Part shown: one piece after another, positions 1-64,000 of the stretch
How positions within the stretch are numbered: position 1 is the stretch's first letter
Layout of the letters: every line of letters begins with the position of its first letter
Source: Alphaproteobacteria bacterium
GTDB lineage: Bacteria; Pseudomonadota; Alphaproteobacteria; Ferrovibrionales; Ferrovibrionaceae
Length of the DNA: 64,000 nucleotides
Direction of reading: 5' to 3'
Assembly (NCBI GenBank): GCA_017307375.1
Contig: JAFKFH010000003.1
Span: 744,001-808,000 of the forward strand
Notes under the pieces: generated by a model
What the model saw: only the letters and a program-made list of their open reading frames with translations
Told to the model about the DNA's origin: nothing
Databases searched by the model: none
Position numbers and translations under genes: made by a program

Positions 1-96
1 CGCAAATGGGCGCGCGACTGGGACTCGGTCAGGTTCTGTTCCGAACGCTGCCGCAATGCCCGCGGCGCTGCCGCGACGCGATCGGGCAGCGCCTGA
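1..96 (+). CDS. DUF2256 family protein, 3' end only
   Basis: The window opens inside this gene. Reading from base 1 gives 31 codons ending in TGA at 94-96. The visible residues include KKWARDWD-like and FCSERC segments (seen: KWARDWDSVRFCSERC), which match the second half of the short cysteine-rich DUF2256 motif. Such proteins are small and probably bind a metal, but their function is unknown. The stop lies one base before the photolyase ATG at 98, so the two genes are almost certainly co-translated. DUF2256 genes are known to sit next to cryptochrome/photolyase genes, which supports both calls. The first half of the motif lies outside the window. Confidence 0.75.
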   Translation, partial: RKWARDWDSVRFCSERCRNARGAAATRSGSA

Positions 97-97
97 C

Positions 98-1630
98 ATG
101 GGTATGCTGCGTCTCGTTCTCGGCGACCAGTTGACGGCCGGGATGTCGTCGCTGGCCGACATCGATCCGGCCGCCGACGTCGTGCTGATGGTCGAGGTGA
201 CGGAGGAAGCGACCTACGTTGCCCACCACAAGCAGAAGATCGTCCTGGTGCTGTCGGCGATGCGCCACTTCGCCGACGAACTGCGCCGGCGCGGGATCAT
301 GGTCGACTATGTGGCGCTCGACGATCCCGCCAATACCGGCAGCTTCGACGGCGAGGTGGGGCGCGCCATCGCCCGTCACCGGCCGGCCGGTCTGATCGCG
401 ACGGAGCCGGGGGAGTGGCGGGTGCAACAGATGATGGCCGGCTGGGCCACCGCCTTCGGCCTGCCCGTCGACATCAGGACCGACGACCGGTTCTTTGCCA
501 GCCGTGACCGTTTCCGGTGCTGGGCGCAGGGGCGGCGCGGCTGGCGGATGGAACATTTCTATCGCGAGATGCGGCGCGAGCATGGCCTGCTGATGGACGG
601 GGACGAGCCGGTGGGCGGGCGCTGGAACTTCGATGCCGAGAATCGCAAACGGTTGCCGGCGGGCATGTTCCTGCCGCGCCGCCGACGCTTTCCGCCCGAT
701 ACCGTCACTGCCGCGGTCATCGCGCTGGTCGAGGATCGTTTTCCCAGCCGTTTCGGTACGACCGGGGATTTCGGCTGGCCGGTGACACGGGCCGACGCGC
801 TGGCGGCACTCGACGATTTTCTCGGCTCGGCCCTGGCGCGTTTCGGCGACTACCAGGACGCGATGGCCGCGGATTCGCCCTTCCTCTACCACTCGCTGCT
901 GGCGCCGGCGCTCAATCTCGGCCTGCTCGGGCCGCGCGAGGTCTGTCGCGCGGCCGAGGCTGCCTGGCGCGACGGCCGCGCACCCCTCAATGCGGTCGAG
1001 GGTTTCGTGCGGCAGATCCTCGGCTGGCGCGAATATGTGCGCGGCATCTACTGGACGCTGATGCCCGGCTATGCCGAGGTCAATGCGCTGGGGGCCGGCC
1101 GACCGTTGCCTGCGTTCTACTGGACCGGCGAAACCCGGATGCGCTGCCTGCGCGAGGCTGTCGCCACCACCCGGCGGCATGCCTATTCGCATCATATCCA
1201 GCGCCTGATGGTGACGGGAAACTTCGCCCTGCTCGCCGGCATCGCGCCCCGCGAGATCGAGCGCTGGTACCTCGCGGTCTATGCCGATGCCGTCGAATGG
1301 GTCGAGATGCCCAATACCCTCGGCATGGCAGTCTTCGCCGATGGCGGCCGCATGGCGTCGAAGCCCTATGCCGCGTCGGGCGCCTATATCGACCGCATGT
1401 CCGATTTCTGCGACGGCTGCGCCTATGACGTCCGGCAGAAATCGGGGCCGCGCGCCTGTCCGTTCAACTATCTCTACTGGGCCTTCCTGATCCGCAACCG
1501 GCCCGCGCTCGCCGGCAATGCCCGGCTGGCCATGCCCTACCGCACCCTCGACCGCTGGAGCGAGGCGGCGCGCCAGCGCTGCCTCGACGAAGCCGAGGCC
1601 TTCCTGGGCACGCTAGCCGGCGGGGACTAG
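98..1630 (+). CDS. phrB: Iron-sulfur bacterial cryptochrome / (6-4) photolyase-like protein
   Basis: This 510-residue protein belongs to the FeS-BCP class of the photolyase family, FAD enzymes that repair (6-4) photoproducts or act as photoreceptors in the cytosol. The N-terminal Rossmann-like part begins LRLVLGDQL and the C-terminal half carries the FAD-binding helical domain. Cysteines at residues 350, 438, 441 and 454 (in MRC, DFCDGC and RACPF) match in number and spacing the [4Fe-4S] ligands known from Agrobacterium PhrB when the ATG at 98 is used, which fixes the start. An in-frame upstream start at 56 would overlap the DUF2256 gene. Repair versus signalling cannot be told from sequence alone. 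Confidence 0.92.
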   Translation: MGMLRLVLGDQLTAGMSSLADIDPAADVVLMVEVTEEATYVAHHKQKIVLVLSAMRHFADELRRRGIMVDYVALDDPANTGSFDGEVGRAIARHRPAGLIATEPGEWRVQQMMAGWATAFGLPVDIRTDDRFFASRDRFRCWAQGRRGWRMEHFYREMRREHGLLMDGDEPVGGRWNFDAENRKRLPAGMFLPRRRRFPPDTVTAAVIALVEDRFPSRFGTTGDFGWPVTRADALAALDDFLGSALARFGDYQDAMAADSPFLYHSLLAPALNLGLLGPREVCRAAEAAWRDGRAPLNAVEGFVRQILGWREYVRGIYWTLMPGYAEVNALGAGRPLPAFYWTGETRMRCLREAVATTRRHAYSHHIQRLMVTGNFALLAGIAPREIERWYLAVYADAVEWVEMPNTLGMAVFADGGRMASKPYAASGAYIDRMSDFCDGCAYDVRQKSGPRACPFNYLYWAFLIRNRPALAGNARLAMPYRTLDRWSEAARQRCLDEAEAFLGTLAGGD

Positions 1631-1642
1631 GCCGGGTCTCGA

Positions 1643-2218
1643 TCAGGCACAGTCCGCATTGACCGGCGCGAGGCGGATGCGCAGCCGGTCGAGGGCGCGG
1701 CCGAAGACCATGCGATCGTCGACCGCCCGCGCCAGGACCAGTGCACCCTGGATGGCCAGGACGGCATCCTCGGCCAGATCGGCCGCGACGTCGGGCGGAT
1801 GGCCGCAGCGGGCCAGCGCGACGCTGAGCGCCGACGTCCATTCGGCGAAATAGCCCTGCACACGGGCGGCAAATCGGTCGCGTACCTCGCCCAAGGCGAA
1901 GACGCCGACAAGGCAGATGCGGCCGCCACCGTCGAAATACGCCGCCACCCCGTCGAGCATGGCGCCGATCGCGGCGACCGGATCGGGATCCCGGCGCAGC
2001 GGCCGGAAGATCGCCTCGGCGAACCAGCCGTCGATGTCGTCCAGCACCGCCGCCGCCATCTCGTCCTTGCCGCCGGGAAAGAAGTTGTAGAGGCTGCCCT
2101 TGCCCAGACCGGTCCCGGCGGTGATCAGCGCCAGGCTGGTCCCTTCGTAACCGTGCCGGCGGAAAATCTCCCCCAGCCGGCGCACGGCATCGCGGCGCTC
2201 CCGGATAAGCCGGGCCAT
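1643..2218 (-). CDS. TetR family transcriptional regulator
   Basis: A 191-residue repressor-type protein. The N-terminal helix-turn-helix includes GTGLGKGSLYNFFPGGKD near residues 35-53, the usual TetR pattern of recognition helix followed by a tyrosine/phenylalanine and a glycine turn. The remainder is the helical ligand-binding and dimerisation domain. Its ATG shares one base with the stop codon of the upstream NTF2-like gene (TGATG), so both are translated from one message. A perfect palindrome upstream of that partner gene (2724-2743) is the likely binding site, implying autoregulation. The ligand is unknown. Confidence 0.88.
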   Translation of the reverse strand: MARLIRERRDAVRRLGEIFRRHGYEGTSLALITAGTGLGKGSLYNFFPGGKDEMAAAVLDDIDGWFAEAIFRPLRRDPDPVAAIGAMLDGVAAYFDGGGRICLVGVFALGEVRDRFAARVQGYFAEWTSALSVALARCGHPPDVAADLAEDAVLAIQGALVLARAVDDRMVFGRALDRLRIRLAPVNADCA

Positions 2219-2688
2219 CAGAGGCCGAGGTCGCTCAGCCCCGGGTGATCGGACGGGCGTGGTCCCGGTGCCGGCCAGCGGAACAGACGCTGGTCTGGGC
2301 CGATGGCCACGTCGTTGATCGATGCCTCGCGCCGCCGCATCAGTCCGTCAGGATCGAATTCCCATTGTTCGTTGCCGTGGGACCTGAACCAGGCGCCGGT
2401 GTCGTCGTGCCATTCGTACTGGAAGCGGACCGCAATGCGGTTGTCGTGGAACGCCCAGAGTTCCTTGATCAGGCGGTAGTCGTGCTCACGCGTCCATTTA
2501 CGCTGCAGGAAGGCGACGATGGCGGGCCGGCCGGCGAAGAATTCCGACCGGTTCCGCCAGCGGCTTTCGGCGGTATAGGCGAGCGACACCTTGTCGGGGT
2601 CGCGCGAATTCCACGCATCTTCGGCCATCCGCACCTTCCGGGCAGCGCTTTCGACGGTGAACGGCGGCAGGGGCGGGCGCTGGCTCAT
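2218..2688 (-). CDS. NTF2-like / DUF1348 family protein
   Basis: A 156-residue SnoaL/NTF2-like alpha+beta barrel protein of the DUF1348 type. Typical segments are [17 protein letters not shown], near residue 20, and RFQYEWHD with GNEQWEFD in the second half. Function is unknown; members are small cytosolic proteins often placed next to TetR regulators. The open frame extends up to 2733, but that start would sit inside the operator palindrome and has no ribosome site, whereas the ATG at 2688 is preceded by AGGAA. It is the first gene of a two-gene operon with the TetR gene and is probably the regulator's target. Confidence 0.85.
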
Positions 2689-2723
2689 CGGTCGTTCCTG
2701 TCTGTCTGTATCATTCGGACGAT

Positions 2724-2743
2724 ATTGTACCAATCAGTACAAT
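2724..2743. promoter_or_regulatory. Palindromic operator for the TetR/NTF2-like operon
   Basis: A perfect inverted repeat: arms ATTGTAC and GTACAAT around a 6-base centre CAATCA. It lies 36 bases upstream of the NTF2-like start codon, where a repressor would cover the promoter. The GTACCAATC-like core resembles operators described for LmrA/YxaF-type TetR repressors. Binding by the adjacent TetR protein is inferred from position. Confidence 0.7.
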
Positions 2744-2762
2744 CTGCGGCAACCACCGGCTG

Positions 2763-2791
2763 TTGACCGCGCCCTGGAAACGGCCTAGAAC
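2763..2791 (+). promoter_or_regulatory. Candidate sigma-70-type promoter for the phage-type RNA polymerase gene
   Basis: TTGACC at 2763-2768 and TAGAAC at 2786-2791 are separated by 17 bases. The -35 is close to consensus and the -10 is weak. It sits about 95 bases upstream of the ATG at 2887, so the gene can be read by the host polymerase. Confidence 0.4.
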
Positions 2792-2886
2792 GCCATCGTT
2801 CCCGAATTGTTCTTAATTCTTCGCGCCAGCCGTCGGCCCGTGCCGGCGGTCGACTTGGCGCGTCCACGCCGTTGGAGGGCCAATCG

Positions 2887-5196
2887 ATGACCGATCTGAT
2901 CGCCTTGCAATCTGCCAGGGAAAACGCCGCGCACGCAGCGCGCCAGGCGGCGCGCTGCGCGCTTGTCGGCCCCTGCCTCGGCGCGGTAGCCGCTGCGCTG
3001 GGCCAGCTTCTGGCTGGGCTTGCCCGGGGTGGCGCCGGGCGCACGCATGTCTCGGTCGGCGCGTTGCGTGGCCTCGACCCGGTAGACCTTGCAGCCCTGG
3101 CACTCGCCGTCTGTGTCGACGGCGTCGCCAGGGCCGAGGCGCTGGCGCGCCTTGCCGAGCGCGCGGGCGAGCGGGTGGAGATGCTGAAGGCGGCCCGGTC
3201 GACCCGGTGGAGCCGGGCGCGTCGGGCCCGTATCGGTGCGACGCTCGTCAATGCCGTGCTGATCGGGGCGGGTGACGTCTTCGAATCGTACCGCGGTCAG
3301 GGCGAAACGCGGCTTGGCCTCACCGCCGGGGCGGCGGCGCGCTCGTCGACGGCCGGCATGACCGCCCCGCACGCGCCGATGGTGTCGCCGCCACGACCCT
3401 GGGCCGATTTCGATACCGGCGCCTATCTGACGGCGCCAGCCCGGCAGGGCATCACCCTGGTCCGGGTGCGCGATCCGGCACATCGCGCGTTGCTGCGCCA
3501 GGCATTGCGCGTCGAGCGTGCGCCGCGGCTGTTCGCCGCCGTCAACGCGATCCAGGCGGTTCCCTGGCGGATCAACCGCGACCTGCTGGCGCTGGTCGAG
3601 ACGGTGAGGACGAATGAGCTGGGCCTGCTTGCCCCGGCGCGCGTCGCGGTGCCGCCGCAGCCGGCCGCAGCGGACCGGGCAGGTCGGGCGGCGTGGCGGC
3701 GCGAGGCCGCCCGCGCCCACGACCACAACCGGATGGCCGACGTTCAGAACCTGATCGTGGCCCGCGACCTCGCCACGGCGCAGGGTCTCGTCGAGGCCGG
3801 CAACCGCTTCTGGGTGCCGCACAGCCTCGACTTCCGCGGGCGGGTCTATCCGATCCCCGGCTTCAACCCGCAGCGCGGCGACGCGGTGCGCGCGCTGTTC
3901 GAATTTGCCGACGGCGTTCCGCTGGGGGCCGCCGGGCTTTACTGGCTGGCGATCCATCTGGCCAATACCGGCGATTTCGGACGGATCGCCAAGGCAGCGT
4001 TCGACGAGCGGCTTGCCTGGGTCGAAGATCATCTCGACGAGATTGCCGGGGTCGCCGCCGATCCGGCCGGCACGATCGGCTGGTGGGCGGGGGCCGACGC
4101 GCCTTTCCAGTTCGTCCGTGCCTGCATCGAGCTGACCGCGGCATTGGCCGCACCGGATCCTGCGGCCTTCGTCTCGCACCTGCCGGTGGCGCTCGACGGT
4201 TCCAGCTCGGGCCTGCAGCATTATGCCGCGGCGCTGCGCGACGCCGAGGGGGCGGCACGCGTCAACCTGGTGCCGCTGCCGCGGCCGGCCGACATCTACC
4301 AGGACGTGGCCGACCGGCTGGCCTCGACCGTCGAGCGCGATGCGGCGGCCGGCGTGGCGGAAGCCGTGGAATGGCGCGATTTCGGCATCACCCGAAGCAC
4401 GGTCAAGCGCGCGGTGATGACCTCGGCCTATTCGGCCGAAGCCTTCGGCTTTCGCCGCCAGATCATGGCCGACACGATGCGGCCGCTGGAGGCGGCCGTC
4501 GTCACCGGCGCGCGCGGCCGCCATCCGTTTGCCGAGGGCGGCTGGCCGGCGGCAGGTTACCTCGCCGGCCTCCTCTGGCAGACCGTCGGCGAGGTTGCGG
4601 CCGGTGCGGGGGCGGGCATGGCGTTTTTCCGCCAGGTCGCCGGGCTGCTCGCCCGCGAAGGCCAGGGACTGACCTGGATCACCCCGCTCGGTCTGCCGGT
4701 GCGCCACCACTACCGCCGCTGGCGGCACGAGCGCATCGCGCTGCATTTCTTCGACCCGCGGCGGCAGGCGGCGCGGGCCGGGGACGTCACCGTCGGCGAC
4801 CGGATCCTTGCCCGGGTCACCGCGACGCTGCGGGCCAGGCCCACGCGCAATCTCGACCGTTCGCGCCAGCTTTCGGCGGTGGCGCCCAACGTCATCCATT
4901 CGCTGGACGCGAGCCACCTGATGCTGACCGTGCTGGCCGCAAGCGAGAGCGGAATTCGCGATTACGCGCTGATCCACGACAGTTTCGGCACCCATGCCGG
5001 CCATTGCAGCCGCTGGTCGGCGCTGATTCGACAGGCCTTCGTCGATCTCTACCTGGCATACGACCCTTGCGCCGCAATCCGCGAGGCGGCTTGGGCGGCG
5101 CTGCTGCCGGCCGGGCGCGATGCCCTGCCGCCCCTGCCCGAACGGGGCAGTCTCGATCTTGCCGCAGTCCTGGGTGCCGACTACGCCTTTGCCTGA
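2887..5196 (+). CDS. T7-like (phage/mitochondrial-type) single-subunit DNA-directed RNA polymerase
   Basis: A 769-residue single-subunit RNA polymerase, somewhat shorter than T7 RNAP (883). All catalytic landmarks are present: DFRGRVYP near 315-322, motif A LDGSSSGLQHY with Asp437, motif B TRSTVKRAVMTSAY with Arg503, Lys507 and Tyr515, and motif C LIHDSFG with His697-Asp698, equivalent to T7 D537, R627, K631, Y639, H811 and D812. The protein ends in DYAFA, matching the FAFA carboxyl foot of T7 RNAP. The ATG at 2887 is chosen over TTG 2872 because GGAGGG at 2874-2879 is spaced seven bases from it. Flanking genes are ordinary chromosomal genes, no phage gene is nearby, and codon use is as GC-rich as its neighbours. 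It should be an active polymerase; its promoters and role are unknown. Confidence 0.95.
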   Translation: MTDLIALQSARENAAHAARQAARCALVGPCLGAVAAALGQLLAGLARGGAGRTHVSVGALRGLDPVDLAALALAVCVDGVARAEALARLAERAGERVEMLKAARSTRWSRARRARIGATLVNAVLIGAGDVFESYRGQGETRLGLTAGAAARSSTAGMTAPHAPMVSPPRPWADFDTGAYLTAPARQGITLVRVRDPAHRALLRQALRVERAPRLFAAVNAIQAVPWRINRDLLALVETVRTNELGLLAPARVAVPPQPAAADRAGRAAWRREAARAHDHNRMADVQNLIVARDLATAQGLVEAGNRFWVPHSLDFRGRVYPIPGFNPQRGDAVRALFEFADGVPLGAAGLYWLAIHLANTGDFGRIAKAAFDERLAWVEDHLDEIAGVAADPAGTIGWWAGADAPFQFVRACIELTAALAAPDPAAFVSHLPVALDGSSSGLQHYAAALRDAEGAARVNLVPLPRPADIYQDVADRLASTVERDAAAGVAEAVEWRDFGITRSTVKRAVMTSAYSAEAFGFRRQIMADTMRPLEAAVVTGARGRHPFAEGGWPAAGYLAGLLWQTVGEVAAGAGAGMAFFRQVAGLLAREGQGLTWITPLGLPVRHHYRRWRHERIALHFFDPRRQAARAGDVTVGDRILARVTATLRARPTRNLDRSRQLSAVAPNVIHSLDASHLMLTVLAASESGIRDYALIHDSFGTHAGHCSRWSALIRQAFVDLYLAYDPCAAIREAAWAALLPAGRDALPPLPERGSLDLAAVLGADYAFA

Positions 5197-5206
5197 CCGA
5201 TCGATC

Positions 5207-5233
5207 TCGACACCCGGCAAGGCTTGCTATAAT
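5207..5233 (+). promoter_or_regulatory. Candidate promoter for the nucleotide-sugar dehydrogenase gene
   Basis: A perfect TATAAT lies at 5228-5233. The best -35 is TCGACA at 5207-5212 with a short 15-base spacer. It lies in the 78-base gap after the RNA polymerase gene, suggesting the two genes are transcribed separately. Confidence 0.45.
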
Positions 5234-5274
5234 GCCAGCCCTTTCCGGCGTGCGAGCCTTGATGGAGGCGGGAT

Positions 5275-6561
5275 TTGAGCGGTCAGTGGCGGATAGCGGT
5301 GATCGGGCTGGGTTATGTCGGGCTGCCGCTGGCGGTGGCGCTCAGCCGCCATTTCCAGGTGATCGGCTTCGACATCAGCGAGGGCCGCGTGGCCGAACTG
5401 GCGCGGGGCCATGATCGCACCCGCGAAGTCCCGGACGAGGTGCTGGCCGCCGCGCCGCTGCAGGTATCGAGCGGGCGTGAGGCGCTGCGCGGCGCCGACG
5501 TCTACATCATCACCGTCCCGACCCCGGTCGATGCCAGCAACCAGCCCGACCTCGGCGCCGTGCTGTCGGCCTGCGACACGGTCGGCGCGGTGCTTGGCCG
5601 TGGCGCGACCGTGGTGCTGGAAAGCACCGTATATCCCGGGGTGACCGAGGAGATCTGCGGGCCGCGCCTCGCGGCGGCCTCCGGCATGGTGGCCGGACGC
5701 GACTTCTTCCTCGGCTATTCGCCCGAGCGCATCAACCCGGGCGACCGCGAACACACGGTCGAGCGCATCACCAAGGTGGTGGCCGGGCAGACCGCGGAAA
5801 TCACCGAGCGCCTGGCCGAGATCTACGGCCGGGTCACGACCGGCGGCGTCTTCCGGGCCGCCTCGATCAAGACCGCCGAGGCGGCGAAGGTGATCGAGAA
5901 TGCCCAGCGCGACATCAACATCGCCTTCATCAACGAGGTGACGCAGATCTTCAACCGCCTGGGCCTGTCGATCTACGACGTGCTGGCGGCCAGCGCCACC
6001 AAGTGGAACTTCCTGAACTTCCGGCCAGGCCTGGTCGGCGGGCATTGCATCGGCGTCGATCCCTATTATCTCGCCGCCTGCGCCAACACGCTCGGCCATG
6101 GCGCCGAGGTGATCCTGTCCGGGCGGCGCATCAACGACGGCATGGGCGCCTTCGTCGCCGACCAGATCGCGGCCGAACTGGCGCCATGCCTGGCGCCGGG
6201 CCGGCCCGGCCGGGTGCTGATGCTGGGGCTGACCTTCAAGGAAAACGTGCCCGACCTGCGCAATACCAAGGTGATCGACCTGATCGAGCGGCTGCGCGGC
6301 CACGGCCTTCAGGTCGATGTCCACGACCCGCTGGCCGATCCGGCCGAGGCGCGCCACGAATACGGCCTGGACCTGCTGTCCGCGCTGGACGGGGTGCAAC
6401 CCTACGACGCGGTCGTCGGCGCGGTCGCCCACGATGCCTACCTGGCCTTCACGCCCGACGACGTCGCCCGGCTGCTGCGCGACGGCGGGCTGCTGGCCGA
6501 CGTCAAGAACCTGTGGCGCGGCCTGGCCCTGAGCGGGGACCGCCGGCGCTGGACGCTGTGA
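5275..6561 (+). CDS. UDP-N-acetyl-D-hexosamine 6-dehydrogenase (WecC/TviB/WbpO type)
   Basis: A 428-residue NAD-dependent enzyme that oxidises the C6 alcohol of a UDP-sugar to the uronic acid, for surface polysaccharide synthesis. The Rossmann motif GLGYVG is at residues 11-16, the central domain carries KTAEAAKVIEN near 199-209, and the catalytic cysteine is Cys258 in GGHCIGVDPYY. The C-terminal UDP-binding domain follows. Length and motifs fit the TviB/WecC branch better than UDP-glucose dehydrogenase, but the exact substrate is not decided. The start is a TTG at 5275: GGAGG at 5264-5268 is spaced six bases from it and no in-frame ATG is near. No glycosyltransferase genes lie nearby. Its last 59 bases overlap the convergent gene on the minus strand. 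Confidence 0.9.
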   Translation: MSGQWRIAVIGLGYVGLPLAVALSRHFQVIGFDISEGRVAELARGHDRTREVPDEVLAAAPLQVSSGREALRGADVYIITVPTPVDASNQPDLGAVLSACDTVGAVLGRGATVVLESTVYPGVTEEICGPRLAAASGMVAGRDFFLGYSPERINPGDREHTVERITKVVAGQTAEITERLAEIYGRVTTGGVFRAASIKTAEAAKVIENAQRDINIAFINEVTQIFNRLGLSIYDVLAASATKWNFLNFRPGLVGGHCIGVDPYYLAACANTLGHGAEVILSGRRINDGMGAFVADQIAAELAPCLAPGRPGRVLMLGLTFKENVPDLRNTKVIDLIERLRGHGLQVDVHDPLADPAEARHEYGLDLLSALDGVQPYDAVVGAVAHDAYLAFTPDDVARLLRDGGLLADVKNLWRGLALSGDRRRWTL

Positions 6562-7489
6562 CCAGCGCCTGACCGGCCAGCGATTCGGCCAGCGACTCGG
6601 GCGCCAACGCGGACAGACATTCGTTGACCGCCAGCAGGGCGGGGACCAGCGCCTCGCGATGGCGGTCGCGGTCGTTGCGCGCTTCGGCGCGATAGCGCCG
6701 ACAGGCGGCCAGCGCGGCCTCGCGCCCCGCCGCCGGATCGGTCGCCACGACCTGTCCCGAGGCGGCCAGCGGGGCCGCCAGCGCGGCAAACACTGCCGGG
6801 TCCAGCGCGGCGACATCCAATGCCGTCTCGCTCGGCCGGAAGCGTCTGGACTGGGTCAGGGCCAGCATGTAGTTCGCGGTCGGTTCGACCCGCACCTTGC
6901 CGCCCGGCGTCGCGACGATCAGCGGGCAGTAGGGCGCCAGCGCCGGCAGCACATGGTTGGGCAGCACCCGGGCACGCCAGTAGCTGGTGGCCAGCCGCGC
7001 GTAGTGGGCGAAATCCTCGATCGCGCGGAAATCGGCCGCGGCCAGCGGCTTGATCTCGACCTTCGGCTTTTCGGGCACCACCGTGTCGTTGGCGACGTCG
7101 ACGTAGAGCGTCCCGAACAGCATCGCATTCTGGAAATAGGTGCCGCGCAGGTCGCCCCAGACCATGCGCGCATCCCCGCCGTGATGCAGGAACGCCAGCA
7201 GTGCGGCATGGCCGGCCGCCGCCTCGCGCGGCAGACTGGCCGGGTCGAACGCCGCCAGCTGCCGTTGCGCCGCAACGGTGATCTCCAGGCATTGGCCGAG
7301 CGGATAGGGCCGGCCCTGCTTGACCGGCTGCCGCGCCGGCAGGACCTGGTCGAGGCCGGCGCGCAGGTTCAGGAAGAACGCTTCCAGCGCCGGCAATGCC
7401 GGCATCAGGAAGCGTTCGGTCAGGGCCTGCTGCCGGGCACGATCGGCGACCCGCGGCTCGTTGGGCAGCAGGCGGCGGCTGGACGTCAA
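6503..7489 (-). CDS. Unknown protein encoded downstream of fumC
   Basis: A 328-residue protein I do not recognise. It has no signal peptide or membrane segment; its composition is that of a soluble, helix-rich, alanine- and arginine-rich protein, with a better-defined centre around [19 protein letters not shown]. The start is a TTG whose TGA overlaps the fumC stop (TTGA at 7489-7486), so translation is probably coupled to fumarase. The 3' end overlaps the convergent dehydrogenase gene by 59 bases, and the last residues (rich in Gly, Ser, Arg) come from that overlap. An internal ATG about 28 codons in ([11 protein letters not shown]) is an alternative start. Confidence 0.65.
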
Positions 7490-8880
7490 TTCGCCTCCAA
7501 CTGCGGGGTCAGCATCGTCCGGGGATCGACCAGCCGGTCGAATTCGTCGCCATCCAGCAGGCCCATCACCATGCAGGCTTCCCGCAGCGTCAGGTCGTGC
7601 TCGAAGGCGTGGTGGGCGACCTTGGCGGCGTTGTCATAGCCGATTCGCGGGCTCAGCGCCGTCACCAGCATCAGCGAGCGACCGACATAGCTTTCGATCT
7701 GGCGCAGGTTGGCGGTCATGCCGGCGACGCAGTGATGCTCGAAGTTGCGCGCGCCGTCGGCCAGCAGGCGGATCGACTGCATGACGTTGTGGATCATCAG
7801 CGGCTTGTAGACGTTCATCTCGAGATAGCCGCCCGCGCCGCCCATGCCGACGGCGACGTCGTTGGCCATCACCTGCATCGCCAGCATGGCCAGCGCCTCG
7901 CATTGCGTCGGATTGACCTTGCCCGGCATGATCGACGAGCCCGGCTCGTTGGCCGGCAGACTGAGTTCGTTGAGGCCGCAGCGCGGGCCCGAAGCGAGCA
8001 GGCGGATGTCGTTGGCGATCTTCAGCAGCGACGTGGCCGTGGTGCGCAGCGCGCCGGACAGCATCACCAGGCCGTCATGGGATCCCATCGCGGCGAACTT
8101 GTTGGGGGCGGTGACGAAGGGCAGGCCGGTGCGCCGGGCGATCGCCTCGGCGATTCGCACCGCGAATTCCGGATGGGTGTTGATCCCGGTGCCGACCGCG
8201 GTTCCGCCGATGGCGAGCTTGAGCACGTCGCCCAGCGCATGCTGAAGCCGTGCCTCGTTCTCGGCCAGCATCTCGGTCCAGCCCGAGACTTCCTGGCCCA
8301 GGGTCATCGGGACGGCATCCTGCATGTGGGTGCGGCCGATCTTGATGACGTCCTTCCACTCCTCGGCCTTGGCGGCAAAGGCCTGGCGCAACTGCCCGAT
8401 CGCCGGCAGCAGCCGGGCGCGCACCGCGATGGCGGCGGCCATGCCCATCACGGCGGGAAAGCTGTCGTTCGACGATTGCGACATGTTGACGTCGTCGTTC
8501 GGATGGATCGGCTTCTTCGAGCCGAGCACGCCGCCCGCCAGCTCGATGGCGCGGTTGGCGATCACCTCGTTGACGTTCATGTTCGACTGGGTGCCCGATC
8601 CGGTCATCCAGACATGCAGCGGGAAATGCCCGTCGAGCTTGCCGTCGGCCACTTCCTCGGCGGCGCGCACGATCAGGTCGCGCTTTTCCGCCGACAGCAG
8701 CCCCAGGTCATGGTTGACCTCGGCCGCGGCGGCCTTCAACTGGCCATAGGCGTGGATCACCTCGATCGGGATCAGTTCGATCCCGATCGAGAAATGCTCG
8801 ATCGAGCGTTGGGTCTGGGCGCCCCAGTAGCGGTCGGCAGGCACCTCGACGGGGCCCATCGAATCGGTCTCGACGCGCAT
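7486..8880 (-). CDS. fumC: Class II fumarate hydratase
   Basis: Fumarase C, 464 residues, converts fumarate to malate in the TCA cycle; a cytosolic homotetramer that is iron-independent. The family signature [11 protein letters not shown] is present in the C-terminal half, together with [12 protein letters not shown] and [12 protein letters not shown]. The start at 8880 gives the standard N-terminus [14 protein letters not shown], preceded by GAGGAGA; upstream in-frame codons are not family-like. The following unknown gene overlaps its stop codon. Confidence 0.97.
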
Positions 8881-9032
8881 CGGTCTCTCCTCGGACTGGA
8901 AAAGGTAAGGGTTGAGCCTGGCGGGCGGGCTGGGTCGTTGCCCGGTCAGGCTACCTCGCCTCACGTCCGATGGAAACGTGGGATGTCTTGGGGGCGAGAC
9001 ATGCTCGGCCCGGCGCGGTCGCATCGGGCCGA

Positions 9033-9064
9033 AACGACTGCGGCGGACCCTGGGGTCCGCCGCA
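9033..9064 (-). terminator. Candidate terminator of rpmB
   Basis: A perfect inverted repeat, TGCGGCGGACCC at 9039-9050 and its complement at 9053-9064, lies 22 bases after the rpmB stop. On the minus strand it is followed by a short TTT, so the U-tract is weak. Confidence 0.55.
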
Positions 9065-9086
9065 ATTCAGCAAAGGCGCGTGAGGA

Positions 9087-9380
9087 TCAGGCGGCCGAGC
9101 CGGCCCGGGCCTTCTTGATCGCGCGCTTGAACTTGATCGCCTCGTCCGACAGCTTGTCGTTGGCGGTCTTCACCAGCCAGTTGTCGATCCCGCCGTTGTG
9201 CTCGACCGAGCGCAGGCCGTGGGCCGACATCTTCAGCGTGATGTGGCGGCCGAGCGCATCGCTCTGCAGCGACACGTCACGGACGTTCGGCAGCCAGCGG
9301 CGGCGGGTCTTGTTGTTGGCGTGGCTGACGTTGTTGCCGCTCTGCACACCCTTGCCGGTCACTTCGCAACGACGGGCCAT
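9087..9380 (-). CDS. rpmB: 50S ribosomal protein L28
   Basis: L28 of the large ribosomal subunit, 97 residues. It starts [24 protein letters not shown]-like (first 14 residues [14 protein letters not shown]), the family's N-terminal signature, followed by the basic segment TRRRWLPN. Length matches alphaproteobacterial L28. It is monocistronic between meaB and fumC, with AGGA in front of the ATG, its own terminator, and a possible structured leader at 9400-9452. Confidence 0.98.
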
Positions 9381-9458
9381 GGCAAATCCTCGTAAATCTC
9401 GGGTCTCAGGACGATTTGTCCGGGAAGTGCGGCTATTTACCGACGAGACCCGGCGGCG

Positions 9459-10460
9459 TCAAGCTGATTCAGCCGGTCGGCCGAGAAACGCCGCGATCAG
9501 CCTGGCGGCGCCGGCCGCGGGCGTCAGCCGCCCGTCGCGCACCGCCTGCTGCACCGCTGGCCAGCCCGCCGCAACCTCGGGGTGGCGACGCGCGGCCTCG
9601 ACCAGGCCGTCGGCCAGTTCCCGGTCCAGCCAGGCCAGCCCCTGGGCCGCCCGGCGCGCGGCCAGCTCGCCTGTCGGTTCCAGCGCGGCCCGGTAGGCCG
9701 CGATCGTCTCGCGGATGCCGGCGATGCCGTCGCCGGTCATGGCCGAGGCGAGCAGCACCGGCGGTCTCCAGGCAGGCGACCGCGGCCGCATCAGCGACAA
9801 GGCGGCCTGATAGTCGGCCTGGGCGAGCTTTGCCGGCCTCAGCAGGTCGCCATCGGCCTTGTTGACGACGACGATGTCGGCCAGTTCCATGATGCCGCGC
9901 TTGATGCCCTGCAGGTCGTCGCCCCCGCCGGGGGCCAGCAGCAGCAGGAACAGGTCGACCATGTCGGCCACGGTGGTCTCCGACTGGCCGACCCCGACGG
10001 TCTCGACCAGCACCATGTCGAAGCCCGCGGCCTCGACCAGCGACACGGCCTCGCGCGTGCGGCGGGCGACCCCGCCCAGCGTGCCCGACGATGGCGACGG
10101 GCGGATGAAAGCATTGGGATCGCGCGACAATTCGGTCATGCGCGTCTTGTCGCCGAGGATCGAGCCGCCGCCGCGCGCCGAGCTGGGATCGACCGCCAGC
10201 ACCGCGACCTTGTGGCCGCGCCCGGTCAGATGGCGGCCGAAGGCTTCGATGAACGTCGACTTGCCGACGCCGGGTGTGCCGGAAATGCCGATCCGGGTCG
10301 AAACCAGGCCTGCGGGGGCAACGCGGGCGAGCAGGTCGGCGGCCATTGCCCGGTGGTCGGGCCGGGTCGATTCGACGAGGGTGATGGCGCGGGCGAGGGC
10401 CCGGCGGTCACCCTGGACGAGGCGGTCGCCGAGCGCGGGCAGGTCGGACGGGTCGATCAT
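9459..10460 (-). CDS. meaB: Methylmalonyl-CoA mutase-associated GTPase MeaB (ArgK family)
   Basis: A 333-residue G3E-type GTPase that protects and reloads adenosylcobalamin-dependent methylmalonyl-CoA mutase. The P-loop GTPGVGKST is at residues 61-69, the Mg-binding DPSS motif follows, and the base-recognition motif VNKAD lies near 198-202. [10 protein letters not shown] is the characteristic switch segment. The mutase itself is not in this window, so the gene is separated from its partner. Family members were once annotated as ArgK kinases; that label is not supported. Confidence 0.95.
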
Positions 10461-10545
10461 GGCGGCGCGCAGGAGACCTCAATCGTTCGTGACGCGCAAG
10501 CCGCCATGCTTGACGGCGGCAGGTTTGCACCCAAAATGAACGGAT

Positions 10546-11367
10546 ATGCGCAAGATAGCGATGCTGTTGGCCGGGCTGCTGGCCACCGCCCCGGTCCTGA
10601 CGGCCCGGGCGGAGGGCGAGACCCACCGTCTGCGCTTTTCGTTCGATTTCTATTCCGGCGGCGCCCAGCTGATGACGGTCGACACCCAGGCGGTGCGCCA
10701 GGGCGAAGCCTATCGCGGTGAAAGCACCGCCCGCTCGACCGGCGTCTTCGATTTCCTGATGCGCCTGCGTTCGCTCAATACCGTCGAAGGCATGATCGAC
10801 GGCGGGGTGGTGATGCCGCGCCGCTTCGTCACCGATGCCGACTGGCGGTTCTCCAAGCGCCGGGTCGACATCACCTGGAACGAGCGGCGCGAGGCGATAT
10901 CGGTCGCCGATCCGCCGCCCGAGGCCGACGACCGCGACCCGGTCGAGCCGGCCCAGACGGTCGGCGCGCTGGATCCGCTCAGCGCCGCACTGGCCCAGGT
11001 TCTCTATACCGCCGACAAGCCCTGCGAGACGCGCGTGCCGATCTTCGACGGACGGCGGCGCTACGATCTCGTGATGACGCTGGACGGCGAGGACACCTTC
11101 ACGCCCACCGACTACACGTCGTTTACCGGCAAAGCGCTGCGCTGCGCCATCCGGGTCGAACGCATCGCCGGCTATGCGCGTTCGGCCGAGGAACAGAACC
11201 GCGAGATGGACCAGCGCAAGACCATGCTGTGGGTGGCGCGCTACCCCGACCAGCGGCTGCTGGTGCCGGTGCGGCTGGTCGCCGACAGCTTCTTTGGCTC
11301 GGTGATCGGCCATCTGACCTTCGCCGAGATCGACGGCCAAGTCCGCACCCCCCGCAAGAAGGGCTGA
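10546..11367 (+). CDS. DUF3108 family exported protein
   Basis: A 273-residue protein with an N-terminal signal peptide (MRKIAMLLAGLLATAP, cleavage likely after the TARA segment near residue 22). The mature part matches the DUF3108 type: a predicted beta-rich periplasmic protein beginning RLRFSFDFYSGGAQL and containing two cysteines (Cys in KPCETR and LRCAIR) that could form a disulfide. Function is unknown. It is transcribed away from meaB and ends six bases before the convergent MAPEG gene. Confidence 0.85.
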   Translation: MRKIAMLLAGLLATAPVLTARAEGETHRLRFSFDFYSGGAQLMTVDTQAVRQGEAYRGESTARSTGVFDFLMRLRSLNTVEGMIDGGVVMPRRFVTDADWRFSKRRVDITWNERREAISVADPPPEADDRDPVEPAQTVGALDPLSAALAQVLYTADKPCETRVPIFDGRRRYDLVMTLDGEDTFTPTDYTSFTGKALRCAIRVERIAGYARSAEEQNREMDQRKTMLWVARYPDQRLLVPVRLVADSFFGSVIGHLTFAEIDGQVRTPRKKG

Positions 11368-11373
11368 CGCCCC

Positions 11374-11781
11374 TCAGATCTGGACGCGGAAATGCGCGGC
11401 GATGGCCAAGGCGGCCGATACGAACAGCAGGCCCATCGTCAGTACCATGCCGATCATCCGGCCAGGCGAGCCGCCGCCCGAGCGGGCAAGGCCCCAGCCA
11501 TGCAGGACCCGGGCAAGCACCAGCCCGCCGCCCAGCAGGTGAATGATCAGCTGGCGCGTCAGCAGCGCCTCGCACAGGCCGATCAGCAGCAGGATCAGCG
11601 GCACGTATTCGGCGAAGTTCGCATGGGCGCGGATCGCTAAGTTGAGCGGCTCCTGCCCGCCATCGCCCAGGTCGACCTTCAGCGTGAAGCGATAGCGGAT
11701 GACGTTGATCGTCAGAACGAGATAGATCAGCCCGAGAATGCCGCCATAGAGGGCGGTCGTGGCAACCGGCGCGATCGTCAT
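11374..11781 (-). CDS. MAPEG family membrane protein
   Basis: A 135-residue integral membrane protein of the MAPEG superfamily (membrane-associated proteins in eicosanoid and glutathione metabolism), like E. coli YecN. About four hydrophobic helices are visible: residues 9-29, 55-75, 78-96 and 109-130, with the typical polar segment RAHANFAEYVPLILLLIG between the first and second. Family enzymes conjugate or reduce substrates with glutathione; the substrate here is unknown. The long open frame continues upstream to 12633, but that part is antisense to the esterase gene; the ATG at 11781 begins the family-like sequence. Confidence 0.88.
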   Translation of the reverse strand: MTIAPVATTALYGGILGLIYLVLTINVIRYRFTLKVDLGDGGQEPLNLAIRAHANFAEYVPLILLLIGLCEALLTRQLIIHLLGGGLVLARVLHGWGLARSGGGSPGRMIGMVLTMGLLFVSAALAIAAHFRVQI

Positions 11782-11820
11782 GCATAAATCCCAGCAGGAA
11801 GCGGTAAAATCGGAGGCAGT

Positions 11821-12735
11821 ATGGGCAGACAGCTTGTGGGCGTCAATGTGCTGGCCCTGGGGCTCGCGATGCTGGCATCGCTGGCCACGGCAGCCGAGCG
11901 GCAGACCCTCGAGTGGCAGGACTTGCCCCGCAGCTTCGCCATCGTCCGGCCGGACAATGGCGGCAAGCCGCAGGACCTCGTCGTCGTGCTGCATGGCGCG
12001 GGCGGCAATGGCGAGGCGGCGCTGACCCGCCAAGGCTGGGCGGAACTGGCGCCGATCGCCGGTTTTATCGCCGTCGCGCCGGATGCCCTGCCGCCCGATA
12101 TCGCCCGCCCGCCCGGCTTCCGCGACAACCCCCGCTACTGGAACGACGGGGGCGAACGAACTTCGCCGGCCAAGGCCTGGGTCGACGATGTCGGCTTCCT
12201 CGACCGGTTGATCGCGGCGATAAAGGCGCAGTCGCCGGTCGACCGGGTGTTCATGACCGGCTTCTCTTCGGGCGCGGCGATGACAATCCGCTTTGCCGCC
12301 GCCCGCCCCGGGCTGCTGACCGCGGTGGCGGCGATCGCCGGACATCCCAGTCCGCTGCCTGCGCTGCCCGACCGGCTGCCCAGCCTGCTCTATGCCACGG
12401 GAACGCGCGATCCGCTGAACCCGATCGCCGGCGGCGAGGTCCGCATCGCCGTCTGGTCGGCACGCTTCACCAAGGTCGCCCCGATCACGGTGCCCGAAGG
12501 CTGGGCCCGCGCGCTGGCCTGCGCCGGATCGACCGATACCCGGCCGGGCGAGGATCTGCGGCTGATCGCCTGGCAGGACTGCCGCGGCGGCGCGCAGGTC
12601 CGCTATTACGAACTTGTCGGGCTCGGCCACCACTGGCCGGGCGCCGGGGCGGAATTGCCCGAGTCGATGGCCGGGCCGGTCGTGCCCGCGATCGACGGTC
12701 TCGAGCTGGTCTGGTCATTCTTCAACGCCCGATAG
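11821..12735 (+). CDS. Secreted alpha/beta hydrolase of the PHB depolymerase / feruloyl esterase (LpqC) type
   Basis: A 304-residue exported esterase. Residues 1-24 form a signal peptide ending LASLATAA. The alpha/beta hydrolase core has an oxyanion-hole segment VVLHGAGGNG (55-64), the nucleophile elbow GFSSG with Ser149, a likely acid Asp196 in TRDPLNP, and a catalytic His in GLGHHWPG near 269. Members cleave short-chain polyhydroxyalkanoate or aromatic esters outside the cytoplasm. It is divergent from the MAPEG gene with 39 bases between the start codons. Substrate is not decided. Confidence 0.88.
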   Translation: MGRQLVGVNVLALGLAMLASLATAAERQTLEWQDLPRSFAIVRPDNGGKPQDLVVVLHGAGGNGEAALTRQGWAELAPIAGFIAVAPDALPPDIARPPGFRDNPRYWNDGGERTSPAKAWVDDVGFLDRLIAAIKAQSPVDRVFMTGFSSGAAMTIRFAAARPGLLTAVAAIAGHPSPLPALPDRLPSLLYATGTRDPLNPIAGGEVRIAVWSARFTKVAPITVPEGWARALACAGSTDTRPGEDLRLIAWQDCRGGAQVRYYELVGLGHHWPGAGAELPESMAGPVVPAIDGLELVWSFFNAR

Positions 12736-13041
12736 ATCGATCGTCGCCGACGGCAAGGCGGGCATAGCCGCGGCGTCTGGGGCCGCGTGCAACGCGGTAT
12801 CCGGCGCATCCTCTGCCTCTGCCGACAGCGCCCCGGCATAGCGCGGCAAGTGCGGCCTTGCCATGGCTTGTCCGACGTTGCCTCCGACGGGGACATCACC
12901 GGTCGCGCGTCTGGTGGCGCCGCCACTGTTCACCGGCGCTGGCTGGCGCGAGCGGGCTGAGGCATTCCGGCAAAAGAATAGCTTGCTATCTTTTTTCGCC
13001 GGTATTATATAGCTGACTATGTGAAATCGCAGGAGAGCCCC
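12736..13041. other. Intergenic region upstream of the ABM-domain gene
   Basis: Bases 12736-12970 show no coding sequence I can support on either strand. Bases 12971-13020 are much more AT-rich than the surroundings and hold the promoter and paired operators described at 12978-13020. Confidence 0.6.
12978..13020 (+). promoter_or_regulatory. Promoter with paired MarR-type palindromes
   Basis: TTGCTA at 12983-12988 and TATATA at 13006-13011, 17 bases apart, form a good sigma-70-type promoter. Two similar 12-base dyads overlap it: ATAGCTTGCTAT at 12978-12989 covers the -35, and ATAGCTGACTAT at 13009-13020 covers the -10. They start 31 bases apart, three helical turns, so two dimers would bind one face. 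The style fits MarR operators, and a MarR gene lies at 14367-14798. Confidence 0.65.
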
Positions 13042-13467
13042 ATGCGCATCACCCATGTTATCGCCGCTTTGTCGCTCGGCATGACGCCTTTCGGCGTCTC
13101 CGGCCAGCCCTTGCCGCCCGACCGGCTTTACGAGGCGCCGGGCCTGGTGTCGTTCGATGCCCAACTTGCCGGTGCAGGGGAGGGTGAGATCGTCCTGATC
13201 AACACGTTCCGCGTCGCGGCGGGGCAGGAAGCGTCCTTCCTGGCGGGCTGGACGCAAGCCGCGGCTGCCTTGGGGCGGCATCCCGGTCTGCTGCGGGCGA
13301 CGATGCACCGCGGTCTCGCAGGCTCGCCCTTGTGGGTCAACGTCGCGGTCTGGCGCAGTGCGGACGAACTGCGCGCCGCGCTGACCGATCCCGCCTTCAT
13401 GGCGGTGGCGCGCACGATCGGCGCGCCGTTCCATCGCCAGCTCTATGCGGTTGCGGGCGGGCAATAG
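13042..13467 (+). CDS. Exported antibiotic-biosynthesis-monooxygenase (ABM) domain protein
   Basis: A 141-residue protein: signal peptide (residues 1-22, ending GVSG) followed by a dimeric ferredoxin-like ABM domain. The domain begins IVLINTFRVAAGQEASFLAGW and includes HPGLLRATMHRGL and WVNVAVWRS. ABM domains occur in quinol monooxygenases and in stress-response proteins without a metal or cofactor; an exported form is less usual. The ATG at 13042 has AGGAGA five bases upstream and is preferred to the GTG at 13021. Two bases separate its stop from the next gene, and an operator-covered promoter precedes it, so it is probably repressed by a MarR protein. Confidence 0.82.
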   Translation: MRITHVIAALSLGMTPFGVSGQPLPPDRLYEAPGLVSFDAQLAGAGEGEIVLINTFRVAAGQEASFLAGWTQAAAALGRHPGLLRATMHRGLAGSPLWVNVAVWRSADELRAALTDPAFMAVARTIGAPFHRQLYAVAGGQ

Positions 13468-13469
13468 CG

Positions 13470-13979
13470 ATGGGCGGAATACACTGGGTTTCGCGCGGCC
13501 TGCGCCTCGTTCACCTCGCCGGTCTGGCAGGGGCCGCCGGCGCGCTGCCGGCCCTGATCGCGATCGGTGCCGGGGATCATCCGGGCCTGGCCGTCCGCCT
13601 CGTGCAGGATGTCATGCTACCTGGCCTTGGTCTGGCCGTGGCAAGCGGCATGGCGCTGACCTGGGTCCGGCGTCTGGATCCCAGACGGCATCGCTGGGTC
13701 GTGCTGCATGCAGCGCTGGCCTTCGTGGTCGTCGGCCTCGCGGCCGGGCTGGTCGCGCCGGCCTTGTACCTGATGGCGACCCTGGCAGAGATCCATGGCG
13801 GCGACATGGACATGCCGGCCTATGCCGCCCTGGCCGACCGGGCATGGGTGGGCTCGGGTCTCGGCTTGGCGGTGATTCTGTGCCTGATCGCCGTCGCCAT
13901 CGTCAAATGGCCGGGCCTGCCCCGCGATGCGGCTGCGGCGCCGCGGACTTCGACATCGCCTCGCGGGAGGGCGTCATGA
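13470..13979 (+). CDS. Integral membrane protein, four-helix (DUF2269-like)
   Basis: A 169-residue membrane protein translationally coupled to the ABM gene. Four hydrophobic segments are visible: about residues 15-34, 44-62, 73-100 and 128-147, with a conserved-looking RLVHLAGLAG at the first and a polar loop EIHGGDMDMP before the last. It resembles DUF2269-type proteins of unknown function. The C-terminus is a polar Ala/Arg/Ser tail. It is the second gene of the predicted MarR-regulated pair. Codons upstream of 13470 in the same frame are antisense or overlapping sequence and are excluded. Confidence 0.7.
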   Translation: MGGIHWVSRGLRLVHLAGLAGAAGALPALIAIGAGDHPGLAVRLVQDVMLPGLGLAVASGMALTWVRRLDPRRHRWVVLHAALAFVVVGLAAGLVAPALYLMATLAEIHGGDMDMPAYAALADRAWVGSGLGLAVILCLIAVAIVKWPGLPRDAAAAPRTSTSPRGRAS

Positions 13980-14366
13980 TCGCCGCCAGGCTCCGCAATC
14001 GCACGCCGGGCATAGTCAACTTGTTGGCTGGCAGCGGAGCGAGTGCCCCAATTGGCACGAAGTTCGATGACGCTCTAGTGACTACGCAGCCAACGGCGTG
14101 CCGACGCAGCACCTCCTGCGGCCGCAAGGACGGAAACGGCACCAGCGGTCGTGTTCCGGCGCGATATCGTCCGACAAGTAGTCGGAAGGCCGGGGCTGGC
14201 CCATCTGCAAGGAATCGCCCGCTCCCATCGTCCGGGCACGGATCGGCCGTCGACTCCGGTCGCGACGGCCGTCGACGGTGCCGACCCGGCAGCACGGTCG
14301 TCATCGCCAGGCGTCGGCTTCTGCGCCAGAATGCGCGCCCCAGGACCAGGACCCCGGCAGCGCCCC
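13980..14366. other. Non-coding region between the membrane protein and marR genes
   Basis: No coding frame here is convincing. The region contains an 11-base direct repeat CGGCCGTCGAC at 14244-14254 and 14266-14276 (22 bases start to start), a 5-bp dyad GTGCC/GGCAC at 14043-14058, and a small dyad CAACTTGTTG at 14017-14026. Any of these could serve the marR gene; none is proven. Confidence 0.5.
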
Positions 14367-14798
14367 ATGAGTTTCCGTCGTGACCAGTCGCTCGGCTATC
14401 TCGTCAATTTCCTGGCGCGCCTGTTCGCGCGACGCCTCGACAGGCGGCTCGAGGCGCTGGGTGCCCAGGTCGGGCAGTTCGCCACGCTGCTGGTGCTGTG
14501 GGAGCGCGACGGCCTGACCCAGACCGAACTGGCCCAGCTGGTCGCCGTCGAACAGCCGACGATGGCCAACACGCTCGCACGGATGGAGCGTGACGGCCTG
14601 ATCCGCCGCGAGGTCGATCCGGCCGATCGCCGCCGCTCGCTGATCTACCTGACCGATCCCGCCCGCGCGCTGGAAGGGCCGATGACCGCGGCCGCAACCG
14701 AGGTGCTGGCCGATGCCGCCGAGGGATTGTCGCCGGCCGAGGTCGAGACGGCGCGTCGGCTGATCACCCGCATGATCGCCAATCTGCAGCGGGCCTGA
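14367..14798 (+). CDS. MarR family transcriptional regulator
   Basis: A 143-residue winged-helix dimer of the MarR family. The DNA-binding region includes LTQTELAQLVAVEQPTMAN (helix-turn-helix) followed by LARMERDGLIRREVDPADRR, the recognition helix and the wing with the conserved Asp-Arg-Arg. The ATG at 14367 begins the family-like N-terminus MSFRRDQSLGYLVNF; the frame remains open further upstream but without family similarity. It probably controls the paired operators at 12978-13020 upstream of the ABM/membrane gene pair. Confidence 0.9.
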   Translation: MSFRRDQSLGYLVNFLARLFARRLDRRLEALGAQVGQFATLLVLWERDGLTQTELAQLVAVEQPTMANTLARMERDGLIRREVDPADRRRSLIYLTDPARALEGPMTAAATEVLADAAEGLSPAEVETARRLITRMIANLQRA

Positions 14799-14815
14799 CG
14801 GGCTTGCTCCGGCAT

Positions 14816-14850
14816 AAAAAAAGCCCCGGCTCATTGGCTTGAGCCGGGGC
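14816..14850 (-). terminator. Intrinsic terminator of the ffh-leuC operon
   Basis: GCCCCGGCTCA (14823-14833) pairs perfectly with TGAGCCGGGGC (14840-14850) across a 6-base loop. On the minus strand it is followed by seven Ts (14822-14816). It lies 38 bases after the leuC stop. Confidence 0.92.
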
Positions 14851-14888
14851 ACCGGTGACGGCCGCATCGCGGCCATCGAAGCATGGCG

Positions 14889-16301
14889 TCAGAGCGTGCG
14901 GATATCCTGCAGGTGGCCGGTGACGGCGGCGGCCACCGCCATCGCCGGGCTGACCAGATGGGTCCGGCCGCCGCGGCCCTGGCGGCCCTCGAAATTGCGG
15001 TTCGAGGTCGAGGCGCAACGCTCGCCCGGCTCCAGCCGGTCGGCATTCATCGCCAGGCACATCGAACAGCCGGGCTCGCGCCATTCGAAACCGGCCTCGA
15101 CGAAGATCTTGTCGAGACCTTCCTCCTCGGCCTGGTGCTTCACCAGGCCGGAACCGGGCACGACCATCGCCTGCACGTGCGACGCGACCTTGCGGCCCTT
15201 GGCCACCGCCGCGGCGGCGCGCAGGTCCTCGATACGGCCGTTGGTGCAGGACCCGATGAACACGCGATCGATGCGCACGTCCTCGAGCTTCATGCCCGGG
15301 GTCAGGCCCATATAGGCGATTGCGCGCTCGACCATCGCCCGCTTGTCGGCATCGGCGATGTCGGCGGGGTTGGGCACGGTCGCGGTGATCGGCAGCACGT
15401 CCTGCGGGCTGGTGCCCCAGGTGGCATGCGGCACGATGTCGGCGGCGTTCAGCGTGATCTCGACGTCGTATGTCGCGCCGGGATCGGAGGGCAGCGTCTT
15501 CCAGTAGCTGACGGCCTGTTCGAAGGCCGCGCCCTTCGGCGCATGCGGCCGGCCCTTCAGGTACTCGAACGTCACCTCGTCCGGCGCGATCAGCCCGGCG
15601 CGGGCGCCGCCCTCGATCGTCATGTTGCAGACGGTCATCCGGCCTTCCATCGACAGGCTGCGGATGGCCGAGCCGGTGTATTCGATGACGTAGCCGGTGC
15701 CGCCGGCAGTGCCGATGCGGCCGATGATGGCGAGCACGATGTCCTTGGCGGTGACGCCCGGGCCCAGTTCGCCCTCGACGGCGATCTTCATGTTCTTCGA
15801 GGGCTTCTGGATCAGCGTCTGGGTCGCCAGCACATGCTCGACCTCGGAGGTGCCGATGCCGAAGGCCAGTGCGCCGAACGCGCCGTGGGTCGCGGTGTGG
15901 CTGTCGCCGCAGACGATGGTCATGCCCGGCAGGGTCAGGCCCTGCTCGGGCCCGACGATATGGACGATACCCTGGCGGATATCGTTCATCGAGATGTGGG
16001 GCACGCCGAACTCGGCGCAGTTCTTGGCCAGCGTCTCGACCTGGATGCGCGATTCCTCGTCGGCGATCACGCCGGTCAGGCGGTCGGGCGTGGTCGGCAC
16101 GTTGTGGTCGGGAACGGCGATCGTCGCGTCGGGGCGGCGCACCTTGCGGCCCGTGGCGCGCAGGCCGGCGAAGGCCTGCGGGCTGGTGACCTCGTGGATC
16201 AGGTGCCGGTCGATGTAGATGGCGGCGCTGCCGTCATCGCCCTGGTGCACCAGGTGGCTCTGCCAGATCTTGTCGAACAGCGTACGCGGCGTGTCGGTCA
16301 C
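14889..16301 (-). CDS. leuC: 3-isopropylmalate dehydratase large subunit
   Basis: LeuC, 470 residues, isomerises 2- to 3-isopropylmalate in leucine synthesis together with the small subunit LeuD. The [4Fe-4S] cluster cysteines appear in GSCTNGR (near 350) and CSMCLAMN (near 410), and the aconitase-fold segments VPDHNVPTT and [13 protein letters not shown] are intact. The start is GTG at 16301 behind GGGAGGGAAA. It is the last gene of the minus-strand block before a strong terminator; leuD is not adjacent in this window. Confidence 0.97.
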
Positions 16302-16452
16302 GGCCGTTTCCCTCCCAAACCGACGGTCACCCGCTCGGGCGGGGGATCGCGCCGGGTCCTAGTGCCGTCACCCCGACCGGAGGTCCGGTACGGCGATGCG
16401 GCCAAAACAGGAATCGGCGGATGAACCCGGGCGATTCCTACATGGCTGACGA

Positions 16453-16473
16453 GGGCCGGCCGGATGCCGGCCC
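16453..16473 (-). terminator. Terminator-like hairpin after rplS
   Basis: GGGCCGGC (16453-16460) and GCCGGCCC (16466-16473) form an 8-bp stem with a 5-base loop, 20 bases after the rplS stop. There is no U-tract, so termination here may be partial, allowing read-through into leuC. Confidence 0.35.
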
Positions 16474-16493
16474 TGCTGGCTGACGCCGTAGCC

Positions 16494-16871
16494 TCAGGCC
16501 TTGTCGGCCTGGTTCTCGCGCTTCTCGGTGATGCGCGCGGCCTTGCCGGTGCGGCCACGGAGATAATAGAGCTTGGCGCGGCGCACGTCACCGCGGCGCA
16601 TCACCACGATCGATTCGACGCGCGGGCTGTACAGCGGGAACACGCGCTCGACACCCTCGCCGTACGAGATCTTGCGCACGGTGAAGTTCGAGTTCACGCC
16701 ACGGTTCGAGCGGGCGATGCAGACGCCCTCGAACGCCTGGACGCGCTCGCGGTTGCCTTCGACCACCTTGACGTTGACCTTGAGCGTGTCGCCCGGGCCG
16801 AATTCGGGCACCGCGCGGGCTGCGCTGAGCTTGGCAATCTGCTCGGCTTCGAGCTGCTGGAGGATGTTCAT
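16494..16871 (-). CDS. rplS: 50S ribosomal protein L19
   Basis: L19, 125 residues, a large-subunit protein at the 30S interface. The characteristic basic beta strand [18 protein letters not shown] and the preceding [12 protein letters not shown] are present. It follows trmD by 27 bases in the conserved rpsP-rimM-trmD-rplS order. The C-terminal tail is charged and a little longer than in E. coli. Confidence 0.98.
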
Positions 16872-16898
16872 CGCCGGACCTTTCCTTATTCGTATCCG

Positions 16899-17621
16899 TC
16901 AAACCGTATCTTGTCGCCGCCGGGCCCAGAGATCCGGGCGCCGCTCGGCCGTCAACCGTTCCGCCTCGGCACGACGCCAGGCGGCAATCCTGCCGTGATC
17001 GCCCGACAGCAGCACTGCCGGCACCTCTCGGCCTTCCCATTCGCGCGGCCGGGTATACTGGGGGTATTCCAGCAACCCGTCCGCGAAACTCTCCTCGACC
17101 AGCGACTCGGCGTTGCCGGCAACACCGGGCAACAGACGCGCCACCGCATCGAGCAAGGCCAGTGCCGCGATCTCGCCGCCCGAAAGCACGAAATCGCCCA
17201 GACTGACCTCGACCAGCCCGCGCCCCTCGATCAGCCGCTCGTCGATTCCTTCGAACCGACCGCAGACCAGGGTCGCGCCGCCCGCGGCGACCATCTCGCG
17301 GACCAGGGCCTGATCGAGCCTCCGGCCGCGCGGGCTGAAATACACCCTCGGCTGATGGGCCGCAACCGCACCGGCCCCGGCGATCGTCGCGTCGATCGCC
17401 GCCGCCAGCACGTCAGGCCGCATCACCATGCCCGGGCCGCCGCCGAAGGGGGCGTCGTCGACCGTGCGGTGGCGGTCGGCGGCGAAGTCGCGGATATCCA
17501 CGACGTCGAGCGACCACAGCCCTTCGGCCAACCCCCGCCCGGTGATCGAGGCACCGAGCGGTCCCGGAAACAGCTCGGGAAACAGGGTCAGGACCCGCGC
17601 CTGAAACGGCGCCGCGGTCAT
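16899..17621 (-). CDS. trmD: tRNA (guanine-N1)-methyltransferase
   Basis: TrmD, 240 residues, methylates G37 of tRNAs reading CNN codons and prevents +1 frameshifting. It is a SPOUT-fold enzyme with a trefoil knot: [15 protein letters not shown] binds tRNA/SAM, and [21 protein letters not shown] carries the knot (seen in part as FVLSGGEIA). The ATG overlaps the rimM stop by four bases (ATGA), indicating translational coupling. Confidence 0.97.
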
Positions 17622-18208
17622 GACCGCCCATCTCCCTCGTCTTCGTCGCCTTCGTCCTCGCCGTCTTGCCCGGCCGACCCCGAACCCGGCGTCGGCTTGA
17701 CCTCGACCTCGGCCGGCGGGTCCACCACCAGCCGGCCCCCCGCGATGTCCACCACCGGCACGACGGCCCGGGTGAACGGCAGGAAGATCGTCCCACCGAT
17801 CGGCTGGCGCAGTTCCAGCACGTCGCCCGCGCCGAAATCATGCACCGCCAGCACCGTGCCGACCCGCCTGCCGTCCGCGGTCTCCGCGGCCAGGCCCACC
17901 AGGTCGGCCAGGTAGAACTCGTCTTCCTCGGGGGCCGGCAGTGCCGCGCGCGGCACATACAGCCTGAGGCCCTTCAGTCCCTCGGCGGCATCGCGATCGG
18001 CGATGCCTTCGAGATGGGCGACGACCACCTCGCCCTGGACGCGGAAATGCCGCAGCGTGAACTGGCGGCGGCCCTTCTCGTCCGAAAGCGGCCCATAGGC
18101 GGCGATATTCTCCGGCACCTCGGTGAAGGTCTTGATCTTGACCGCGCCGCGCACCCCGTGGGGGGCGACGATCACGCCAAGGCAGACCGACTGGCCGGCA
18201 TCGCCCAT
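17618..18208 (-). CDS. rimM: Ribosome maturation factor RimM
   Basis: RimM, 196 residues, assists 30S head maturation by binding S19. The N-terminal barrel begins [20 protein letters not shown] and the PRC-barrel half includes [11 protein letters not shown]. After about residue 170 there is an acidic Glu/Asp/Gly-rich tail that is longer than in E. coli and looks disordered. It lies 14 bases after rpsP and overlaps trmD by four bases. Confidence 0.96.
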
Positions 18209-18222
18209 GGGCTAGGTGAACC

Positions 18223-18573
18223 TCAGCCTTCGGCCGCCTGCTGCTTGGCCAGCTCGGCCGCCTTCAGGCGCTCCTGCGCCTTGGCCTTCGGCGTGCCCTT
18301 CTTCGGGTTGTTGCCGTGCTTCCACTCGTAGGCGCCGAGCTCCGACAGGGCGCGGGCGACGCGGTCGGTCGGAACCGCACCCTTGCCGATCCACTCCTTG
18401 GCCTTCTCGACGTCGAGGACCCAGCGCTGGCGGTCCTTCGGCAGCATCGGATCGTAGGAGCCGATCTTCTCGATGAAGCGGCCGTCGCGCGGGCTGCGCG
18501 AGTCGGCGACGACGATGCGATAGTACGGGCGCTTCTTGGCGCCGCCGCGCGACATGCGGATCTTCAGGGACAT
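18223..18573 (-). CDS. rpsP: 30S ribosomal protein S16
   Basis: S16, 116 residues, a primary-binding small-subunit protein. The N-terminus [20 protein letters not shown] and the following [20 protein letters not shown] are diagnostic. The C-terminal 30 residues are a Lys/Ala-rich extension common in alphaproteobacteria. It follows ffh by 42 bases. Confidence 0.98.
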
Positions 18574-18615
18574 ACCTGTTTCCTTCTCAAAGAACTGCTG
18601 ACATCGGTGATCGGG

Positions 18616-20007
18616 CTACTGCTTGGGGAAGCCGGGGGGCAGCTGCGGCATGTTGCCGCCGCCGAGACCCGCCAGGCCGCCCATGCTGCGCATGAAGCCC
18701 TTTTTGCCCAGCGCCTTCATGCGTTTCATCATGTCGGCCATCTGGAGATGCTGTTTCAGAAGCTTGTTGACGTCCTGCACCGACGACCCCGAGCCCGCCG
18801 CGATGCGCTTCTTGCGCGAGGCATGGATGATCTTGGGGTTGCGCCGCTCGGCCTTGGTCATCGACAGGATGATCGCTTCCTGGCGGCCGATGATGCTGTC
18901 GTCGATATTGGCTTCGGCGATCTGCTTCTTGATCTTCTGCACGCCGGGCAACAGGCCCAGCACGCCCTGCATGCCGCCCATCTTGCGCATCTGGCGCAGC
19001 TGGCCCAGCAGGTCGTTCATGTCGAACTCGCCCTTGGCGAGCTTCGCCATGAGCGCTTCGGCCTCTTCCTTCTCGATGGTCTCGGCAGCCTTCTCGACCA
19101 GGCTGACGACGTCGCCCATGCCGAGGATGCGCGAGGCGATGCGGTCGGGATGGAACGGTTCCAGCGCGTCGAGCTTCTCGCCCTGGCCGAGCAGCTTGAT
19201 CGGCTTGCCGGTGACATGCCGCATCGACAGCGCGGCACCGCCGCGGCCATCGCCGTCGACGCGGGTCAGGACGATGCCGGTGACGCCGACGCGTTCGTTG
19301 AACGCCTTGGCGACGTTGACGGCATCCTGGCCGGTCAGCGCATCGGCGACCAGCAGCGTTTCGTGCGGCTGGGCGATGTCGCGGACCGCCACGACCTCGG
19401 CCATCAGCGCCTCGTCGACATGCAGCCGGCCGGCGGTATCGAGCAGCAGCACGTCGTAGCCGCCGAACTTGGCGGCCTGCAGCGCGCGCTTGGCGATGTC
19501 GACGGGCAGCTGGCCCGCGACGATCGGCAGGGTGTTGACGCCGGTCTGCTCGCCCAGGATGCGCAGCTGTTCCTGCGCGGCCGGGCGATAGACGTCGAGC
19601 GACGCCATCAAGACCTTCTTCTTGTCCCGCTCCTTGAAGCGCAGGGCCAGCTTGGCGGTCGAGGTGGTCTTGCCCGAGCCCTGCAGGCCGACCATCAGGA
19701 TCGGCACCGGGGCCACGGCGGCCAGCGACACGTCCTCGACCTCGCGGCCGAGCATGTCGACCAGATGATCGTGGACGATCTTGATGACCATCTGGCCCGG
19801 GGTGACCGAGCGCAGCACCTGCTGGCCGATCGCCTTGTCCTTGACCGAGGCGACGAAGTCCTTGACCACGGGCAGCGCGACGTCGGCCTCGAGCAGCGCG
19901 ACGCGGACTTCGCGCAGCGCCTCGACGACATCGCTTTCGGTCAACGCGCCGCGCTTCTTCAGCCGGTCGAAAACGTCGCCGAGTTTGCTTGTCAGGCTCT
20001 CGAACAT
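18616..20007 (-). CDS. ffh: Signal recognition particle GTPase Ffh
   Basis: Ffh, 463 residues, binds 4.5S RNA and signal sequences and delivers ribosomes to FtsY for co-translational membrane insertion. The NG domain has the P-loop GLQGSGKTTS near residue 107 and DTAGR further on; the methionine-rich M domain with MLGLLPG-like and GSGSSVQDVNKLLKQ segments follows. The C-terminus ends in a flexible GGNMPQLPPGFPKQ. The ATG at 20007 (MFESLTSKL) is preceded by AGGGA; the upstream in-frame ATG at 20043 is not family-like. It heads the translation operon that ends with leuC. Confidence 0.97.
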   Translation of the reverse strand: MFESLTSKLGDVFDRLKKRGALTESDVVEALREVRVALLEADVALPVVKDFVASVKDKAIGQQVLRSVTPGQMVIKIVHDHLVDMLGREVEDVSLAAVAPVPILMVGLQGSGKTTSTAKLALRFKERDKKKVLMASLDVYRPAAQEQLRILGEQTGVNTLPIVAGQLPVDIAKRALQAAKFGGYDVLLLDTAGRLHVDEALMAEVVAVRDIAQPHETLLVADALTGQDAVNVAKAFNERVGVTGIVLTRVDGDGRGGAALSMRHVTGKPIKLLGQGEKLDALEPFHPDRIASRILGMGDVVSLVEKAAETIEKEEAEALMAKLAKGEFDMNDLLGQLRQMRKMGGMQGVLGLLPGVQKIKKQIAEANIDDSIIGRQEAIILSMTKAERRNPKIIHASRKKRIAAGSGSSVQDVNKLLKQHLQMADMMKRMKALGKKGFMRSMGGLAGLGGGNMPQLPPGFPKQ

Positions 20008-20039
20008 CGCAATCCCTAGAACATGGCCAAACGACGACA

Positions 20040-20070
20040 ACACCAGTGCGCGACCCTCGCGGACTGGTGT
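20040..20070 (-). promoter_or_regulatory. Strong hairpin in the ffh leader
   Basis: ACACCAGT (20040-20047) pairs with ACTGGTGT (20063-20070); after one mismatch a further five pairs close on a CCC loop at 20054-20056. It lies 33 bases before the ffh ATG and 109 bases after the upstream kinase gene. No clear U-tract follows, so it could be a terminator for the kinase gene, an attenuator, or a leader structure. Confidence 0.45.
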
Positions 20071-20178
20071 CGGCCCTCGGGCCGTGGTGCTCCCATAGGT
20101 CAGTGAGCGTTGCGGCTTATGGCCGATATGGGGGGCTGAGTCAAGCCGGGTGCGCCAGCACCCCGCCCGTCGACCGGG

Positions 20179-22485
20179 TCAGGCTTCCGCGGATACCGCG
20201 AATTGCCGGTCCAGGGCCGCGTCGCAGGCGGCGATCGCCGTGCTCATCTCGTGGCGGATGGCCAGCGCCCCGGCCCGGTCGCCGGCGCGGGCCCGGTTCG
20301 ACATCTCGGCGCCCAGCGCCGCCAGCCGGGCCAGGCCGAGCGAGGCGGCGCTGCCCTTCACCGTATGGGCCAGCCGGGCCAGTGGCTCGATGCCGACGTC
20401 GTCGTCGGAACCGAGTGCGGCGAGCGCCGCGCCTTGCTGGGCGAGGAATTCGACGATCAATTCGCGCACTGCGTCGCGATCCAGCCGCGCCTGCAGGCGG
20501 CGGATCCGGTCGCCGTCGAACAGCGGCGCCACGGCCGTCGCCTCGTCGGGCGCGGGCAGAGGGGGCGGGGCTGCGTCGCGCCCGGCCAGCACCGCGGCGA
20601 TCGTCGCGACCAGCTGGTCGGGATCGAAGGGCTTGGGCACATGCCCGTCCATCCCGGCCTCGCGGCAGCGGGCGACATCCTCGGGGAAAGTGTTGGCCGA
20701 CATCGCGATCACCGGCAGCCGCCCGATCGCATCGCCGCGCGCCCTGAGGCGCCGGGTGGCGCTGAGGCCGTCCAGCACCGGCATCTGCATGTCCATCAGC
20801 ACGAGGTCGACCGGCTCGCGGTCGAGCAGGGCCAGCGCCTCGGCCCCGTCGCCGGCGATCGTCACCCGGTGGCCATACTGGGCCAGCAGGCGGCTTGCGA
20901 TCTGCTGGTTGGTCGGGTTGTCCTCGACCAGCAGGATGCGCAGCGGCGGCAGGACGGGCAGCGCGTCGGCACCGGTCTCGGCCGGCGGCGGCGCCTCGGG
21001 CAGGTGCACGGTGAACCAGAAGGTCGAGCCTTCGCCTTCGCGGCTCTCGACGCCGATCTGCCCGCCCATCAGCTCGACCAGCCGCCGCGAGATGGCGAGG
21101 CCGAGGCCGGTGCCGCCGAACCGGCGGGTGATGGTGCCGTCGGCCTGGGTGAAGTCGTCGAACAGCCGGCTTTGCGCGGCGGCCGAGATGCCGACGCCGG
21201 TATCGCGCACGGCAAAGCGCAGGCCGTCGCCGTCGCGCGACAGGCTGACCACCACGCCGCCCCGGTCGGTGAACTTGATCGCGTTGCCGATCAGGTTCAG
21301 CAGCACCTGGCGCAGCCGCCCGGCATCGCCGCGCATCCAGGGCGGCACGTCGGTGTCGACGATCAGCTCGAAGCTCAAGCCCTTCTCGGCGGCGCGCCCG
21401 CGCAGCAGCGCGACGCAATCGGCGACCACGGTGCGGCCGGAGAACACGATCGCTTCCGGTTCGACCCGCCCGGCCTCAAGCTTCGAATAGTCGAGGATCG
21501 AGTTGAGGATGCCGAGCAGGGCCGACCCCGAATCGACCACCGTGCGCACCAGATCGCGCTGGGCGTCGTCGAGTTGCGTGCGCTCGAGCAGTCGGGCCAT
21601 GCCCAGCACGCCGTTCAGCGGCGTGCGGATCTCGTGGCTCATCACCGCCAGGAAGCGCGACTTGGCCTCGACGGCGGCCTCGGCTTCGTCGCGGGCGGCG
21701 CGCAAGGCGGCTTCCTGACGCTTGTGGGCGGTGACGTCGACCCACAGCGACACCAGCCCCTCGCCCTTGCCCCAGGGCTGTTCGTCGATATGGACCCAGC
21801 GGCCGTTGCGCAGTTCCAGCACCACCTTCTGCGGCTCGGGGCCGACGCCGGGGGGCTGGTCGATCAGGGCGCGGAATTCCGGGCTGTCGGTGAAGACCCC
21901 GGAAAAGCCCCGCCAGAAGGCGGCACGGTCATGCCGGCTGTCGATCGGCGGCCGCACCGGGATCAGGTCGGTCATCAGTTCCGACAGGAAGCGGACATTG
22001 GCGTAGCGCAACGTCCCGTCGGGTCCATAGAGCAGGATGCCGACATTGACGAAGGACAGGACTTCGAACAGCCCTTCGTCGAACGCGACCTGGCGCTGCT
22101 CGTGGGTGACGTCGCGCCAGATCTTGAGCCGCCCGCCGGCGGCCAGCGGGAACATCCGCAGTTCGATCGACCGGCCGTTGTCGGCGCGCTGATAGACCAG
22201 CGGCCCGCGCTCGTTGCGCTGGCGATGCTCGGCCATCTCGATATAGGGGGCGAGCTTCTCCGGCGTGTCGTGCTGGGGGTAGAGCAGTTTCAGCAGCGGC
22301 AGCACCGCCTCGCGCGAGGAGAGGCCCCGCTTCAGGATCGGCGCCACCTCCGGGAAGAATTCGGGATAGCGGTCGTTCCACCAGACGATCCGTTCCTCGG
22401 AATCATAGAGGCACGCCGCGGCCCCGCCATGGGCGGCCAGCAGCGCGAACAGGTCGCGGTAGGAAATGTCGCTGTCGAAATCCAC
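20179..22485 (-). CDS. Hybrid sensor histidine kinase (PAS-PAS-HisKA-HATPase-REC-HPt)
   Basis: A 768-residue cytosolic hybrid kinase with no membrane segment. Two PAS-like domains (about 10-130 and 135-255) precede HisKA with phospho-acceptor His284 in MSHEIRTPLNG, the HATPase with its G box GGTGLGLA at 458-465, a receiver domain with Asp565 in LMDMQMPVLDG, and a C-terminal HPt domain with His707 in LAHTVKGSAASLG. It therefore carries a full phosphorelay and would need a separate output regulator, not seen here. The start appears to be GTG at 22485 with no obvious ribosome site, so the true start may differ slightly. The signal is unknown. Confidence 0.92.
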   Translation of the reverse strand: MDFDSDISYRDLFALLAAHGGAAACLYDSEERIVWWNDRYPEFFPEVAPILKRGLSSREAVLPLLKLLYPQHDTPEKLAPYIEMAEHRQRNERGPLVYQRADNGRSIELRMFPLAAGGRLKIWRDVTHEQRQVAFDEGLFEVLSFVNVGILLYGPDGTLRYANVRFLSELMTDLIPVRPPIDSRHDRAAFWRGFSGVFTDSPEFRALIDQPPGVGPEPQKVVLELRNGRWVHIDEQPWGKGEGLVSLWVDVTAHKRQEAALRAARDEAEAAVEAKSRFLAVMSHEIRTPLNGVLGMARLLERTQLDDAQRDLVRTVVDSGSALLGILNSILDYSKLEAGRVEPEAIVFSGRTVVADCVALLRGRAAEKGLSFELIVDTDVPPWMRGDAGRLRQVLLNLIGNAIKFTDRGGVVVSLSRDGDGLRFAVRDTGVGISAAAQSRLFDDFTQADGTITRRFGGTGLGLAISRRLVELMGGQIGVESREGEGSTFWFTVHLPEAPPPAETGADALPVLPPLRILLVEDNPTNQQIASRLLAQYGHRVTIAGDGAEALALLDREPVDLVLMDMQMPVLDGLSATRRLRARGDAIGRLPVIAMSANTFPEDVARCREAGMDGHVPKPFDPDQLVATIAAVLAGRDAAPPPLPAPDEATAVAPLFDGDRIRRLQARLDRDAVRELIVEFLAQQGAALAALGSDDDVGIEPLARLAHTVKGSAASLGLARLAALGAEMSNRARAGDRAGALAIRHEMSTAIAACDAALDRQFAVSAEA

Positions 22486-22526
22486 GGTCGGAAGGATAAG
22501 TCAAAAGCGCGTCGACCATGACAACG

Positions 22527-22556
22527 AAAAAGGCCGGCCTTTTCAGGCCGGCCTTT
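22527..22556 (-). terminator. Intrinsic terminator of the tRNA-Ala gene
   Basis: A perfect 12-bp stem, AAAGGCCGGCCT (22529-22540) with its complement at 22545-22556, closes on a 4-base loop. It sits five bases after the tRNA and ends in a T-run on the minus strand. Confidence 0.92.
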
Positions 22557-22560
22557 CGAG

Positions 22561-22636
<76 letters not shown>

Positions 22637-22713
22637 GTAACTCGTAAACTTTCGCCCCTCGTCGCCGTCTTCGGTGGCGTCGCCGCCTCGTTGGGTGAGG
22701 CCGGGCGGGGCGG

Positions 22714-22742
22714 TGTATAGGCGCTCCGCGGAAGGGACGCAA
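22714..22742 (-). promoter_or_regulatory. Candidate promoter of the tRNA-Ala gene
   Basis: On the minus strand TTGCGT (22742-22737) and TATACA (22719-22714) are 17 bases apart. The predicted transcript would have a leader of about 70 bases before the tRNA. Confidence 0.5.
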
Positions 22743-22807
22743 GCACTAAATTAAACCTGCGTGACACGGTGCCGGGAGGGCGGCGTGCCGCCCCCCGAAA
22801 CCCGAGT

Positions 22808-23131
22808 TCAACGCTCCTCGACCTCGTCGCCGCCCTCGGCGCCTTCGATGACCTCGGCCATGTCGTCCTCGTCCTCGCCGAGTTCCGACGCATCCTCGAT
22901 CAGTTCGTCGTCGACCGCCTCGTCGTCGCCAGCCGCGACGTCGAGGTCGTCACCCACCGGCGACGCCTTCTGCTTTTCTTCGACACGCTTGCCGCCGCGC
23001 GGCTTCAGAATCTGCTCGGGCTGATGGACCGTGCCGCATTTCGGGCAGACGATCGGGTCTTTCATCAAGTCGTAGAATGCCGCCCCGCAGCTCAGGCAGC
23101 GGCGCTTGGTGCCCCATTCCGGCTTCGCCAT
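22808..23131 (-). CDS. TIGR02300 / FYDLN-acid zinc-ribbon protein
   Basis: A 107-residue protein typical of alphaproteobacteria. The N-terminal half is a zinc ribbon with CLSC (Cys12, Cys15) and CPKC (Cys29, Cys32), and the name-giving FYDL segment between them (FYDLMKDPIVCPKCG). From residue 60 on it is almost entirely acidic (Asp, Glu). Function is unknown; the acidic tail suggests a protein partner. The gene normally sits divergent to the aroA-cmk-rpsA run, and it does so here. The start is the ATG at 23131. Confidence 0.93.
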   Translation of the reverse strand: MAKPEWGTKRRCLSCGAAFYDLMKDPIVCPKCGTVHQPEQILKPRGGKRVEEKQKASPVGDDLDVAAGDDEAVDDELIEDASELGEDEDDMAEVIEGAEGGDEVEER

Positions 23132-23290
23132 CGGTCGTCTGATCCTCGAAGTGGCTAAAAATGGCTGTATTTCGGCCAGGACGGGCTGCCTTGGCCGAGG
23201 CGGCGCGATTGTGTTAAAGAGGCGCGCGCTGTCAACCTTAAAACGACGCCGCCCGGCGCAAAGACTTTCCGAAGCCCGAGGGTTCCGCCG

Positions 23291-23977
23291 ATGCGGCCAG
23301 TTTTCCCCGACGACTATCGTCCGACCGAGCCAGATCTTGCCGTCGCCCCCGCGGCGCTGGTGGTGGCCGCGCTCGCCGTCGGCGAATCGCTGGTGACCGG
23401 CGCCGGGGACAGCCCCGTGCTGCAGGCGACCGCCCGCGCCCTGCGCGCCTTCGGCGCAGACGTTGCCGCCGAGGGGCGCAACTGGCGGGTGCGCGGCGTC
23501 GGCATCGGCGGGCTGGCCGAGCCGGGCGGGGTGATCGACCTGCACGGCGCCGCCAGGGCCGTGCCGCTGATCCTCGGCCTTGCCGCGACGCATCCGCTGA
23601 CCTGCTTCCTGACCGGCGACGCCGGATCTTCGCTGCTGCGGCTGATCGAGCCGCTGCAGCGCCAGGGCGCGCGTTTCCTGCTGCGCGAGGATCACGCTCT
23701 GCCGCTCGGCCTCGCCGGCGCCCGCCACCCGGTGCCGCAGGAGCACCGGCTGACCGGGCCTGCGGCGGGCCTCAAGGCGGCGATCCTGCTGGCCGGCCTC
23801 AATACCCCCGGCATCACCAGGGTGATCGAGCCGGCCGGCGCGCCGCCGTCCATCGAAAGCTTGCTGGTCCAGTTCGGGGCCGATATCCGCCATGCCGTCA
23901 TCGACGGCGCCGCCGTGACCGAGCTGGTCGGCCAGCCCGAACTGGCGCCGCGGCAGATCGCGGTGGCTGCGCCATGA
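23291..23977 (+). CDS. Isolated EPSP-synthase-like domain without active-site motifs
   Basis: A 228-residue protein that aligns by eye with roughly residues 20-240 of 3-phosphoshikimate 1-carboxyvinyltransferase (AroA, about 440 residues). Scaffold segments remain: ALAVGESLVTG, GLAATHPLTCFLTGDA, and LLAGLNTPGITRVIEP. The catalytic signatures do not: DKSISHR, GN(S/A)xTG, KRPMG, SAQ-VKSA and TRDHTE are replaced by DLAVAPA, HGAARA, SSLLRL, AAGLKAA and GAPPSIE. The second half of the enzyme is absent; instead the stop overlaps a Nudix gene (ATGA at 23974-23977). It occupies the conserved aroA slot before cmk-rpsA. It cannot be a working EPSP synthase; a domesticated pseudoenzyme or a decaying remnant are the options. 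Confidence 0.75.
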   Translation: MRPVFPDDYRPTEPDLAVAPAALVVAALAVGESLVTGAGDSPVLQATARALRAFGADVAAEGRNWRVRGVGIGGLAEPGGVIDLHGAARAVPLILGLAATHPLTCFLTGDAGSSLLRLIEPLQRQGARFLLREDHALPLGLAGARHPVPQEHRLTGPAAGLKAAILLAGLNTPGITRVIEPAGAPPSIESLLVQFGADIRHAVIDGAAVTELVGQPELAPRQIAVAAP

Positions 23978-24486
23978 CTGCCGGGCTGCCCGTGCGCGCC
24001 GCCGCGCGCCTGGTGATCCTGGACCCGGCCGACCGGGTGCTGCTGTTCCAGGTCGAGGGACCGGTCGGCCGCGATCCCGCCCAGCCCGACCGCCGGCGCT
24101 TCTGGATGACGCCGGGCGGCGGGGTCGAGCCGGGCGAGGATTTTCCCGACACCGCGGCGCGCGAACTGGCCGAGGAAACCGGGATCAGCGCCGCCATCGG
24201 GCCGCTGCTGGCCGAGCGGCGGCGCGAAGTCGTGCTGGGACGGTCCGGCGGCCTGGTGCCCGGTCTGGTCCACGAACGCTATTTCCTGGTGCGGGCCGCG
24301 GTGGCGGCGGTCGACGACTCGGGCTGGCTCGACTATGAGCGCCAGGACATTCTCGACCATCGCTGGTGGACGCTGGCCGATCTCGGCGCCACGACGGACC
24401 TGGTGGTGCCCAAGGGGCTGCATGGGCTGCTGGCTGCGCTGGCCGGCGGCGGCGTTCCCGCGGTGCCGTTGGCCTGGACCCAATGA
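23974..24486 (+). CDS. Nudix hydrolase (first of a tandem pair)
   Basis: A 170-residue Nudix protein that would cleave a nucleoside diphosphate linked to another group. The full Nudix box is present: GGVEPGEDFPDTAARELAEE followed by TGI, with the metal-binding REL-EE glutamates intact. The substrate cannot be told; an FWMTPGGG lead-in is common in the MutT-like group. Its start overlaps the EPSP-synthase-like gene by four bases and its stop overlaps the second Nudix gene by four bases, so all three are co-translated. Confidence 0.9.
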   Translation: MTAGLPVRAAARLVILDPADRVLLFQVEGPVGRDPAQPDRRRFWMTPGGGVEPGEDFPDTAARELAEETGISAAIGPLLAERRREVVLGRSGGLVPGLVHERYFLVRAAVAAVDDSGWLDYERQDILDHRWWTLADLGATTDLVVPKGLHGLLAALAGGGVPAVPLAWTQ

Positions 24487-24887
24487 CCTCGCCGACGCGG
24501 GTCTCGGTCAAGGGTGTCGTGCTGCTGGCCGGCCGGGCCGCCCTGCTGATGAACGAGCGCGACGACTGGGAACTGCCGGGCGGACGCCTCGAACCCGGCG
24601 AGGAGCCGGAAACCTGCGTGGTCAGGGAAATCGCCGAGGAACTGGGGCTGGTCGCCCGCGATCCGGTCCTGCTCGACGTCTGGCTCTATCGCATTCCGGG
24701 CAAGGGCGACGTCCTGATCGTCACCTATGGCGTGACGGTCGACGAGGCACCGGCCCGGATCAGCGACGAGCATCGCGCGCTCGGCTTGTTCACGGCGGCC
24801 GAGATGGCCGCGCTGCCCATGCCCGAAGGCTATCGCCGGTCGATCCGCGACTGGATGTCGCGCTGCGGGATTCCGCTGCAGGAATAA
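24483..24887 (+). CDS. Nudix hydrolase (second of a tandem pair)
   Basis: A 134-residue MutT-like Nudix protein. The Nudix box [21 protein letters not shown] plus LGL matches the consensus ([17 protein letters not shown] seen). It is clearly diverged from its upstream neighbour, so this is not a fresh duplication. The ATG at 24483 overlaps the previous stop (ATGA). Forty-six bases later cmk begins. Substrate unknown; housecleaning of modified nucleotides or sugar-nucleotide cleavage are the usual roles. Confidence 0.9.
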
Positions 24888-24933
24888 GTCTATAGTCCGG
24901 TTTTCGTCAGCATCTGGAGGGTCGCCCGCCGCC

Positions 24934-25578
24934 ATGTCCATCATCATTGCCGTCGACGGTCCGGTTGCGGCCGGCAAGGGTACCCTGGCCCGCAAGCTGG
25001 CCGCGCATTTCGGCTATGCCTATCTCGATACCGGCAGCCTCTATCGCGCCTGCGGCCTGCGCGCCCTGCTGGAGGGCGCGGATCCCGCCGACCCGGACGC
25101 CGCCGTCCAGGCCGCGCGCCACATCACCTCGGGCGACCTGACCGCGGCGGCGCTGCGCGACGAGGCGACCGGCCAGGCGGCGTCCAAGGTCGCCGCGATC
25201 CCGGCGGTGCGGGCGACGCTGCTCGACTGGCAGCGCGACTATGCCGCCAATCCGCCGGGCGGCGAGCCGGGCGCGGTGCTCGACGGGCGCGACATCGGCA
25301 CGGTGGTCTGCCCGGATGCGACGGTGAAACTCTACGTCACCGCCTCGGCGGCGGTGCGCGCCCATCGCCGCTGGCTCGAACTGACCGGCAAGGGCCAGAA
25401 CGTCACCGAGGCGCAGGTCCTGGCCGATCTGGAGGAGCGCGATGCCCGCGATTCGGCCCGCGCGGTGGCGCCGTTGAAGCCGGCCGACGACGCCGTCTTG
25501 CTTGACACGTCGAATTTGGCTATAGAAGCCGCGTTCGAGAAGGCGCGGGCGATCATCGCCGGGCGCCTTCGGGCATAA
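24934..25578 (+). CDS. cmk: Cytidylate kinase
   Basis: CMP/dCMP kinase, 214 residues, recycles cytidine monophosphates to diphosphates. The P-loop [10 protein letters not shown] is at residues 8-17, followed by [10 protein letters not shown] and [14 protein letters not shown], the CMP-binding signatures. The gene directly precedes rpsA as in most alphaproteobacteria. Confidence 0.97.
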
Positions 25579-25733
25579 CCAGGGCCCGGCCGGCGCCGGA
25601 CCCTTGCAATGAACCAGCCCCCGCGTGCGCCGGTGCGGGGTCAGCGGCCGACCGACCCATCCTTGTCATCCGGGCTCGTCAAAGCCCCGCGACAGCGACC
25701 GGCCTTAAACATGGGGTCTCTCTAGGAGAACGG

Positions 25734-27446
25734 ATGAACAGCTTTGCTGCCGCCGCCGGCCAGATGCCGGCAACCGACGAATTTGCCGCGCTGCTCGAAG
25801 AGTCGTTCGGCGGTTCGTCGCTCGAAGGCTCGGTCGTCAAGGGCATCGTGCTCGCGGTCGAGAAGGACTTCGTCATGGTCGATGTCGGCCTGAAGTGCGA
25901 AGGCCGCATCCCGCTCAAGGAATTCGTCGGCCCCGGCCGCGCCAACGAGATCAAGATCGGCGACACCGTCGAGGTCTATCTCGAGCGCATCGAGAACGCG
26001 ATGGGCGAAGCGGTGGTCAGCCGCGACAAGGCCCGCCGCGAAGAAGCCTGGGTCAAGCTCGAGGCCGCTTTCGCCGCCAACCAGCGCGTCGAAGGCGTGA
26101 TCTTCGGCCGCGTCAAGGGCGGCTTCACCGTCGATCTGTCGGGCGCCGTGGCGTTCCTGCCGGGCAGCCAGGTCGACATCCGCCCGGTCCGCGACGTCGG
26201 CCCGCTGATGAACAGCCCGCTGCAGTTCCAGATCCTCAAGATGGATCGCCGCCGCGGCAACATCGTCGTGTCGCGCCGCGCCGTGCTCGAGGAGAGCCGC
26301 GCCGAGGCCCGTTCGGAACTGGTCGCCAACCTCAAGGAAGGCCAGATCCTCGACGGCGTGGTCAAGAACATCACCGATTACGGTGCGTTCGTGGACCTGG
26401 GCGGCGTCGACGGCCTCTTGCATGTCACCGACATCGCCTGGCGCCGCGTCAACCATCCGTCGGAAGTCCTGTCGATCGGCCAGACCGTTCGCGTCCAGGT
26501 CATCCGCGTCAACCCGGAAACCCAGCGCATCTCGCTCGGCATGAAGCAGCTCGAGGCCGATCCGTGGGACGGCGTCGGCGCCAAGTATCCGGTCGGCGTG
26601 AAGTTCAAGGGCCGCGTCACCAACATCACCGACTACGGCGCGTTCGTCGAGCTGGAGCCGGGCGTTGAAGGCCTCGTGCACGTCTCGGAGATGAGCTGGA
26701 CGAAGAAGAACGTCCATCCGGGCAAGATCGTGTCGACCAGCCAGGAAGTCGAGGTGATGATCCTCGAAGTCGACCCGAACAAGCGCCGCATCTCGCTCGG
26801 CCTCAAGCAGTGCCTGGCCAATCCGTGGGAAGTCTTCGCCGAGAAGCATCCCGTCGGCACGGTCATCGAGGGCGAGATCAAGAACATCACCGAGTTCGGT
26901 CTGTTCATCGGTCTCGACGGCGGCGTGGACGGCATGGTCCACATGTCGGACATCGACTGGAACACCCCCGGCGAGCAGGCCATCCAGCGCTACAAGAAGG
27001 CCGACATGGTCAAGGCGCAGGTGCTGGACGTCGATATCGAGAAGGAGCGCATCTCCCTCGGCATCAAGCAGCTCGAAGGCGACCCCTTCGCGGCCGCCGG
27101 CAACATCAACAAGGGCGACATCGTGACCTGCACGGTCACCGCGTCGGACGTCAAGGGCATCTCGGTCTCGATCGAGGGCGGGCTGATGGGCTACATCCGT
27201 AAGTCCGAGCTCAGCCGCGACCGCGCCGAGCAGCGCCCCGAGCGCTTCGCCGTCGGCGACAAGGTCGACGCCCGCGTCACCGCGATCGACACCAAGGCGC
27301 GCAAGATCACGCTGTCGATCAAGGCGCGCGAAGTGGCCGAAGAGAAGGAGGCCGTGGACACCTACGGTTCGTCCGACTCGGGCGCCTCGCTCGGCGACAT
27401 CCTCGGCGCCGCGCTGCGCCGCAAGCAGGAGCAGAACAACGGCTGA
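25734..27446 (+). CDS. rpsA: 30S ribosomal protein S1
   Basis: S1, 570 residues, with six S1 RNA-binding motifs; it recruits mRNA with weak or structured leaders to the 30S subunit. Repeats are visible as NITDYGAFVDLGGVDGLLHV, NITDYGAFVELEPGVEGLV and NITEFGLFIGLDGGVDGMV. The start has AGGAGAA four bases upstream. A strong terminator follows. The 155-base leader downstream of cmk shows no coding sequence and may hold the promoter. Confidence 0.98.
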   Translation: MNSFAAAAGQMPATDEFAALLEESFGGSSLEGSVVKGIVLAVEKDFVMVDVGLKCEGRIPLKEFVGPGRANEIKIGDTVEVYLERIENAMGEAVVSRDKARREEAWVKLEAAFAANQRVEGVIFGRVKGGFTVDLSGAVAFLPGSQVDIRPVRDVGPLMNSPLQFQILKMDRRRGNIVVSRRAVLEESRAEARSELVANLKEGQILDGVVKNITDYGAFVDLGGVDGLLHVTDIAWRRVNHPSEVLSIGQTVRVQVIRVNPETQRISLGMKQLEADPWDGVGAKYPVGVKFKGRVTNITDYGAFVELEPGVEGLVHVSEMSWTKKNVHPGKIVSTSQEVEVMILEVDPNKRRISLGLKQCLANPWEVFAEKHPVGTVIEGEIKNITEFGLFIGLDGGVDGMVHMSDIDWNTPGEQAIQRYKKADMVKAQVLDVDIEKERISLGIKQLEGDPFAAAGNINKGDIVTCTVTASDVKGISVSIEGGLMGYIRKSELSRDRAEQRPERFAVGDKVDARVTAIDTKARKITLSIKAREVAEEKEAVDTYGSSDSGASLGDILGAALRRKQEQNNG

Positions 27447-27479
27447 TGCCGTCGTTCCGCAAGCTGCGGATCCTGAAGG

Positions 27480-27513
27480 CGCCCCCGGAGCAATCCGGGG
27501 GCGTTTTCTTTTA
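27480..27513 (+). terminator. Intrinsic terminator of rpsA
   Basis: CGCCCCCGGA (27480-27489) pairs with TCCGGGGGCG (27494-27503) over a GCAA loop, followed by TTTTCTTTT. The end of the T-run overlaps the stop codon of the convergent VOC gene. Confidence 0.93.
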
Positions 27514-27894
27514 GTCGTTGCAGACCACCGCGATCTTGTTGCCGGCCGGGTCGCGCATGTAGGCCGCATACCACTTCGGCCCGTAATGCGGGCGCGGACC
27601 CGGTGCGCCCTCGTCGCTGCCGCCGTTGGCCATCGCCGCGGCATGGAAGGCGTCGACCTCGGCATGGCTGCCGGCCATGAAGCCGACCATCGTGCCGTTG
27701 CCCGCCGTGGCCGGCCGGCCGTCGAACGGCCGGGCCACCCACAGCGTGAAATCCTTGCCCTCGCCGCCTGCCGAATAGGCGCGCCAGCCCGGGAAGTCGG
27801 CGTGCGACGCCCATCCGATCGTCGCCAGCACGGCATCGTAGAAGGCCGTCGACGCCGCGTGGTCGTTTGCCCCCACCGTCACGTAAGTGGCCAT
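27511..27894 (-). CDS. VOC superfamily (glyoxalase-like) protein
   Basis: A 127-residue vicinal-oxygen-chelate fold protein, a glyoxalase/bleomycin-resistance-type small domain. It begins YVTVGANDHAASTAFYDAVL and ends with YMRDPAGNKIAVVC, the paired beta-alpha-beta units of this fold. Metal ligands are not obvious, and the reaction is unknown. The ATG at 27894 follows GAGGAGGAAA; longer in-frame versions run antisense into the asd leader. It is divergent from asd. Confidence 0.88.
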   Translation of the reverse strand: MATYVTVGANDHAASTAFYDAVLATIGWASHADFPGWRAYSAGGEGKDFTLWVARPFDGRPATAGNGTMVGFMAGSHAEVDAFHAAAMANGGSDEGAPGPRPHYGPKWYAAYMRDPAGNKIAVVCND

Positions 27895-28090
27895 GGAACG
27901 TTTCCTCCTCACAGGTTGTGACCGTCGGCAGACTACGCGCAGGCTTACGAACATATCAAGAACAAGTGGTGCGTCGGTACAGCGGCCAAGGCCGCGAATC
28001 GGCTGTTTTGCTCGGGCGGCCGGTCTGATATGGTCCGGCCCGTTCCCCGCCCCCGGATGGCGGGGCGAACCTCCGAGAAGGCACAAGGTT

Positions 28091-29113
28091 ATGGCTTACA
28101 AGGTTGCCGTTGTCGGCGCCACCGGTGTGGTGGGCCACGAGATGCTGAACATCCTCAACGAGCGTACGTTCCCGGTCAGCGAGGTGGTCGCGCTGGCGTC
28201 GCGCCGGTCGATCGGCAAGGAAGTCTCGTTCGGCGACCGCACGCTCAAGGTCAAGGCGCTCGAGGATTTCGACTTCACCGGCACCGATATCGCGCTGTTC
28301 TCGGCCGGCGGCGCGGTCTCCAAGGAATGGGCGCCGAAGGCGGCCGCCCAGGGCGCCGTGGTCATCGACAATTCGTCGCACTGGCGCATGCACGAGGACG
28401 TGCCGCTGGTGGTGCCGGAGGTGAATGCCGACGCGATCGCCGGCTACACCAAGCGCCGCATCATCGCCAATCCCAACTGCTCGACCGCCCAGCTCGTCGT
28501 CGCGCTGAAGCCGCTGCACGACCGGGCCCGCATCAAGCGCGTCGTCGTCGCGACCTACCAGTCGACCTCGGGCGCCGGCAACGAGGCGATGGACGAGCTG
28601 TTCAGCCAGACCAAGGCGATCTACGTCAACGACCCGATCGAGCCGAAGAAGTTCACCAAGCAGATCGCCTTCAACGTCATTCCTCACATCGACGTCTTCA
28701 TGGAAGACGGCTACACGAAGGAGGAGTGGAAGATGACGGCCGAGACCAAGAAGATCCTCGACCCGAAGATCAAGCTGACCGCGACCTGCGTGCGCGTGCC
28801 GGTCTTCGTCGGCCATTCCGAGGCGGTCAACATCGAATTCGAGGATGCGCTGTCGGCCGACGAGGCCCGCGAGATCCTGCGCGAGGCGCCGGGCGTCATG
28901 GTCGTCGACAGCCACGAGCCCGGCGGCTACATCACGCCGGTCGAATGCGTCGGCGACTACGCGACCTTCGTGTCGCGCATCCGCGAGGACATCACCGTCG
29001 AGAACGGCCTGTCGCTCTGGTGCGTCTCCGACAACCTGCGCAAGGGCGCGGCGCTCAACGCGGTGCAGATCGCCGAAACCCTGATCGCCCGCTACCTGAA
29101 GAAGGCTGCCTGA
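28091..29113 (+). CDS. asd: Aspartate-semialdehyde dehydrogenase
   Basis: ASD, 340 residues, reduces aspartyl phosphate to the semialdehyde, the branch point to lysine/diaminopimelate, threonine and methionine. The NADP motif is GATGVVGHEM at residues 9-18, the active-site cysteine is in NPNCSTAQLV, and the substrate-binding histidine is in RVPVFVGHSEAVNIEFE. The start follows GAGAAGG. It is monocistronic: an upstream intergenic region of about 200 bases and a hairpin follow it. Confidence 0.97.
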   Translation: MAYKVAVVGATGVVGHEMLNILNERTFPVSEVVALASRRSIGKEVSFGDRTLKVKALEDFDFTGTDIALFSAGGAVSKEWAPKAAAQGAVVIDNSSHWRMHEDVPLVVPEVNADAIAGYTKRRIIANPNCSTAQLVVALKPLHDRARIKRVVVATYQSTSGAGNEAMDELFSQTKAIYVNDPIEPKKFTKQIAFNVIPHIDVFMEDGYTKEEWKMTAETKKILDPKIKLTATCVRVPVFVGHSEAVNIEFEDALSADEAREILREAPGVMVVDSHEPGGYITPVECVGDYATFVSRIREDITVENGLSLWCVSDNLRKGAALNAVQIAETLIARYLKKAA

Positions 29114-29122
29114 CATCACCGC

Positions 29123-29147
29123 AGCGTCCCGGGTCCAGCCCGGGACG
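29123..29147. terminator. Hairpin between convergent asd and chemoreceptor genes
   Basis: GCGTCCCGGG (29123-29132) and CCCGGGACGC (29138-29147) form a 10-bp stem with a 5-base loop. No U-tract on either side; it may serve as a weak two-way terminator. Confidence 0.45.
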
Positions 29148-29158
29148 CCGCATGAGGA

Positions 29159-31750
29159 TCAGCGGCGCAACCGTCGGCGCCAGCCCGAAAGCCGGCCGAC
29201 CAGCGTGCCGGAGGCCAGCGTGAATGGCCCGTCGGTCAGGTCGACCATCCGGGCATAACCGGCCTTGTCGCCGTCCAGTGCGTGCTTCAGCGCGTCGCCG
29301 GCAGCGATGTGGAATTGCTGGTGCAGGCCGATGACGGTGTCGTAGTCACTGCCCTTGATCGATGCGGGCAGCGAACGGCCCGCCCCGTGCAGCCACTTGC
29401 CGAAGGCGCAGCAATCGTCGCGGCGGGCGGTGGCGACATCGATGTCCGAGCTGCGGGTCGCCGCCGAGCGTTTCAGCCGCCGTTTCCAGCCGGCATGGGC
29501 GGCCAGCGCGGCTTCCAGCTGGCCGATCGTCGCCGGTGCCGCCGGGTCGCTTGCGGCATCGACCGGCACCTCGAAGGTCACGCCCGCAATCCGGCCCAGT
29601 TCGCGCGCCAGCGCGGCGTTCGGCTGCAGCTTGAAATGCGCCGCACCGTCGGCGACCTTGACCACGCGGCCCTTCACCGCTCCGTCGACTCCGTCGATCG
29701 CCAGGGATACCGCTTCGCCGGCCTGCAGCGCGCCCGCCGGCGCAAACATCGCCCCGGCGACCGACAGGTTGACCACCCGGCCGCGTACCGTGCCGCGCGA
29801 CCCCGTCGCCACAGCGGGACGGTCGATGGCGATCCGCTCATAGCGCCGCCGCTCGCCGTCGCTGTTCAGCGCCCGCAGGAAGGCGTCGACCTCGTCCTGC
29901 AGGGTTTCCGCCTGCTCGCTGAGTTCGTCGGCACCGGTCATCAGCTCGCCGGCGCTTTCATGCGTGTCGCGGGCAGCGTCGGCGACGCGATGGATCGTCG
30001 TGTTGACAGACTCGACGCCGGCGGAGGCCTCGGCGACGTTGCGGCTGATCTCGCGCGTGGCGGCCGCCTGCTGCTCGACCGCGGCAGCGATCGTCGAGGA
30101 GATCATGCTGACGCGATCGACGATGCCGGTGATGCGGCCGATCGCGGCGACGGCCTCCGCGGTGCGGCGTTGCACGCCCTCGATCTGGCCGGCGATTTCC
30201 TCCGTTGCCTTGGCGGTCTGGGTGGCCAGCCCCTTCACCTCGCTTGCCACCACCGCGAAGCCCTTGCCCGCTTCGCCGGCCCGCGCCGCCTCGATCGTGG
30301 CGTTCAGCGCCAGCAGGTTGGTCTGGCCGGCGATGTTCTTGATCAGGTTCAGGATTTCGCCGATCTGCCGGGCGGTGACGGCCAGCTCGCCGATCGTGCG
30401 GTCGGCCTGGCCGGCTTCGGCCGCCGCATCGCTGGCGACCCGCCCGGCCTCGGCCACCTGGCGGCTGATCTCGCCGATCGCCGCCGACAATTCCTCGGTC
30501 GCCGAGGCGACGGTCTGGGTGTTGGCCGAAGCCTCGGTCGAGGCGGCCGCGACCGCTCCGCTCATCTGGTCGGTTTCCTCGGCGGCGTGGCTCAGCGCGC
30601 CGGCGGTGGCCCGCATCTCCGCCGACGAGGCCGAGACGAGGCGGACCACGGCGCTGACATGTTCCTCGAACTGGCCGGCCAGGCGCACCCGCTGGGTCGC
30701 ATTCGACCAGATGAACAGCGGGCCGAGATACGTGCCGTCGTCGTCGCGGGCCGGACGCACGCTTACATCGAAGATTTCGTCGCCGAGCTCGATGCGGCCG
30801 TTCCCCGGCAGGTCGTCGGGGTCGGTGAACAATGCAGGATGCCGCATCGCTGCGGGCAGCAGCGGCAACAGCGTCGTTCCCTCGCCGGACGGCGCATGCC
30901 GGTCGAGCAGTGCCCGAGCCGCCCGGTTGAGACGAAGGCCATGCAGATCCGCCGCGGCGGCCAGCGCGATGCCGTCGGGCAGGCTGTCGAGCAGCCCACC
31001 CGCCCGTATCGTCGCGTCGCTCGTCGCCGGTGGGGCGACGATGCGCCAGGTCACGACATAACCGGTCGCGCAACTGTCGATCGAAAGCTCCAGGTCCTCG
31101 CCGCCGGCCGACCTGATCATCGCCCGGCACGGCAGTTCGGCCGCGTTCCGCGGCAGCTCGATCGGCAGGAAGTCGGCCAGCGGCCGCCCCGTCACCGTCG
31201 CGTCGTCGCCGGCCGCCAGCGGGGCGAGGCGCCGCAGGCCCTGCCGGGCCGCCCCGTTCAGCCAGTCGATCCGCCGGTCGTGATCGCAGGTCAGCAGGCA
31301 GGCCGCGGTGGCCTCGGCCGCCGCTGCGAGGCGCGCTGCACGCTGTGCCGTCGCGCCGGGGCCGACCGCCGGGGCGACGACGGCGACCACCCGTCCGGTA
31401 TTGCCGTTACCTGCCCGGCCCACCGTGAGGGCGAGTAGATCGCCACCGCTGCCGGTCTCGCCTCGAAACGGTGACGAAGCGGGATCGGCAAGTGCCCGCC
31501 GCAATTCTTCGCCGCCGTCCAGCCGGTCGATCGTCGTGCCCACGAGATCGGCGTTCCGTCCCGCCGCGCCGCGCCCTGCAAGCAGTGTCCGGGCCGCCCG
31601 GTTGGCGAAATCGATCTTCAAGTCCCCGGCGCCGGCAGCGACGATGCCGAAGTCGACCGCTTCGACCATGTCCAGCAATCGGGCATTTTCACGCCGCAAC
31701 GCGTCGCGCTCTGCCGCCACGGCGGCGTGGGTCCTGGCACTCACAAACAT
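29159..31750 (-). CDS. Soluble methyl-accepting chemotaxis protein with PAS-like, PilZ and CZB domains
   Basis: An 863-residue chemoreceptor with no transmembrane segment. Three PAS-like regions (about 25-125, 145-240, 250-350) precede the coiled-coil signalling domain, whose hairpin tip reads [20 protein letters not shown] near 468-487. A PilZ domain follows: [13 protein letters not shown] at 634-646 and NLSVAG at 661-666 supply the cyclic-di-GMP-binding arginines and the D/N-x-S-x-x-G box. The C-terminal CZB domain has the zinc ligands His752, Cys781 (CAFGKW), His810 and His814. The receptor could thus combine PAS input, cyclic-di-GMP and zinc/oxidant sensing in one cytosolic protein. No che genes are nearby. 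Confidence 0.9.
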
Positions 31751-32019
31751 TCTGGTTCATTCCTCACGTAGACTGGCCGGCCGTCAGGGCAGGCGCGGGC
31801 CGCGGCGGCAGTTCCGGCCCGGCTGGCCATGACGCCCCGATTTCACATCCCCGCCATGGAAGATATGACGGCTGTCCAACGGTGTCGATTGCGGCGGCAC
31901 GCAAATTGTCGCAGCCCGGACCGGCACGCCCATTGCCACGACGGTCGTCGATCCCGCTTGCGCGGGCGCTGCATCGGGGTAATTCTACCGCCCGGTAACA
32001 TCCAGGGAAGGCAACGCCG
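31751..32019. other. Divergent intergenic region between the chemoreceptor and SDR genes
   Basis: 269 bases without a convincing gene. It should hold both promoters. The only distinct element is the palindrome at 31986-31997 close to the SDR start. Confidence 0.5.
31986..31997. promoter_or_regulatory. Operator-like palindrome before the SDR gene
   Basis: TACCG-CC-CGGTA, a perfect 12-base dyad, 22 bases upstream of the SDR start codon and just before its ribosome site. Its form is like TetR-type operators of fatty-acid and ketone metabolism genes. The cognate regulator is not next to it. Confidence 0.45.
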
Positions 32020-32793
32020 ATGGCCAATCTGTTCGACCTCGCGGGCAAGGTCGCGATCATCACCGGGTCCAGCCGCGGCATCGGCCGCGCGATCGCGCTG
32101 CAGATGGCGGCGCATGGCGCCAAGGTGGTGGTGTCGAGCCGCAAGGCCGAGGCCTGCGCCAAGGTGGTCGCGGAAATCGAGGCGGCCGGCGGCGAGGCGA
32201 TGGCGTTGCCGGCCTCGATCTCCGACAAGGCGGCGCTGCAGGCGATGGTCGATGCGACGACCCAGTCCTGGGGCGGCGTCGACATCCTGGTCTGCAACGC
32301 CGCGATCAATCCCTATTTCGGCCCGGCTGCCGGCATTCCCGACGACGCCTTCGACAAGATCATGGCGTCCAACATCAAGTCGAACCACTGGCTGGCGAAC
32401 ATGGTGCTGCCCGGCATGGCCGGGCGCGGCGGCGGCGCCGTCGTCATCGTCTCGTCGGTCGGCGGCATGATCGGGTCGAACATGATCGGCGCCTACTGCA
32501 TTTCCAAGGCGGCCGACATGCAGCTGGCCCGCAATCTCGCGGTCGAGTGGGGGGCGAAGAACATCCGCGTCAACTGCATCGCCCCGGGGCTGATCCGCAC
32601 CGATTTCGCCCGGGCGCTGTGGGAAAACCCCGACATCCTGAAGACCGCGACCGGCCGCTATCCGCTGCAGCGCATCGGCGAGCCCGACGAGATCGCCGGC
32701 GCCGCGGTATTCCTGGCCTCGGCCGCCGGCCAGTTCATGACCGGCCAGACCCTGGTGATCGACGGCGGCGGCATCGTCTCGCAGGGCGTCTAG
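32020..32793 (+). CDS. Short-chain dehydrogenase/reductase (SDR) family oxidoreductase
   Basis: A classical SDR of 257 residues. The cofactor motif TGSSRGIG is at 15-22, NAA lies in VCNAAINPYFG near 92-94, and the catalytic Ser and Tyr-x-x-x-Lys are in SSVGG and YCISK. The C-terminus TGQTLVIDGGG is typical. An Arg after the glycine motif (SSRKAEA) favours NADP(H). The substrate is not decided; resemblance is to DHRS4-like and acyl/ketone reductases. GGGAAGG stands eight bases before the ATG. Confidence 0.9.
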   Translation: MANLFDLAGKVAIITGSSRGIGRAIALQMAAHGAKVVVSSRKAEACAKVVAEIEAAGGEAMALPASISDKAALQAMVDATTQSWGGVDILVCNAAINPYFGPAAGIPDDAFDKIMASNIKSNHWLANMVLPGMAGRGGGAVVIVSSVGGMIGSNMIGAYCISKAADMQLARNLAVEWGAKNIRVNCIAPGLIRTDFARALWENPDILKTATGRYPLQRIGEPDEIAGAAVFLASAAGQFMTGQTLVIDGGGIVSQGV

Positions 32794-32868
32794 GCCGGTC
32801 CGGCTGGCGCGGACCGGGGGGCTGGCCTATATGATGGAGCGTCTCTCACTCAAGGCCCCGTTCCCCCG

Positions 32869-35691
32869 ATGAGCTACCGCGCCTTCCGCGACGCCGTGAT
32901 CCACCCCCGCGACATCATCGATCGTCGGCGGACGCTCGGCGCGCTGGCCGAATTGCCGGCGGGCGAGGGCGAGAAGGCGGCGGCGAGCCGCCGCGCCGGG
33001 GTGCTCGGCATCCTCAAGGCCGCGCTGGCCGATGGCCGGGCCGAGGTCCGCCGCCGCTTCGAGGGCGGCGCCCCGGCCCTCGAGGTGCTGCGCGCCCATG
33101 CCTTCCTGATCGACCAGATCCTGCGCATCGCCTTCGACGACACCACCGCCCATGTCTATCGCCGCTCCAACCCGACGGCCGGCGAGCGGCTGTCGCTGGT
33201 CGCCATCGGCGGCTACGGCCGGGGCGAGCTGGCGCCGCATTCCGATATCGATCTCTTGTTCCTGTTCCCCTACAAGCAGACGCCGTGGGGAGAGCAGGTG
33301 GCCGAATACATCCTCTATCTGCTGTGGGATCTCGGGCTGAAGGTCGGCCATGCCACCCGCTCGATCGACGATTGCATCCGCCTTTCCAAGGGCGACATCA
33401 CGATCCGCACCTCGCTTTTGGAGGCACGCTGGATCTGGGGCGAGCGCGACCTGTTCGACCAGCTGCGCGACCGCTTCCGCAAGGAGGTGGTGGCCAAGAC
33501 GGCGCCCGAGTTCATCGACCGCAAGCTGGCCGAGCGCGACGAGCGCCACCGCCGCATCGGCGACACCCGCTATCTGGTCGAGCCCAACATCAAGGACGGC
33601 AAGGGCGGCCTGCGCGACCTGCACACGCTGTTCTGGATCGCGAAATATCTCTACCAGGTCGACCATGTCGAGGAACTGGCCGATATCGGCGTGCTGGCGC
33701 CCGACGAATATCGCCGCTTCAACCGCGCCCAGACCTTCCTGTGGACCGTGCGGATCCATCTGCACTATCTCGCCGGCCGGCCCGAGGAGCGGCTGACCTT
33801 CGACGTCCAGCCCGAACTGGCCCGGCGGCTCGGCTATGCCGACCGGCCCGGCCATCGCGACGTCGAACGCTTCATGAAGCACTACTACCTGATCGCCAAG
33901 GACGTCGGCGACCTTACGCGCATCTTCTGCGCCGCGCTCGAGGACAAGCACAAGAAGAAGCCGCCGCTGCCGCTGGCCCTGCCGCGGCTGATGCGGCGGC
34001 GGCGCATCGACGGCTTCGTCATCGACGGCGGCCGGGTCACCGCAGGCTCGGCGACGATGTTTGCCGAGCAGCCGGTCAAGATGCTGCGCCTGTTCCACCT
34101 GGCGCAGGAGCGCGAGGTCGACATCCACCCGGATGCGCTGCGCCTGGTCCAGCGCAACCTGAAGCGCATCGACGCCACGCTGCGCCAGGATCCCGAGGCC
34201 AACCGGCTGTTCCTGGAGATGCTGACCTCGAAGAACGACCCGGAAACCACGCTGCGGCGGATGAACGAGGCCGGCGTGTTCGGCCGCTTCGTCCCTGATT
34301 TCGGCCGGGTCGTCGCCCAGACCCAGCACGACATGTACCATGTCTACACGGTCGACGAGCATACGATCCGGGCGATCGGCATCCTGTGGAAGATCGAGCA
34401 GGGCAAGCTGGCCGGCGACCATCCGCTGTCGCACGAGATCATCCACAAGGTGCTGTCGCGCCGCGTGCTCTACATGGCCGTGCTGCTGCATGACATCGCC
34501 AAGGGGCGTGGCGGCGATCATTCGGTGCTGGGCGAGAAGGTGGCGCAGAAACTGTGCCCGCGCCTGGGCCTGACCCCGGCCGAGACCGAGACGGTCGCCT
34601 GGCTCGTGCTCTACCACCTGGCGATGTCGGCCACCGCCTTCAAGCGCGACATCAACGATTTCAAGACGGTGCTGGACTTCGCCCAGTTCGTGCAGAGCCC
34701 CGAACGGTTGCGCCTGCTGCTCGTGCTCACCGTCGCCGACATCCGCGCGGTCGGGCCGACCGTGTGGAACGGCTGGAAGGGGCAACTGCTGCGCGAGCTC
34801 TATTACCGCGCCGAGGATGTGCTGTCGGGCGGACATGCCACCGACGGGCGCCAGCGCCGGATCGACGCGGCCAAGGCCGACTTCGCCGCCGGCCTGCCCG
34901 ACTGGCAGGCCGACGAGATCGCCGAGCTGGTCAAGCGCCACTATGACAGCTACTGGCTGACCTATTCGGCCGATACCCATGTCCGCCATGCCCGGCTGAT
35001 GCGCCAGGCCGACCGCGAGCAGCGCCAGCTGACGGTCGAGACGCGGTCCGACAAGTTCCGTGCCGTCACCGAACTGACGCTCTATGCCCCCGACCATCCC
35101 GGGCTGTTCGCCCGCGTCGCCGGCGCCATCGCCACCTGCGGCGGCAATATCGTCGATGCCCAGGTCTACACGACCGTCGACGGCATGGCGCTGGATACCT
35201 TCGTCATCCAGGACATGGAGGGCAATGCCTTCGACCGGCCCGAGCGGCTGGCCCGGCTGTCGGCGGCGATCGCGGCGACGCTGGCCGGCGAATTGCGGCC
35301 GATGACGGCACTGCCCGACGAGCGGCCGGGGCTACCGTCGCGCGCCCGCGTCTTCCAGGTCGCGCCGGTCGTGCTGATCGACAACAATGCCTCGAACCGC
35401 TTCACCGTGATCGAGGTCAACGGGCGCGACCGCCCCGGTTTCCTCTACGATGTCAGCCGGGCGCTCTACCGCCTGAACCTCTCGATCGGTTCCGCCCATG
35501 TCGCAACCTATGGCGAGCGAGCGGTCGACGTCTTCTACGTGCGCGATCTGACCGGGATGAAGGTCACCCGCAAGGACCGCCTGGCCGCGATCGAGCGCGA
35601 GCTGCTTGCCGCGATCCAGGCATCCGACCAGGGCGAGCGCAAGCGGCCGCCGGCCCGCAGCCCGGCGCGGCGCGGCGCCGCCGCCGAGTAG
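32869..35691 (+). CDS. glnD: Bifunctional [protein-PII] uridylyltransferase / uridylyl-removing enzyme
   Basis: GlnD, 940 residues, senses glutamine and (de)uridylylates PII proteins to control nitrogen assimilation. Domains in order: nucleotidyltransferase with GGYGRGE (114-120) and SDID (Asp126, Asp128), the HD hydrolase domain with VLLHDIAKGRGGDHS near 540, and two C-terminal ACT domains beginning LYAPDHPGLFARVAGA near 742 and VNGRDRPGFLYDVSRA near 855. All parts are intact. The short gap after the SDR gene holds a GC-rich hairpin (32795-32817) without a U-tract. Confidence 0.97.
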   Translation: MSYRAFRDAVIHPRDIIDRRRTLGALAELPAGEGEKAAASRRAGVLGILKAALADGRAEVRRRFEGGAPALEVLRAHAFLIDQILRIAFDDTTAHVYRRSNPTAGERLSLVAIGGYGRGELAPHSDIDLLFLFPYKQTPWGEQVAEYILYLLWDLGLKVGHATRSIDDCIRLSKGDITIRTSLLEARWIWGERDLFDQLRDRFRKEVVAKTAPEFIDRKLAERDERHRRIGDTRYLVEPNIKDGKGGLRDLHTLFWIAKYLYQVDHVEELADIGVLAPDEYRRFNRAQTFLWTVRIHLHYLAGRPEERLTFDVQPELARRLGYADRPGHRDVERFMKHYYLIAKDVGDLTRIFCAALEDKHKKKPPLPLALPRLMRRRRIDGFVIDGGRVTAGSATMFAEQPVKMLRLFHLAQEREVDIHPDALRLVQRNLKRIDATLRQDPEANRLFLEMLTSKNDPETTLRRMNEAGVFGRFVPDFGRVVAQTQHDMYHVYTVDEHTIRAIGILWKIEQGKLAGDHPLSHEIIHKVLSRRVLYMAVLLHDIAKGRGGDHSVLGEKVAQKLCPRLGLTPAETETVAWLVLYHLAMSATAFKRDINDFKTVLDFAQFVQSPERLRLLLVLTVADIRAVGPTVWNGWKGQLLRELYYRAEDVLSGGHATDGRQRRIDAAKADFAAGLPDWQADEIAELVKRHYDSYWLTYSADTHVRHARLMRQADREQRQLTVETRSDKFRAVTELTLYAPDHPGLFARVAGAIATCGGNIVDAQVYTTVDGMALDTFVIQDMEGNAFDRPERLARLSAAIAATLAGELRPMTALPDERPGLPSRARVFQVAPVVLIDNNASNRFTVIEVNGRDRPGFLYDVSRALYRLNLSIGSAHVATYGERAVDVFYVRDLTGMKVTRKDRLAAIERELLAAIQASDQGERKRPPARSPARRGAAAE

Positions 35692-35835
35692 TCGGCCGCC
35701 ATTGCTGGCCACGATTGCTGGCCGCGCGCAAGGCCGCTATAAGCATGGTCTTGAGCGCCCGGACCTGACGATAGTCCAGTCAGGTCCGGCGGATTTTGCG
35801 GGGAACTGGGGCCGGCGCCAGCCGACCTGCGAGCC

Positions 35836-38433
35836 ATGTGGTCTGAAGCATCCGTCCTGCGGCTGGTCGCCGCGACCTCCGACAGCATCGCCATCGTCGA
35901 TCGCGATCTGCGTTTCCGCGCCGTCAGCCCCGCCTATCGCACGCTGTTCCTGCGCCTCTACGGCGCGGTGCCCGAGGTCGGCACGCTGCTGCCCGATGCG
36001 CTGGCCGACGAGGTCGTCGCGACCCGCGCCGCGGTGCTGGCGGGTTTCGCCGCCGCGCTGCGCGGCGAGGAAGTGACCCAGGAATGGTTCGGCGGCGAGG
36101 TCGGCGGCGGACGATATTCCTCGGTCATCGAGGCCTTGACCGACGATGCCGGCGCGGTGGTCGGCGCGGTCGAAACCTTGCGGCCGCTGTCGGGCCTCGG
36201 CTTCGATCTCGATGACGGCCAGCTGGGCGAGCTGATCGACATCTCGCCGGCGCTGGTGGCGGTCTCGCGGCTCGACGACCGGCGCCTGCTCTACGCCAAC
36301 CGCGCCTGCCTCGCCTTCTACGGCATCGATCCCGACGCGACGTCCGATTTCGACATGCGCGACATCCATGTCCAGCCCGGCGACCGTGCGGCCTTCATCG
36401 AACGGCTGCGCCGCGAAGGCTCGGTCCAGGGGATCGAATTCAAGGTGCGCCGCGCCGACGGCGAGATCCGCGTGCTGCAGGGATCGGCGCGCGGCGTGCG
36501 CTTTGCCGGCACGCCCGCCGCGCTGGTCGTGGTCCACGACATTACCGAGCGCGTCGAGATGGAGGATGCGACGCGTGAGCACGCGCGGCGCTGGCGCCGG
36601 CTGATGGACAAGATGCCCGCGGGCGCGGTGCTGCTGAACCAGGCCGGGGTGCTGGCCAATCGCGCCGCCGAAACCATCACCGGCTATGCCGCGGGCGATG
36701 CCGACACCGTCGACGAATGGATCCGCCTGCTGTTCGACGACGAGGCCGAGGGCGCCCGCCAGGAACTGCAGCGGCTGCGCCGCCACGGGCTGATGCCGCC
36801 GCGCGTCGCCAGGCTGAAGCGGCGCGACGGCGAACAGCGTTTCGTCGAGCTGTCCGGCACCGCCGACGGCGACGAGATGGTCCTGATGCTGTCCGACGTG
36901 ACCGAGCGGCGGCGGGGCGAGCAGGCGCTGGCCCGCTCGGAAGCGCTTTACCGCACCATCGTCGAGACCAGCCAGGCCGGCATCTGCGTCCTGGATACCG
37001 CAAGCCTGCTGGTCTTCGCCAACCAGCGCATGTCGGGCCTGCTCGACCGCTCGCTCGGTGCCCTGATCGCCACCTCGCCGCTGGCCTTCATCCACCCGAA
37101 GGACCGGCTGCGCGCCGCCGCCCAGCTCGCCGACAACAGCCAGGGCCGGTCCGACGTGCAGGACTACCGGCTGCTGCGGGCCGACGGCGAGATCGTCTGG
37201 GTACGCCTGACCTCGAGCCCGCTCTACGACCGCCAGGGCGAGGTCACCGCGATCCTGGTACTGATCGACGACATCGACCGGCGCAAGCGTGCCGAACTGG
37301 CGCTGGCGCGCGAGACGCGGCGGGTCTCGGCCATCCTCGCCTCGATGTTCGACGGGGTGGTGGTAACCGACGGGCAGGGCCTGATCGACAGCTTCAATCC
37401 GGCGGCCGAGAAGCTGTTCGGCTATGGCGCCGACGAGATCTCGGGCCAGCCGCTGACCGCGCTGGTGCCCGGACTGCGGCTGGTCGCGCGCCGCGGCGAG
37501 GACGGCGTGGTGATGGGCCAGCGCAAGGACGGGGCGCAACTGCCGCTCGAGGTCGCGATCGCGCCGATCCAGTCCGACGATCACGACGGGGCCGACGGCC
37601 CGCCGGCCTATGTCGTGGTGGTGCGCGACGTGGCCGAGCGCATCCGCAGCCAGAACGAGCTGATCACCGCCAAGATCCAGGCCGAGGGCGCGAACCGGGC
37701 CAAGACCAATTTCCTGGCCAATATGAGCCACGAGCTGCGCACGCCGCTGAACGCCATCATCGGCTTCTCCGAGATGATCGAGCGCCAGGTGCTGGGCGAG
37801 AACGGCTGGCCGCGCTATATCGAATATTCGCGCCACATCCATCGCTCGGGCACGCATCTGCTGGCGCTGATCAACGATGTCCTCGACCTCTCCAAGATCG
37901 AGGCGGGGCGCTACGAGCTGACCGACGAGGTCATCGCGTTGTCCGAACTGCTCGATGCCTGCCAGACGATGGTGATGGGCCGGGCCGAGGCCGAAGGCCT
38001 CCAGGTGGTGGTGAGCCTGCCCGAAACCGGCTTGAGCCTGCGCGGCGACCGCCGCGCCTTGACCCAGATCGTGCTGAACCTGCTGACCAACGCGGTCAAG
38101 TACAATGCCCAGGGCGGCAGCGTCGCGGTGGCGGCAAGCCGCCGCGCCGACGGCGCCGTCGACCTGTCGATCCGCGATTCCGGCCCCGGCATCGCCCCGG
38201 GCGAGATCGACCGGCTGTTCCAGCCGTTCCAGCGCACCGATGCGGCCCTTGCCCGCTCGGTCGAGGGCACGGGCCTCGGGCTCTCGATCACCAAGCGCCT
38301 GGTCGAGCTGCATGACGGCGAGATCCATCTCGCCTCGCGGCTGGGCGAGGGCACCACGGTCACCGTGACCTGGCCGTCGGGCCGGGTGGTGGTGTCGGAA
38401 ACGGGGCTGCCGGATCTGACCTGCGGGCCGTGA
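35836..38433 (+). CDS. Multi-PAS sensor histidine kinase, cytosolic
   Basis: An 865-residue histidine kinase with no membrane segment. About five PAS-type modules occupy residues 1-615 (for example LYRTIVETSQAGICVLDT near 370 and VSAILASMFDGVVVTDG near 495). HisKA has His632 in NMSHELRTPLNAIIGFSEM, and the HATPase region carries the N box LLTNAVKYNAQ and the G box GTGLGLS. There is no receiver domain, so it needs a separate response regulator, not present here. The dimerisation helix with FSEMIERQVLG resembles the PleC/DivJ group common in alphaproteobacteria. It is transcribed in the same direction as glnD with a 144-base gap. Confidence 0.92.
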   Translation: MWSEASVLRLVAATSDSIAIVDRDLRFRAVSPAYRTLFLRLYGAVPEVGTLLPDALADEVVATRAAVLAGFAAALRGEEVTQEWFGGEVGGGRYSSVIEALTDDAGAVVGAVETLRPLSGLGFDLDDGQLGELIDISPALVAVSRLDDRRLLYANRACLAFYGIDPDATSDFDMRDIHVQPGDRAAFIERLRREGSVQGIEFKVRRADGEIRVLQGSARGVRFAGTPAALVVVHDITERVEMEDATREHARRWRRLMDKMPAGAVLLNQAGVLANRAAETITGYAAGDADTVDEWIRLLFDDEAEGARQELQRLRRHGLMPPRVARLKRRDGEQRFVELSGTADGDEMVLMLSDVTERRRGEQALARSEALYRTIVETSQAGICVLDTASLLVFANQRMSGLLDRSLGALIATSPLAFIHPKDRLRAAAQLADNSQGRSDVQDYRLLRADGEIVWVRLTSSPLYDRQGEVTAILVLIDDIDRRKRAELALARETRRVSAILASMFDGVVVTDGQGLIDSFNPAAEKLFGYGADEISGQPLTALVPGLRLVARRGEDGVVMGQRKDGAQLPLEVAIAPIQSDDHDGADGPPAYVVVVRDVAERIRSQNELITAKIQAEGANRAKTNFLANMSHELRTPLNAIIGFSEMIERQVLGENGWPRYIEYSRHIHRSGTHLLALINDVLDLSKIEAGRYELTDEVIALSELLDACQTMVMGRAEAEGLQVVVSLPETGLSLRGDRRALTQIVLNLLTNAVKYNAQGGSVAVAASRRADGAVDLSIRDSGPGIAPGEIDRLFQPFQRTDAALARSVEGTGLGLSITKRLVELHDGEIHLASRLGEGTTVTVTWPSGRVVVSETGLPDLTCGP

Positions 38434-38452
38434 AGTCGCCGGGCGACTGCCG

Positions 38453-39250
38453 CTACAGCACGATCGGCGCGCCGAGGCCGAGGCGTTCCAGCGCCGGTGA
38501 AAGACCGGCGAGGTCGTCGGACGGGGCGGTGAAATAGGCGCGGTGACCGCCCGCCGCCGGCAGCGCGGCCGGCGCCAGCAGCGCCTCGACCCGGCGGGCG
38601 ATCGCCTCGCCGGAATCGAGGAAGGTGACCGGGCGTGGCGCGGCGGCGGCAAGCGCGTCGCGCAGCAGCGGGAAATGGGTGCAGGCCAGCACGATGACGT
38701 CGAGCCGCGCCCCGTCGGGTCCGTCGAAGAACGGCGCCAGGATCGCGGCCAGGCGTTCGCGCGGCGGATCGATGCCGCGCAGCGCCGCCTCGGCCAGGGT
38801 CACCAGTTCGGCCGAGCCGTTGCGGATCACCGTGCAGCCCGGGGCGAAGCGCGCGATCAGCTCGAGCGTGTAGGGCCGGTCGACGGTGGCCGGGGTGGCC
38901 AGCAGGCCGATGACCCCGGTGGCCGACAGGGCGGCGGCCGGCTTGATCGCCGGCACGACGCCGACGACCGGAATCGACAAGGTCGCCCGCAGATGCGGCA
39001 GCACGAAGGTCGAGGCGGTGTTGCAGGCGATCACCACGAGATCGGGATCGCAGGCGGCCATCGCCTTGCCCAGGCTCTGCTCGATCTGCGGCAGCAGCGT
39101 CGCGGCCGGCTTGGTGCCATAGGGAAAATGCCGGTTGTCGCCGGTGAAGGCCAGCTCGACTCCCGGCAGCCGGCGCGCGATCTCGGCCAGGACCGACAGC
39201 CCGCCGACCCCCGAATCGAACACCAAGACCCTCGGGTTGCGCCTGGCCAT
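38453..39250 (-). CDS. murI: Glutamate racemase
   Basis: MurI, 265 residues, makes D-glutamate for peptidoglycan. The two catalytic cysteines lie in ACNTAST and ACTHFPLL, and the N-terminal signature FDSGVGGLSV is present. The ATG at 39250 gives the standard N-terminus; the frame extends to 39310 without family similarity. It is convergent with the PAS kinase, 19 bases apart. Confidence 0.96.
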   Translation of the reverse strand: MARRNPRVLVFDSGVGGLSVLAEIARRLPGVELAFTGDNRHFPYGTKPAATLLPQIEQSLGKAMAACDPDLVVIACNTASTFVLPHLRATLSIPVVGVVPAIKPAAALSATGVIGLLATPATVDRPYTLELIARFAPGCTVIRNGSAELVTLAEAALRGIDPPRERLAAILAPFFDGPDGARLDVIVLACTHFPLLRDALAAAAPRPVTFLDSGEAIARRVEALLAPAALPAAGGHRAYFTAPSDDLAGLSPALERLGLGAPIVL

Positions 39251-39363
39251 GCCCTGCTCCGACTCGGTTGGACCCGGTCCGATGCTAAGGATGCCGTCGC
39301 CTTGCGGCAATGCGGGTGCTTACACTAGAGTTCCGGCCGTCACGACCGCAGCCGGAGCGCGCC

Positions 39364-39681
39364 ATGCTGTTCTCGACCACGCCGACCCTGGAAGGCCATA
39401 CCATCGGCCGCTATCACGGCCTCGTCGCCTTCGAGGCGATCATCGGCGCCAACATCTTCCGCGACTTCATGGCCTCGATCACCGATGTGATCGGCGGGCG
39501 CTCGGGCTCCTACGAATCGGCGCTGGCGGCGGCGCGCGACCATGCGCTGGAGGGGCTGGGCGAAAAGGCCCACGCGCTCGGCGCCAACGCGGTCGTCGGC
39601 ATGCGCCTCGACTACGAGATCTTCGGCGAGAAGGGCATGATGATGGTGATCGCCTACGGCACCGCCGTCACCGTCGCCTGA
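39364..39681 (+). CDS. YbjQ family protein (UPF0145)
   Basis: A 105-residue protein of the YbjQ/UPF0145 family, sometimes labelled heavy-metal-binding; the fold is a small pentameric alpha/beta protein. Characteristic segments are [19 protein letters not shown], a central helix with [13 protein letters not shown], and [15 protein letters not shown]. Function is unknown. The start is the ATG at 39364; the stop is six bases before the pdxY start. Confidence 0.88.
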
Positions 39682-39687
39682 TCGCGG

Positions 39688-40557
39688 ATGGGAATTCTTT
39701 CGATCCAGTCCCGCGTCATCTACGGCCATGTCGGCAATGACGCGGCGATCCTGCCGCTGCAGCGCCAGGGTTTCGAGGTTTGGGCGATGCCCAGCGCGAT
39801 CCTGTCGGCCCATCCCGGCTATGGCGGTGCCGCGGTGCAGCCGATCGCGGCGACGATGATCGAGGCCTGGCTGGCCGCGCTGGAACGGCTCGGCATCTGG
39901 TCGCAGGCCCAGGCGGCGCTGACCGGCTGGCTCGGCTCGGCCGCCAACGGCGCGGCGGGCCTTGCCGCGATCGCGCGGATGAAGGCGGTGCGGCCCGGCC
40001 TGCCCTATCTGTGCGACCCGGTGATCGGCGACCGGGCCGAAGGCGTCTACGTCGCCCCCGACATGATCGATTTCTTCCGCGACCGGGCACTGCCCGCCGC
40101 CGATATCGCGACGCCGAACCATTTCGAGGCCGAAATCCTGACCGGCCGCCCGATCGGCGATCTCGACGACGCCCTGGCCGCCGCGGCCACGCTGCGTGCG
40201 CTGGGGCCGGCGCGCGTCGTGATCACCTCGCTCGATTTCGGCCACGACGACCGGATCGAGACGCTGGCGACCGGGCCGGAAGGGGCATGGCTGGCCGCGA
40301 CCCCGCGCCTGATCGACCCGCCCAAGGGGCCGGGCGACATGCTCTCGGCCATGCTGCTGGCCCGGCTGCTGCGCGGCGAGGCGCTGCCCGACGCGCTGGG
40401 CTTTGCCGTCGGCGCGGTGTTCGGGGTGCTGCGCCACTCGGTCGAGGCCCGTTCCCGCGAACCGCTGGTCGTCGCCGCCCAGGACGAGTTCGTCAGGCCG
40501 GGCTATCGCCCCGCCGTGGTTGCGACAGCGGCTGGAACAGGTCGAATAGGAGGTTGA
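39688..40557 (+). CDS. pdxY: Pyridoxal kinase
   Basis: A 289-residue PdxY-type kinase that phosphorylates pyridoxal in the vitamin B6 salvage pathway. The N-terminus SIQSRVIYGHVGNDAAILP and the ATP-site region PPKGPGDMLSA with the catalytic Asp are family-typical (PdxY has a GTGD-like element here read as GPGD). It directly follows the YbjQ gene and is probably co-transcribed. Its last 65 bases overlap a convergent unknown gene, and the final 15 or so residues (rich in Ala, Gly, Thr) are not family-like. Confidence 0.93.
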   Translation: MGILSIQSRVIYGHVGNDAAILPLQRQGFEVWAMPSAILSAHPGYGGAAVQPIAATMIEAWLAALERLGIWSQAQAALTGWLGSAANGAAGLAAIARMKAVRPGLPYLCDPVIGDRAEGVYVAPDMIDFFRDRALPAADIATPNHFEAEILTGRPIGDLDDALAAAATLRALGPARVVITSLDFGHDDRIETLATGPEGAWLAATPRLIDPPKGPGDMLSAMLLARLLRGEALPDALGFAVGAVFGVLRHSVEARSREPLVVAAQDEFVRPGYRPAVVATAAGTGRIGG

Positions 40558-41371
40558 CGTCCCCGTCCTCGTTGCGCTGCCGGTCGCGCAGCATGACGAT
40601 GGCGGGATGGTCGGTGGCGCGGTCTTCGCCGAGGGTGCGGTCGAGCAGGTCGCGCCAGGCGTCGCCGATCTGCTCCATCGTCTTCAGCGCCTGCTGCAGG
40701 TCGGGGATGAAGCCGAAATCGGTGCGCTGCCGACCCTGATCGTCGAGGCGCCGCGGATCGTCCGGTGCCAGCGGTTGCAGCACCAGGGCCGGCGCGGCGC
40801 TGCCGCCGAGATGGAAATCGGTCTTCGAGGCGCTGACCTCGGCGGCAAAGCCGCTGAACGTCGCCGTGCCGTCCGAACCGTAGGCGATCGCGGCCTTCAG
40901 CGAGATGCGCTGGATCGAGATGTCGATGCCCGCCGACGACTGCCGCATCGTCACCGACACGCCTTCCAGCGCCAGATAGCCGGCACCGGCGACCGATGAC
41001 GCGCCATCGGCCGGCAACCGGGCGATCGCATCGGCCGCGGGCTCCAGCAGCTGCCTGTTGATCAGATCCTTCAGGTCGAGACCGCCGAAGTCGAAATCGC
41101 CGCCCATCGACTTCAGGAAATCCTGCACCACGTCGCCGACCGCCGGCAGGCTCGACTGTGCCCGGCCCAGCACCCCGGCATCGCCGCGGGCAGCGTTCAG
41201 CGCCGCCTGGGCCTGCGCGCTCAGCATCACCTGGTCCAGCGGGCCGGCGCCGGCCGAAGCCTGGCCGGCGCCCCTGGTGCCGGCTGCGGGCAGCCCGGCC
41301 TGCTGGCGCGCGGGGCTGAAGGGATCGAGCAGACTGGGGCGCGACGACGGCGACCCGATGGAATTGCTCAT
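40493..41371 (-). CDS. Unknown protein, second gene of an unknown pair
   Basis: A 292-residue protein I do not recognise. It lacks a signal peptide and membrane segments. Residues 1-60 are low-complexity and Ser/Pro/Ala-rich; VMLSAQAQAALNAARG near 52-67 resembles a motif seen in several flagellar and uncharacterised surface proteins. The middle, DFDFGGLDLKDLINRQLLEP near 95-114, and the beta-rich VSVTMRQSSAGIDISIQRIS look like a folded domain. The ATG overlaps the stop of the upstream gene by four bases (41368-41371), so the two are coupled. The 3' end overlaps pdxY by 65 bases. Confidence 0.65.
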   Translation of the reverse strand: MSNSIGSPSSRPSLLDPFSPARQQAGLPAAGTRGAGQASAGAGPLDQVMLSAQAQAALNAARGDAGVLGRAQSSLPAVGDVVQDFLKSMGGDFDFGGLDLKDLINRQLLEPAADAIARLPADGASSVAGAGYLALEGVSVTMRQSSAGIDISIQRISLKAAIAYGSDGTATFSGFAAEVSASKTDFHLGGSAAPALVLQPLAPDDPRRLDDQGRQRTDFGFIPDLQQALKTMEQIGDAWRDLLDRTLGEDRATDHPAIVMLRDRQRNEDGDVNLLFDLFQPLSQPRRGDSPA

Positions 41372-42363
41372 GCGGCACCGTCCGTCGTGGCGGCAAAGGG
41401 CTGGATCAGGCCAAGGCGGAGGTCGATGCCGCCATCGCGCGGCCGCGCCGCTTCGATCACGGCCAGGCCGGCATCGTGGCGCCCGTCGTCTCCGGCCCGC
41501 GGCTGGAAGTAGTCGGGATTGTATTTTCGGTTCTGTCCGCCGGCAAAGGGGAAGAACGGGCCGGGATCGCCGCCCAGCGACCAGATCGCGCCGCTGCGCA
41601 GCACCTGGCCGAGATCGGTGGCGCCGCCGGCGGGCGCCAGGCCGGACGCGGCCTGGTCGAACGCCGCCTGCCGCGCCAGCTCGAACCCTGCCGCGTTCGG
41701 ATCGACGGCGGCATTGTCGTTGATCAGCCGGTTCAGCCGGCCCCAGTCGAGGCCGCCGGCCGTGGCATCGATCACCCCCGGCGCGCCATGGGCGGCCGCC
41801 TGCGGCGCATTGGCATAGGTCAGCACCACGCCGCGCCGGTCGTAGAGGCCGGCCAGCGCGGCGGCGTCGGCCACCGTCAGGCTGCCGCCGCCCAGCCGGA
41901 CCGCGCCGCCGCGCTCGACCGTGGCGTTGAGGCCGGTGACCGCGACATAGCCGGGCTGCGTCAGGTCGCCCCCTTCCGCCTGGTGCAGGGCGATCGCGGC
42001 CTGCAACTGCTCGCGCAGCGGCCGCATCAGGTTGCGTTCCAGCGTGTCGGCGAAATCGCGGTCGGCCCGGGCGCCGAAGCCTGAGGCGAGGAAACCGCCG
42101 GCCGATTCCCCCATGCGCCCGGCGGCCGCCCGGGTGGCGACCAGGGCCGCGGCGGCCAGCACCGCCTGGGCCATCGCCGACTGGCCGGTGGCGCTGAGCC
42201 CGGCGGTATCGGGCCGGCGGACCGCGCCCGCGCTCGCCGCCTGGGCGATCTGGATGCCGGTCAGGCCATGGGTCTGCTGGCGGGCCGCGGCGGTGCGCTG
42301 GGCCAGCTCGATCTGGCGCAGCGCATGGGCGGCGGCGTCGGTCTGGTCGATCGAGATCGGCAT
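41368..42363 (-). CDS. Unknown protein, first gene of an unknown pair
   Basis: A 331-residue alanine-rich protein without recognisable family. Residues 1-110 are helical and Ala/Gln-rich; the centre has TQPGYVAVTGLNATVERGG, and the C-terminal part contains GGDPGPFFPFAGGQNRKYNP. No signal peptide or transmembrane span is evident. The ATG at 42363 starts MPISIDQTD; longer in-frame versions extend antisense to the next genes and are not supported. It is divergent from the small membrane protein gene (69 bases) and coupled to the unknown gene downstream. Confidence 0.65.
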   Translation of the reverse strand: MPISIDQTDAAAHALRQIELAQRTAAARQQTHGLTGIQIAQAASAGAVRRPDTAGLSATGQSAMAQAVLAAAALVATRAAAGRMGESAGGFLASGFGARADRDFADTLERNLMRPLREQLQAAIALHQAEGGDLTQPGYVAVTGLNATVERGGAVRLGGGSLTVADAAALAGLYDRRGVVLTYANAPQAAAHGAPGVIDATAGGLDWGRLNRLINDNAAVDPNAAGFELARQAAFDQAASGLAPAGGATDLGQVLRSGAIWSLGGDPGPFFPFAGGQNRKYNPDYFQPRAGDDGRHDAGLAVIEAARPRDGGIDLRLGLIQPFAATTDGAA

Positions 42364-42432
42364 CGGCGGCTCTCCCGGGCAATCGGCGCCGGCCATGGTA
42401 GCATGGTCCGGCCGGGTGGCCTGGGGAGTTGC

Positions 42433-42738
42433 ATGGACCTGTCGGTCGTCGCCGTCGTGCTGATCGTGGGGGCCGGGCTGGCCGCGGCCGGCCTGGCGGC
42501 TTGGCGCGGCCGCGGCCTGGCCCGGCTCTACTGGCTCGCCTGCCTTGGCCTGCTTGGCTTCGGCGTCGCCGCCATGCTGCTGGTGATGCTGGTCCCGGTC
42601 GAACTGCCGGATGCCGACGGCGGCATTTCCGGCGAGATGCCGAAGGCCTTCGGGGTCGCCCTGCTGCTGGCCGTGACCGGCCTTGCCGGCATCGTGCTGG
42701 GCCTTGCCGCCGCCCTGTTCCGCCGGCTGCGGCGCTGA
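42433..42738 (+). CDS. Small three-helix membrane protein, unknown
   Basis: A 101-residue protein made largely of three hydrophobic segments: about residues 3-23, 32-56 and 72-95, with a short acidic loop ELPDADGGISGEMPK between the second and third. No family is recognised. It lies 67 bases before the lasso-B2-like gene on the same strand and may share its transcript. The start at 42433 is the first ATG after the divergent gene; earlier in-frame codons are antisense to it. Confidence 0.6.
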   Translation: MDLSVVAVVLIVGAGLAAAGLAAWRGRGLARLYWLACLGLLGFGVAAMLLVMLVPVELPDADGGISGEMPKAFGVALLLAVTGLAGIVLGLAAALFRRLRR

Positions 42739-42805
42739 GCGCGGCGCCATGCTATGCTCCCGGCCCGACGGTTTTTTGGCCGCCCGGCCAGCACATGGAT
42801 TGTCG

Positions 42806-43270
42806 ATGACGCTGTCTTCCCCTGTTCCCGATCGCCGGGCCGCGTGGCGCGAGCGCTGGGCCTGGCGCCTCCTGGTGGTCGAGGCCGCGGCCTGGCTGAC
42901 CGTTTCGGTCGCGGCCCTGCGCCTGCTGCCGTTCCGCCATGTCGCCCGGCTGATGATCGGCCGGGCGGCACCCGCCGACACCCCGCTGTCGGCATCGGGC
43001 TTGCCGCCACCCGCCGCGATTTCCCGCCAGGCGGCGCTTGCGGTGACACGCGCCAGCACGCTGCTGCCCTTCCCCTGCGTCTGCCTGCCCCAGGCGATGG
43101 CCGCCAAGGCGATGCTGGCGCGGCGGCGGCACGATACCGTGCTGCATCTCTCGGTCAGCAGCGCCGCCGGCACCGGCATGACGGCCCATGCCTGGCTGAC
43201 CCTCGACGGGGCCTGCGTCATCGGCGGCGGCGCCCCCGCGGGCCAGGTGGAGATCGCCCGGCTGTCGTGA
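42806..43270 (+). CDS. Stand-alone lasso-peptide B2-like transglutaminase-fold protease
   Basis: A 154-residue protein of the type annotated as lasso peptide biosynthesis B2 (transglutaminase-like cysteine protease). The N-terminal hydrophobic helix LLVVEAAAWLTVSVAALRLL (22-41) followed by LPFRHVARLM is typical. The putative triad is Cys93 in CLPQAMAAKAMLARR, His128 in AHAW and Asp134 in LTLDG. In lasso clusters this enzyme removes the leader peptide; here no precursor, B1 recognition protein or asparagine-synthetase-like cyclase is nearby, so the substrate is unknown. The start could lie at another codon upstream; the ATG at 42806 is the best placed. Confidence 0.75.
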   Translation: MTLSSPVPDRRAAWRERWAWRLLVVEAAAWLTVSVAALRLLPFRHVARLMIGRAAPADTPLSASGLPPPAAISRQAALAVTRASTLLPFPCVCLPQAMAAKAMLARRRHDTVLHLSVSSAAGTGMTAHAWLTLDGACVIGGGAPAGQVEIARLS

Positions 43271-43368
43271 GGCCGTGGCCGGCGCGGACGGCGTTTGCCG
43301 CTGGACCGCCGATCCGCGACCGCTATTCTCCATCGTCGATCGGGGTTGGTCGGTCACGGGGGGCCTGC

Positions 43369-44286
43369 ATGCAACGGTTCGACGCGGCGGCGATGTCGCC
43401 TCCGACGGCGGAGGCGATCCTGGCGGATCCGCTTTTTCCCCATGCGCGCCTCGCCTATGTCGACGCGGTGCTCGATCTCTACGAGAGCAATCCGCCGCTG
43501 GTCGAACTGATGCGCGATGCCGCGCGCATCCTGACCTACGGCATCGTGATGAGCTACTGGGGTGGCTACCGACCTGACGAGCGGACGAGTTGGCTGACGG
43601 TGTCGCGACTGAAGGAAACGATCGCCCTGTTCGACGTGGCGAGCGATCGGCAGGTCGACCATATCGTCTCGCGGCTGGTCGATACCGGCTTCGTCACGCT
43701 CCGCCGGCCCGACGAGGATTCGCGGCTGCGCGTCATCCTGCCGACGCCGGTGATGATCGCGCATGATCTCGACTGGATGCGGGCGCATTACCTGCCGCTT
43801 GCCCATCTTTACGGCGAGGCGGCCTATGCGCCGGCGATCCGGCGCGATCCGGCCTTTCATCCGCAGTTGCGGGCGGCGAGCATCACGCTGTTCCCCCATA
43901 TCGCCCGCAACGTGCTGAGCCAGAACACCGCGATGACCCGCTTTCTCAACCGGGCCGTCGGTATCCTGACGCTGATGAAATTCGTGCGCAAGCTTGCCGG
44001 CCGCGACGTGCCGGTGATCTCCTACGGCGATCTGGGCGGGGCGTTCGGCGTGTCGCGAACCCACGTGCGGGGCATGTTCTCGACCGCGGCGCGCCATGGC
44101 GAGGCGCAGCTGATCGAGCGCGGGCGGTTCGCCCTGGCCCCGTCGCTGCTGCGCGGCTTCGATCGGCTGGTGGCCGACGGCATGGTGGTCAGCGCGATCG
44201 CCTACCGGCGGGCGGCAGAGGCCGCGGGCCCGGGGCCGGATCGCGCGATATACGCAAAAAGTTCCATTGACCGGCCGGGCGCCTGA
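43369..44286 (+). CDS. Unknown protein with winged-helix-like regions
   Basis: A 305-residue protein not recognised as a whole. Residues about 60-125 (TVSRLKETIALFDVASDRQV then LVDTGFVTLRRPDEDSRLRV) read like a MarR-type winged helix: a helix-turn-helix followed by a basic wing. A second helix-turn-helix-like stretch, ISYGDLGGAFGVSRTHVRGM, is near 220-240. The protein is probably a DNA-binding regulator with two winged helices. It starts a plus-strand run with the AhpD-like, methyltransferase and SnoaL-like genes. Upstream in-frame extension overlaps the B2-like gene and is excluded. Confidence 0.65.
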   Translation: MQRFDAAAMSPPTAEAILADPLFPHARLAYVDAVLDLYESNPPLVELMRDAARILTYGIVMSYWGGYRPDERTSWLTVSRLKETIALFDVASDRQVDHIVSRLVDTGFVTLRRPDEDSRLRVILPTPVMIAHDLDWMRAHYLPLAHLYGEAAYAPAIRRDPAFHPQLRAASITLFPHIARNVLSQNTAMTRFLNRAVGILTLMKFVRKLAGRDVPVISYGDLGGAFGVSRTHVRGMFSTAARHGEAQLIERGRFALAPSLLRGFDRLVADGMVVSAIAYRRAAEAAGPGPDRAIYAKSSIDRPGA

Positions 44287-44377
44287 CCTATCGTCTGCTT
44301 CCAGGACTTCATTCTTATCCGCGGTCCCGCCCGGATTATTTCACATTCTTACGCGGCGACCGGATGGAGGGGCGACG

Positions 44378-44719
44378 ATGGTGATGGACTGGCGCCGGTT
44401 CCTGGCCGACATGATGCAGGCTTTCGGCCGTCTTGCCGAGGCCGCCCCGCGGACCGTCGCGGGCTACAAGGCGCTGCACGCCGCCGGTGCCGGCGGCAGC
44501 CTCGACGAGCGCACCCGCGAGCTGATCTGCATCGCCGTGGCGGTCACCACGCGCTGCGACGGCTGCATCGCCAGTCACCTGCAGAAGGCCCGCGATCTCG
44601 GCATCTCGCGCGAGGAGATCGCCGATGCCCTCGGCGTCGCCGTGGCGATGAACGCCGGCGCGGCGATCGCCTATTCGAGCCGCGCGCTGGACGGTTTCGA
44701 CGCGCTGGGTTCGCGCTGA
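44378..44719 (+). CDS. Carboxymuconolactone decarboxylase / AhpD-like protein
   Basis: A 113-residue all-helical protein of the CMD family. The segment CDGCIASH gives the Cys-x-x-Cys-x-x-x-His arrangement of AhpD-type peroxidases, so a thiol-based antioxidant role is likely. The preceding SLDERTRELICIAVAVT is the family helix pair. GGAGGGG stands shortly before the ATG at 44378; a second ATG two codons in is equally possible. It is 26 bases from the methyltransferase gene. Confidence 0.9.
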   Translation: MVMDWRRFLADMMQAFGRLAEAAPRTVAGYKALHAAGAGGSLDERTRELICIAVAVTTRCDGCIASHLQKARDLGISREEIADALGVAVAMNAGAAIAYSSRALDGFDALGSR

Positions 44720-44745
44720 ACGGCGCGCGGCGCGGCGAGCCGACA

Positions 44746-45573
44746 ATGGATAAGGATCGACAGTTGCAGCCCAAGGAAGATTTTGCCGCCTTCGTCGGCT
44801 CGATCCCGGAGAACTACGACCGTGGGCTGGGCCCGGTCATGTTTGCCGACTATGCGCGGATCATGGCCGGGCGGGCGGCGGCGCTGGCGCCGGGCCGGCT
44901 ACTGGAGACGGCCGCCGGATCGGGCATCGTCACCCGCGCCCTGCGCGACCAGCTTCCGGGTTCGACGGCCCTGACCGCCACCGATCTCAATGCCGACATG
45001 CTGGCGGTCGCCGCGCGCAAGATCGCGGCCAGCGAGGCCGTCACGCTGGAACCGGCCGATGCCCAGAACCTGCCCTATGCCGACGGCGCCTTCGACTGCG
45101 TCGTCTGCCAGTTCGGCGTCATGTTCTATCCCGACAAGGACCGGAGCTATCGCGAAGCCTTCCGCGTGCTCAGGCCCGGTGGCCACTACCTGTTCAGTTT
45201 CTGGGATGCGGTCGAGTTCAATCCGTTCGCCCGGATCTGGCGCGGCATCATGCTGCGCCTGTTCCCCGACGATCCACCGCCGTTCGTGCCGTTCGAATAT
45301 CGCTTCGACGCCGCCAAGGCCTCGCTGCTTGCCGCCGGCTTCGACGGGATCGAGGCGTCGGTGGTGCGGCTTTCCAAGGAGATCGCCTCGCCCGCGGCGC
45401 TGGCGCGCGGCCTTGCCTGCGGCTCGCCGGCCACCATCACCCTGGACGCCCGCGGCCAGGACAAGGAAGCGGTCGTCGCGATGGCGACCGAGGCGCTGAT
45501 AGCCGAACTCGGCACCGACCCCTGCCGCACCGATCTGCAGGCGATCTTCGTCGCGGCGCGCCGGCCGGACTGA
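44746..45573 (+). CDS. Class I SAM-dependent methyltransferase (methyltransf_11 type)
   Basis: A 275-residue methyltransferase. The SAM-binding motif I is LLETAAGSGIVTRAL near 48-62, followed by DLNADML (acidic residue binding the ribose) and DAQNLPYADGAFDCVVCQFG near 103-122, a pattern of the UbiE/Methyltransf_11 group. FRVLRPGGHYLFSFWD marks the end of the core. The substrate is unknown. The order AhpD-like, methyltransferase, SnoaL-like suggests a small co-transcribed unit. Confidence 0.9.
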   Translation: MDKDRQLQPKEDFAAFVGSIPENYDRGLGPVMFADYARIMAGRAAALAPGRLLETAAGSGIVTRALRDQLPGSTALTATDLNADMLAVAARKIAASEAVTLEPADAQNLPYADGAFDCVVCQFGVMFYPDKDRSYREAFRVLRPGGHYLFSFWDAVEFNPFARIWRGIMLRLFPDDPPPFVPFEYRFDAAKASLLAAGFDGIEASVVRLSKEIASPAALARGLACGSPATITLDARGQDKEAVVAMATEALIAELGTDPCRTDLQAIFVAARRPD

Positions 45574-45597
45574 ACCGCGAGGATCGTGCTTCCACCG

Positions 45598-46002
45598 ATG
45601 GACCAGGCCCCGATGACCGAACCAGCCGCCGCGATCCACGCCCTGATCGACGAATTCGCCACGATGATCCGGACCCGCAACCCGGCGCTGCTCGACCGGC
45701 TCTGGGGCGAGGGCGGCTTCACCCTGATCGGGTCGGAAGTGGGCGAGATCTGCCGCACCCGGCCGGCGCTCCAGGCCAAGATCGCGGCGATATTCGCCAA
45801 TCCGGCGACCCTCGCCTTCGACTTTCCGGCCCGCGACATCACCTTCGCCGGGCCGATCGCCTGGGCCTTCGTCGAAGGCATGCTCGCCCGGCACGAGCCC
45901 GATGGCGGCGTCACCCGCCGGGTCTATCTGGCAAGCTGCATCTTCGAGCACACGCAGGCGGGCTGGCGCTGGCGCCAGTTCTTCGGGTCCGAGCCCTATT
46001 GA
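45598..46002 (+). CDS. SnoaL/NTF2-like protein (DUF4440/3225-like)
   Basis: A 134-residue NTF2-fold protein. The opening IHALIDEFATMIRTRNPALLDRLW and the later ITFAGPIAWAFVEGMLARHE match small stand-alone NTF2-like proteins of unknown function. The start is uncertain: ATG 45598, ATG 45613 and a GTG at 45586 are in frame; GAGG at 45579 favours one of the first two. It ends 15 bases before the convergent mutS gene. Confidence 0.75.
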   Translation: MDQAPMTEPAAAIHALIDEFATMIRTRNPALLDRLWGEGGFTLIGSEVGEICRTRPALQAKIAAIFANPATLAFDFPARDITFAGPIAWAFVEGMLARHEPDGGVTRRVYLASCIFEHTQAGWRWRQFFGSEPY

Positions 46003-46017
46003 ACCGGGCGGCGGCGC

Positions 46018-48678
46018 CTACCTGGTCTCGGCCGCCAGCGCCTTCAGCCGGTAGACCAGGTCGAGCGCGGCCCGCGGGGTCAGGTCGTCGGCATTGGTTT
46101 CGGCCAGCAGCCGGTCGACCGCCGACGGTTCGGGCGCGGCCGGCTCCACCGCGGCGGTGCGCGACAGCGCGGCGAACAGCGGCAGGTCGTCGATCAGCCG
46201 GCTGACCGCGCCGGACTGGCCGGTCTTCTCCAGCTCGCGCAGCACCGCCTCGGCCCGCCTGACCACGGCCGGGGGCAGCCCGGCCAGCTTGGCGACCTGG
46301 ATGCCGTAGGACCGGTCGGCGGCGCCGGCCGCGACCTCGTGCAGGAAGATCACCTCGCCCTTCCATTCCTTGATCCGCATCGTGCGGTTGGCGAGGTCGG
46401 AAAGCCGGCCGGCCAGGGCGGTCAGCTCATGGTAATGGGTCGCGAACAAGGCGCGGCAGCGATTGGCCTCGTGCAGATGCTCGACCGTCGCCCAGGCGAT
46501 CGAGAGCCCGTCGAAGGTCGCCGTGCCGCGGCCGATCTCGTCGAGGATGACCAGGCTGCGCGCCGTCGCCTGGTTCAGGATCGCCGCGGTCTCGACCATC
46601 TCGACCATGAAGGTCGAGCGCCCGCGGGCCAGATCGTCGGCGGCGCCGACCCGGCTGAACAGCCGGTCGACCACGCCGATCCGCGCCTCCTCGGCCGGCA
46701 CGAAGCTGCCGGCCTGGGCCAGGATCGCGATCAGCGCGTTCTGGCGCAGGAAGGTCGACTTGCCCGCCATGTTCGGGCCGGTCAGCAGCCACAGGCGCTG
46801 GGCCCCGGTCAGGTCGCAGTCATTGGCGACGAAGGCCGGCCCGCTGTTGCGGCGCAGCATCTGTTCGACCACCGGGTGGCGCCCGCCGCGGATGAGGAAG
46901 CCGACGCCGCCATCGACCCGCGGCCGGCACCAGTTCTGTTCCAGCGCCAGGTCGGCGAGGCCGGCGGCCACGTCGATCGCCGCCGCCGCCGCGGCGGCCT
47001 CGCCGATCGCCGCGGCCTGGGCCAGCACCTCGGCGACGAGCTCGGCGAACAGGTCGAGTTCGAGGGCCAGGGCGCGGTCGCCGGCCTGGGAAATCTTGGC
47101 TTCCAGCTCGCCCAGCTCGACCGTCGTGTAGCGCATCGCGTTCGCCATGGTCTGGCGGTGGATGAAACCCTGGCCCATCCGGTCGGCATGGCGCGGCGTG
47201 ATCTCGATGTAATAGCCGAGCACGTTGTTGTGGCGGATCTTGAGGCCGGGCACGCCGGTCTCGTCGGCATAGCGCGCTTGCAGCGCCGCCACCGCCCGCC
47301 GGCTTTCGTCGCGCCAGACGCGGAATTCGTCGAGTTCCGGGCGGTAGCCCGCGGCGATGAACGAACCGTCACGCGCCAGCAACGGCAGCTCGTCGGCCAG
47401 CGCCCGGGTCAGGTGATCGACCAGCGCCTCGTGCCGGCCCAGCCCGGCGATCGCCGCGGCGATCGCCTGCGGCAGGTCCTCGGCTTCGAGGGCCAGGCGC
47501 AGCTGGCCGGCCGCGGCCAGCCCGTCGCGGATGCCGGCCAGGTCGCGCGGGCCGCCGCGGCCGACCGACAGGCGGCTCAGGGCACGCGCGAAATCGGGCA
47601 TGGTGGCGAGCAGGCGCCGCGCCGCCTCGCGCCGGCCGGTCTCGGCGCAGAACCAGGCGATCGCGTCGAGCCGCGCGTCGATCGCGCCGGGGTCGGTCAG
47701 CGGGCTGGACAGCCGTTCGGCCAGCAGCCGCGCGCCGGCGCCGGTCAGGGTGCGGTCGATCGCGGCAAACAGCGAGCCCTGGCGGTCGCCCGACAGGGTC
47801 TCGGTCAGTTCCAGGCTGCGCCGGGTCGCCGGGTCGATCGCCATGATCGCGCCCTGGGCAATCCGTGTCGGCGGCTTCAGCGCCGGCAGCCGCCCCTTCT
47901 GGGTCAGTTCGAGATAGTCGACCAGGGCGCCGAGTGCCGCCACTTCCGGCCGGCCGAAACCGCCGAAGGCATCGAGGGTGGCGACGCCGTAGAACGCCTT
48001 CAGCCGCTTTTCGCCCGACTGGAGGTCGAAGCGGGCCCCCGGCATCGGGGTCAGCCGGTCGCGCAGCTCGGCCAGAGTCTCGGCCAGCTCGCCGGCCAGC
48101 AGGCCGTCGGGCAGGATCAGCTCCGAGGGGCCGAGGCGGGCCAGCTCGGCCCCCAGTGCCGCGGCATCGAGGGCGGTGGCGGCAAGGTCGCCGGTCGAGA
48201 TGTCGACCCAGGCCAGGCCGAGCCGGCCTTCGGCCCGGGCGAGGCTGGCCAGGTAGTTGTGCGACCGGGCGTCGAGCAGGGTTTCTTCGGTCAGCGTGCC
48301 GGGGGTGACGACCCGGACCACCCCGCGCTCGACCACCGACTTGCCCCCGCGCTTCTTGGCGGTGGCCGGATCCTCGATCTGTTCGGCCACGGCGACCTTG
48401 TGGCCGGCGCGGATCAGCCGGGCCAGATAGCCGTCGGCGGCATGCACCGGCACGCCGCACATCGGGATTTCCGCCCCCGCATGCTGGCCGCGCTTGGTCA
48501 GGGTGATGTCGAGGGCGCGGGCGGCGTCGACCGCGTCGTCGAAGAACAGTTCGTAGAAGTCGCCCATCCGGTAGAACAGCAGGCAATCGGCATGCTGCGC
48601 CTTGATCGACAGGTATTGCGCCATCATCGGGCTGGCGCGCGACAGGTCGGGTTCCGGGGCGGGGACGGGCTCGTTCAT
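46018..48678 (-). CDS. mutS: DNA mismatch repair protein MutS
   Basis: MutS, 886 residues, recognises mispairs and small loops and recruits MutL. The mismatch-recognition domain has the Phe-x-Glu motif in [14 protein letters not shown] (MutS_I), and the ATPase has Walker [10 protein letters not shown], followed by [17 protein letters not shown] and [12 protein letters not shown]. All expected domains are intact and the length is normal. The gene is monocistronic, convergent with the small SnoaL-like gene and divergent from maeB. Confidence 0.97.
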
Positions 48679-48838
48679 GGCCCGTTTCCATAGGCGAGGC
48701 GGCCTGCCGCCGCAAGGCCCCGCATGGAAGGGCTTGGCCCGCGCAGGCGGATACCCCTAAGATCGGCTCCCCTGCCTGACGTCAGGGGTGGGGAAACGCC
48801 TAAGTACACAAATATAACGTGGGAACCGGACCAGACTT

Positions 48839-51106
48839 ATGAGCGATCAGAAATTCGCGAGCCTCTATGAAGAGGCGCTGAAGTTCCATGCCGTCGGCCG
48901 ACCCGGCAAGATCGAGATCGTCGCCACCAAGCCGATGGCGACCTCGGCCGACCTGTCGCTCGCCTACAGCCCCGGCGTCGCCGCCCCCGTGCTCGCCATC
49001 GCCGAGCAGCCGGACACCGCCTACGACTACACGGCGAAGGGCAACCTGGTCGCGGTGATCTCGAACGGCACGGCGATCCTGGGTCTGGGCAATCTCGGCG
49101 CGCTCGCCTCCAAGCCGGTGATGGAGGGCAAGGCGGTCCTGTTCAAGCGCTTCGCCGACGTCGATTCGATCGACCTCGAAGTCTCGACCGAGAACGTCGA
49201 CGAATTCGTCAGTGCCGTGCGCTATCTCGGCCCGACCTTCGGCGGCATCAACCTCGAGGACATCAAGGCGCCGGAGTGCTTCATCATCGAGCAGCGCCTG
49301 CGCGAGCTGATGGATATCCCGGTCTTCCACGACGACCAGCACGGCACCGCGATCATCTCGGCGGCCGGCATGCTCAACGCGCTGCACCTGACCGGCAAGC
49401 GGATGCAGGACGTCAAGCTGGTCGTCAATGGCGCCGGCGCGGCGGGCATCGCCTGTCTCGAACTGGTCAAGGCGATGGGGCTGCCGCATGAGAATGCGAT
49501 CCTGTGCGACACCAAGGGGGTGATCTACCAGGGCCGCACCGACGGCATGAACCAGTGGAAGTCGGCCCACGCCGTCCATACCGACGCCCGCACGCTGGAA
49601 GACGCGATGCAGGGCGCCGACATCTTCTTCGGGCTGTCGGCCAAGGGCGCGGTCACCAAGGAGATGGTGCGCTCGATGGCGGCGAACCCGATCATCTTCG
49701 CCATGGCCAACCCCGATCCCGAGATCACGCCGGAGGAAGTCTACGCCACCCGCGGCGACGCGATCGTGGCGACCGGGCGATCCGACTATCCGAACCAGGT
49801 CAACAACGTCCTGGGTTTCCCCTACATCTTCCGCGGCGCGCTCGACGTGCGCGCCTCGACCATCAACGACGCGATGAAGATCGCCGCGGCCGAGGCGATC
49901 GCCCGGCTGGCGCGCGAGGACGTGCCCGACGAGGTTGCCGCCGCCTACAAGGGCGAGCGTCCGCAATACGGGCCCAAATACATCATCCCCGTGCCGTTCG
50001 ACCCGCGGCTGATCGTCGAGGTGCCGCTGGCGGTGGCCAAGGCGGCGATCGAATCCGGGGTCGCCCGCAAGCCGATCGAGGACCTGAACGAATACCGCAT
50101 CCGGCTGAAGGCGCGGCGCGACCCGGCGGCCGGCGCGCTGCAGGTGATCTTCGACCAGGTCCAGGCCAATCCGAAGCGCGTCGTCTTCGCCGAGGGCGAG
50201 GAGGAGCGGGTGATCCGCGCCGCCATTGCCTTCCGCAACGCCGGTTACGGCCGGCCGATCCTGGTCGGCCGCGAGGACCGCATCCAGGACACGATGAAGA
50301 AGGCCGGCCTCGGTTCCAGCCTCGAGGGCATCGAGGTCACGAACGCCCGGCTGTCGCCCAACAACACGCGTTATGCCGAGCATCTCTACAAGCGGCTGCA
50401 GCGGCGCGGCCATCTGCAGCGCGACTGCCAGCGCATGGTCAACCAGGATCGCAACACCTTCGCCGCCTGCATGGTCGGGCTGCGCGATGCCGATGCGATG
50501 GTCACCGGCATCTCGCGCTCCTATGCCGCGGCCTATCGCGAGGTGCGCCGGGTGATCGACCCGCGGCGCGGCCAGCTGGTATTCGGCCTCTCCGTCGTGC
50601 TGGCCCGCGGCCGCACGGTGTTCATGGCCGACACCTCGGTGCGCGAGCGGCCGACCGCCGAGGAATTCGTGCAGATCGCCAAGCAGGCCGCCGCGATGGC
50701 CCGCAAATTCGGGCTGACGCCGCGGGTGGCGCTGATGTCGTCGTCGAACTTCGGTAACCCGATGTTCGAGACCGCCTCGCAGATCCGCCGGGCGGTCGAA
50801 CTGCTCGACCAGCACGACGTCGAGTTCGAGTACGACGGCGAGATGACCGCCGACGTGGCCCTGAACCCCGAGCTGATGAAGCTCTATCCGTTCTGCCGCC
50901 TGTCGGGTCCGGCCAACGTGCTGATCATGCCGGGCCTGCATTCGGCCTCGCTCGGCTCGTCGCTGCTGCAGACGCTGGGCGGCGGCACGGTGATCGGCCC
51001 GCTGCTGGTCGGGCTGGAACGGCCGGTGCAGATCGCGCAGATGAGCGCGACGGTCTCCGACCTCGTCAACCTCGCGGCGCTGGCGGCATACTTCGCCAGC
51101 AGCTGA
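48839..51106 (+). CDS. maeB: NADP-dependent malic enzyme with C-terminal phosphotransacetylase-like domain
   Basis: MaeB, 755 residues, decarboxylates malate to pyruvate and yields NADPH. The malic enzyme half (1-430) has [11 protein letters not shown] and [12 protein letters not shown]; the NAD(P) site reads [14 protein letters not shown]. The second half (about 435-755) resembles phosphate acetyltransferase and is known as a regulatory rather than catalytic domain in this family. The upstream 160-base gap contains TATAAC at 48813-48818 as a possible -10. No clear ribosome site precedes the ATG. Confidence 0.96.
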
Positions 51107-51121
51107 CGACGGCAGGGGCGC

Positions 51122-51152
51122 GGGCGGCCGGATCCTGATCCGCCGGCCGCCC
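51122..51152 (+). terminator. GC-rich hairpin after maeB
   Basis: GGGCGGCCGG (51122-51131) and CCGGCCGCCC (51143-51152) enclose an inner GGATC/GATCC dyad. It lies 16 bases after the maeB stop; there is no U-tract, so it may be a weak terminator. Confidence 0.4.
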
Positions 51153-51211
51153 GCCCCGCGCCGGTCCGGTTTCGGTGACAACCCGGCGCCGATCGGCTAA
51201 GACGGTCGCCC

Positions 51212-52807
51212 ATGTCCCTCCTGCGCGCGGTCGCCACCTTCGGCGGCTTCACCCTGCTCAGCCGCATCGTCGGCCTCGTCCGCGACCAGATGGTCGCCGC
51301 GATGCTCGGCACCACGGCGTTGGCCGACGCCTTCTTCGTCGCCTTCCGCCTGCCGAACTTCTTCCGGGCCTTGTTTGCCGAGGGCGCCTTCAGCGCCGCC
51401 TTCGTGCCGCTCTACGCCAAGATCCTGGCGACCGACGGGCGGGCGGTCGCCCAGGCCTTCGCCGAACGGGCGCTGTCGCTGCTGCTGCTGGCGCTGATCG
51501 TCTTCGTGTCGCTGGCCGAATGGTTCACCCCGGCCGTGATCTCGGTGATCGCGCCGGGCTTCAGCGACGATCCGGTGCGTTTCGCCCATGCGGTCACCTT
51601 CACCCGGATCACCTTTCCCTACCTCCTGTTCATCAGCCTGGTCTCGCTCTATGGCGGGGCGCTGAATGCGCTGGGCAAGTTCGCGGCGACGGCGGCGACG
51701 CCGATCCTGCTGAACCTGACGATGATCGCGAGCCTGGCGGTGCTGCCGCGTTTCCTGCCCAGCAGCGCCCATGCGGCGGCCTGGGGGGTGACGCTTGCCG
51801 GCATCACCCAGTTCCTGTTCCTCGGCTGGGCGATGAAGCGGGCCGGGCTGTCGCTGGGGCTGCCGCGGCCGCGGCTGACGCCGAACGTGCGCCGGCTGTT
51901 CGTCATCCTGCTGCCGGCGGCCCTTGGCTCGGGGGTCGTCCAGATCAACCTGCTGGTCGGGCAGATGCTGGCCTCGCTGCTGCCGGCGGGGTCGATCTCC
52001 TATCTCTACAACGCCGACCGCTTCTACCAGCTGCCGATCGGCGTGGTCGGGGTGGCGATCTCGACCGCGCTGCTGCCGCTGTTGTCGCGCCAGCTCGGCG
52101 AGGGCGACGAGGCCGGCGCCCGCGACAGCCAGAACCGCGCGATCGAGCTGGCCTTCGCGCTCGGCATCCCGTCGGCCTTCGCGCTCATCGCCATCCCGCG
52201 CGAGATGATCAAGGTAGTGCTGGAACACGGCCTGTTCGATGCGGTGTCGACCGCCAATACCGCCATGGCGCTGCTGGCCTATGCCGTCGGCCTGCCGGCG
52301 ATCGTGGCGGTCAAGGCGCTGACCCCGGCCTTCTATGCCCGCCACGACACCCGCACGCCGCTGCGCATCGCCGTCATCGGCGTCGTCGGCAACATCGCGC
52401 TCTGCCTGGCGCTGATGCCCTGGCTGTCCTTCGTCGGGCTGGCGCTGGCCTCCGCGGTCGTCGCCTGGCTCAATACCGCGCAGTACGCGGTGACGCTCTA
52501 TCGCCGCGGGCTGTGGGCGCCGGACCGGCGGCTGAAGGACCGGCTGTGGCGCATCGTGCTGGCCGGCCTCGTCATGGTGGCGGTGCTGAAGGGCCTGGCC
52601 TGGCTGCTGGCGCCGTGGTTCGCCCGCGGCCTGGCCTGGGAGATTCCCGCCCTGGTCCTGATCATCCTGGCCGGCATGGCCAGCTATGGCGCCGCGGCCG
52701 CGCTGCTCGGCGCGCTGCGGCCGGCCGAGCTGAAGGCCGCGCTGCGCCGCCGGCCGGGGGCGACCAAGGGCGAGCCCGGCGGTTCGGGCGGGTTGACCGA
52801 GGGCTAG
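51212..52807 (+). CDS. murJ: Lipid II flippase MurJ (MviN)
   Basis: MurJ, 531 residues, a MOP-superfamily membrane protein with about 14 transmembrane helices that flips lipid II across the inner membrane for peptidoglycan synthesis. The N-terminal signature SRIVGLVRDQMVAAMLG and LPNFFRALFAEGAFSAAFVP is diagnostic. Basic Gly/Arg-rich residues form the C-terminal tail. It is followed by trpS after 51 bases on the same strand, the order common in alphaproteobacteria. Confidence 0.97.
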   Translation: MSLLRAVATFGGFTLLSRIVGLVRDQMVAAMLGTTALADAFFVAFRLPNFFRALFAEGAFSAAFVPLYAKILATDGRAVAQAFAERALSLLLLALIVFVSLAEWFTPAVISVIAPGFSDDPVRFAHAVTFTRITFPYLLFISLVSLYGGALNALGKFAATAATPILLNLTMIASLAVLPRFLPSSAHAAAWGVTLAGITQFLFLGWAMKRAGLSLGLPRPRLTPNVRRLFVILLPAALGSGVVQINLLVGQMLASLLPAGSISYLYNADRFYQLPIGVVGVAISTALLPLLSRQLGEGDEAGARDSQNRAIELAFALGIPSAFALIAIPREMIKVVLEHGLFDAVSTANTAMALLAYAVGLPAIVAVKALTPAFYARHDTRTPLRIAVIGVVGNIALCLALMPWLSFVGLALASAVVAWLNTAQYAVTLYRRGLWAPDRRLKDRLWRIVLAGLVMVAVLKGLAWLLAPWFARGLAWEIPALVLIILAGMASYGAAAALLGALRPAELKAALRRRPGATKGEPGGSGGLTEG

Positions 52808-52858
52808 GGCTTGCGCGATAAGGGCCGGCTTGGCCTTTCTCGAGGATCGATCCAGCCC

Positions 52859-53869
52859 ATGACCACCTTCCCCAACCGCATCTTTTCCGGCATCCAGCCG
52901 TCGGGCAACCTGCATCTCGGCAACTACCTCGGGGCGATGCGCAACTGGGTGAAGCTGCAGCGCGACTACGACTGCATCTTCTGCATGGTCGACCAGCACG
53001 CCATCACCGTCTGGCAGGATCCGGCCGAACTGCGCCGCCAGACCCGGGAACTGGCCTGCGGCATGATCGCCGCCGGCATCGACCCGGAAGGCACGCTGCT
53101 GTTCAACCAGAGCCAGAATCCCGATCACGCCAACCTGGCCTGGGTGTTCAACTGCGTCGCCCGCATGGGCTGGCTGAACCGGATGACCCAGTTCAAGGAA
53201 AAGGCCGGCAAGGACCGCGAGAACGTCTCGGTCGGGCTGTTCGCCTATCCGGCGCTGATGGCTGCCGACATCCTGGTCTACAAGGCGACCCACGTGCCGG
53301 TCGGCGAAGACCAGAAGCAGCATCTGGAGCTGACCCGCGACATCGCCCAGAAGTTCAACAACGATTTCGGCCGCGAAGTCTTCCCGCTGACCGAGCCGCT
53401 GATCTTCGGCACCGCCACCCGCGTCATGTCCTTGCGCGACGGCACCAAGAAGATGTCGAAGTCGGATCCGTCCGACTATTCGCGGATCAACCTGACCGAC
53501 GATGTCGACCGCATCGCCGAGAAGTTCCGCAAGGCCAAGACCGACCCGATGGAACTGCCGGCCTCGGTCGAGGAGCTGAAGGACCGCCCGGAAGCCGACA
53601 ACCTGCTCGGCATCTACGCCGCCCTGGCCGACCTGACGCTGGAGGAGGCGGTCGCCCGCTTTGCCGGCGCGCAGTTCTCGAAGTTCAAGGGCGAGCTGAC
53701 CGACCTCGCGGTCTCGGTGCTGGGGCCGATCGGGGCCGAGATGAACCGGCTGATGGCCGATCCCGGCCATGTCGACGCGATTCTGGCGCGCGGCGGCGAG
53801 AAGGTGCGGGCCTTGTCCGCCCCGGTCATCGCCGAGGTCTACGACACCGTCGGTTTCCTGCGGCCGTGA
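52859..53869 (+). CDS. trpS: Tryptophanyl-tRNA synthetase
   Basis: TrpS, 336 residues, a class I synthetase that charges tRNA-Trp. The HIGH-equivalent is in [16 protein letters not shown] near 10-25 and the KMSKS motif is intact in [10 protein letters not shown] near 200. MVDQHAIT lies in the tryptophan-binding region. The ATG at 52859 is used; the in-frame upstream codons are not family-like. Confidence 0.97.
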
Positions 53870-53963
53870 GGCCGCGGCCCGGTTGGTTTCCGGCAGGGTG
53901 ATTGCAACGGGCGGTCGGTCCGCCTACATCTAGTCCTTGGGCCATGCGCGCACGGGAGTTGTG

Positions 53964-54905
53964 ATGAGCGAGACCGAACCGAGAAGCCGCCTCCGCCGCT
54001 GGGGCATTCCGGTATTGATCGCCCTGGCGGCGATCGTCCTGCTCTACTACCCGATCGGCATGCTGGTCGTGCACCGGATCGACGACGATACGTCCTACCA
54101 GCTGCCGGCCAACGCGGTGCCGCCCGGCGGCAGCCGCGCGGTCGCCATGGCCGCGTCGCTGATCAACCGCGAGGTCAACGAGAATCGCTGGGTCGCCAAC
54201 GATCCGTTCTTCATGCCCGGCGCGATGCTCGACAACATGCCGCATTTCCAGCTCGGCATCATCGCCGCGCTGGGGCGTTTCTCGTTCGAGCTGACCGACC
54301 AGCTCGGCCGCACGCGGGGGTCCAGCCAGACCGACCCCGACCTGCAGGAAGCCTCGGGCCTCCTCCAGTATTCGGGGACCAAGTGGGTCTTCGACTTCTC
54401 GACCTCGATGATGCCGACGGCCGCGGCCGAGCAGCAGTACCGCAAGGCGCTGGCGTCGCTGCTGACCTATAACCGCCGGCTGGCCGACGGCAAGGCGGTG
54501 TTCGAGAAGCGCACCGACAACCTGATGGCCGTGCTCGACCGCATCTCGCTCGACCTGGGCTCGGCCTCGGCCGCGCTGGACCAGCAGGTGCGCCAGCATT
54601 CCGGCTTCTGGGATTCCGAGGCCGACGACCTGTTCTATACGGCCAAGGGCAAGGCCTACGCCTATTACCTGCTGCTGCGCGAACTGCGCGCCGATTTCGA
54701 CAGCCTGCCGCGCGAGACCGAGATCGGCCCGGCCTTCGCCCAGATGCTGCAGAGCCTGCAGGAAGCCGCCTCGCTGCATCCGCTGGTCGTGATCAACGCC
54801 AAGCCCGACGCGCTGATCCTGCCCAGCCATCTGACCGGCCTCGGCTTCTTCATCCTGCGCGCGCGCACCCAGATGCGCGAGATCAACGGGATCCTGCAGC
54901 GGTGA
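53964..54905 (+). CDS. DUF2333 family membrane-anchored protein
   Basis: A 313-residue protein with one N-terminal membrane helix (about residues 14-35, IPVLIALAAIVLLYYPIGML) and a large periplasmic part. The segment NENRWVANDPFFMPGAMLDNMPHFQ is typical of DUF2333. The rest is helical. Function is unknown. The ATG at 53964 has GGGAG upstream. It is followed by a universal-stress gene after 47 bases; they may be co-transcribed with trpS. Confidence 0.88.
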   Translation: MSETEPRSRLRRWGIPVLIALAAIVLLYYPIGMLVVHRIDDDTSYQLPANAVPPGGSRAVAMAASLINREVNENRWVANDPFFMPGAMLDNMPHFQLGIIAALGRFSFELTDQLGRTRGSSQTDPDLQEASGLLQYSGTKWVFDFSTSMMPTAAAEQQYRKALASLLTYNRRLADGKAVFEKRTDNLMAVLDRISLDLGSASAALDQQVRQHSGFWDSEADDLFYTAKGKAYAYYLLLRELRADFDSLPRETEIGPAFAQMLQSLQEAASLHPLVVINAKPDALILPSHLTGLGFFILRARTQMREINGILQR

Positions 54906-54952
54906 GCGTGGCACTTGCTGGCGGCCGCGCGGTTTGGCAGGCTGGTTGAACG

Positions 54953-55432
54953 ATGAGCGACAAGCGCCGTCATAAATGGCTGGTGGTGGTCGACGACACG
55001 ACCGAGGTGCGGCTCGCCCTGCGCTTTGCCGCGCGGCGCGCCCGCAACGTCGGCGGCCGGGTGACGCTGCTGCGCGTGATCCAGCCGAACGAGGAAGTGC
55101 AGGAACACTGGCTGTCGGTCGCCGAGCAGCTGCGCGAGGAAGCGCGCGAGGCGGCCGAGCATCTCTTGTCGGACATCGCCCAGCAGGTGCAGCAGGAAAC
55201 CGGGCTGGTGCCGGAACTGATCATCCGCGAGGGCAATTCGAAGGAGGAATTGCTCAAGCTGATCGAGTCCGATCCGGCGATCCGCATCCTGGTGCTCGCC
55301 GCCGCGCCGGGGCCGGCCGGGCCGGGGCCGCTGGTGACGGCGCTGGCCGGCCAGATGGCCGGCAACATGCGCGTGCCGGTGACGGTCGTGCCGGGTTCGC
55401 TGACCAGCGAAGAAATCGACGAACTGACCTGA
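54953..55432 (+). CDS. Universal stress protein (UspA family)
   Basis: A 159-residue single-domain Usp protein. It begins KWLVVVDDTTEVRLALRFAARRA, the usual first beta strand and helix, and continues with a long helix and a final ILVLAAAPGPAGPGPLV near 118-134. The ATP-binding G-2x-G-9x-G(S/T) loop is partly present (a glycine-proline-rich loop), so nucleotide binding is uncertain. Its stop is ten bases before the convergent cyclase gene. Confidence 0.88.
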   Translation: MSDKRRHKWLVVVDDTTEVRLALRFAARRARNVGGRVTLLRVIQPNEEVQEHWLSVAEQLREEAREAAEHLLSDIAQQVQQETGLVPELIIREGNSKEELLKLIESDPAIRILVLAAAPGPAGPGPLVTALAGQMAGNMRVPVTVVPGSLTSEEIDELT

Positions 55433-55442
55433 CGGCGCCGGA

Positions 55443-56696
55443 TCAGCCCGCCAGGTCCTCCTCGGGCACCCCGTAGAGCTCGTAGGGATCGCGGATGCCG
55501 CGCAGCACATGGGTGCCGAGCGCATCGAGCCGGTGACGCTTCGCTTCCGCCGCCACGCCCGACGTCACCAGGATCTGGCGGTTCAGCACCTTGGTCTGCG
55601 CCTCCAGCCGTGACACCACGTTGACCGCCCGGCCGATGACGGTGAAATCGAGCCGGTCGGCCGACCCGATATTGCCGTAGATCACCTGGCCGAGATGCAG
55701 CGCGATGCCGGTGCGCAGCGGCGCGCCGCCGCCCAGCGCGCGCCCTTGGTTCAGCACGTGCAAGGCCGCCAGTGCGCCCTTGGCGGCGTCGAGGGCGCGG
55801 TCGCAGGCGATCTGGCGCGCCTCCGGCCCGTCGCCGACGCGGAAGATCGCCAGCATGCCGTCGCCGATGAACTTCATGATCTCGCCGCCCGCCTCGTGCA
55901 CCGGCCGGGCCAGGCATTCGAAATAGTCGTCGAGGGTGGTGATCAGGTCGCGCGGCCGCATCCGTTCCGACATGGCGGTGAAGCCGCGCAGGTCGGAATA
56001 CCAGATCGCGGCATCGACCGTCTCGCCCTGGCCGCGCATGATGGTGCCGGACAGGATGCGCTCGCCGGCATCATGGCCGAGATAGGTGGTCAGCAGGTCC
56101 TGGGCCATCAGATGGGCGGCGCAGATCTCGAAGCGCAGCGCGATCAGCGGCATCAATTGCTCGAGTTCGGCGATTTCCGCGTCGGTGAAGCCGGTCGGTC
56201 GGTCGGTCGTCCACGACATGAACGACAGCCAGCCATGGGTGAAGCGCAGCGGCAGGATCAGATAGTCGGTGGCGCCCAGCGCCATGACGTCGGCCAGGAC
56301 GGGGAAGTCGAGCGGCGCGCCCGCCACCAGCCGGCGGCGCAGCCCGCGCGATCCCTCGTGGATCAGGGCGACCGGGCTGTCGCGGTAGAGGGCGAGGTTG
56401 CGGGTGTTGTGATCGCGTTCGGTCTCGACCACGTCGGTCCCGCGCGTCCAGCTCACGCCGCGCGCGAACAGCTGCGGATGCAGCGCCGGCAGCCCGCCCG
56501 AAACCCGCAGCAGCGGCAGGCCGGCCTCGACCAGCCTTTCGCACAGCGCCTGGAACAGCTCGCGGTGATTGAGCGTTCGCCCGCGGTGGTCGATCAGCCA
56601 TTCCCGGACCGTTAGGCTGCGGCCATCGCCATCCGGCGGGTCGGCCGGCGACTCGGCTGGTCGATCCAAGATTGTCGAATCCTGCGTATTTGTCAC
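55443..56696 (-). CDS. Class III adenylate/guanylate cyclase
   Basis: A 417-residue soluble cyclase making cyclic AMP or GMP. The N-terminal 190 residues look like a GAF/heme-less sensory region; the cyclase domain follows with metal-binding Asp residues in YSDLRGFTAMSERM and IGDGMLAIF, the adenine-selecting Lys in EIMKFIGDG, and the Asn-Arg pair in NVVSRLE. The catalytic set is complete, so activity is expected; adenylate use is more likely. The start is taken at GTG 56696, preceded by AGGT; a longer frame up to 56849 overlaps the divergent nfuA-like gene's leader. Signal unknown. Confidence 0.88.
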   Translation of the reverse strand: MTNTQDSTILDRPAESPADPPDGDGRSLTVREWLIDHRGRTLNHRELFQALCERLVEAGLPLLRVSGGLPALHPQLFARGVSWTRGTDVVETERDHNTRNLALYRDSPVALIHEGSRGLRRRLVAGAPLDFPVLADVMALGATDYLILPLRFTHGWLSFMSWTTDRPTGFTDAEIAELEQLMPLIALRFEICAAHLMAQDLLTTYLGHDAGERILSGTIMRGQGETVDAAIWYSDLRGFTAMSERMRPRDLITTLDDYFECLARPVHEAGGEIMKFIGDGMLAIFRVGDGPEARQIACDRALDAAKGALAALHVLNQGRALGGGAPLRTGIALHLGQVIYGNIGSADRLDFTVIGRAVNVVSRLEAQTKVLNRQILVTSGVAAEAKRHRLDALGTHVLRGIRDPYELYGVPEEDLAG

Positions 56697-56841
56697 AACT
56701 TTATACCTAAATATTGCACAGCACGGCAGGGGTCGGACATGATATGTCGTATTGGCACGGGGCGGGAAGGTTCCGCTTGATCGTCCCGCCAATTCTAACC
56801 ATGTTTTGCCCGTCGACCGCGAGGCCGAAGGAGACGTCCCG

Positions 56842-57387
56842 ATGTTCATTCAAACCGAGCAGACACCGAATCCCGCGACCCTGAAGTTTATTCCGGGCCG
56901 TGAAGTGATGACGTCCGGGACCGCCGATTTCCGCGACTCCGCCGAGGCCGAAACCTCGCCGCTGGCGCGCCGGCTGTTTGCCGTCGACGGCGTCGAGGGC
57001 GTGATGCTCGGCGGCGACTTCGTATCGATCACCAAGTCGCCGTCGACCGAATGGCATCACCTCAAGCCCGCGCTGCTCGGCGCGATCATGGAGCATTTCA
57101 CGTCGGGCGAGCCGGTCGTGTCCGGGGTCGAGGACGAGGTTCTCGCCGATCCCGCCGACGGTGAGCTGGTCGCGACGATCCGCGAGTTGCTCGACACCCG
57201 CGTTCGTCCCGCCGTCGCCCAGGATGGCGGCGACATCACCTTCCACGGTTTCCAGAACGGCATCGTCTATCTCCGCATGAAGGGCGCCTGTGCCGGCTGC
57301 CCGTCCTCGGTCGCCACGCTCAAGCACGGCATCGAGAACATGCTGCGTCATTTCGTTCCAGAGGTTTCCGAGGTCCGCGCGGTCTAG
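56842..57387 (+). CDS. NifU/NfuA-like iron-sulfur scaffold protein
   Basis: A 181-residue iron-sulfur carrier. It has an N-terminal Nfu_N domain (MFIQTEQTPNPATLKF-) and a C-terminal NifU domain with the cluster-binding CAGC in KGACAGCPSSVATLKHG near 155-165. It delivers [4Fe-4S] clusters to target enzymes. AAGGAG at 56828-56833 is nine bases before the ATG. A strong terminator follows it. The usual alphaproteobacterial neighbours tsaB and rimI lie about 3 kb downstream. Confidence 0.95.
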   Translation: MFIQTEQTPNPATLKFIPGREVMTSGTADFRDSAEAETSPLARRLFAVDGVEGVMLGGDFVSITKSPSTEWHHLKPALLGAIMEHFTSGEPVVSGVEDEVLADPADGELVATIRELLDTRVRPAVAQDGGDITFHGFQNGIVYLRMKGACAGCPSSVATLKHGIENMLRHFVPEVSEVRAV

Positions 57388-57402
57388 CGCCGACCTCATA
57401 TT

Positions 57403-57453
57403 ACGATCCTCACCCGGCCGCGCGATGGCCGGCCGGGTGTGACGATCGTTTTT
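57403..57453 (+). terminator. Intrinsic terminator of the nfuA-like gene
   Basis: CACCCGGCCG (57411-57420) pairs with CGGCCGGGTG (57430-57439); outside an internal loop ACGATC (57403-57408) pairs with GATCGT (57444-57449), followed directly by TTTT. A two-part stem with a U-tract, 16 bases after the stop. Confidence 0.85.
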
Positions 57454-57511
57454 ACGCGGGCCCCGACGTGCCTTGCGTCCAAGCTGTGTCAATTGCAGAG
57501 AGAGTAGGTGA

Positions 57512-58693
57512 ATGGCCGAAGAGCGATCGGCGCGGCATCACTTTGCCGTGGTGTCGAAATTGAAGGATGCGATCATTGCCAATCGGGCACGGGCCGTCAT
57601 GGCCGGTGGGGCATTGATGTGCAGCCTGGCAATCCTGCCGCTGGCCGCCGGGGTTCGCCCGCAGGCGGGCGCCAGCCACGGGCCCGAGGCATCCGCCCTC
57701 AATGGACCGCGGATTGCCGCGCCGGCCCTGACGATCCCCGATGGTATCCTGCTTCTTGCCGGCGATGCCGGTCGCGACATGTCGGCCGCCGCCCGCGCGT
57801 TCTATGCCGAGGTCGCCTCGCTCGCCACGCTGCCGCCGCGCCGTCCGGACGACGGGCTGGTCCTGCCCCGCCTCGGCGGTCTGATCACCCCGGCCAACGC
57901 GGCCCCGGCGATGCCGCCCCCGGCGATCGATCTCGATTCCCGCCTTGCGCTCGGTCTCCAGCCGATCGATCTCGACGAAGTGCGCGACGGCCAGGCCGAC
58001 GTGCCGCGCCAGTTCCTCGATAGCCTGCCGACCGATCTGCAGTCGCTGCCCCCGTCCGACGAACGCAAGGCGGCGTTCGTCAAGGCCCTGCTGCCCCTGC
58101 TGCTGAAGGCCAACGAGCAGATCCGCGAGGATCGCGCCCGTCTGCTCGCGCTCGCCGCCGATCTCGGCGCCGGCAGCATGGATCTCGTCGATGCCGACCG
58201 CGCCTGGCTCGAGGAACTGGCCGATCGCTACGGCACCTCGCCGACCAATATCGGCGAGCTGAAGCGCCGTGTCGACGTGGTGCCGCCTTCGCTAGCCATT
58301 GCCCAGGCGGCCGAGGAAACCGGCTGGGGCCAGGCCCGCGCCGCCCATACCCGCAACGCCCTGTTCGGCGAGATGACCGTGGCCGCCAACGGCCGCGTTC
58401 AGGTCCGTGCCTTCGATGGCCTCGAACAGGCGGTGCAGGCCTATGTCGCCAACCTGAACAGCCACAAGGCCTACGCCTCGCTGCGCGGCGTGCGCGCCGA
58501 TCTGCGCCGTCAGGCGCGCGAACCGTCCGGCTATGCGATGGCCGCCGGCCTCCATCGCTATTCCGAACGTGGGCAGGATTATGTTCGTACCATCCGCGGG
58601 CTGATCAAGTCGAACGGCCTCGACGATTTCGATCAGGCCCGTCTCAATGCGAACGGCCTGGCCGACAACGGTGCGCTGGCAGTCTGGCGATAG
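57512..58693 (+). CDS. Bax-like glucosaminidase domain protein
   Basis: A 393-residue protein with a short cytosolic head, a hydrophobic segment (about residues 30-47, MAGGALMCSLAILPLAAG) acting as signal or anchor, and a periplasmic part. The C-terminal half carries a glucosaminidase fold like E. coli Bax: VVPPSLAIAQAAEETGWGQA near 262-281 with the catalytic Glu, then RNALFGEM and YSERGQDYVRTIRGLI. It likely cuts peptidoglycan glycan strands. The middle (100-220) is Ala/Pro/Leu-rich and unassigned. AGAGAGTAGG precedes the ATG. Confidence 0.85.
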   Translation: MAEERSARHHFAVVSKLKDAIIANRARAVMAGGALMCSLAILPLAAGVRPQAGASHGPEASALNGPRIAAPALTIPDGILLLAGDAGRDMSAAARAFYAEVASLATLPPRRPDDGLVLPRLGGLITPANAAPAMPPPAIDLDSRLALGLQPIDLDEVRDGQADVPRQFLDSLPTDLQSLPPSDERKAAFVKALLPLLLKANEQIREDRARLLALAADLGAGSMDLVDADRAWLEELADRYGTSPTNIGELKRRVDVVPPSLAIAQAAEETGWGQARAAHTRNALFGEMTVAANGRVQVRAFDGLEQAVQAYVANLNSHKAYASLRGVRADLRRQAREPSGYAMAAGLHRYSERGQDYVRTIRGLIKSNGLDDFDQARLNANGLADNGALAVWR

Positions 58694-58714
58694 GTCGAAA
58701 ATCCGCGATAGGAA

Positions 58715-59770
58715 TTATTGCAGAGTCTGTGCGGCGGCCGGCGTCGGAACCAGGATCGGCAGGCCGAGCCAGCGCCAGCGGCCATCCGGACCTGGTGCGG
58801 TGCAGTTGATGCGACCGCGGCCGGGCGGGAATGGCTGGGCCAGGCGGATTTCGACGCGATCACGACCGATCCATTCCAGCGTCGCCGGGCTGGACAGGTG
58901 CGAGGCGAAGCAGGCCAGGCGGTCGGGTTGTTCCAGCGGATCGAGCAGCGTGAAGCCGATCTCGGGCGGGTTTGCCGTCACCATCGGGTCCAGCGGCACC
59001 AGATCGCCGACGGCAAGCGGCAGGGCGTCGATCGTCAGGCGAAAGCGACTCGGGCTGCCGGTTGCTTCGTTCATCGGAAAGCGCGGCAGGGTGTAGCGGT
59101 CGGCCCGGCCATCGGCCACGCCCGATTGCTGGCCGAAGGCGGCGTCGAAACCGGCCGCCTCGACCTGCGCGCGGGCTGCCGCGCTCCAGATGCCGTAGGG
59201 ATAGGCGAACAGCCGGGGGCGCGTGCCCAGCTCGGTTTCGATGCGGTCGGACGCGGTCGCGATCTCGGCGGCGATCCGCTCGCGCCCCTGCAGCGGCAGA
59301 TAGGGATAGGTATGGGTGACGTTGCCGACGGCCAGGCCTTCACCCTTCATCCGCCGCAGGTCGGTCCAGGTCAGCCCGGTTCCCGAATCGATCGTCGCAG
59401 TCGCCACGAACAGCGTGACCGGCAGCCCGGCGGCCTTCAGCTTCGGCCAGGCCTGCGCCGCGAAGCTGAGATGGCCGTCGTCGACCGTGATGGCCACGGT
59501 GCGGTCCGGCAATTCCTCGCCCGCCTTCAGCCGGCGCACGATCTCGTCGAGCGCCAGGACCTGATAGCCTTCGGTCTTCAGGACGCGCAACTGCGCGTCG
59601 AACTGCTCGATGCGGATGGCCGCGGTCGGGTTGGGATCGTTGCCGAAACGGCCGTAGGTCAGGATGACCGCATGGTCGGCCGCCAGCGCTACCCGCGCAC
59701 CTCCAGGGACGGAGACGAGCAGGACCAGGAAGAAGATGACGGCGGTCCCGTGTCTGATCCAGTCCTGCAT
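58715..59770 (-). CDS. Exported polysaccharide deacetylase-like (NodB) protein with altered zinc motif
   Basis: A 351-residue protein: signal peptide (1-32), NodB-like domain (about 38-225) and a C-terminal extension with two cysteines. The first NodB motif is intact as TVDDGH. The second, normally His-Thr-x-x-His, reads VGNVTHTYPYL: the aligned positions of both zinc histidines are Val and Tyr. The third motif FAYPYG is present. Thus the fold is clear but the usual zinc site is not, so classical deacetylation is doubtful. It is convergent with the glucosaminidase gene and followed upstream by the VanX-like gene on the same strand. Confidence 0.82.
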   Translation of the reverse strand: MQDWIRHGTAVIFFLVLLVSVPGGARVALAADHAVILTYGRFGNDPNPTAAIRIEQFDAQLRVLKTEGYQVLALDEIVRRLKAGEELPDRTVAITVDDGHLSFAAQAWPKLKAAGLPVTLFVATATIDSGTGLTWTDLRRMKGEGLAVGNVTHTYPYLPLQGRERIAAEIATASDRIETELGTRPRLFAYPYGIWSAAARAQVEAAGFDAAFGQQSGVADGRADRYTLPRFPMNEATGSPSRFRLTIDALPLAVGDLVPLDPMVTANPPEIGFTLLDPLEQPDRLACFASHLSSPATLEWIGRDRVEIRLAQPFPPGRGRINCTAPGPDGRWRWLGLPILVPTPAAAQTLQ

Positions 59771-59895
59771 CGACGATTGCACCGGGGTGAGGCTTCGGCC
59801 ATGTTGGGGCGCCGGTCGCGCCTTATCAACGGATAACGCCGGGGTGCAGCCGACATCGTCCGACCATGTGGCCGATTGGCCGCAGGTCGCCGCCG

Positions 59896-60447
59896 TCACA
59901 TCATCCGCGTGCCGGCCGCGCTGTCTGACAGCAGCGGATAGCGGCGCGCCTCGAACAGTTGATAATGCCACCATTCGTTGCGATAGAAATCGAAGCCGGC
60001 CGCCGTCATCAGTCCCAGCAGCAGCAGCCGGTTGGCCTGCGCCTTCGGCGACACGGCGGTCGAGCCGTGGTGCGACAGCGGCGTGAAGGCATCGAACGGC
60101 GTGCCCATGTCGAGGTCGCGGCCATCCTCGCCGATCAGTGTCAGGTCGATGGCGGCGCCGCGCGAATGGGGCGATCCGCGTCGCGGGTCGGCCAGGAATT
60201 CCGGGTCGGGGGTATGGTGCCACAGCTTCCACTGCGCCTCCGCCGGGCGATAGGCGTCGAACACACGGAAACGCAGCGACAGCGCGGCGGCAAGGTCGAT
60301 GGCGCGCGCGAACTTGTCCGCCGCCTCCGGATTCAGGAACGCCGCTGCCCGGCCATAGACCGGGGCGCCGGTGAAATTGGCGGTGGTCGCGTAGGCGATT
60401 TCGAGTTCGACGGGAAAAGCGGGCGGGGCGATTTCAACCAGCAGCAT
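59896..60447 (-). CDS. D-Ala-D-Ala dipeptidase (VanX/DdpX family)
   Basis: A 183-residue zinc metallopeptidase of the VanX type. The zinc ligands and catalytic residues are in SPHSRGAAIDL (Ser-x-His-x-x-x-x-x-x-Asp) and EWWHY (Glu base and the third ligand His). RVFDAYRPAEAQWKLW is the usual substrate-loop region. It cleaves D-alanyl-D-alanine, for peptidoglycan recycling rather than vancomycin resistance, as no vanHA is present. The ATG at 60447 is chosen; a GTG at 60486 is in frame. Confidence 0.93.
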   Translation of the reverse strand: MLLVEIAPPAFPVELEIAYATTANFTGAPVYGRAAAFLNPEAADKFARAIDLAAALSLRFRVFDAYRPAEAQWKLWHHTPDPEFLADPRRGSPHSRGAAIDLTLIGEDGRDLDMGTPFDAFTPLSHHGSTAVSPKAQANRLLLLGLMTAAGFDFYRNEWWHYQLFEARRYPLLSDSAAGTRMM

Positions 60448-60487
60448 GACAGGACTCGCGACGACGACGGCGCGCGACCTTATCACG

Positions 60488-60508
60488 ATTGCTCAGGGCT
60501 TGAGCAAT
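60488..60508 (+). promoter_or_regulatory. Palindrome overlapping the tsaB start codon
   Basis: ATTGCTCA (60488-60495) and TGAGCAAT (60501-60508) form a perfect 8-bp dyad around GGGCT. The last two bases are the A and T of the tsaB ATG, and AGGG, the only Shine-Dalgarno-like run, lies at 60495-60498, in or beside the loop. It could be a translation-blocking hairpin or an operator between vanX-like and tsaB genes. Confidence 0.5.
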
Positions 60509-61166
60509 GCGCCTGATCGCGGTCGATACGGCGCTGGCCGGCTGTTCCGTCGCGGTGACGGACGGAGACGCCGTGCTGGCCCATGAAGCGCGCCATCTCG
60601 GCCGCGGCCATGCCGAGCATCTCGGCCCGATGCTCGATGCGGCGCTGGCCGGGGCGGGGGTCGAGCCGGGCTGGTGCGAGGCGCTCGCGGTGTCGGTCGG
60701 CCCCGGCAGTTTCACCGGGCTTCGGGTGGGCTTGAGCCTCGTGCGCGGGCTGGCATTCGCGATCGGCCGGCCGGTCATTGCGGTGACCAGCCTGGCCGCG
60801 CTTGCCGCCAATGTGGCGGTACCCGTCCGCCCGGTGCTGGCAGTGATCGATGCCCGGCGCGACGAAGCCTACGCGCAGCTTTTCGCGGAAACCGGCGTGC
60901 CGCTGACGGCCGCCGCCCTGCTGCCGCTCGCGTCCGTCGCCGCGCTGATTCCGCCTGGCGGCGCGCTTGGCGTCGGCAGCGGCGTGCCGCTGATCGCCGG
61001 GCTTGCGCCGGCCCTGCCGCCCGATGATCCCGCCGCCACCGACAGCGATGCGCTGGCAGTGGCGCGCCTGGCCGCGAAGGCCGGCCTGCCACCGGCCGAT
61101 GCACCCCCACCCGGGCCGCTCTACCTGCGCGCGCCGCATATCACCGTGGCGCCACCCCGCCCATGA
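60507..61166 (+). CDS. tsaB: tRNA threonylcarbamoyladenosine biosynthesis protein TsaB
   Basis: TsaB, 219 residues, the non-catalytic ASKHA partner of TsaD in making t6A37 in tRNAs reading ANN codons. The N-terminus [15 protein letters not shown] and [21 protein letters not shown] near 70-90 are diagnostic. It overlaps rimI by four bases. The start codon sits in a palindrome (60488-60508). Confidence 0.95.
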
Positions 61167-61654
61167 GGATCGTTACCGCCGGTCCGGCCCATGTCGCGGT
61201 GCTGGAAGGCTTGCATGGCCAATGTTTCGACGAAGGCTGGACGGCCGAGGATTTCGGCCGGTTGCTGGCAACCCCCGGCAGCTTCGCGCTGATCGGCGCG
61301 GCCGGCGGGGAGCCCGCGGGGCTGGCCTTGTGCCGGGTCGCCGCCGATGAATGCGAGTTGCTTACGATCGGGATAATACCTTTCTACCGTCGACGAAGAC
61401 TTGGCGGCCAGTTGCTGGCCGCAACCTTGGCGGAGGCGCGCACCCGTGGCGCGGCACGTTATTTTCTCGACGTGGCCGAAGACAACACCGCTGCCTTTCA
61501 CCTTTATTACTCGGCGGGTTTTACCCAGGTCGGGCGGCGCCCGAACTATTACCGCCGCGGCGGGGCAGGCATCGCCGCGCTGGTGATGGCCGTTGACTTG
61601 GTTGGCGCCGAGCAAAGCGACCGCAGCGGCCGAGGTGAGCCGCAGAGCCGATAA
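61163..61654 (+). CDS. rimI: Ribosomal protein S18-alanine N-acetyltransferase
   Basis: RimI, 163 residues, a GNAT acetyltransferase. The acetyl-CoA loop is [21 protein letters not shown] near 75-95 (R/Q-x-x-G-x-G/A pattern) and the C-terminal part has [20 protein letters not shown] with the family's catalytic-region Tyr. ATGA overlap with tsaB shows coupling, the standard tsaB-rimI pair. Confidence 0.93.
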
Positions 61655-61784
61655 ATATCCGCAAATTGTCTCGGTCGGGCGGCGGTTATGACTTGTGGCT
61701 GGCGATGACCAGTCCTAACATAACCACAAGTATTGGCGATGAGCGCCCTGGGCAACCACCCTTCACACGAGGTTCGCCGCACAG

Positions 61785-62204
61785 ATGACCGAGCCTAGCC
61801 AAAAGGCGGAGCTGTTGGCTCTGACCACGCAGATCGTGACGGCCCATCTCGGCCGGACCAAGGTCGAAGCCGGCGAACTGCCCGGGCTGATCCGGCAGAT
61901 CTACGACTCGCTCGCCGGCACCGGCGGTGCGGTCGAGGCGCCGCCGCCCAACCGGCCTGATCCGGCGGTTCCGGTCAAGCGCTCGGTCACGCCCGAATAC
62001 ATCGTCTGTCTCGAGGACGGCAAGAAACTGAAGATGCTGAAGCGGCATCTGATGACCGCTTACGGCATGACCCCCGACCAGTACCGCGAACGTTGGGGCT
62101 TGCCGGCCGACTATCCGATGGTGGCGCCCAACTATGCCAATCAGCGGCGGGAACTTGCCAAGCAGATCGGGCTGGGAACGGGACGCCGCAAGTCGCGGCG
62201 CTGA
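61785..62204 (+). CDS. mucR: MucR/Ros family zinc-finger transcriptional regulator
   Basis: MucR, 139 residues, an H-NS-like or Ros-type regulator of surface polysaccharide, motility and cell-cycle genes in alphaproteobacteria. The zinc-finger region reads VTPEYIVCLEDGKKLKMLKR followed by HLMTAYGMTPDQYRERWGLP, with the conserved Cys and the spaced His. The basic C-terminus RRKSRR follows. Its 130-base leader has nested dyads (61684-61730) that may be autoregulatory sites. Confidence 0.95.
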   Translation: MTEPSQKAELLALTTQIVTAHLGRTKVEAGELPGLIRQIYDSLAGTGGAVEAPPPNRPDPAVPVKRSVTPEYIVCLEDGKKLKMLKRHLMTAYGMTPDQYRERWGLPADYPMVAPNYANQRRELAKQIGLGTGRRKSRR

Positions 62205-62352
62205 TCGCCGGCCGCGGCGGCTCGATAAGAGTGAGACTGAATCGCTCGGTCTGAATCGGTTCGGTATTGATTGACGGTGCAAGAGGCGGTTGTCAGCCGC
62301 CCGGCATGCCCGTAAGTTCTGCCCGAATCTTTGATGGCCAACGGATGGGTAG

Positions 62353-62793
62353 ATGACCAACCGCTTGATCGATCTCTGCCTGCAGAAGGGCCTGCGCATG
62401 ACCGACCAGCGTCGGGTCATCGCGCGCGTGCTGGGCGAGGCTCACGACCATCCCGATGTCGACGAACTCTATCGTCGGGCGTCGGCGATCGACAATCGTA
62501 TCTCGATTGCGACCGTCTATCGCACCGTCCGGCTGTTCGAGGAGGCGGGCATCCTCAGCCGGCTCGATTTCGGCGACGGCCGATCGCGCTACGAAGAGGT
62601 GCCGACCGAGCATCACGACCATCTGATCGATACCAAGACCGGCAGGGTGATCGAGTTCCACAACGACGAACTCGAGGCGCTGCAGGAGCGTATCGCCCGC
62701 GAACTCGGCTACAAGCTCGTCGATCACCGGATGGAGCTCTACGGTATCCCGCTCGCCGAGGGCGAGGCCGAGGAAAAGTCGAAGCGCAAGTGA
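62353..62793 (+). CDS. fur: Fur family iron-responsive regulator
   Basis: A 146-residue Fur-family repressor. The winged-helix part includes MTDQRRVIARVLGEAHDHPD and ISIATVYRTVRLFEEAGI; the metal-binding hinge reads EHHDHLID. No Cys-x-x-Cys zinc site is present, as in many alphaproteobacterial Fur and Irr proteins. HHDHLI with a downstream DTKTGRVIEF favours Fur/Mur over Irr. A 14-base tandem repeat lies in its leader. Confidence 0.93.
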   Translation: MTNRLIDLCLQKGLRMTDQRRVIARVLGEAHDHPDVDELYRRASAIDNRISIATVYRTVRLFEEAGILSRLDFGDGRSRYEEVPTEHHDHLIDTKTGRVIEFHNDELEALQERIARELGYKLVDHRMELYGIPLAEGEAEEKSKRK

Positions 62794-62830
62794 CCGTGCC
62801 GCTGACGTATCGGCCGGCGGGCTCGCGCTG

Positions 62831-63682
62831 ATGGCCTCGATTCGTGCCGTCCTGATCATCGCGCTGGTCGGCGTCCTCTACCTCGTGCTGGTGGTGCCGC
62901 AATGGTGGCTGGTGCGCTCGGGTTCGCCGCGCGCGGTGGTCATCCCGCGGCTGTTCCATCGCATCGTCCTGTGGGCGCTGGGCCTCAAGGTCACCCGTCG
63001 CGGCCAGCCGTCGACGGTGCGGCCGACGCTGTTCGTGTCGAACCACGTATCCTGGATCGACATCATGGTGCTCGGCTCCGAGCTCGAGGCGTCGTTCGTC
63101 GCCAAGCACGAGGTCGACGGCTGGCCGTTCTTCGGCACGCTGGCCCGGCTGCAGCGCACCGTGTTCGTCGAGCGCAAGGCCCGCCGCACGGCCGATCATC
63201 GCGACCTGATGATCGATCGCCTCGCCGCCGGCGACAGCCTCATCCTCTTTCCCGAGGGCACATCGTCCGACGGGCTGCGCATCCTGCCGTTCAAGTCGGC
63301 CTTCTTCTCGCTGGCCGAGCGCCGATTCGATGACCGACCGCTGACGCTGCAGCCGGTTTCGCTGGCCTATACCGAGCTGTGCAACCTGCCGGTGGGCCGG
63401 CGCTGGTCGGGACTGTTCGCCTGGATCGGCGACCAGGACCTGCTGCCGCATCTGTGGCGGTTCCTGCGCGCCGGGCCGGCGGTCGCCACGATCGAATATC
63501 ATCCGCCGGTCACGATCGACGGCTTCGCCTCGCGCAAGGCGCTGGCGGCCTGGATGCAGACGGTCGTCGCCCAGGGGGTTTCCGATGCCCATGCCGGCCG
63601 GATCACCGCCCGGCCGGCCCCGCCGCCCGGCCGGGTCCTGCCCTCCGCCCCGGAAGGCGATGCAACCGTGACGGTTCCGTGA
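62831..63682 (+). CDS. 1-acyl-sn-glycerol-3-phosphate acyltransferase family protein
   Basis: A 283-residue PlsC-type acyltransferase attached to the inner membrane by an N-terminal helix (about 5-25, AVLIIALVGVLYLVLVVPQW). The catalytic NHVSWID (H-x4-D) is near 74-80 and FPEGTSSDG near 140-148 is the phosphate-binding motif. It acylates lysophosphatidate or a related lysolipid; an ornithine-lipid role (OlsA) is possible. It lies between fur and miaB on the same strand. Confidence 0.92.
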   Translation: MASIRAVLIIALVGVLYLVLVVPQWWLVRSGSPRAVVIPRLFHRIVLWALGLKVTRRGQPSTVRPTLFVSNHVSWIDIMVLGSELEASFVAKHEVDGWPFFGTLARLQRTVFVERKARRTADHRDLMIDRLAAGDSLILFPEGTSSDGLRILPFKSAFFSLAERRFDDRPLTLQPVSLAYTELCNLPVGRRWSGLFAWIGDQDLLPHLWRFLRAGPAVATIEYHPPVTIDGFASRKALAAWMQTVVAQGVSDAHAGRITARPAPPPGRVLPSAPEGDATVTVP

Positions 63683-63733
63683 ACAGGCCGCGAACTCCGA
63701 CGGTTGCGGCAAACCCCGGCGGATGCTAGGTTT

Positions 63734-64000
63734 ATGACCGATGGGGCCTTGCCGGAACGGCGGGTCTCCAGTCCGACCACAGCGCGCACATCAACGGTTC
63801 AATTGACGACGGAACATTTGACCGAGAAGAAGACGGTCCACATCAAGAGCTACGGCTGCCAGATGAATGCGTACGACGCCACGCGGATGGCGGACGTGCT
63901 GGCACCCCACGGCTATGAGACCGTCGACACCCCCGATCGCGCCGATCTGGTCATTCTCAACACCTGCCATATCCGCGAAAAGGCTTCGGAGAAGGTTTAT
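63734..64000 (+). CDS. miaB: tRNA-2-methylthio-N6-dimethylallyladenosine synthase, 5' part
   Basis: Only the first 89 codons are in the window; the frame is open to the end. MiaB is a radical-SAM enzyme that thiomethylates i6A37 of tRNAs reading UNN codons. The visible MTTase N-terminal domain has the auxiliary-cluster cysteines in [15 protein letters not shown] and [17 protein letters not shown]; the third cysteine and the radical-SAM CxxxCxxC lie beyond. The ATG at 63734 gives a 32-residue pre-sequence before the conserved [11 protein letters not shown]; an internal start at a TTG is possible. Confidence 0.93.

Follow-up and report, generated by a model that had tools for sequence, protein, structure and literature searches.

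A T7-like RNA polymerase gene of probable phage descent, isolated in an alphaproteobacterial chromosome, and its sister at the head of a virion-gene block

The window analyzed here is the whole stretch of 64,000 nucleotides (C16:744001-808000) taken from a genome of 7.54 Mb in 41 contigs, of which C16 is 878,576 bases long. Near its left end lies a gene encoding a single-subunit RNA polymerase (ssRNAP) of the T7 type, and the features of this gene are collected in Table 1. The encoded protein scored 324.9 bits in the Pfam family RNA_pol (PF00940; cut-off 22) and 568.8 bits in phrog_414, and it is 31% identical to the T7 enzyme. A sequence-only reading of this DNA had described an ssRNAP with all the named catalytic residues and a FAFA-like carboxyl foot, and the family matches and the alignment to T7 confirmed both points. 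The catalytic Asp pair, the O-helix Arg, Lys and Tyr and the His of motif C are identical in a four-sequence alignment including T7, and the DYAFA end pairs with DFAFA of T7.

Table 1 Features of the ssRNAP gene and its upstream region in the window
Feature	Position	Strand	Basis or remark
Upstream region of the gene	2734..2886	+	no C38-type motif, no convincing repeat elsewhere in genome
Ribosome-binding site GGAGGG	2874..2879	+	7 nt before ATG; read from sequence
ssRNAP (T7-like) gene	2887..5196	+	ATG 2887 to stop ending 5196; 769 aa; PF00940, phrog_414
Residues 100-105, between the 32- and 9-residue gaps; T7 subdomain H region	3184..3201	+	alignment to sister
Motif A, Asp437 (=T7 D537)	4195..4197	+	alignment to T7
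Motif B / O helix, Arg503, Lys507, Tyr515 (=T7 R627, K631, Y639)	4393..4431	+	
Specificity-loop region, residues 622-661	4750..4869	+	37.5% identity to sister
Motif C, His697-Asp698 (=T7 H811-D812)	4975..4980	+	alignment to T7
Carboxyl foot YAFA	5182..5193	+	alignment

The state of the core was assessed in a set of 24 sequences made up of the window protein, a sister copy from the same genome and 22 other enzymes. At the 78 columns where 90% or more of the other 22 share a residue, the window protein departs at 9 and the sister at 10, while leave-one-out comparison of the 22 gave 0 to 16 departures. Two of the 26 columns invariant in the 22 differ in the window protein: T7 V783 is replaced by Ile, as it is in the sister, and T7 D471 is replaced by Gly in the window copy only, the Asp being kept by the sister and all 22 others. 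Since the whole catalytic core is kept, the window enzyme is predicted most likely still to polymerise RNA. An AlphaFold model of the protein (one relative) had a mean pLDDT of 32, too low for use.

The surroundings of the gene look like those of a host chromosome. No phage genes were found around it over 12.9 kb to the left and 58.8 kb to the right, and a panel of 47 phage proteins (E 1e-5) gave no match in 74 kb, that is, the window and 10 kb to its left; past about 12.7 kb the right side was covered by this panel alone. Nine of the ten neighbours in the window (56-12732) belong to Pfam families (enzymes, a TetR regulator, ribosomal L28 or DUFs), the tenth, at 6503-7489, having no Pfam family, and the left-flank proteins all (9/9) fall into enzyme, SnoaL-like, redox or transport families. 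Genes for an acyl-CoA dehydrogenase, a CoA-ligase, a SnoaL-like protein, a gluconolactonase and a short-chain dehydrogenase lie to the left as far as 12.9 kb, with periplasmic-binding, DCC1-like and photolyase-related genes also on that side; to the right are genes for a UDP-sugar dehydrogenase, fumarase C, ribosomal protein L28 and MeaB. Two of the ten neighbours matched PHROGs (UDP-glucose dehydrogenase and fumarase), both host-type enzyme families, and the replication and virion genes that stand beside the polymerase in an Autographiviridae-type prophage were not found at this locus. The earlier view of chromosomal flanks without a prophage thus held, with the left side now covered to 12.9 kb by Pfam and the phage panel. 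The genome is a draft, and an assembly chimera or contamination could in principle explain a phage gene in this setting, although there is no positive evidence for a chimera; given the length of C16, a third-position GC content (GC3) that fits the host and a contamination estimate of 2.07%, we regard this as hardly credible.

The sister copy is a second PF00940 gene, located on contig C38 (462067-464598, minus strand), and encodes a protein of 843 aa that is 57% identical to the window protein. It heads a same-strand block of about 20.5 kb of SU10-like virion genes. From the polymerase onwards, the block encodes a small gene product, a putative metallopeptidase and tail collar, structural, tail and ejection proteins, and continues with TerL, portal, scaffold, major capsid, adaptor and, by eye, a possible holin; also encoded are a methyltransferase and a long, repetitive protein that matched no family. 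The SU10-like portal and major capsid were matched in Pfam with E values of 8e-143 and 1.6e-82, respectively, and the SU10 adaptor was also matched. The block lies between tRNA-Cys (444083-444156) and pcm (from 464922), which are 20,765 bp apart here. Because these two genes are neighbours, 154-297 bp apart, in 9/9 relatives fetched (of 17), the block is an inserted phage element. It has the virion genes and the clean insertion site of a prophage; no integrase, replication or endolysin families were found among the 18 reading frames scanned, and no direct repeats were found at its two ends. A three-sequence phage primase-helicase profile matched other contigs of the genome only (38.8-48.6 bits) and nothing in the C38 element.

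When TerL, portal, scaffold and capsid of C38 were compared with their counterparts on the metagenome contig L020, the pN/pS was 0.19 (19 nonsynonymous and 34 synonymous changes; TerL 0.09, portal 0.43), which indicates purifying selection on these four genes; the L020 portal carries a 2-base indel. Relatives of the C38 capsid gene were found at 23 loci in IMG/VR. No ssRNAP was present in the 21 of these loci other than L020 and L021 (3.9-20.9 kb each), nor, with the sister enzyme as query, in L020 (6.2 kb) or L021 (8.2 kb). In its structural genes the element resembles SU10-like podoviruses, whose module (SU10_portal, SU10_MCP, SU10_adaptor) stands behind the sister polymerase; the portal matches among the 15 phage entries listed are about 26% identical to that of C38. 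It also resembles gene transfer agents in combining virion genes with a lack of recognised genes for replication. Unlike gene transfer agents, it is inserted, is absent from its site in 9/9 relatives and is headed by its own ssRNAP; the empty site, which is not that of a stable, vertically inherited locus, weakens a reading of the block as such an agent.

To place the two polymerases, a maximum-likelihood tree was built from 24 phage and prophage enzymes, without eukaryotic rows. The window and C38 copies pair with full support (100/100) on branches of 0.54 and 0.41, respectively, and are joined by an enzyme from the IMG/VR viral contig L019 and by the enzyme of a prophage in genome G228 (100/97). 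Confidence is lower for this larger grouping than for the pair because the G228 branch is long and the composition of both copies was flagged; seven forks of the tree are open. The G228 prophage encodes an integrase, ssb, an endonuclease, a primase-helicase and a DNA polymerase (named from reading frames), and its structural genes are homologous to those of the C38 block (TerL 61%, MCP 47%, portal 45%). From this prophage with its virion genes, the source is likely to have been a temperate phage lineage combining a T7-like polymerase with a SU10-like particle. The 57% identity and the saturation of synonymous sites indicate that the window and C38 copies parted long ago and that the window gene is not a recent copy of the C38 polymerase; separate arrivals and an old duplication are both possible. 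We hold the phage origin of the window gene with high confidence. The fuller reading, that it is a phage-derived ssRNAP stranded alone in the chromosome and drawn from the same temperate-phage lineage as the C38 element, is the one that we favour, with a probability that we put somewhat above even on these comparisons.

The distribution of PF00940 was then considered. None of the other 17 genomes from the host's family, ten with a completeness of 90% or more, had a PF00940 match, and a search of the order returned the same 18 genomes; the genus is represented by one genome. PF00940 exceeded its cut-off in 4/385 genomes of a class draw and 6/398 of a phylum draw, the host genome being counted in both, which leaves eight other genomes, three from the class draw and five from the phylum draw. 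Phage replication genes of the panel lie beside the PF00940 gene in five of the eight (G228, G325, G570, G632 and G742). In G465 the only match beside it in 36 kb was ssb-like, and on a Shinella replicon with an ssRNAP the only match in 25.6 kb was an integrase, the panel not being exhaustive in either case; we do not claim that the window gene is the only orphan known. G295 (15 kb covered, the gene lying some 2.2 kb short of the end of its contig) and G532 (a 3-kb contig) give too little sequence for a judgement, and the match in G653 was below threshold. No close relatives of the window protein were found in viral contigs, and genome contigs yielded one fragment at 34%; phage enzymes among the matches listed are 32-37% identical to it. 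The divergent NTF2 gene is present in 11 relatives, with TetR adjoining it in 10/11; in 11/11 the 11-20 kb around it contain neither the polymerase nor the sugar dehydrogenase. The sequence-only reading had suggested long residence of the polymerase in the chromosome, and this is unsupported by its absence from the family genomes and from the NTF2 locus in relatives; moreover, the resident C38 element with its sister copy offers a plain source for the gene.

The palm of the window protein had been described as mitochondrial-like and its finger and carboxyl segments as T7-like. At the level of segments this was partly borne out: residues 345-520 scored 125.6 bits against the human mitochondrial enzyme and 118.2 against that of yeast, compared with 98.7 against T7, and residues 521-769 scored 94-95 bits against T7 and 56 against mitochondrial enzymes. 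The corresponding first segment of the sister behaved similarly (138.5 human, 134.9 yeast, 124.7 T7), unlike three control phage enzymes (92-103 mitochondrial versus 124-191 T7). The T7 shortfall is probably due in part to a T7 insertion, since the alignment with T7 breaks off at segment residue 147. For the protein as a whole the likeness was no closer than that of the phage BB8 enzyme, with human/yeast mitochondrial scores of 266/229 for the window protein, 274/249 for the sister and 269/284 for phage BB8. The catalytic domain is homologous to that of mitochondrial RNA polymerases, but the raised segment score does not, on these alignments, make the window gene a mitochondrial relative. That it could be a long-established gene of the chromosome, close to the origin of the mitochondrial polymerase, as the segment scores of both copies and their contrast with the three phage enzymes might suggest, is very improbable in view of the ordinary whole-protein scores, the T7-like residues 521-769, the occurrence in 1/18 family genomes and 4/385 of the class draw, and the pairing with a phage-element gene in the tree without eukaryotic rows.

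Within the pair, the window copy differs from its sister in the N-terminal domain, where it lacks about 41 residues in two gaps (32+9) mapping to roughly T7 147-196, so that the "full-length" polymerase of the sequence-only reading lacks a complete N-terminal promoter-binding domain. In T7 the corresponding part refolds and becomes part of the RNA exit channel. The RPOL_N profile matched the window protein only over 267-332 of its 334 positions, which proves nothing alone because the full-length sister matched equally little (272-331). The specificity loop has also diverged: window and sister are 65% identical before it (345-620) and 60% after it (662-769), and the mean across 40-residue stretches is 57%, although the least similar such stretches (27.5-30%) lie at the amino end and not in the loop. 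Given the shortened N-terminal domain and the diverged promoter-reading loop, we infer that the window enzyme would read a different promoter, or one that no longer remains in the genome, and would be at most an orphan regulator. Codon use had been likened to that of the neighbours. This was true of GC3 (0.844; host range 0.837-0.940), but the codon score of 0.36 lies under those of all 17 host genes (0.401-0.628), the same genes that define the scale.

A repeat search of the coding strand of the C38 block revealed a 28-bp element, ACGCTAAAAGCCACA[G/T]GTTAGCCGGAAC, in two copies identical at 27/28 positions. One copy precedes the sister polymerase gene, with 39 nt from its 20-base core to the ATG, and the other precedes the tail/virion operon, 16 nt from the core. 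The core occurs at two sites in the whole genome at up to three mismatches, both in C38, while the reversed pattern, used as control, gave three chance matches in the genome. We infer that the pair are T7-style cognate promoters of the sister polymerase, which would most likely act as a self-amplifying switch, with one promoter driving its own gene and the other the virion operon. The element may instead be a repressor operator, since the core contains a short inverted repeat, GCTAA...TTAGC. Promoter-like repeats were also found in other prophages with an ssRNAP: AATCCACGACTGCCAACCTA occurs five times in that of G228, once with a mismatch, and TTAGGTTCCCCTNTAGRCC four times in that of G325. 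None was found in the 13.3 kb covered of L019. Phage LUZ100 has eight promoters specific to the phage that share a 17-bp motif, and one of these stands before its polymerase gene (PMC10134795).

No such site was found for the window copy. The C38 motif had no match in the window at up to three mismatches, and BLAST of positions 2734-2900 against the genome returned, apart from the region itself, 39 weak fragments (best E 0.024), none of them a convincing repeat. A likeness to the C38 motif seen by eye upstream of the gene reached a local alignment score of 6, no better than background, and was dropped because 282/320 genomic stretches and 271/300 shuffles reached the same score. The motif, BLAST and alignment searches yielded neither a promoter nor a target for a polymerase that had been thought to transcribe an unknown gene set. 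We also considered whether the window polymerase acts in trans on the C38 element, through the same two promoters, as a virion switch kept by the host. Both polymerases share a lineage and a genome, the element has two promoter-like sites, and its four virion genes are under purifying selection against the metagenome sibling contig (pN/pS as above). Set against these points, the specificity loop is well below the mean identity of the pair, the window holds no C38-type site and the element already has its own polymerase, so that we consider action in trans improbable.

An estimate of dN/dS between window and sister proved untrustworthy because synonymous change has reached saturation (where residues are identical, 46.1% of the codons differ, against 47.2% expected). 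Simulated neutral drift of a gene of the same length to 75% identity, our own estimate for the window branch, left a stop-free frame in 0/60 runs and at least two stops in 60/60; stop-free runs numbered 1/60 at 78% and 3/60 at 85%. Because neutral drift almost never left the frame stop-free, the frame and core of the window gene were probably under selection for most of their history, a period that may have passed inside a phage.

These results bear on the main rival of the stranded phage gene, namely a relic on its way out, in which the gene has lost its activity or its use while the frame is still unbroken. Such a relic would fit the loss of N-terminal residues, the change of Asp471 (T7 numbering) to Gly, the lowest codon score of the genes compared, the failure to find a promoter or target and the absence of PF00940 from the 17 other family genomes. 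It fits less well with the retained catalytic residues, conserved columns kept as well as the sister's, a good ribosome-binding site, a branch length of 0.54 versus 0.41 for the sister and a frame without stops where every simulated run at 75% identity had acquired them. We treat the relic as a serious contender that falls somewhat short of an even chance. On the same sequence comparisons, a present function of the window enzyme would be close to a coin toss, and its domestication is possible. One form that domestication could take is a working, host-kept T7-type enzyme without the subdomain H region, which would either serve a new class of host promoters or block phage promoters by abortive initiation; we consider this unlikely. 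If true, it would represent a T7-type design without the usual T7 switch into elongation, and in the blocker version it would restrain incoming relatives of the resident phage element.

The window protein shares the core residues and the YAFA foot of T7 and Autographiviridae enzymes (PF00940, phrog_414), and differs from them in its shortened N-terminal domain and in that no phage genes or cognate promoter were found with it. Chromosomal T7-like polymerases inside prophages are already known: PMC10134795 lists temperate T7-like phages and prophages (the Pseudomonas putida KT2440 prophage, LUZ100, Pelagibacter HTVC019P and Pasto) and 78 Pseudomonas genomes with T7-like prophage elements. These phages likewise place an ssRNAP in a chromosome, with a promoter before the polymerase as C38 appears to have; as described there, they carry integrase and replication genes, whereas the window gene has none beside it and only virion-type genes were recognised in the C38 element. 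A figure legend in PMC3961267 lists the single-subunit enzyme of a bacterium. Among the open-licence papers listed, no title or abstract opening deals with an SU10-like block headed by an ssRNAP or with a bacterial chromosome carrying an orphan ssRNAP. What is new here is the isolated ssRNAP copy together with a sister that heads a virion-gene block.

In C38, polymerase and repeated site appear to form an orthogonal transcription pair that is new and comes from a GC-rich bacterium. Mitochondria use a phage-type RNA polymerase, and we know of no bacterium that uses one for itself. A genome that holds both of these ssRNAPs is thus a natural test of whether cells can take over such enzymes.

The perfect inverted repeat upstream of the NTF2-TetR gene pair, to the left of the single-subunit RNA polymerase (ssRNAP) gene, overlapped a promoter-like site in the promoter scan and, judged by eye, is probably a TetR operator. 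A TATAAT hexamer on the other side of the ssRNAP gene may possibly be the own promoter of the UDP-sugar dehydrogenase gene, as read by eye, and was absent from the promoter-scan list. The surroundings of the tRNA-Ala gene were examined by the phage-protein panel only.

Features in the window, on contig C38 of the same genome and in other genomes
Feature	Location	Strand	Remark
Inverted repeat TTGTAC-CAATCA-GTACAA	window 2725-2742		perfect
TATAAT	window 5228-5233		between ssRNAP stop and UDP-sugar dehydrogenase; by eye
tRNA-Ala (ggc) gene	window 22561-22636	-	sole tRNA gene found in window
SU10-like virion-gene block, ~20.5 kb	within C38:444157-464921		ssRNAP at head; between tRNA-Cys and pcm
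Candidate ssRNAP promoter core, two copies	C38:460985-461004 and 464638-464657	-	genome-wide pattern search
Prophage (L041/L042/L015)	G228:C1 ~390-425 kb		T7-like polymerase and SU10-like virion genes together
ssRNAP gene	L011:11314-14184		Shinella sp. PSBB067, 4.6-Mb replicon

Around the Shinella ssRNAP gene, the phage-protein panel recovered only an integrase match within 25.6 kb. The similarity of this polymerase to the sister ssRNAP on C38 ends at L011:13563, and its frame continues for ~200 codons beyond this point without the usual end. The prophage of genome G228 contains repeated promoter-like sites, and its capsid match is interrupted by ~80 codons inside a single open frame.

The same virion block as on C38 was present in two short IMG/VR metagenome contigs, 3300006450_000014 (portal 99% identical, with a 2-base indel in the portal gene) and 3300024038_000007 (portal 56% identical). 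On C38, the block is an insertion separating tRNA-Cys from pcm. The candidate promoter core contains the inverted repeat GCTAA/TTAGC; with ≤3 mismatches allowed, a search of the whole genome matched its two copies and no other site. No integrase or replication genes were recognised in the block, which could be a phage remnant, a satellite or a particle producer.
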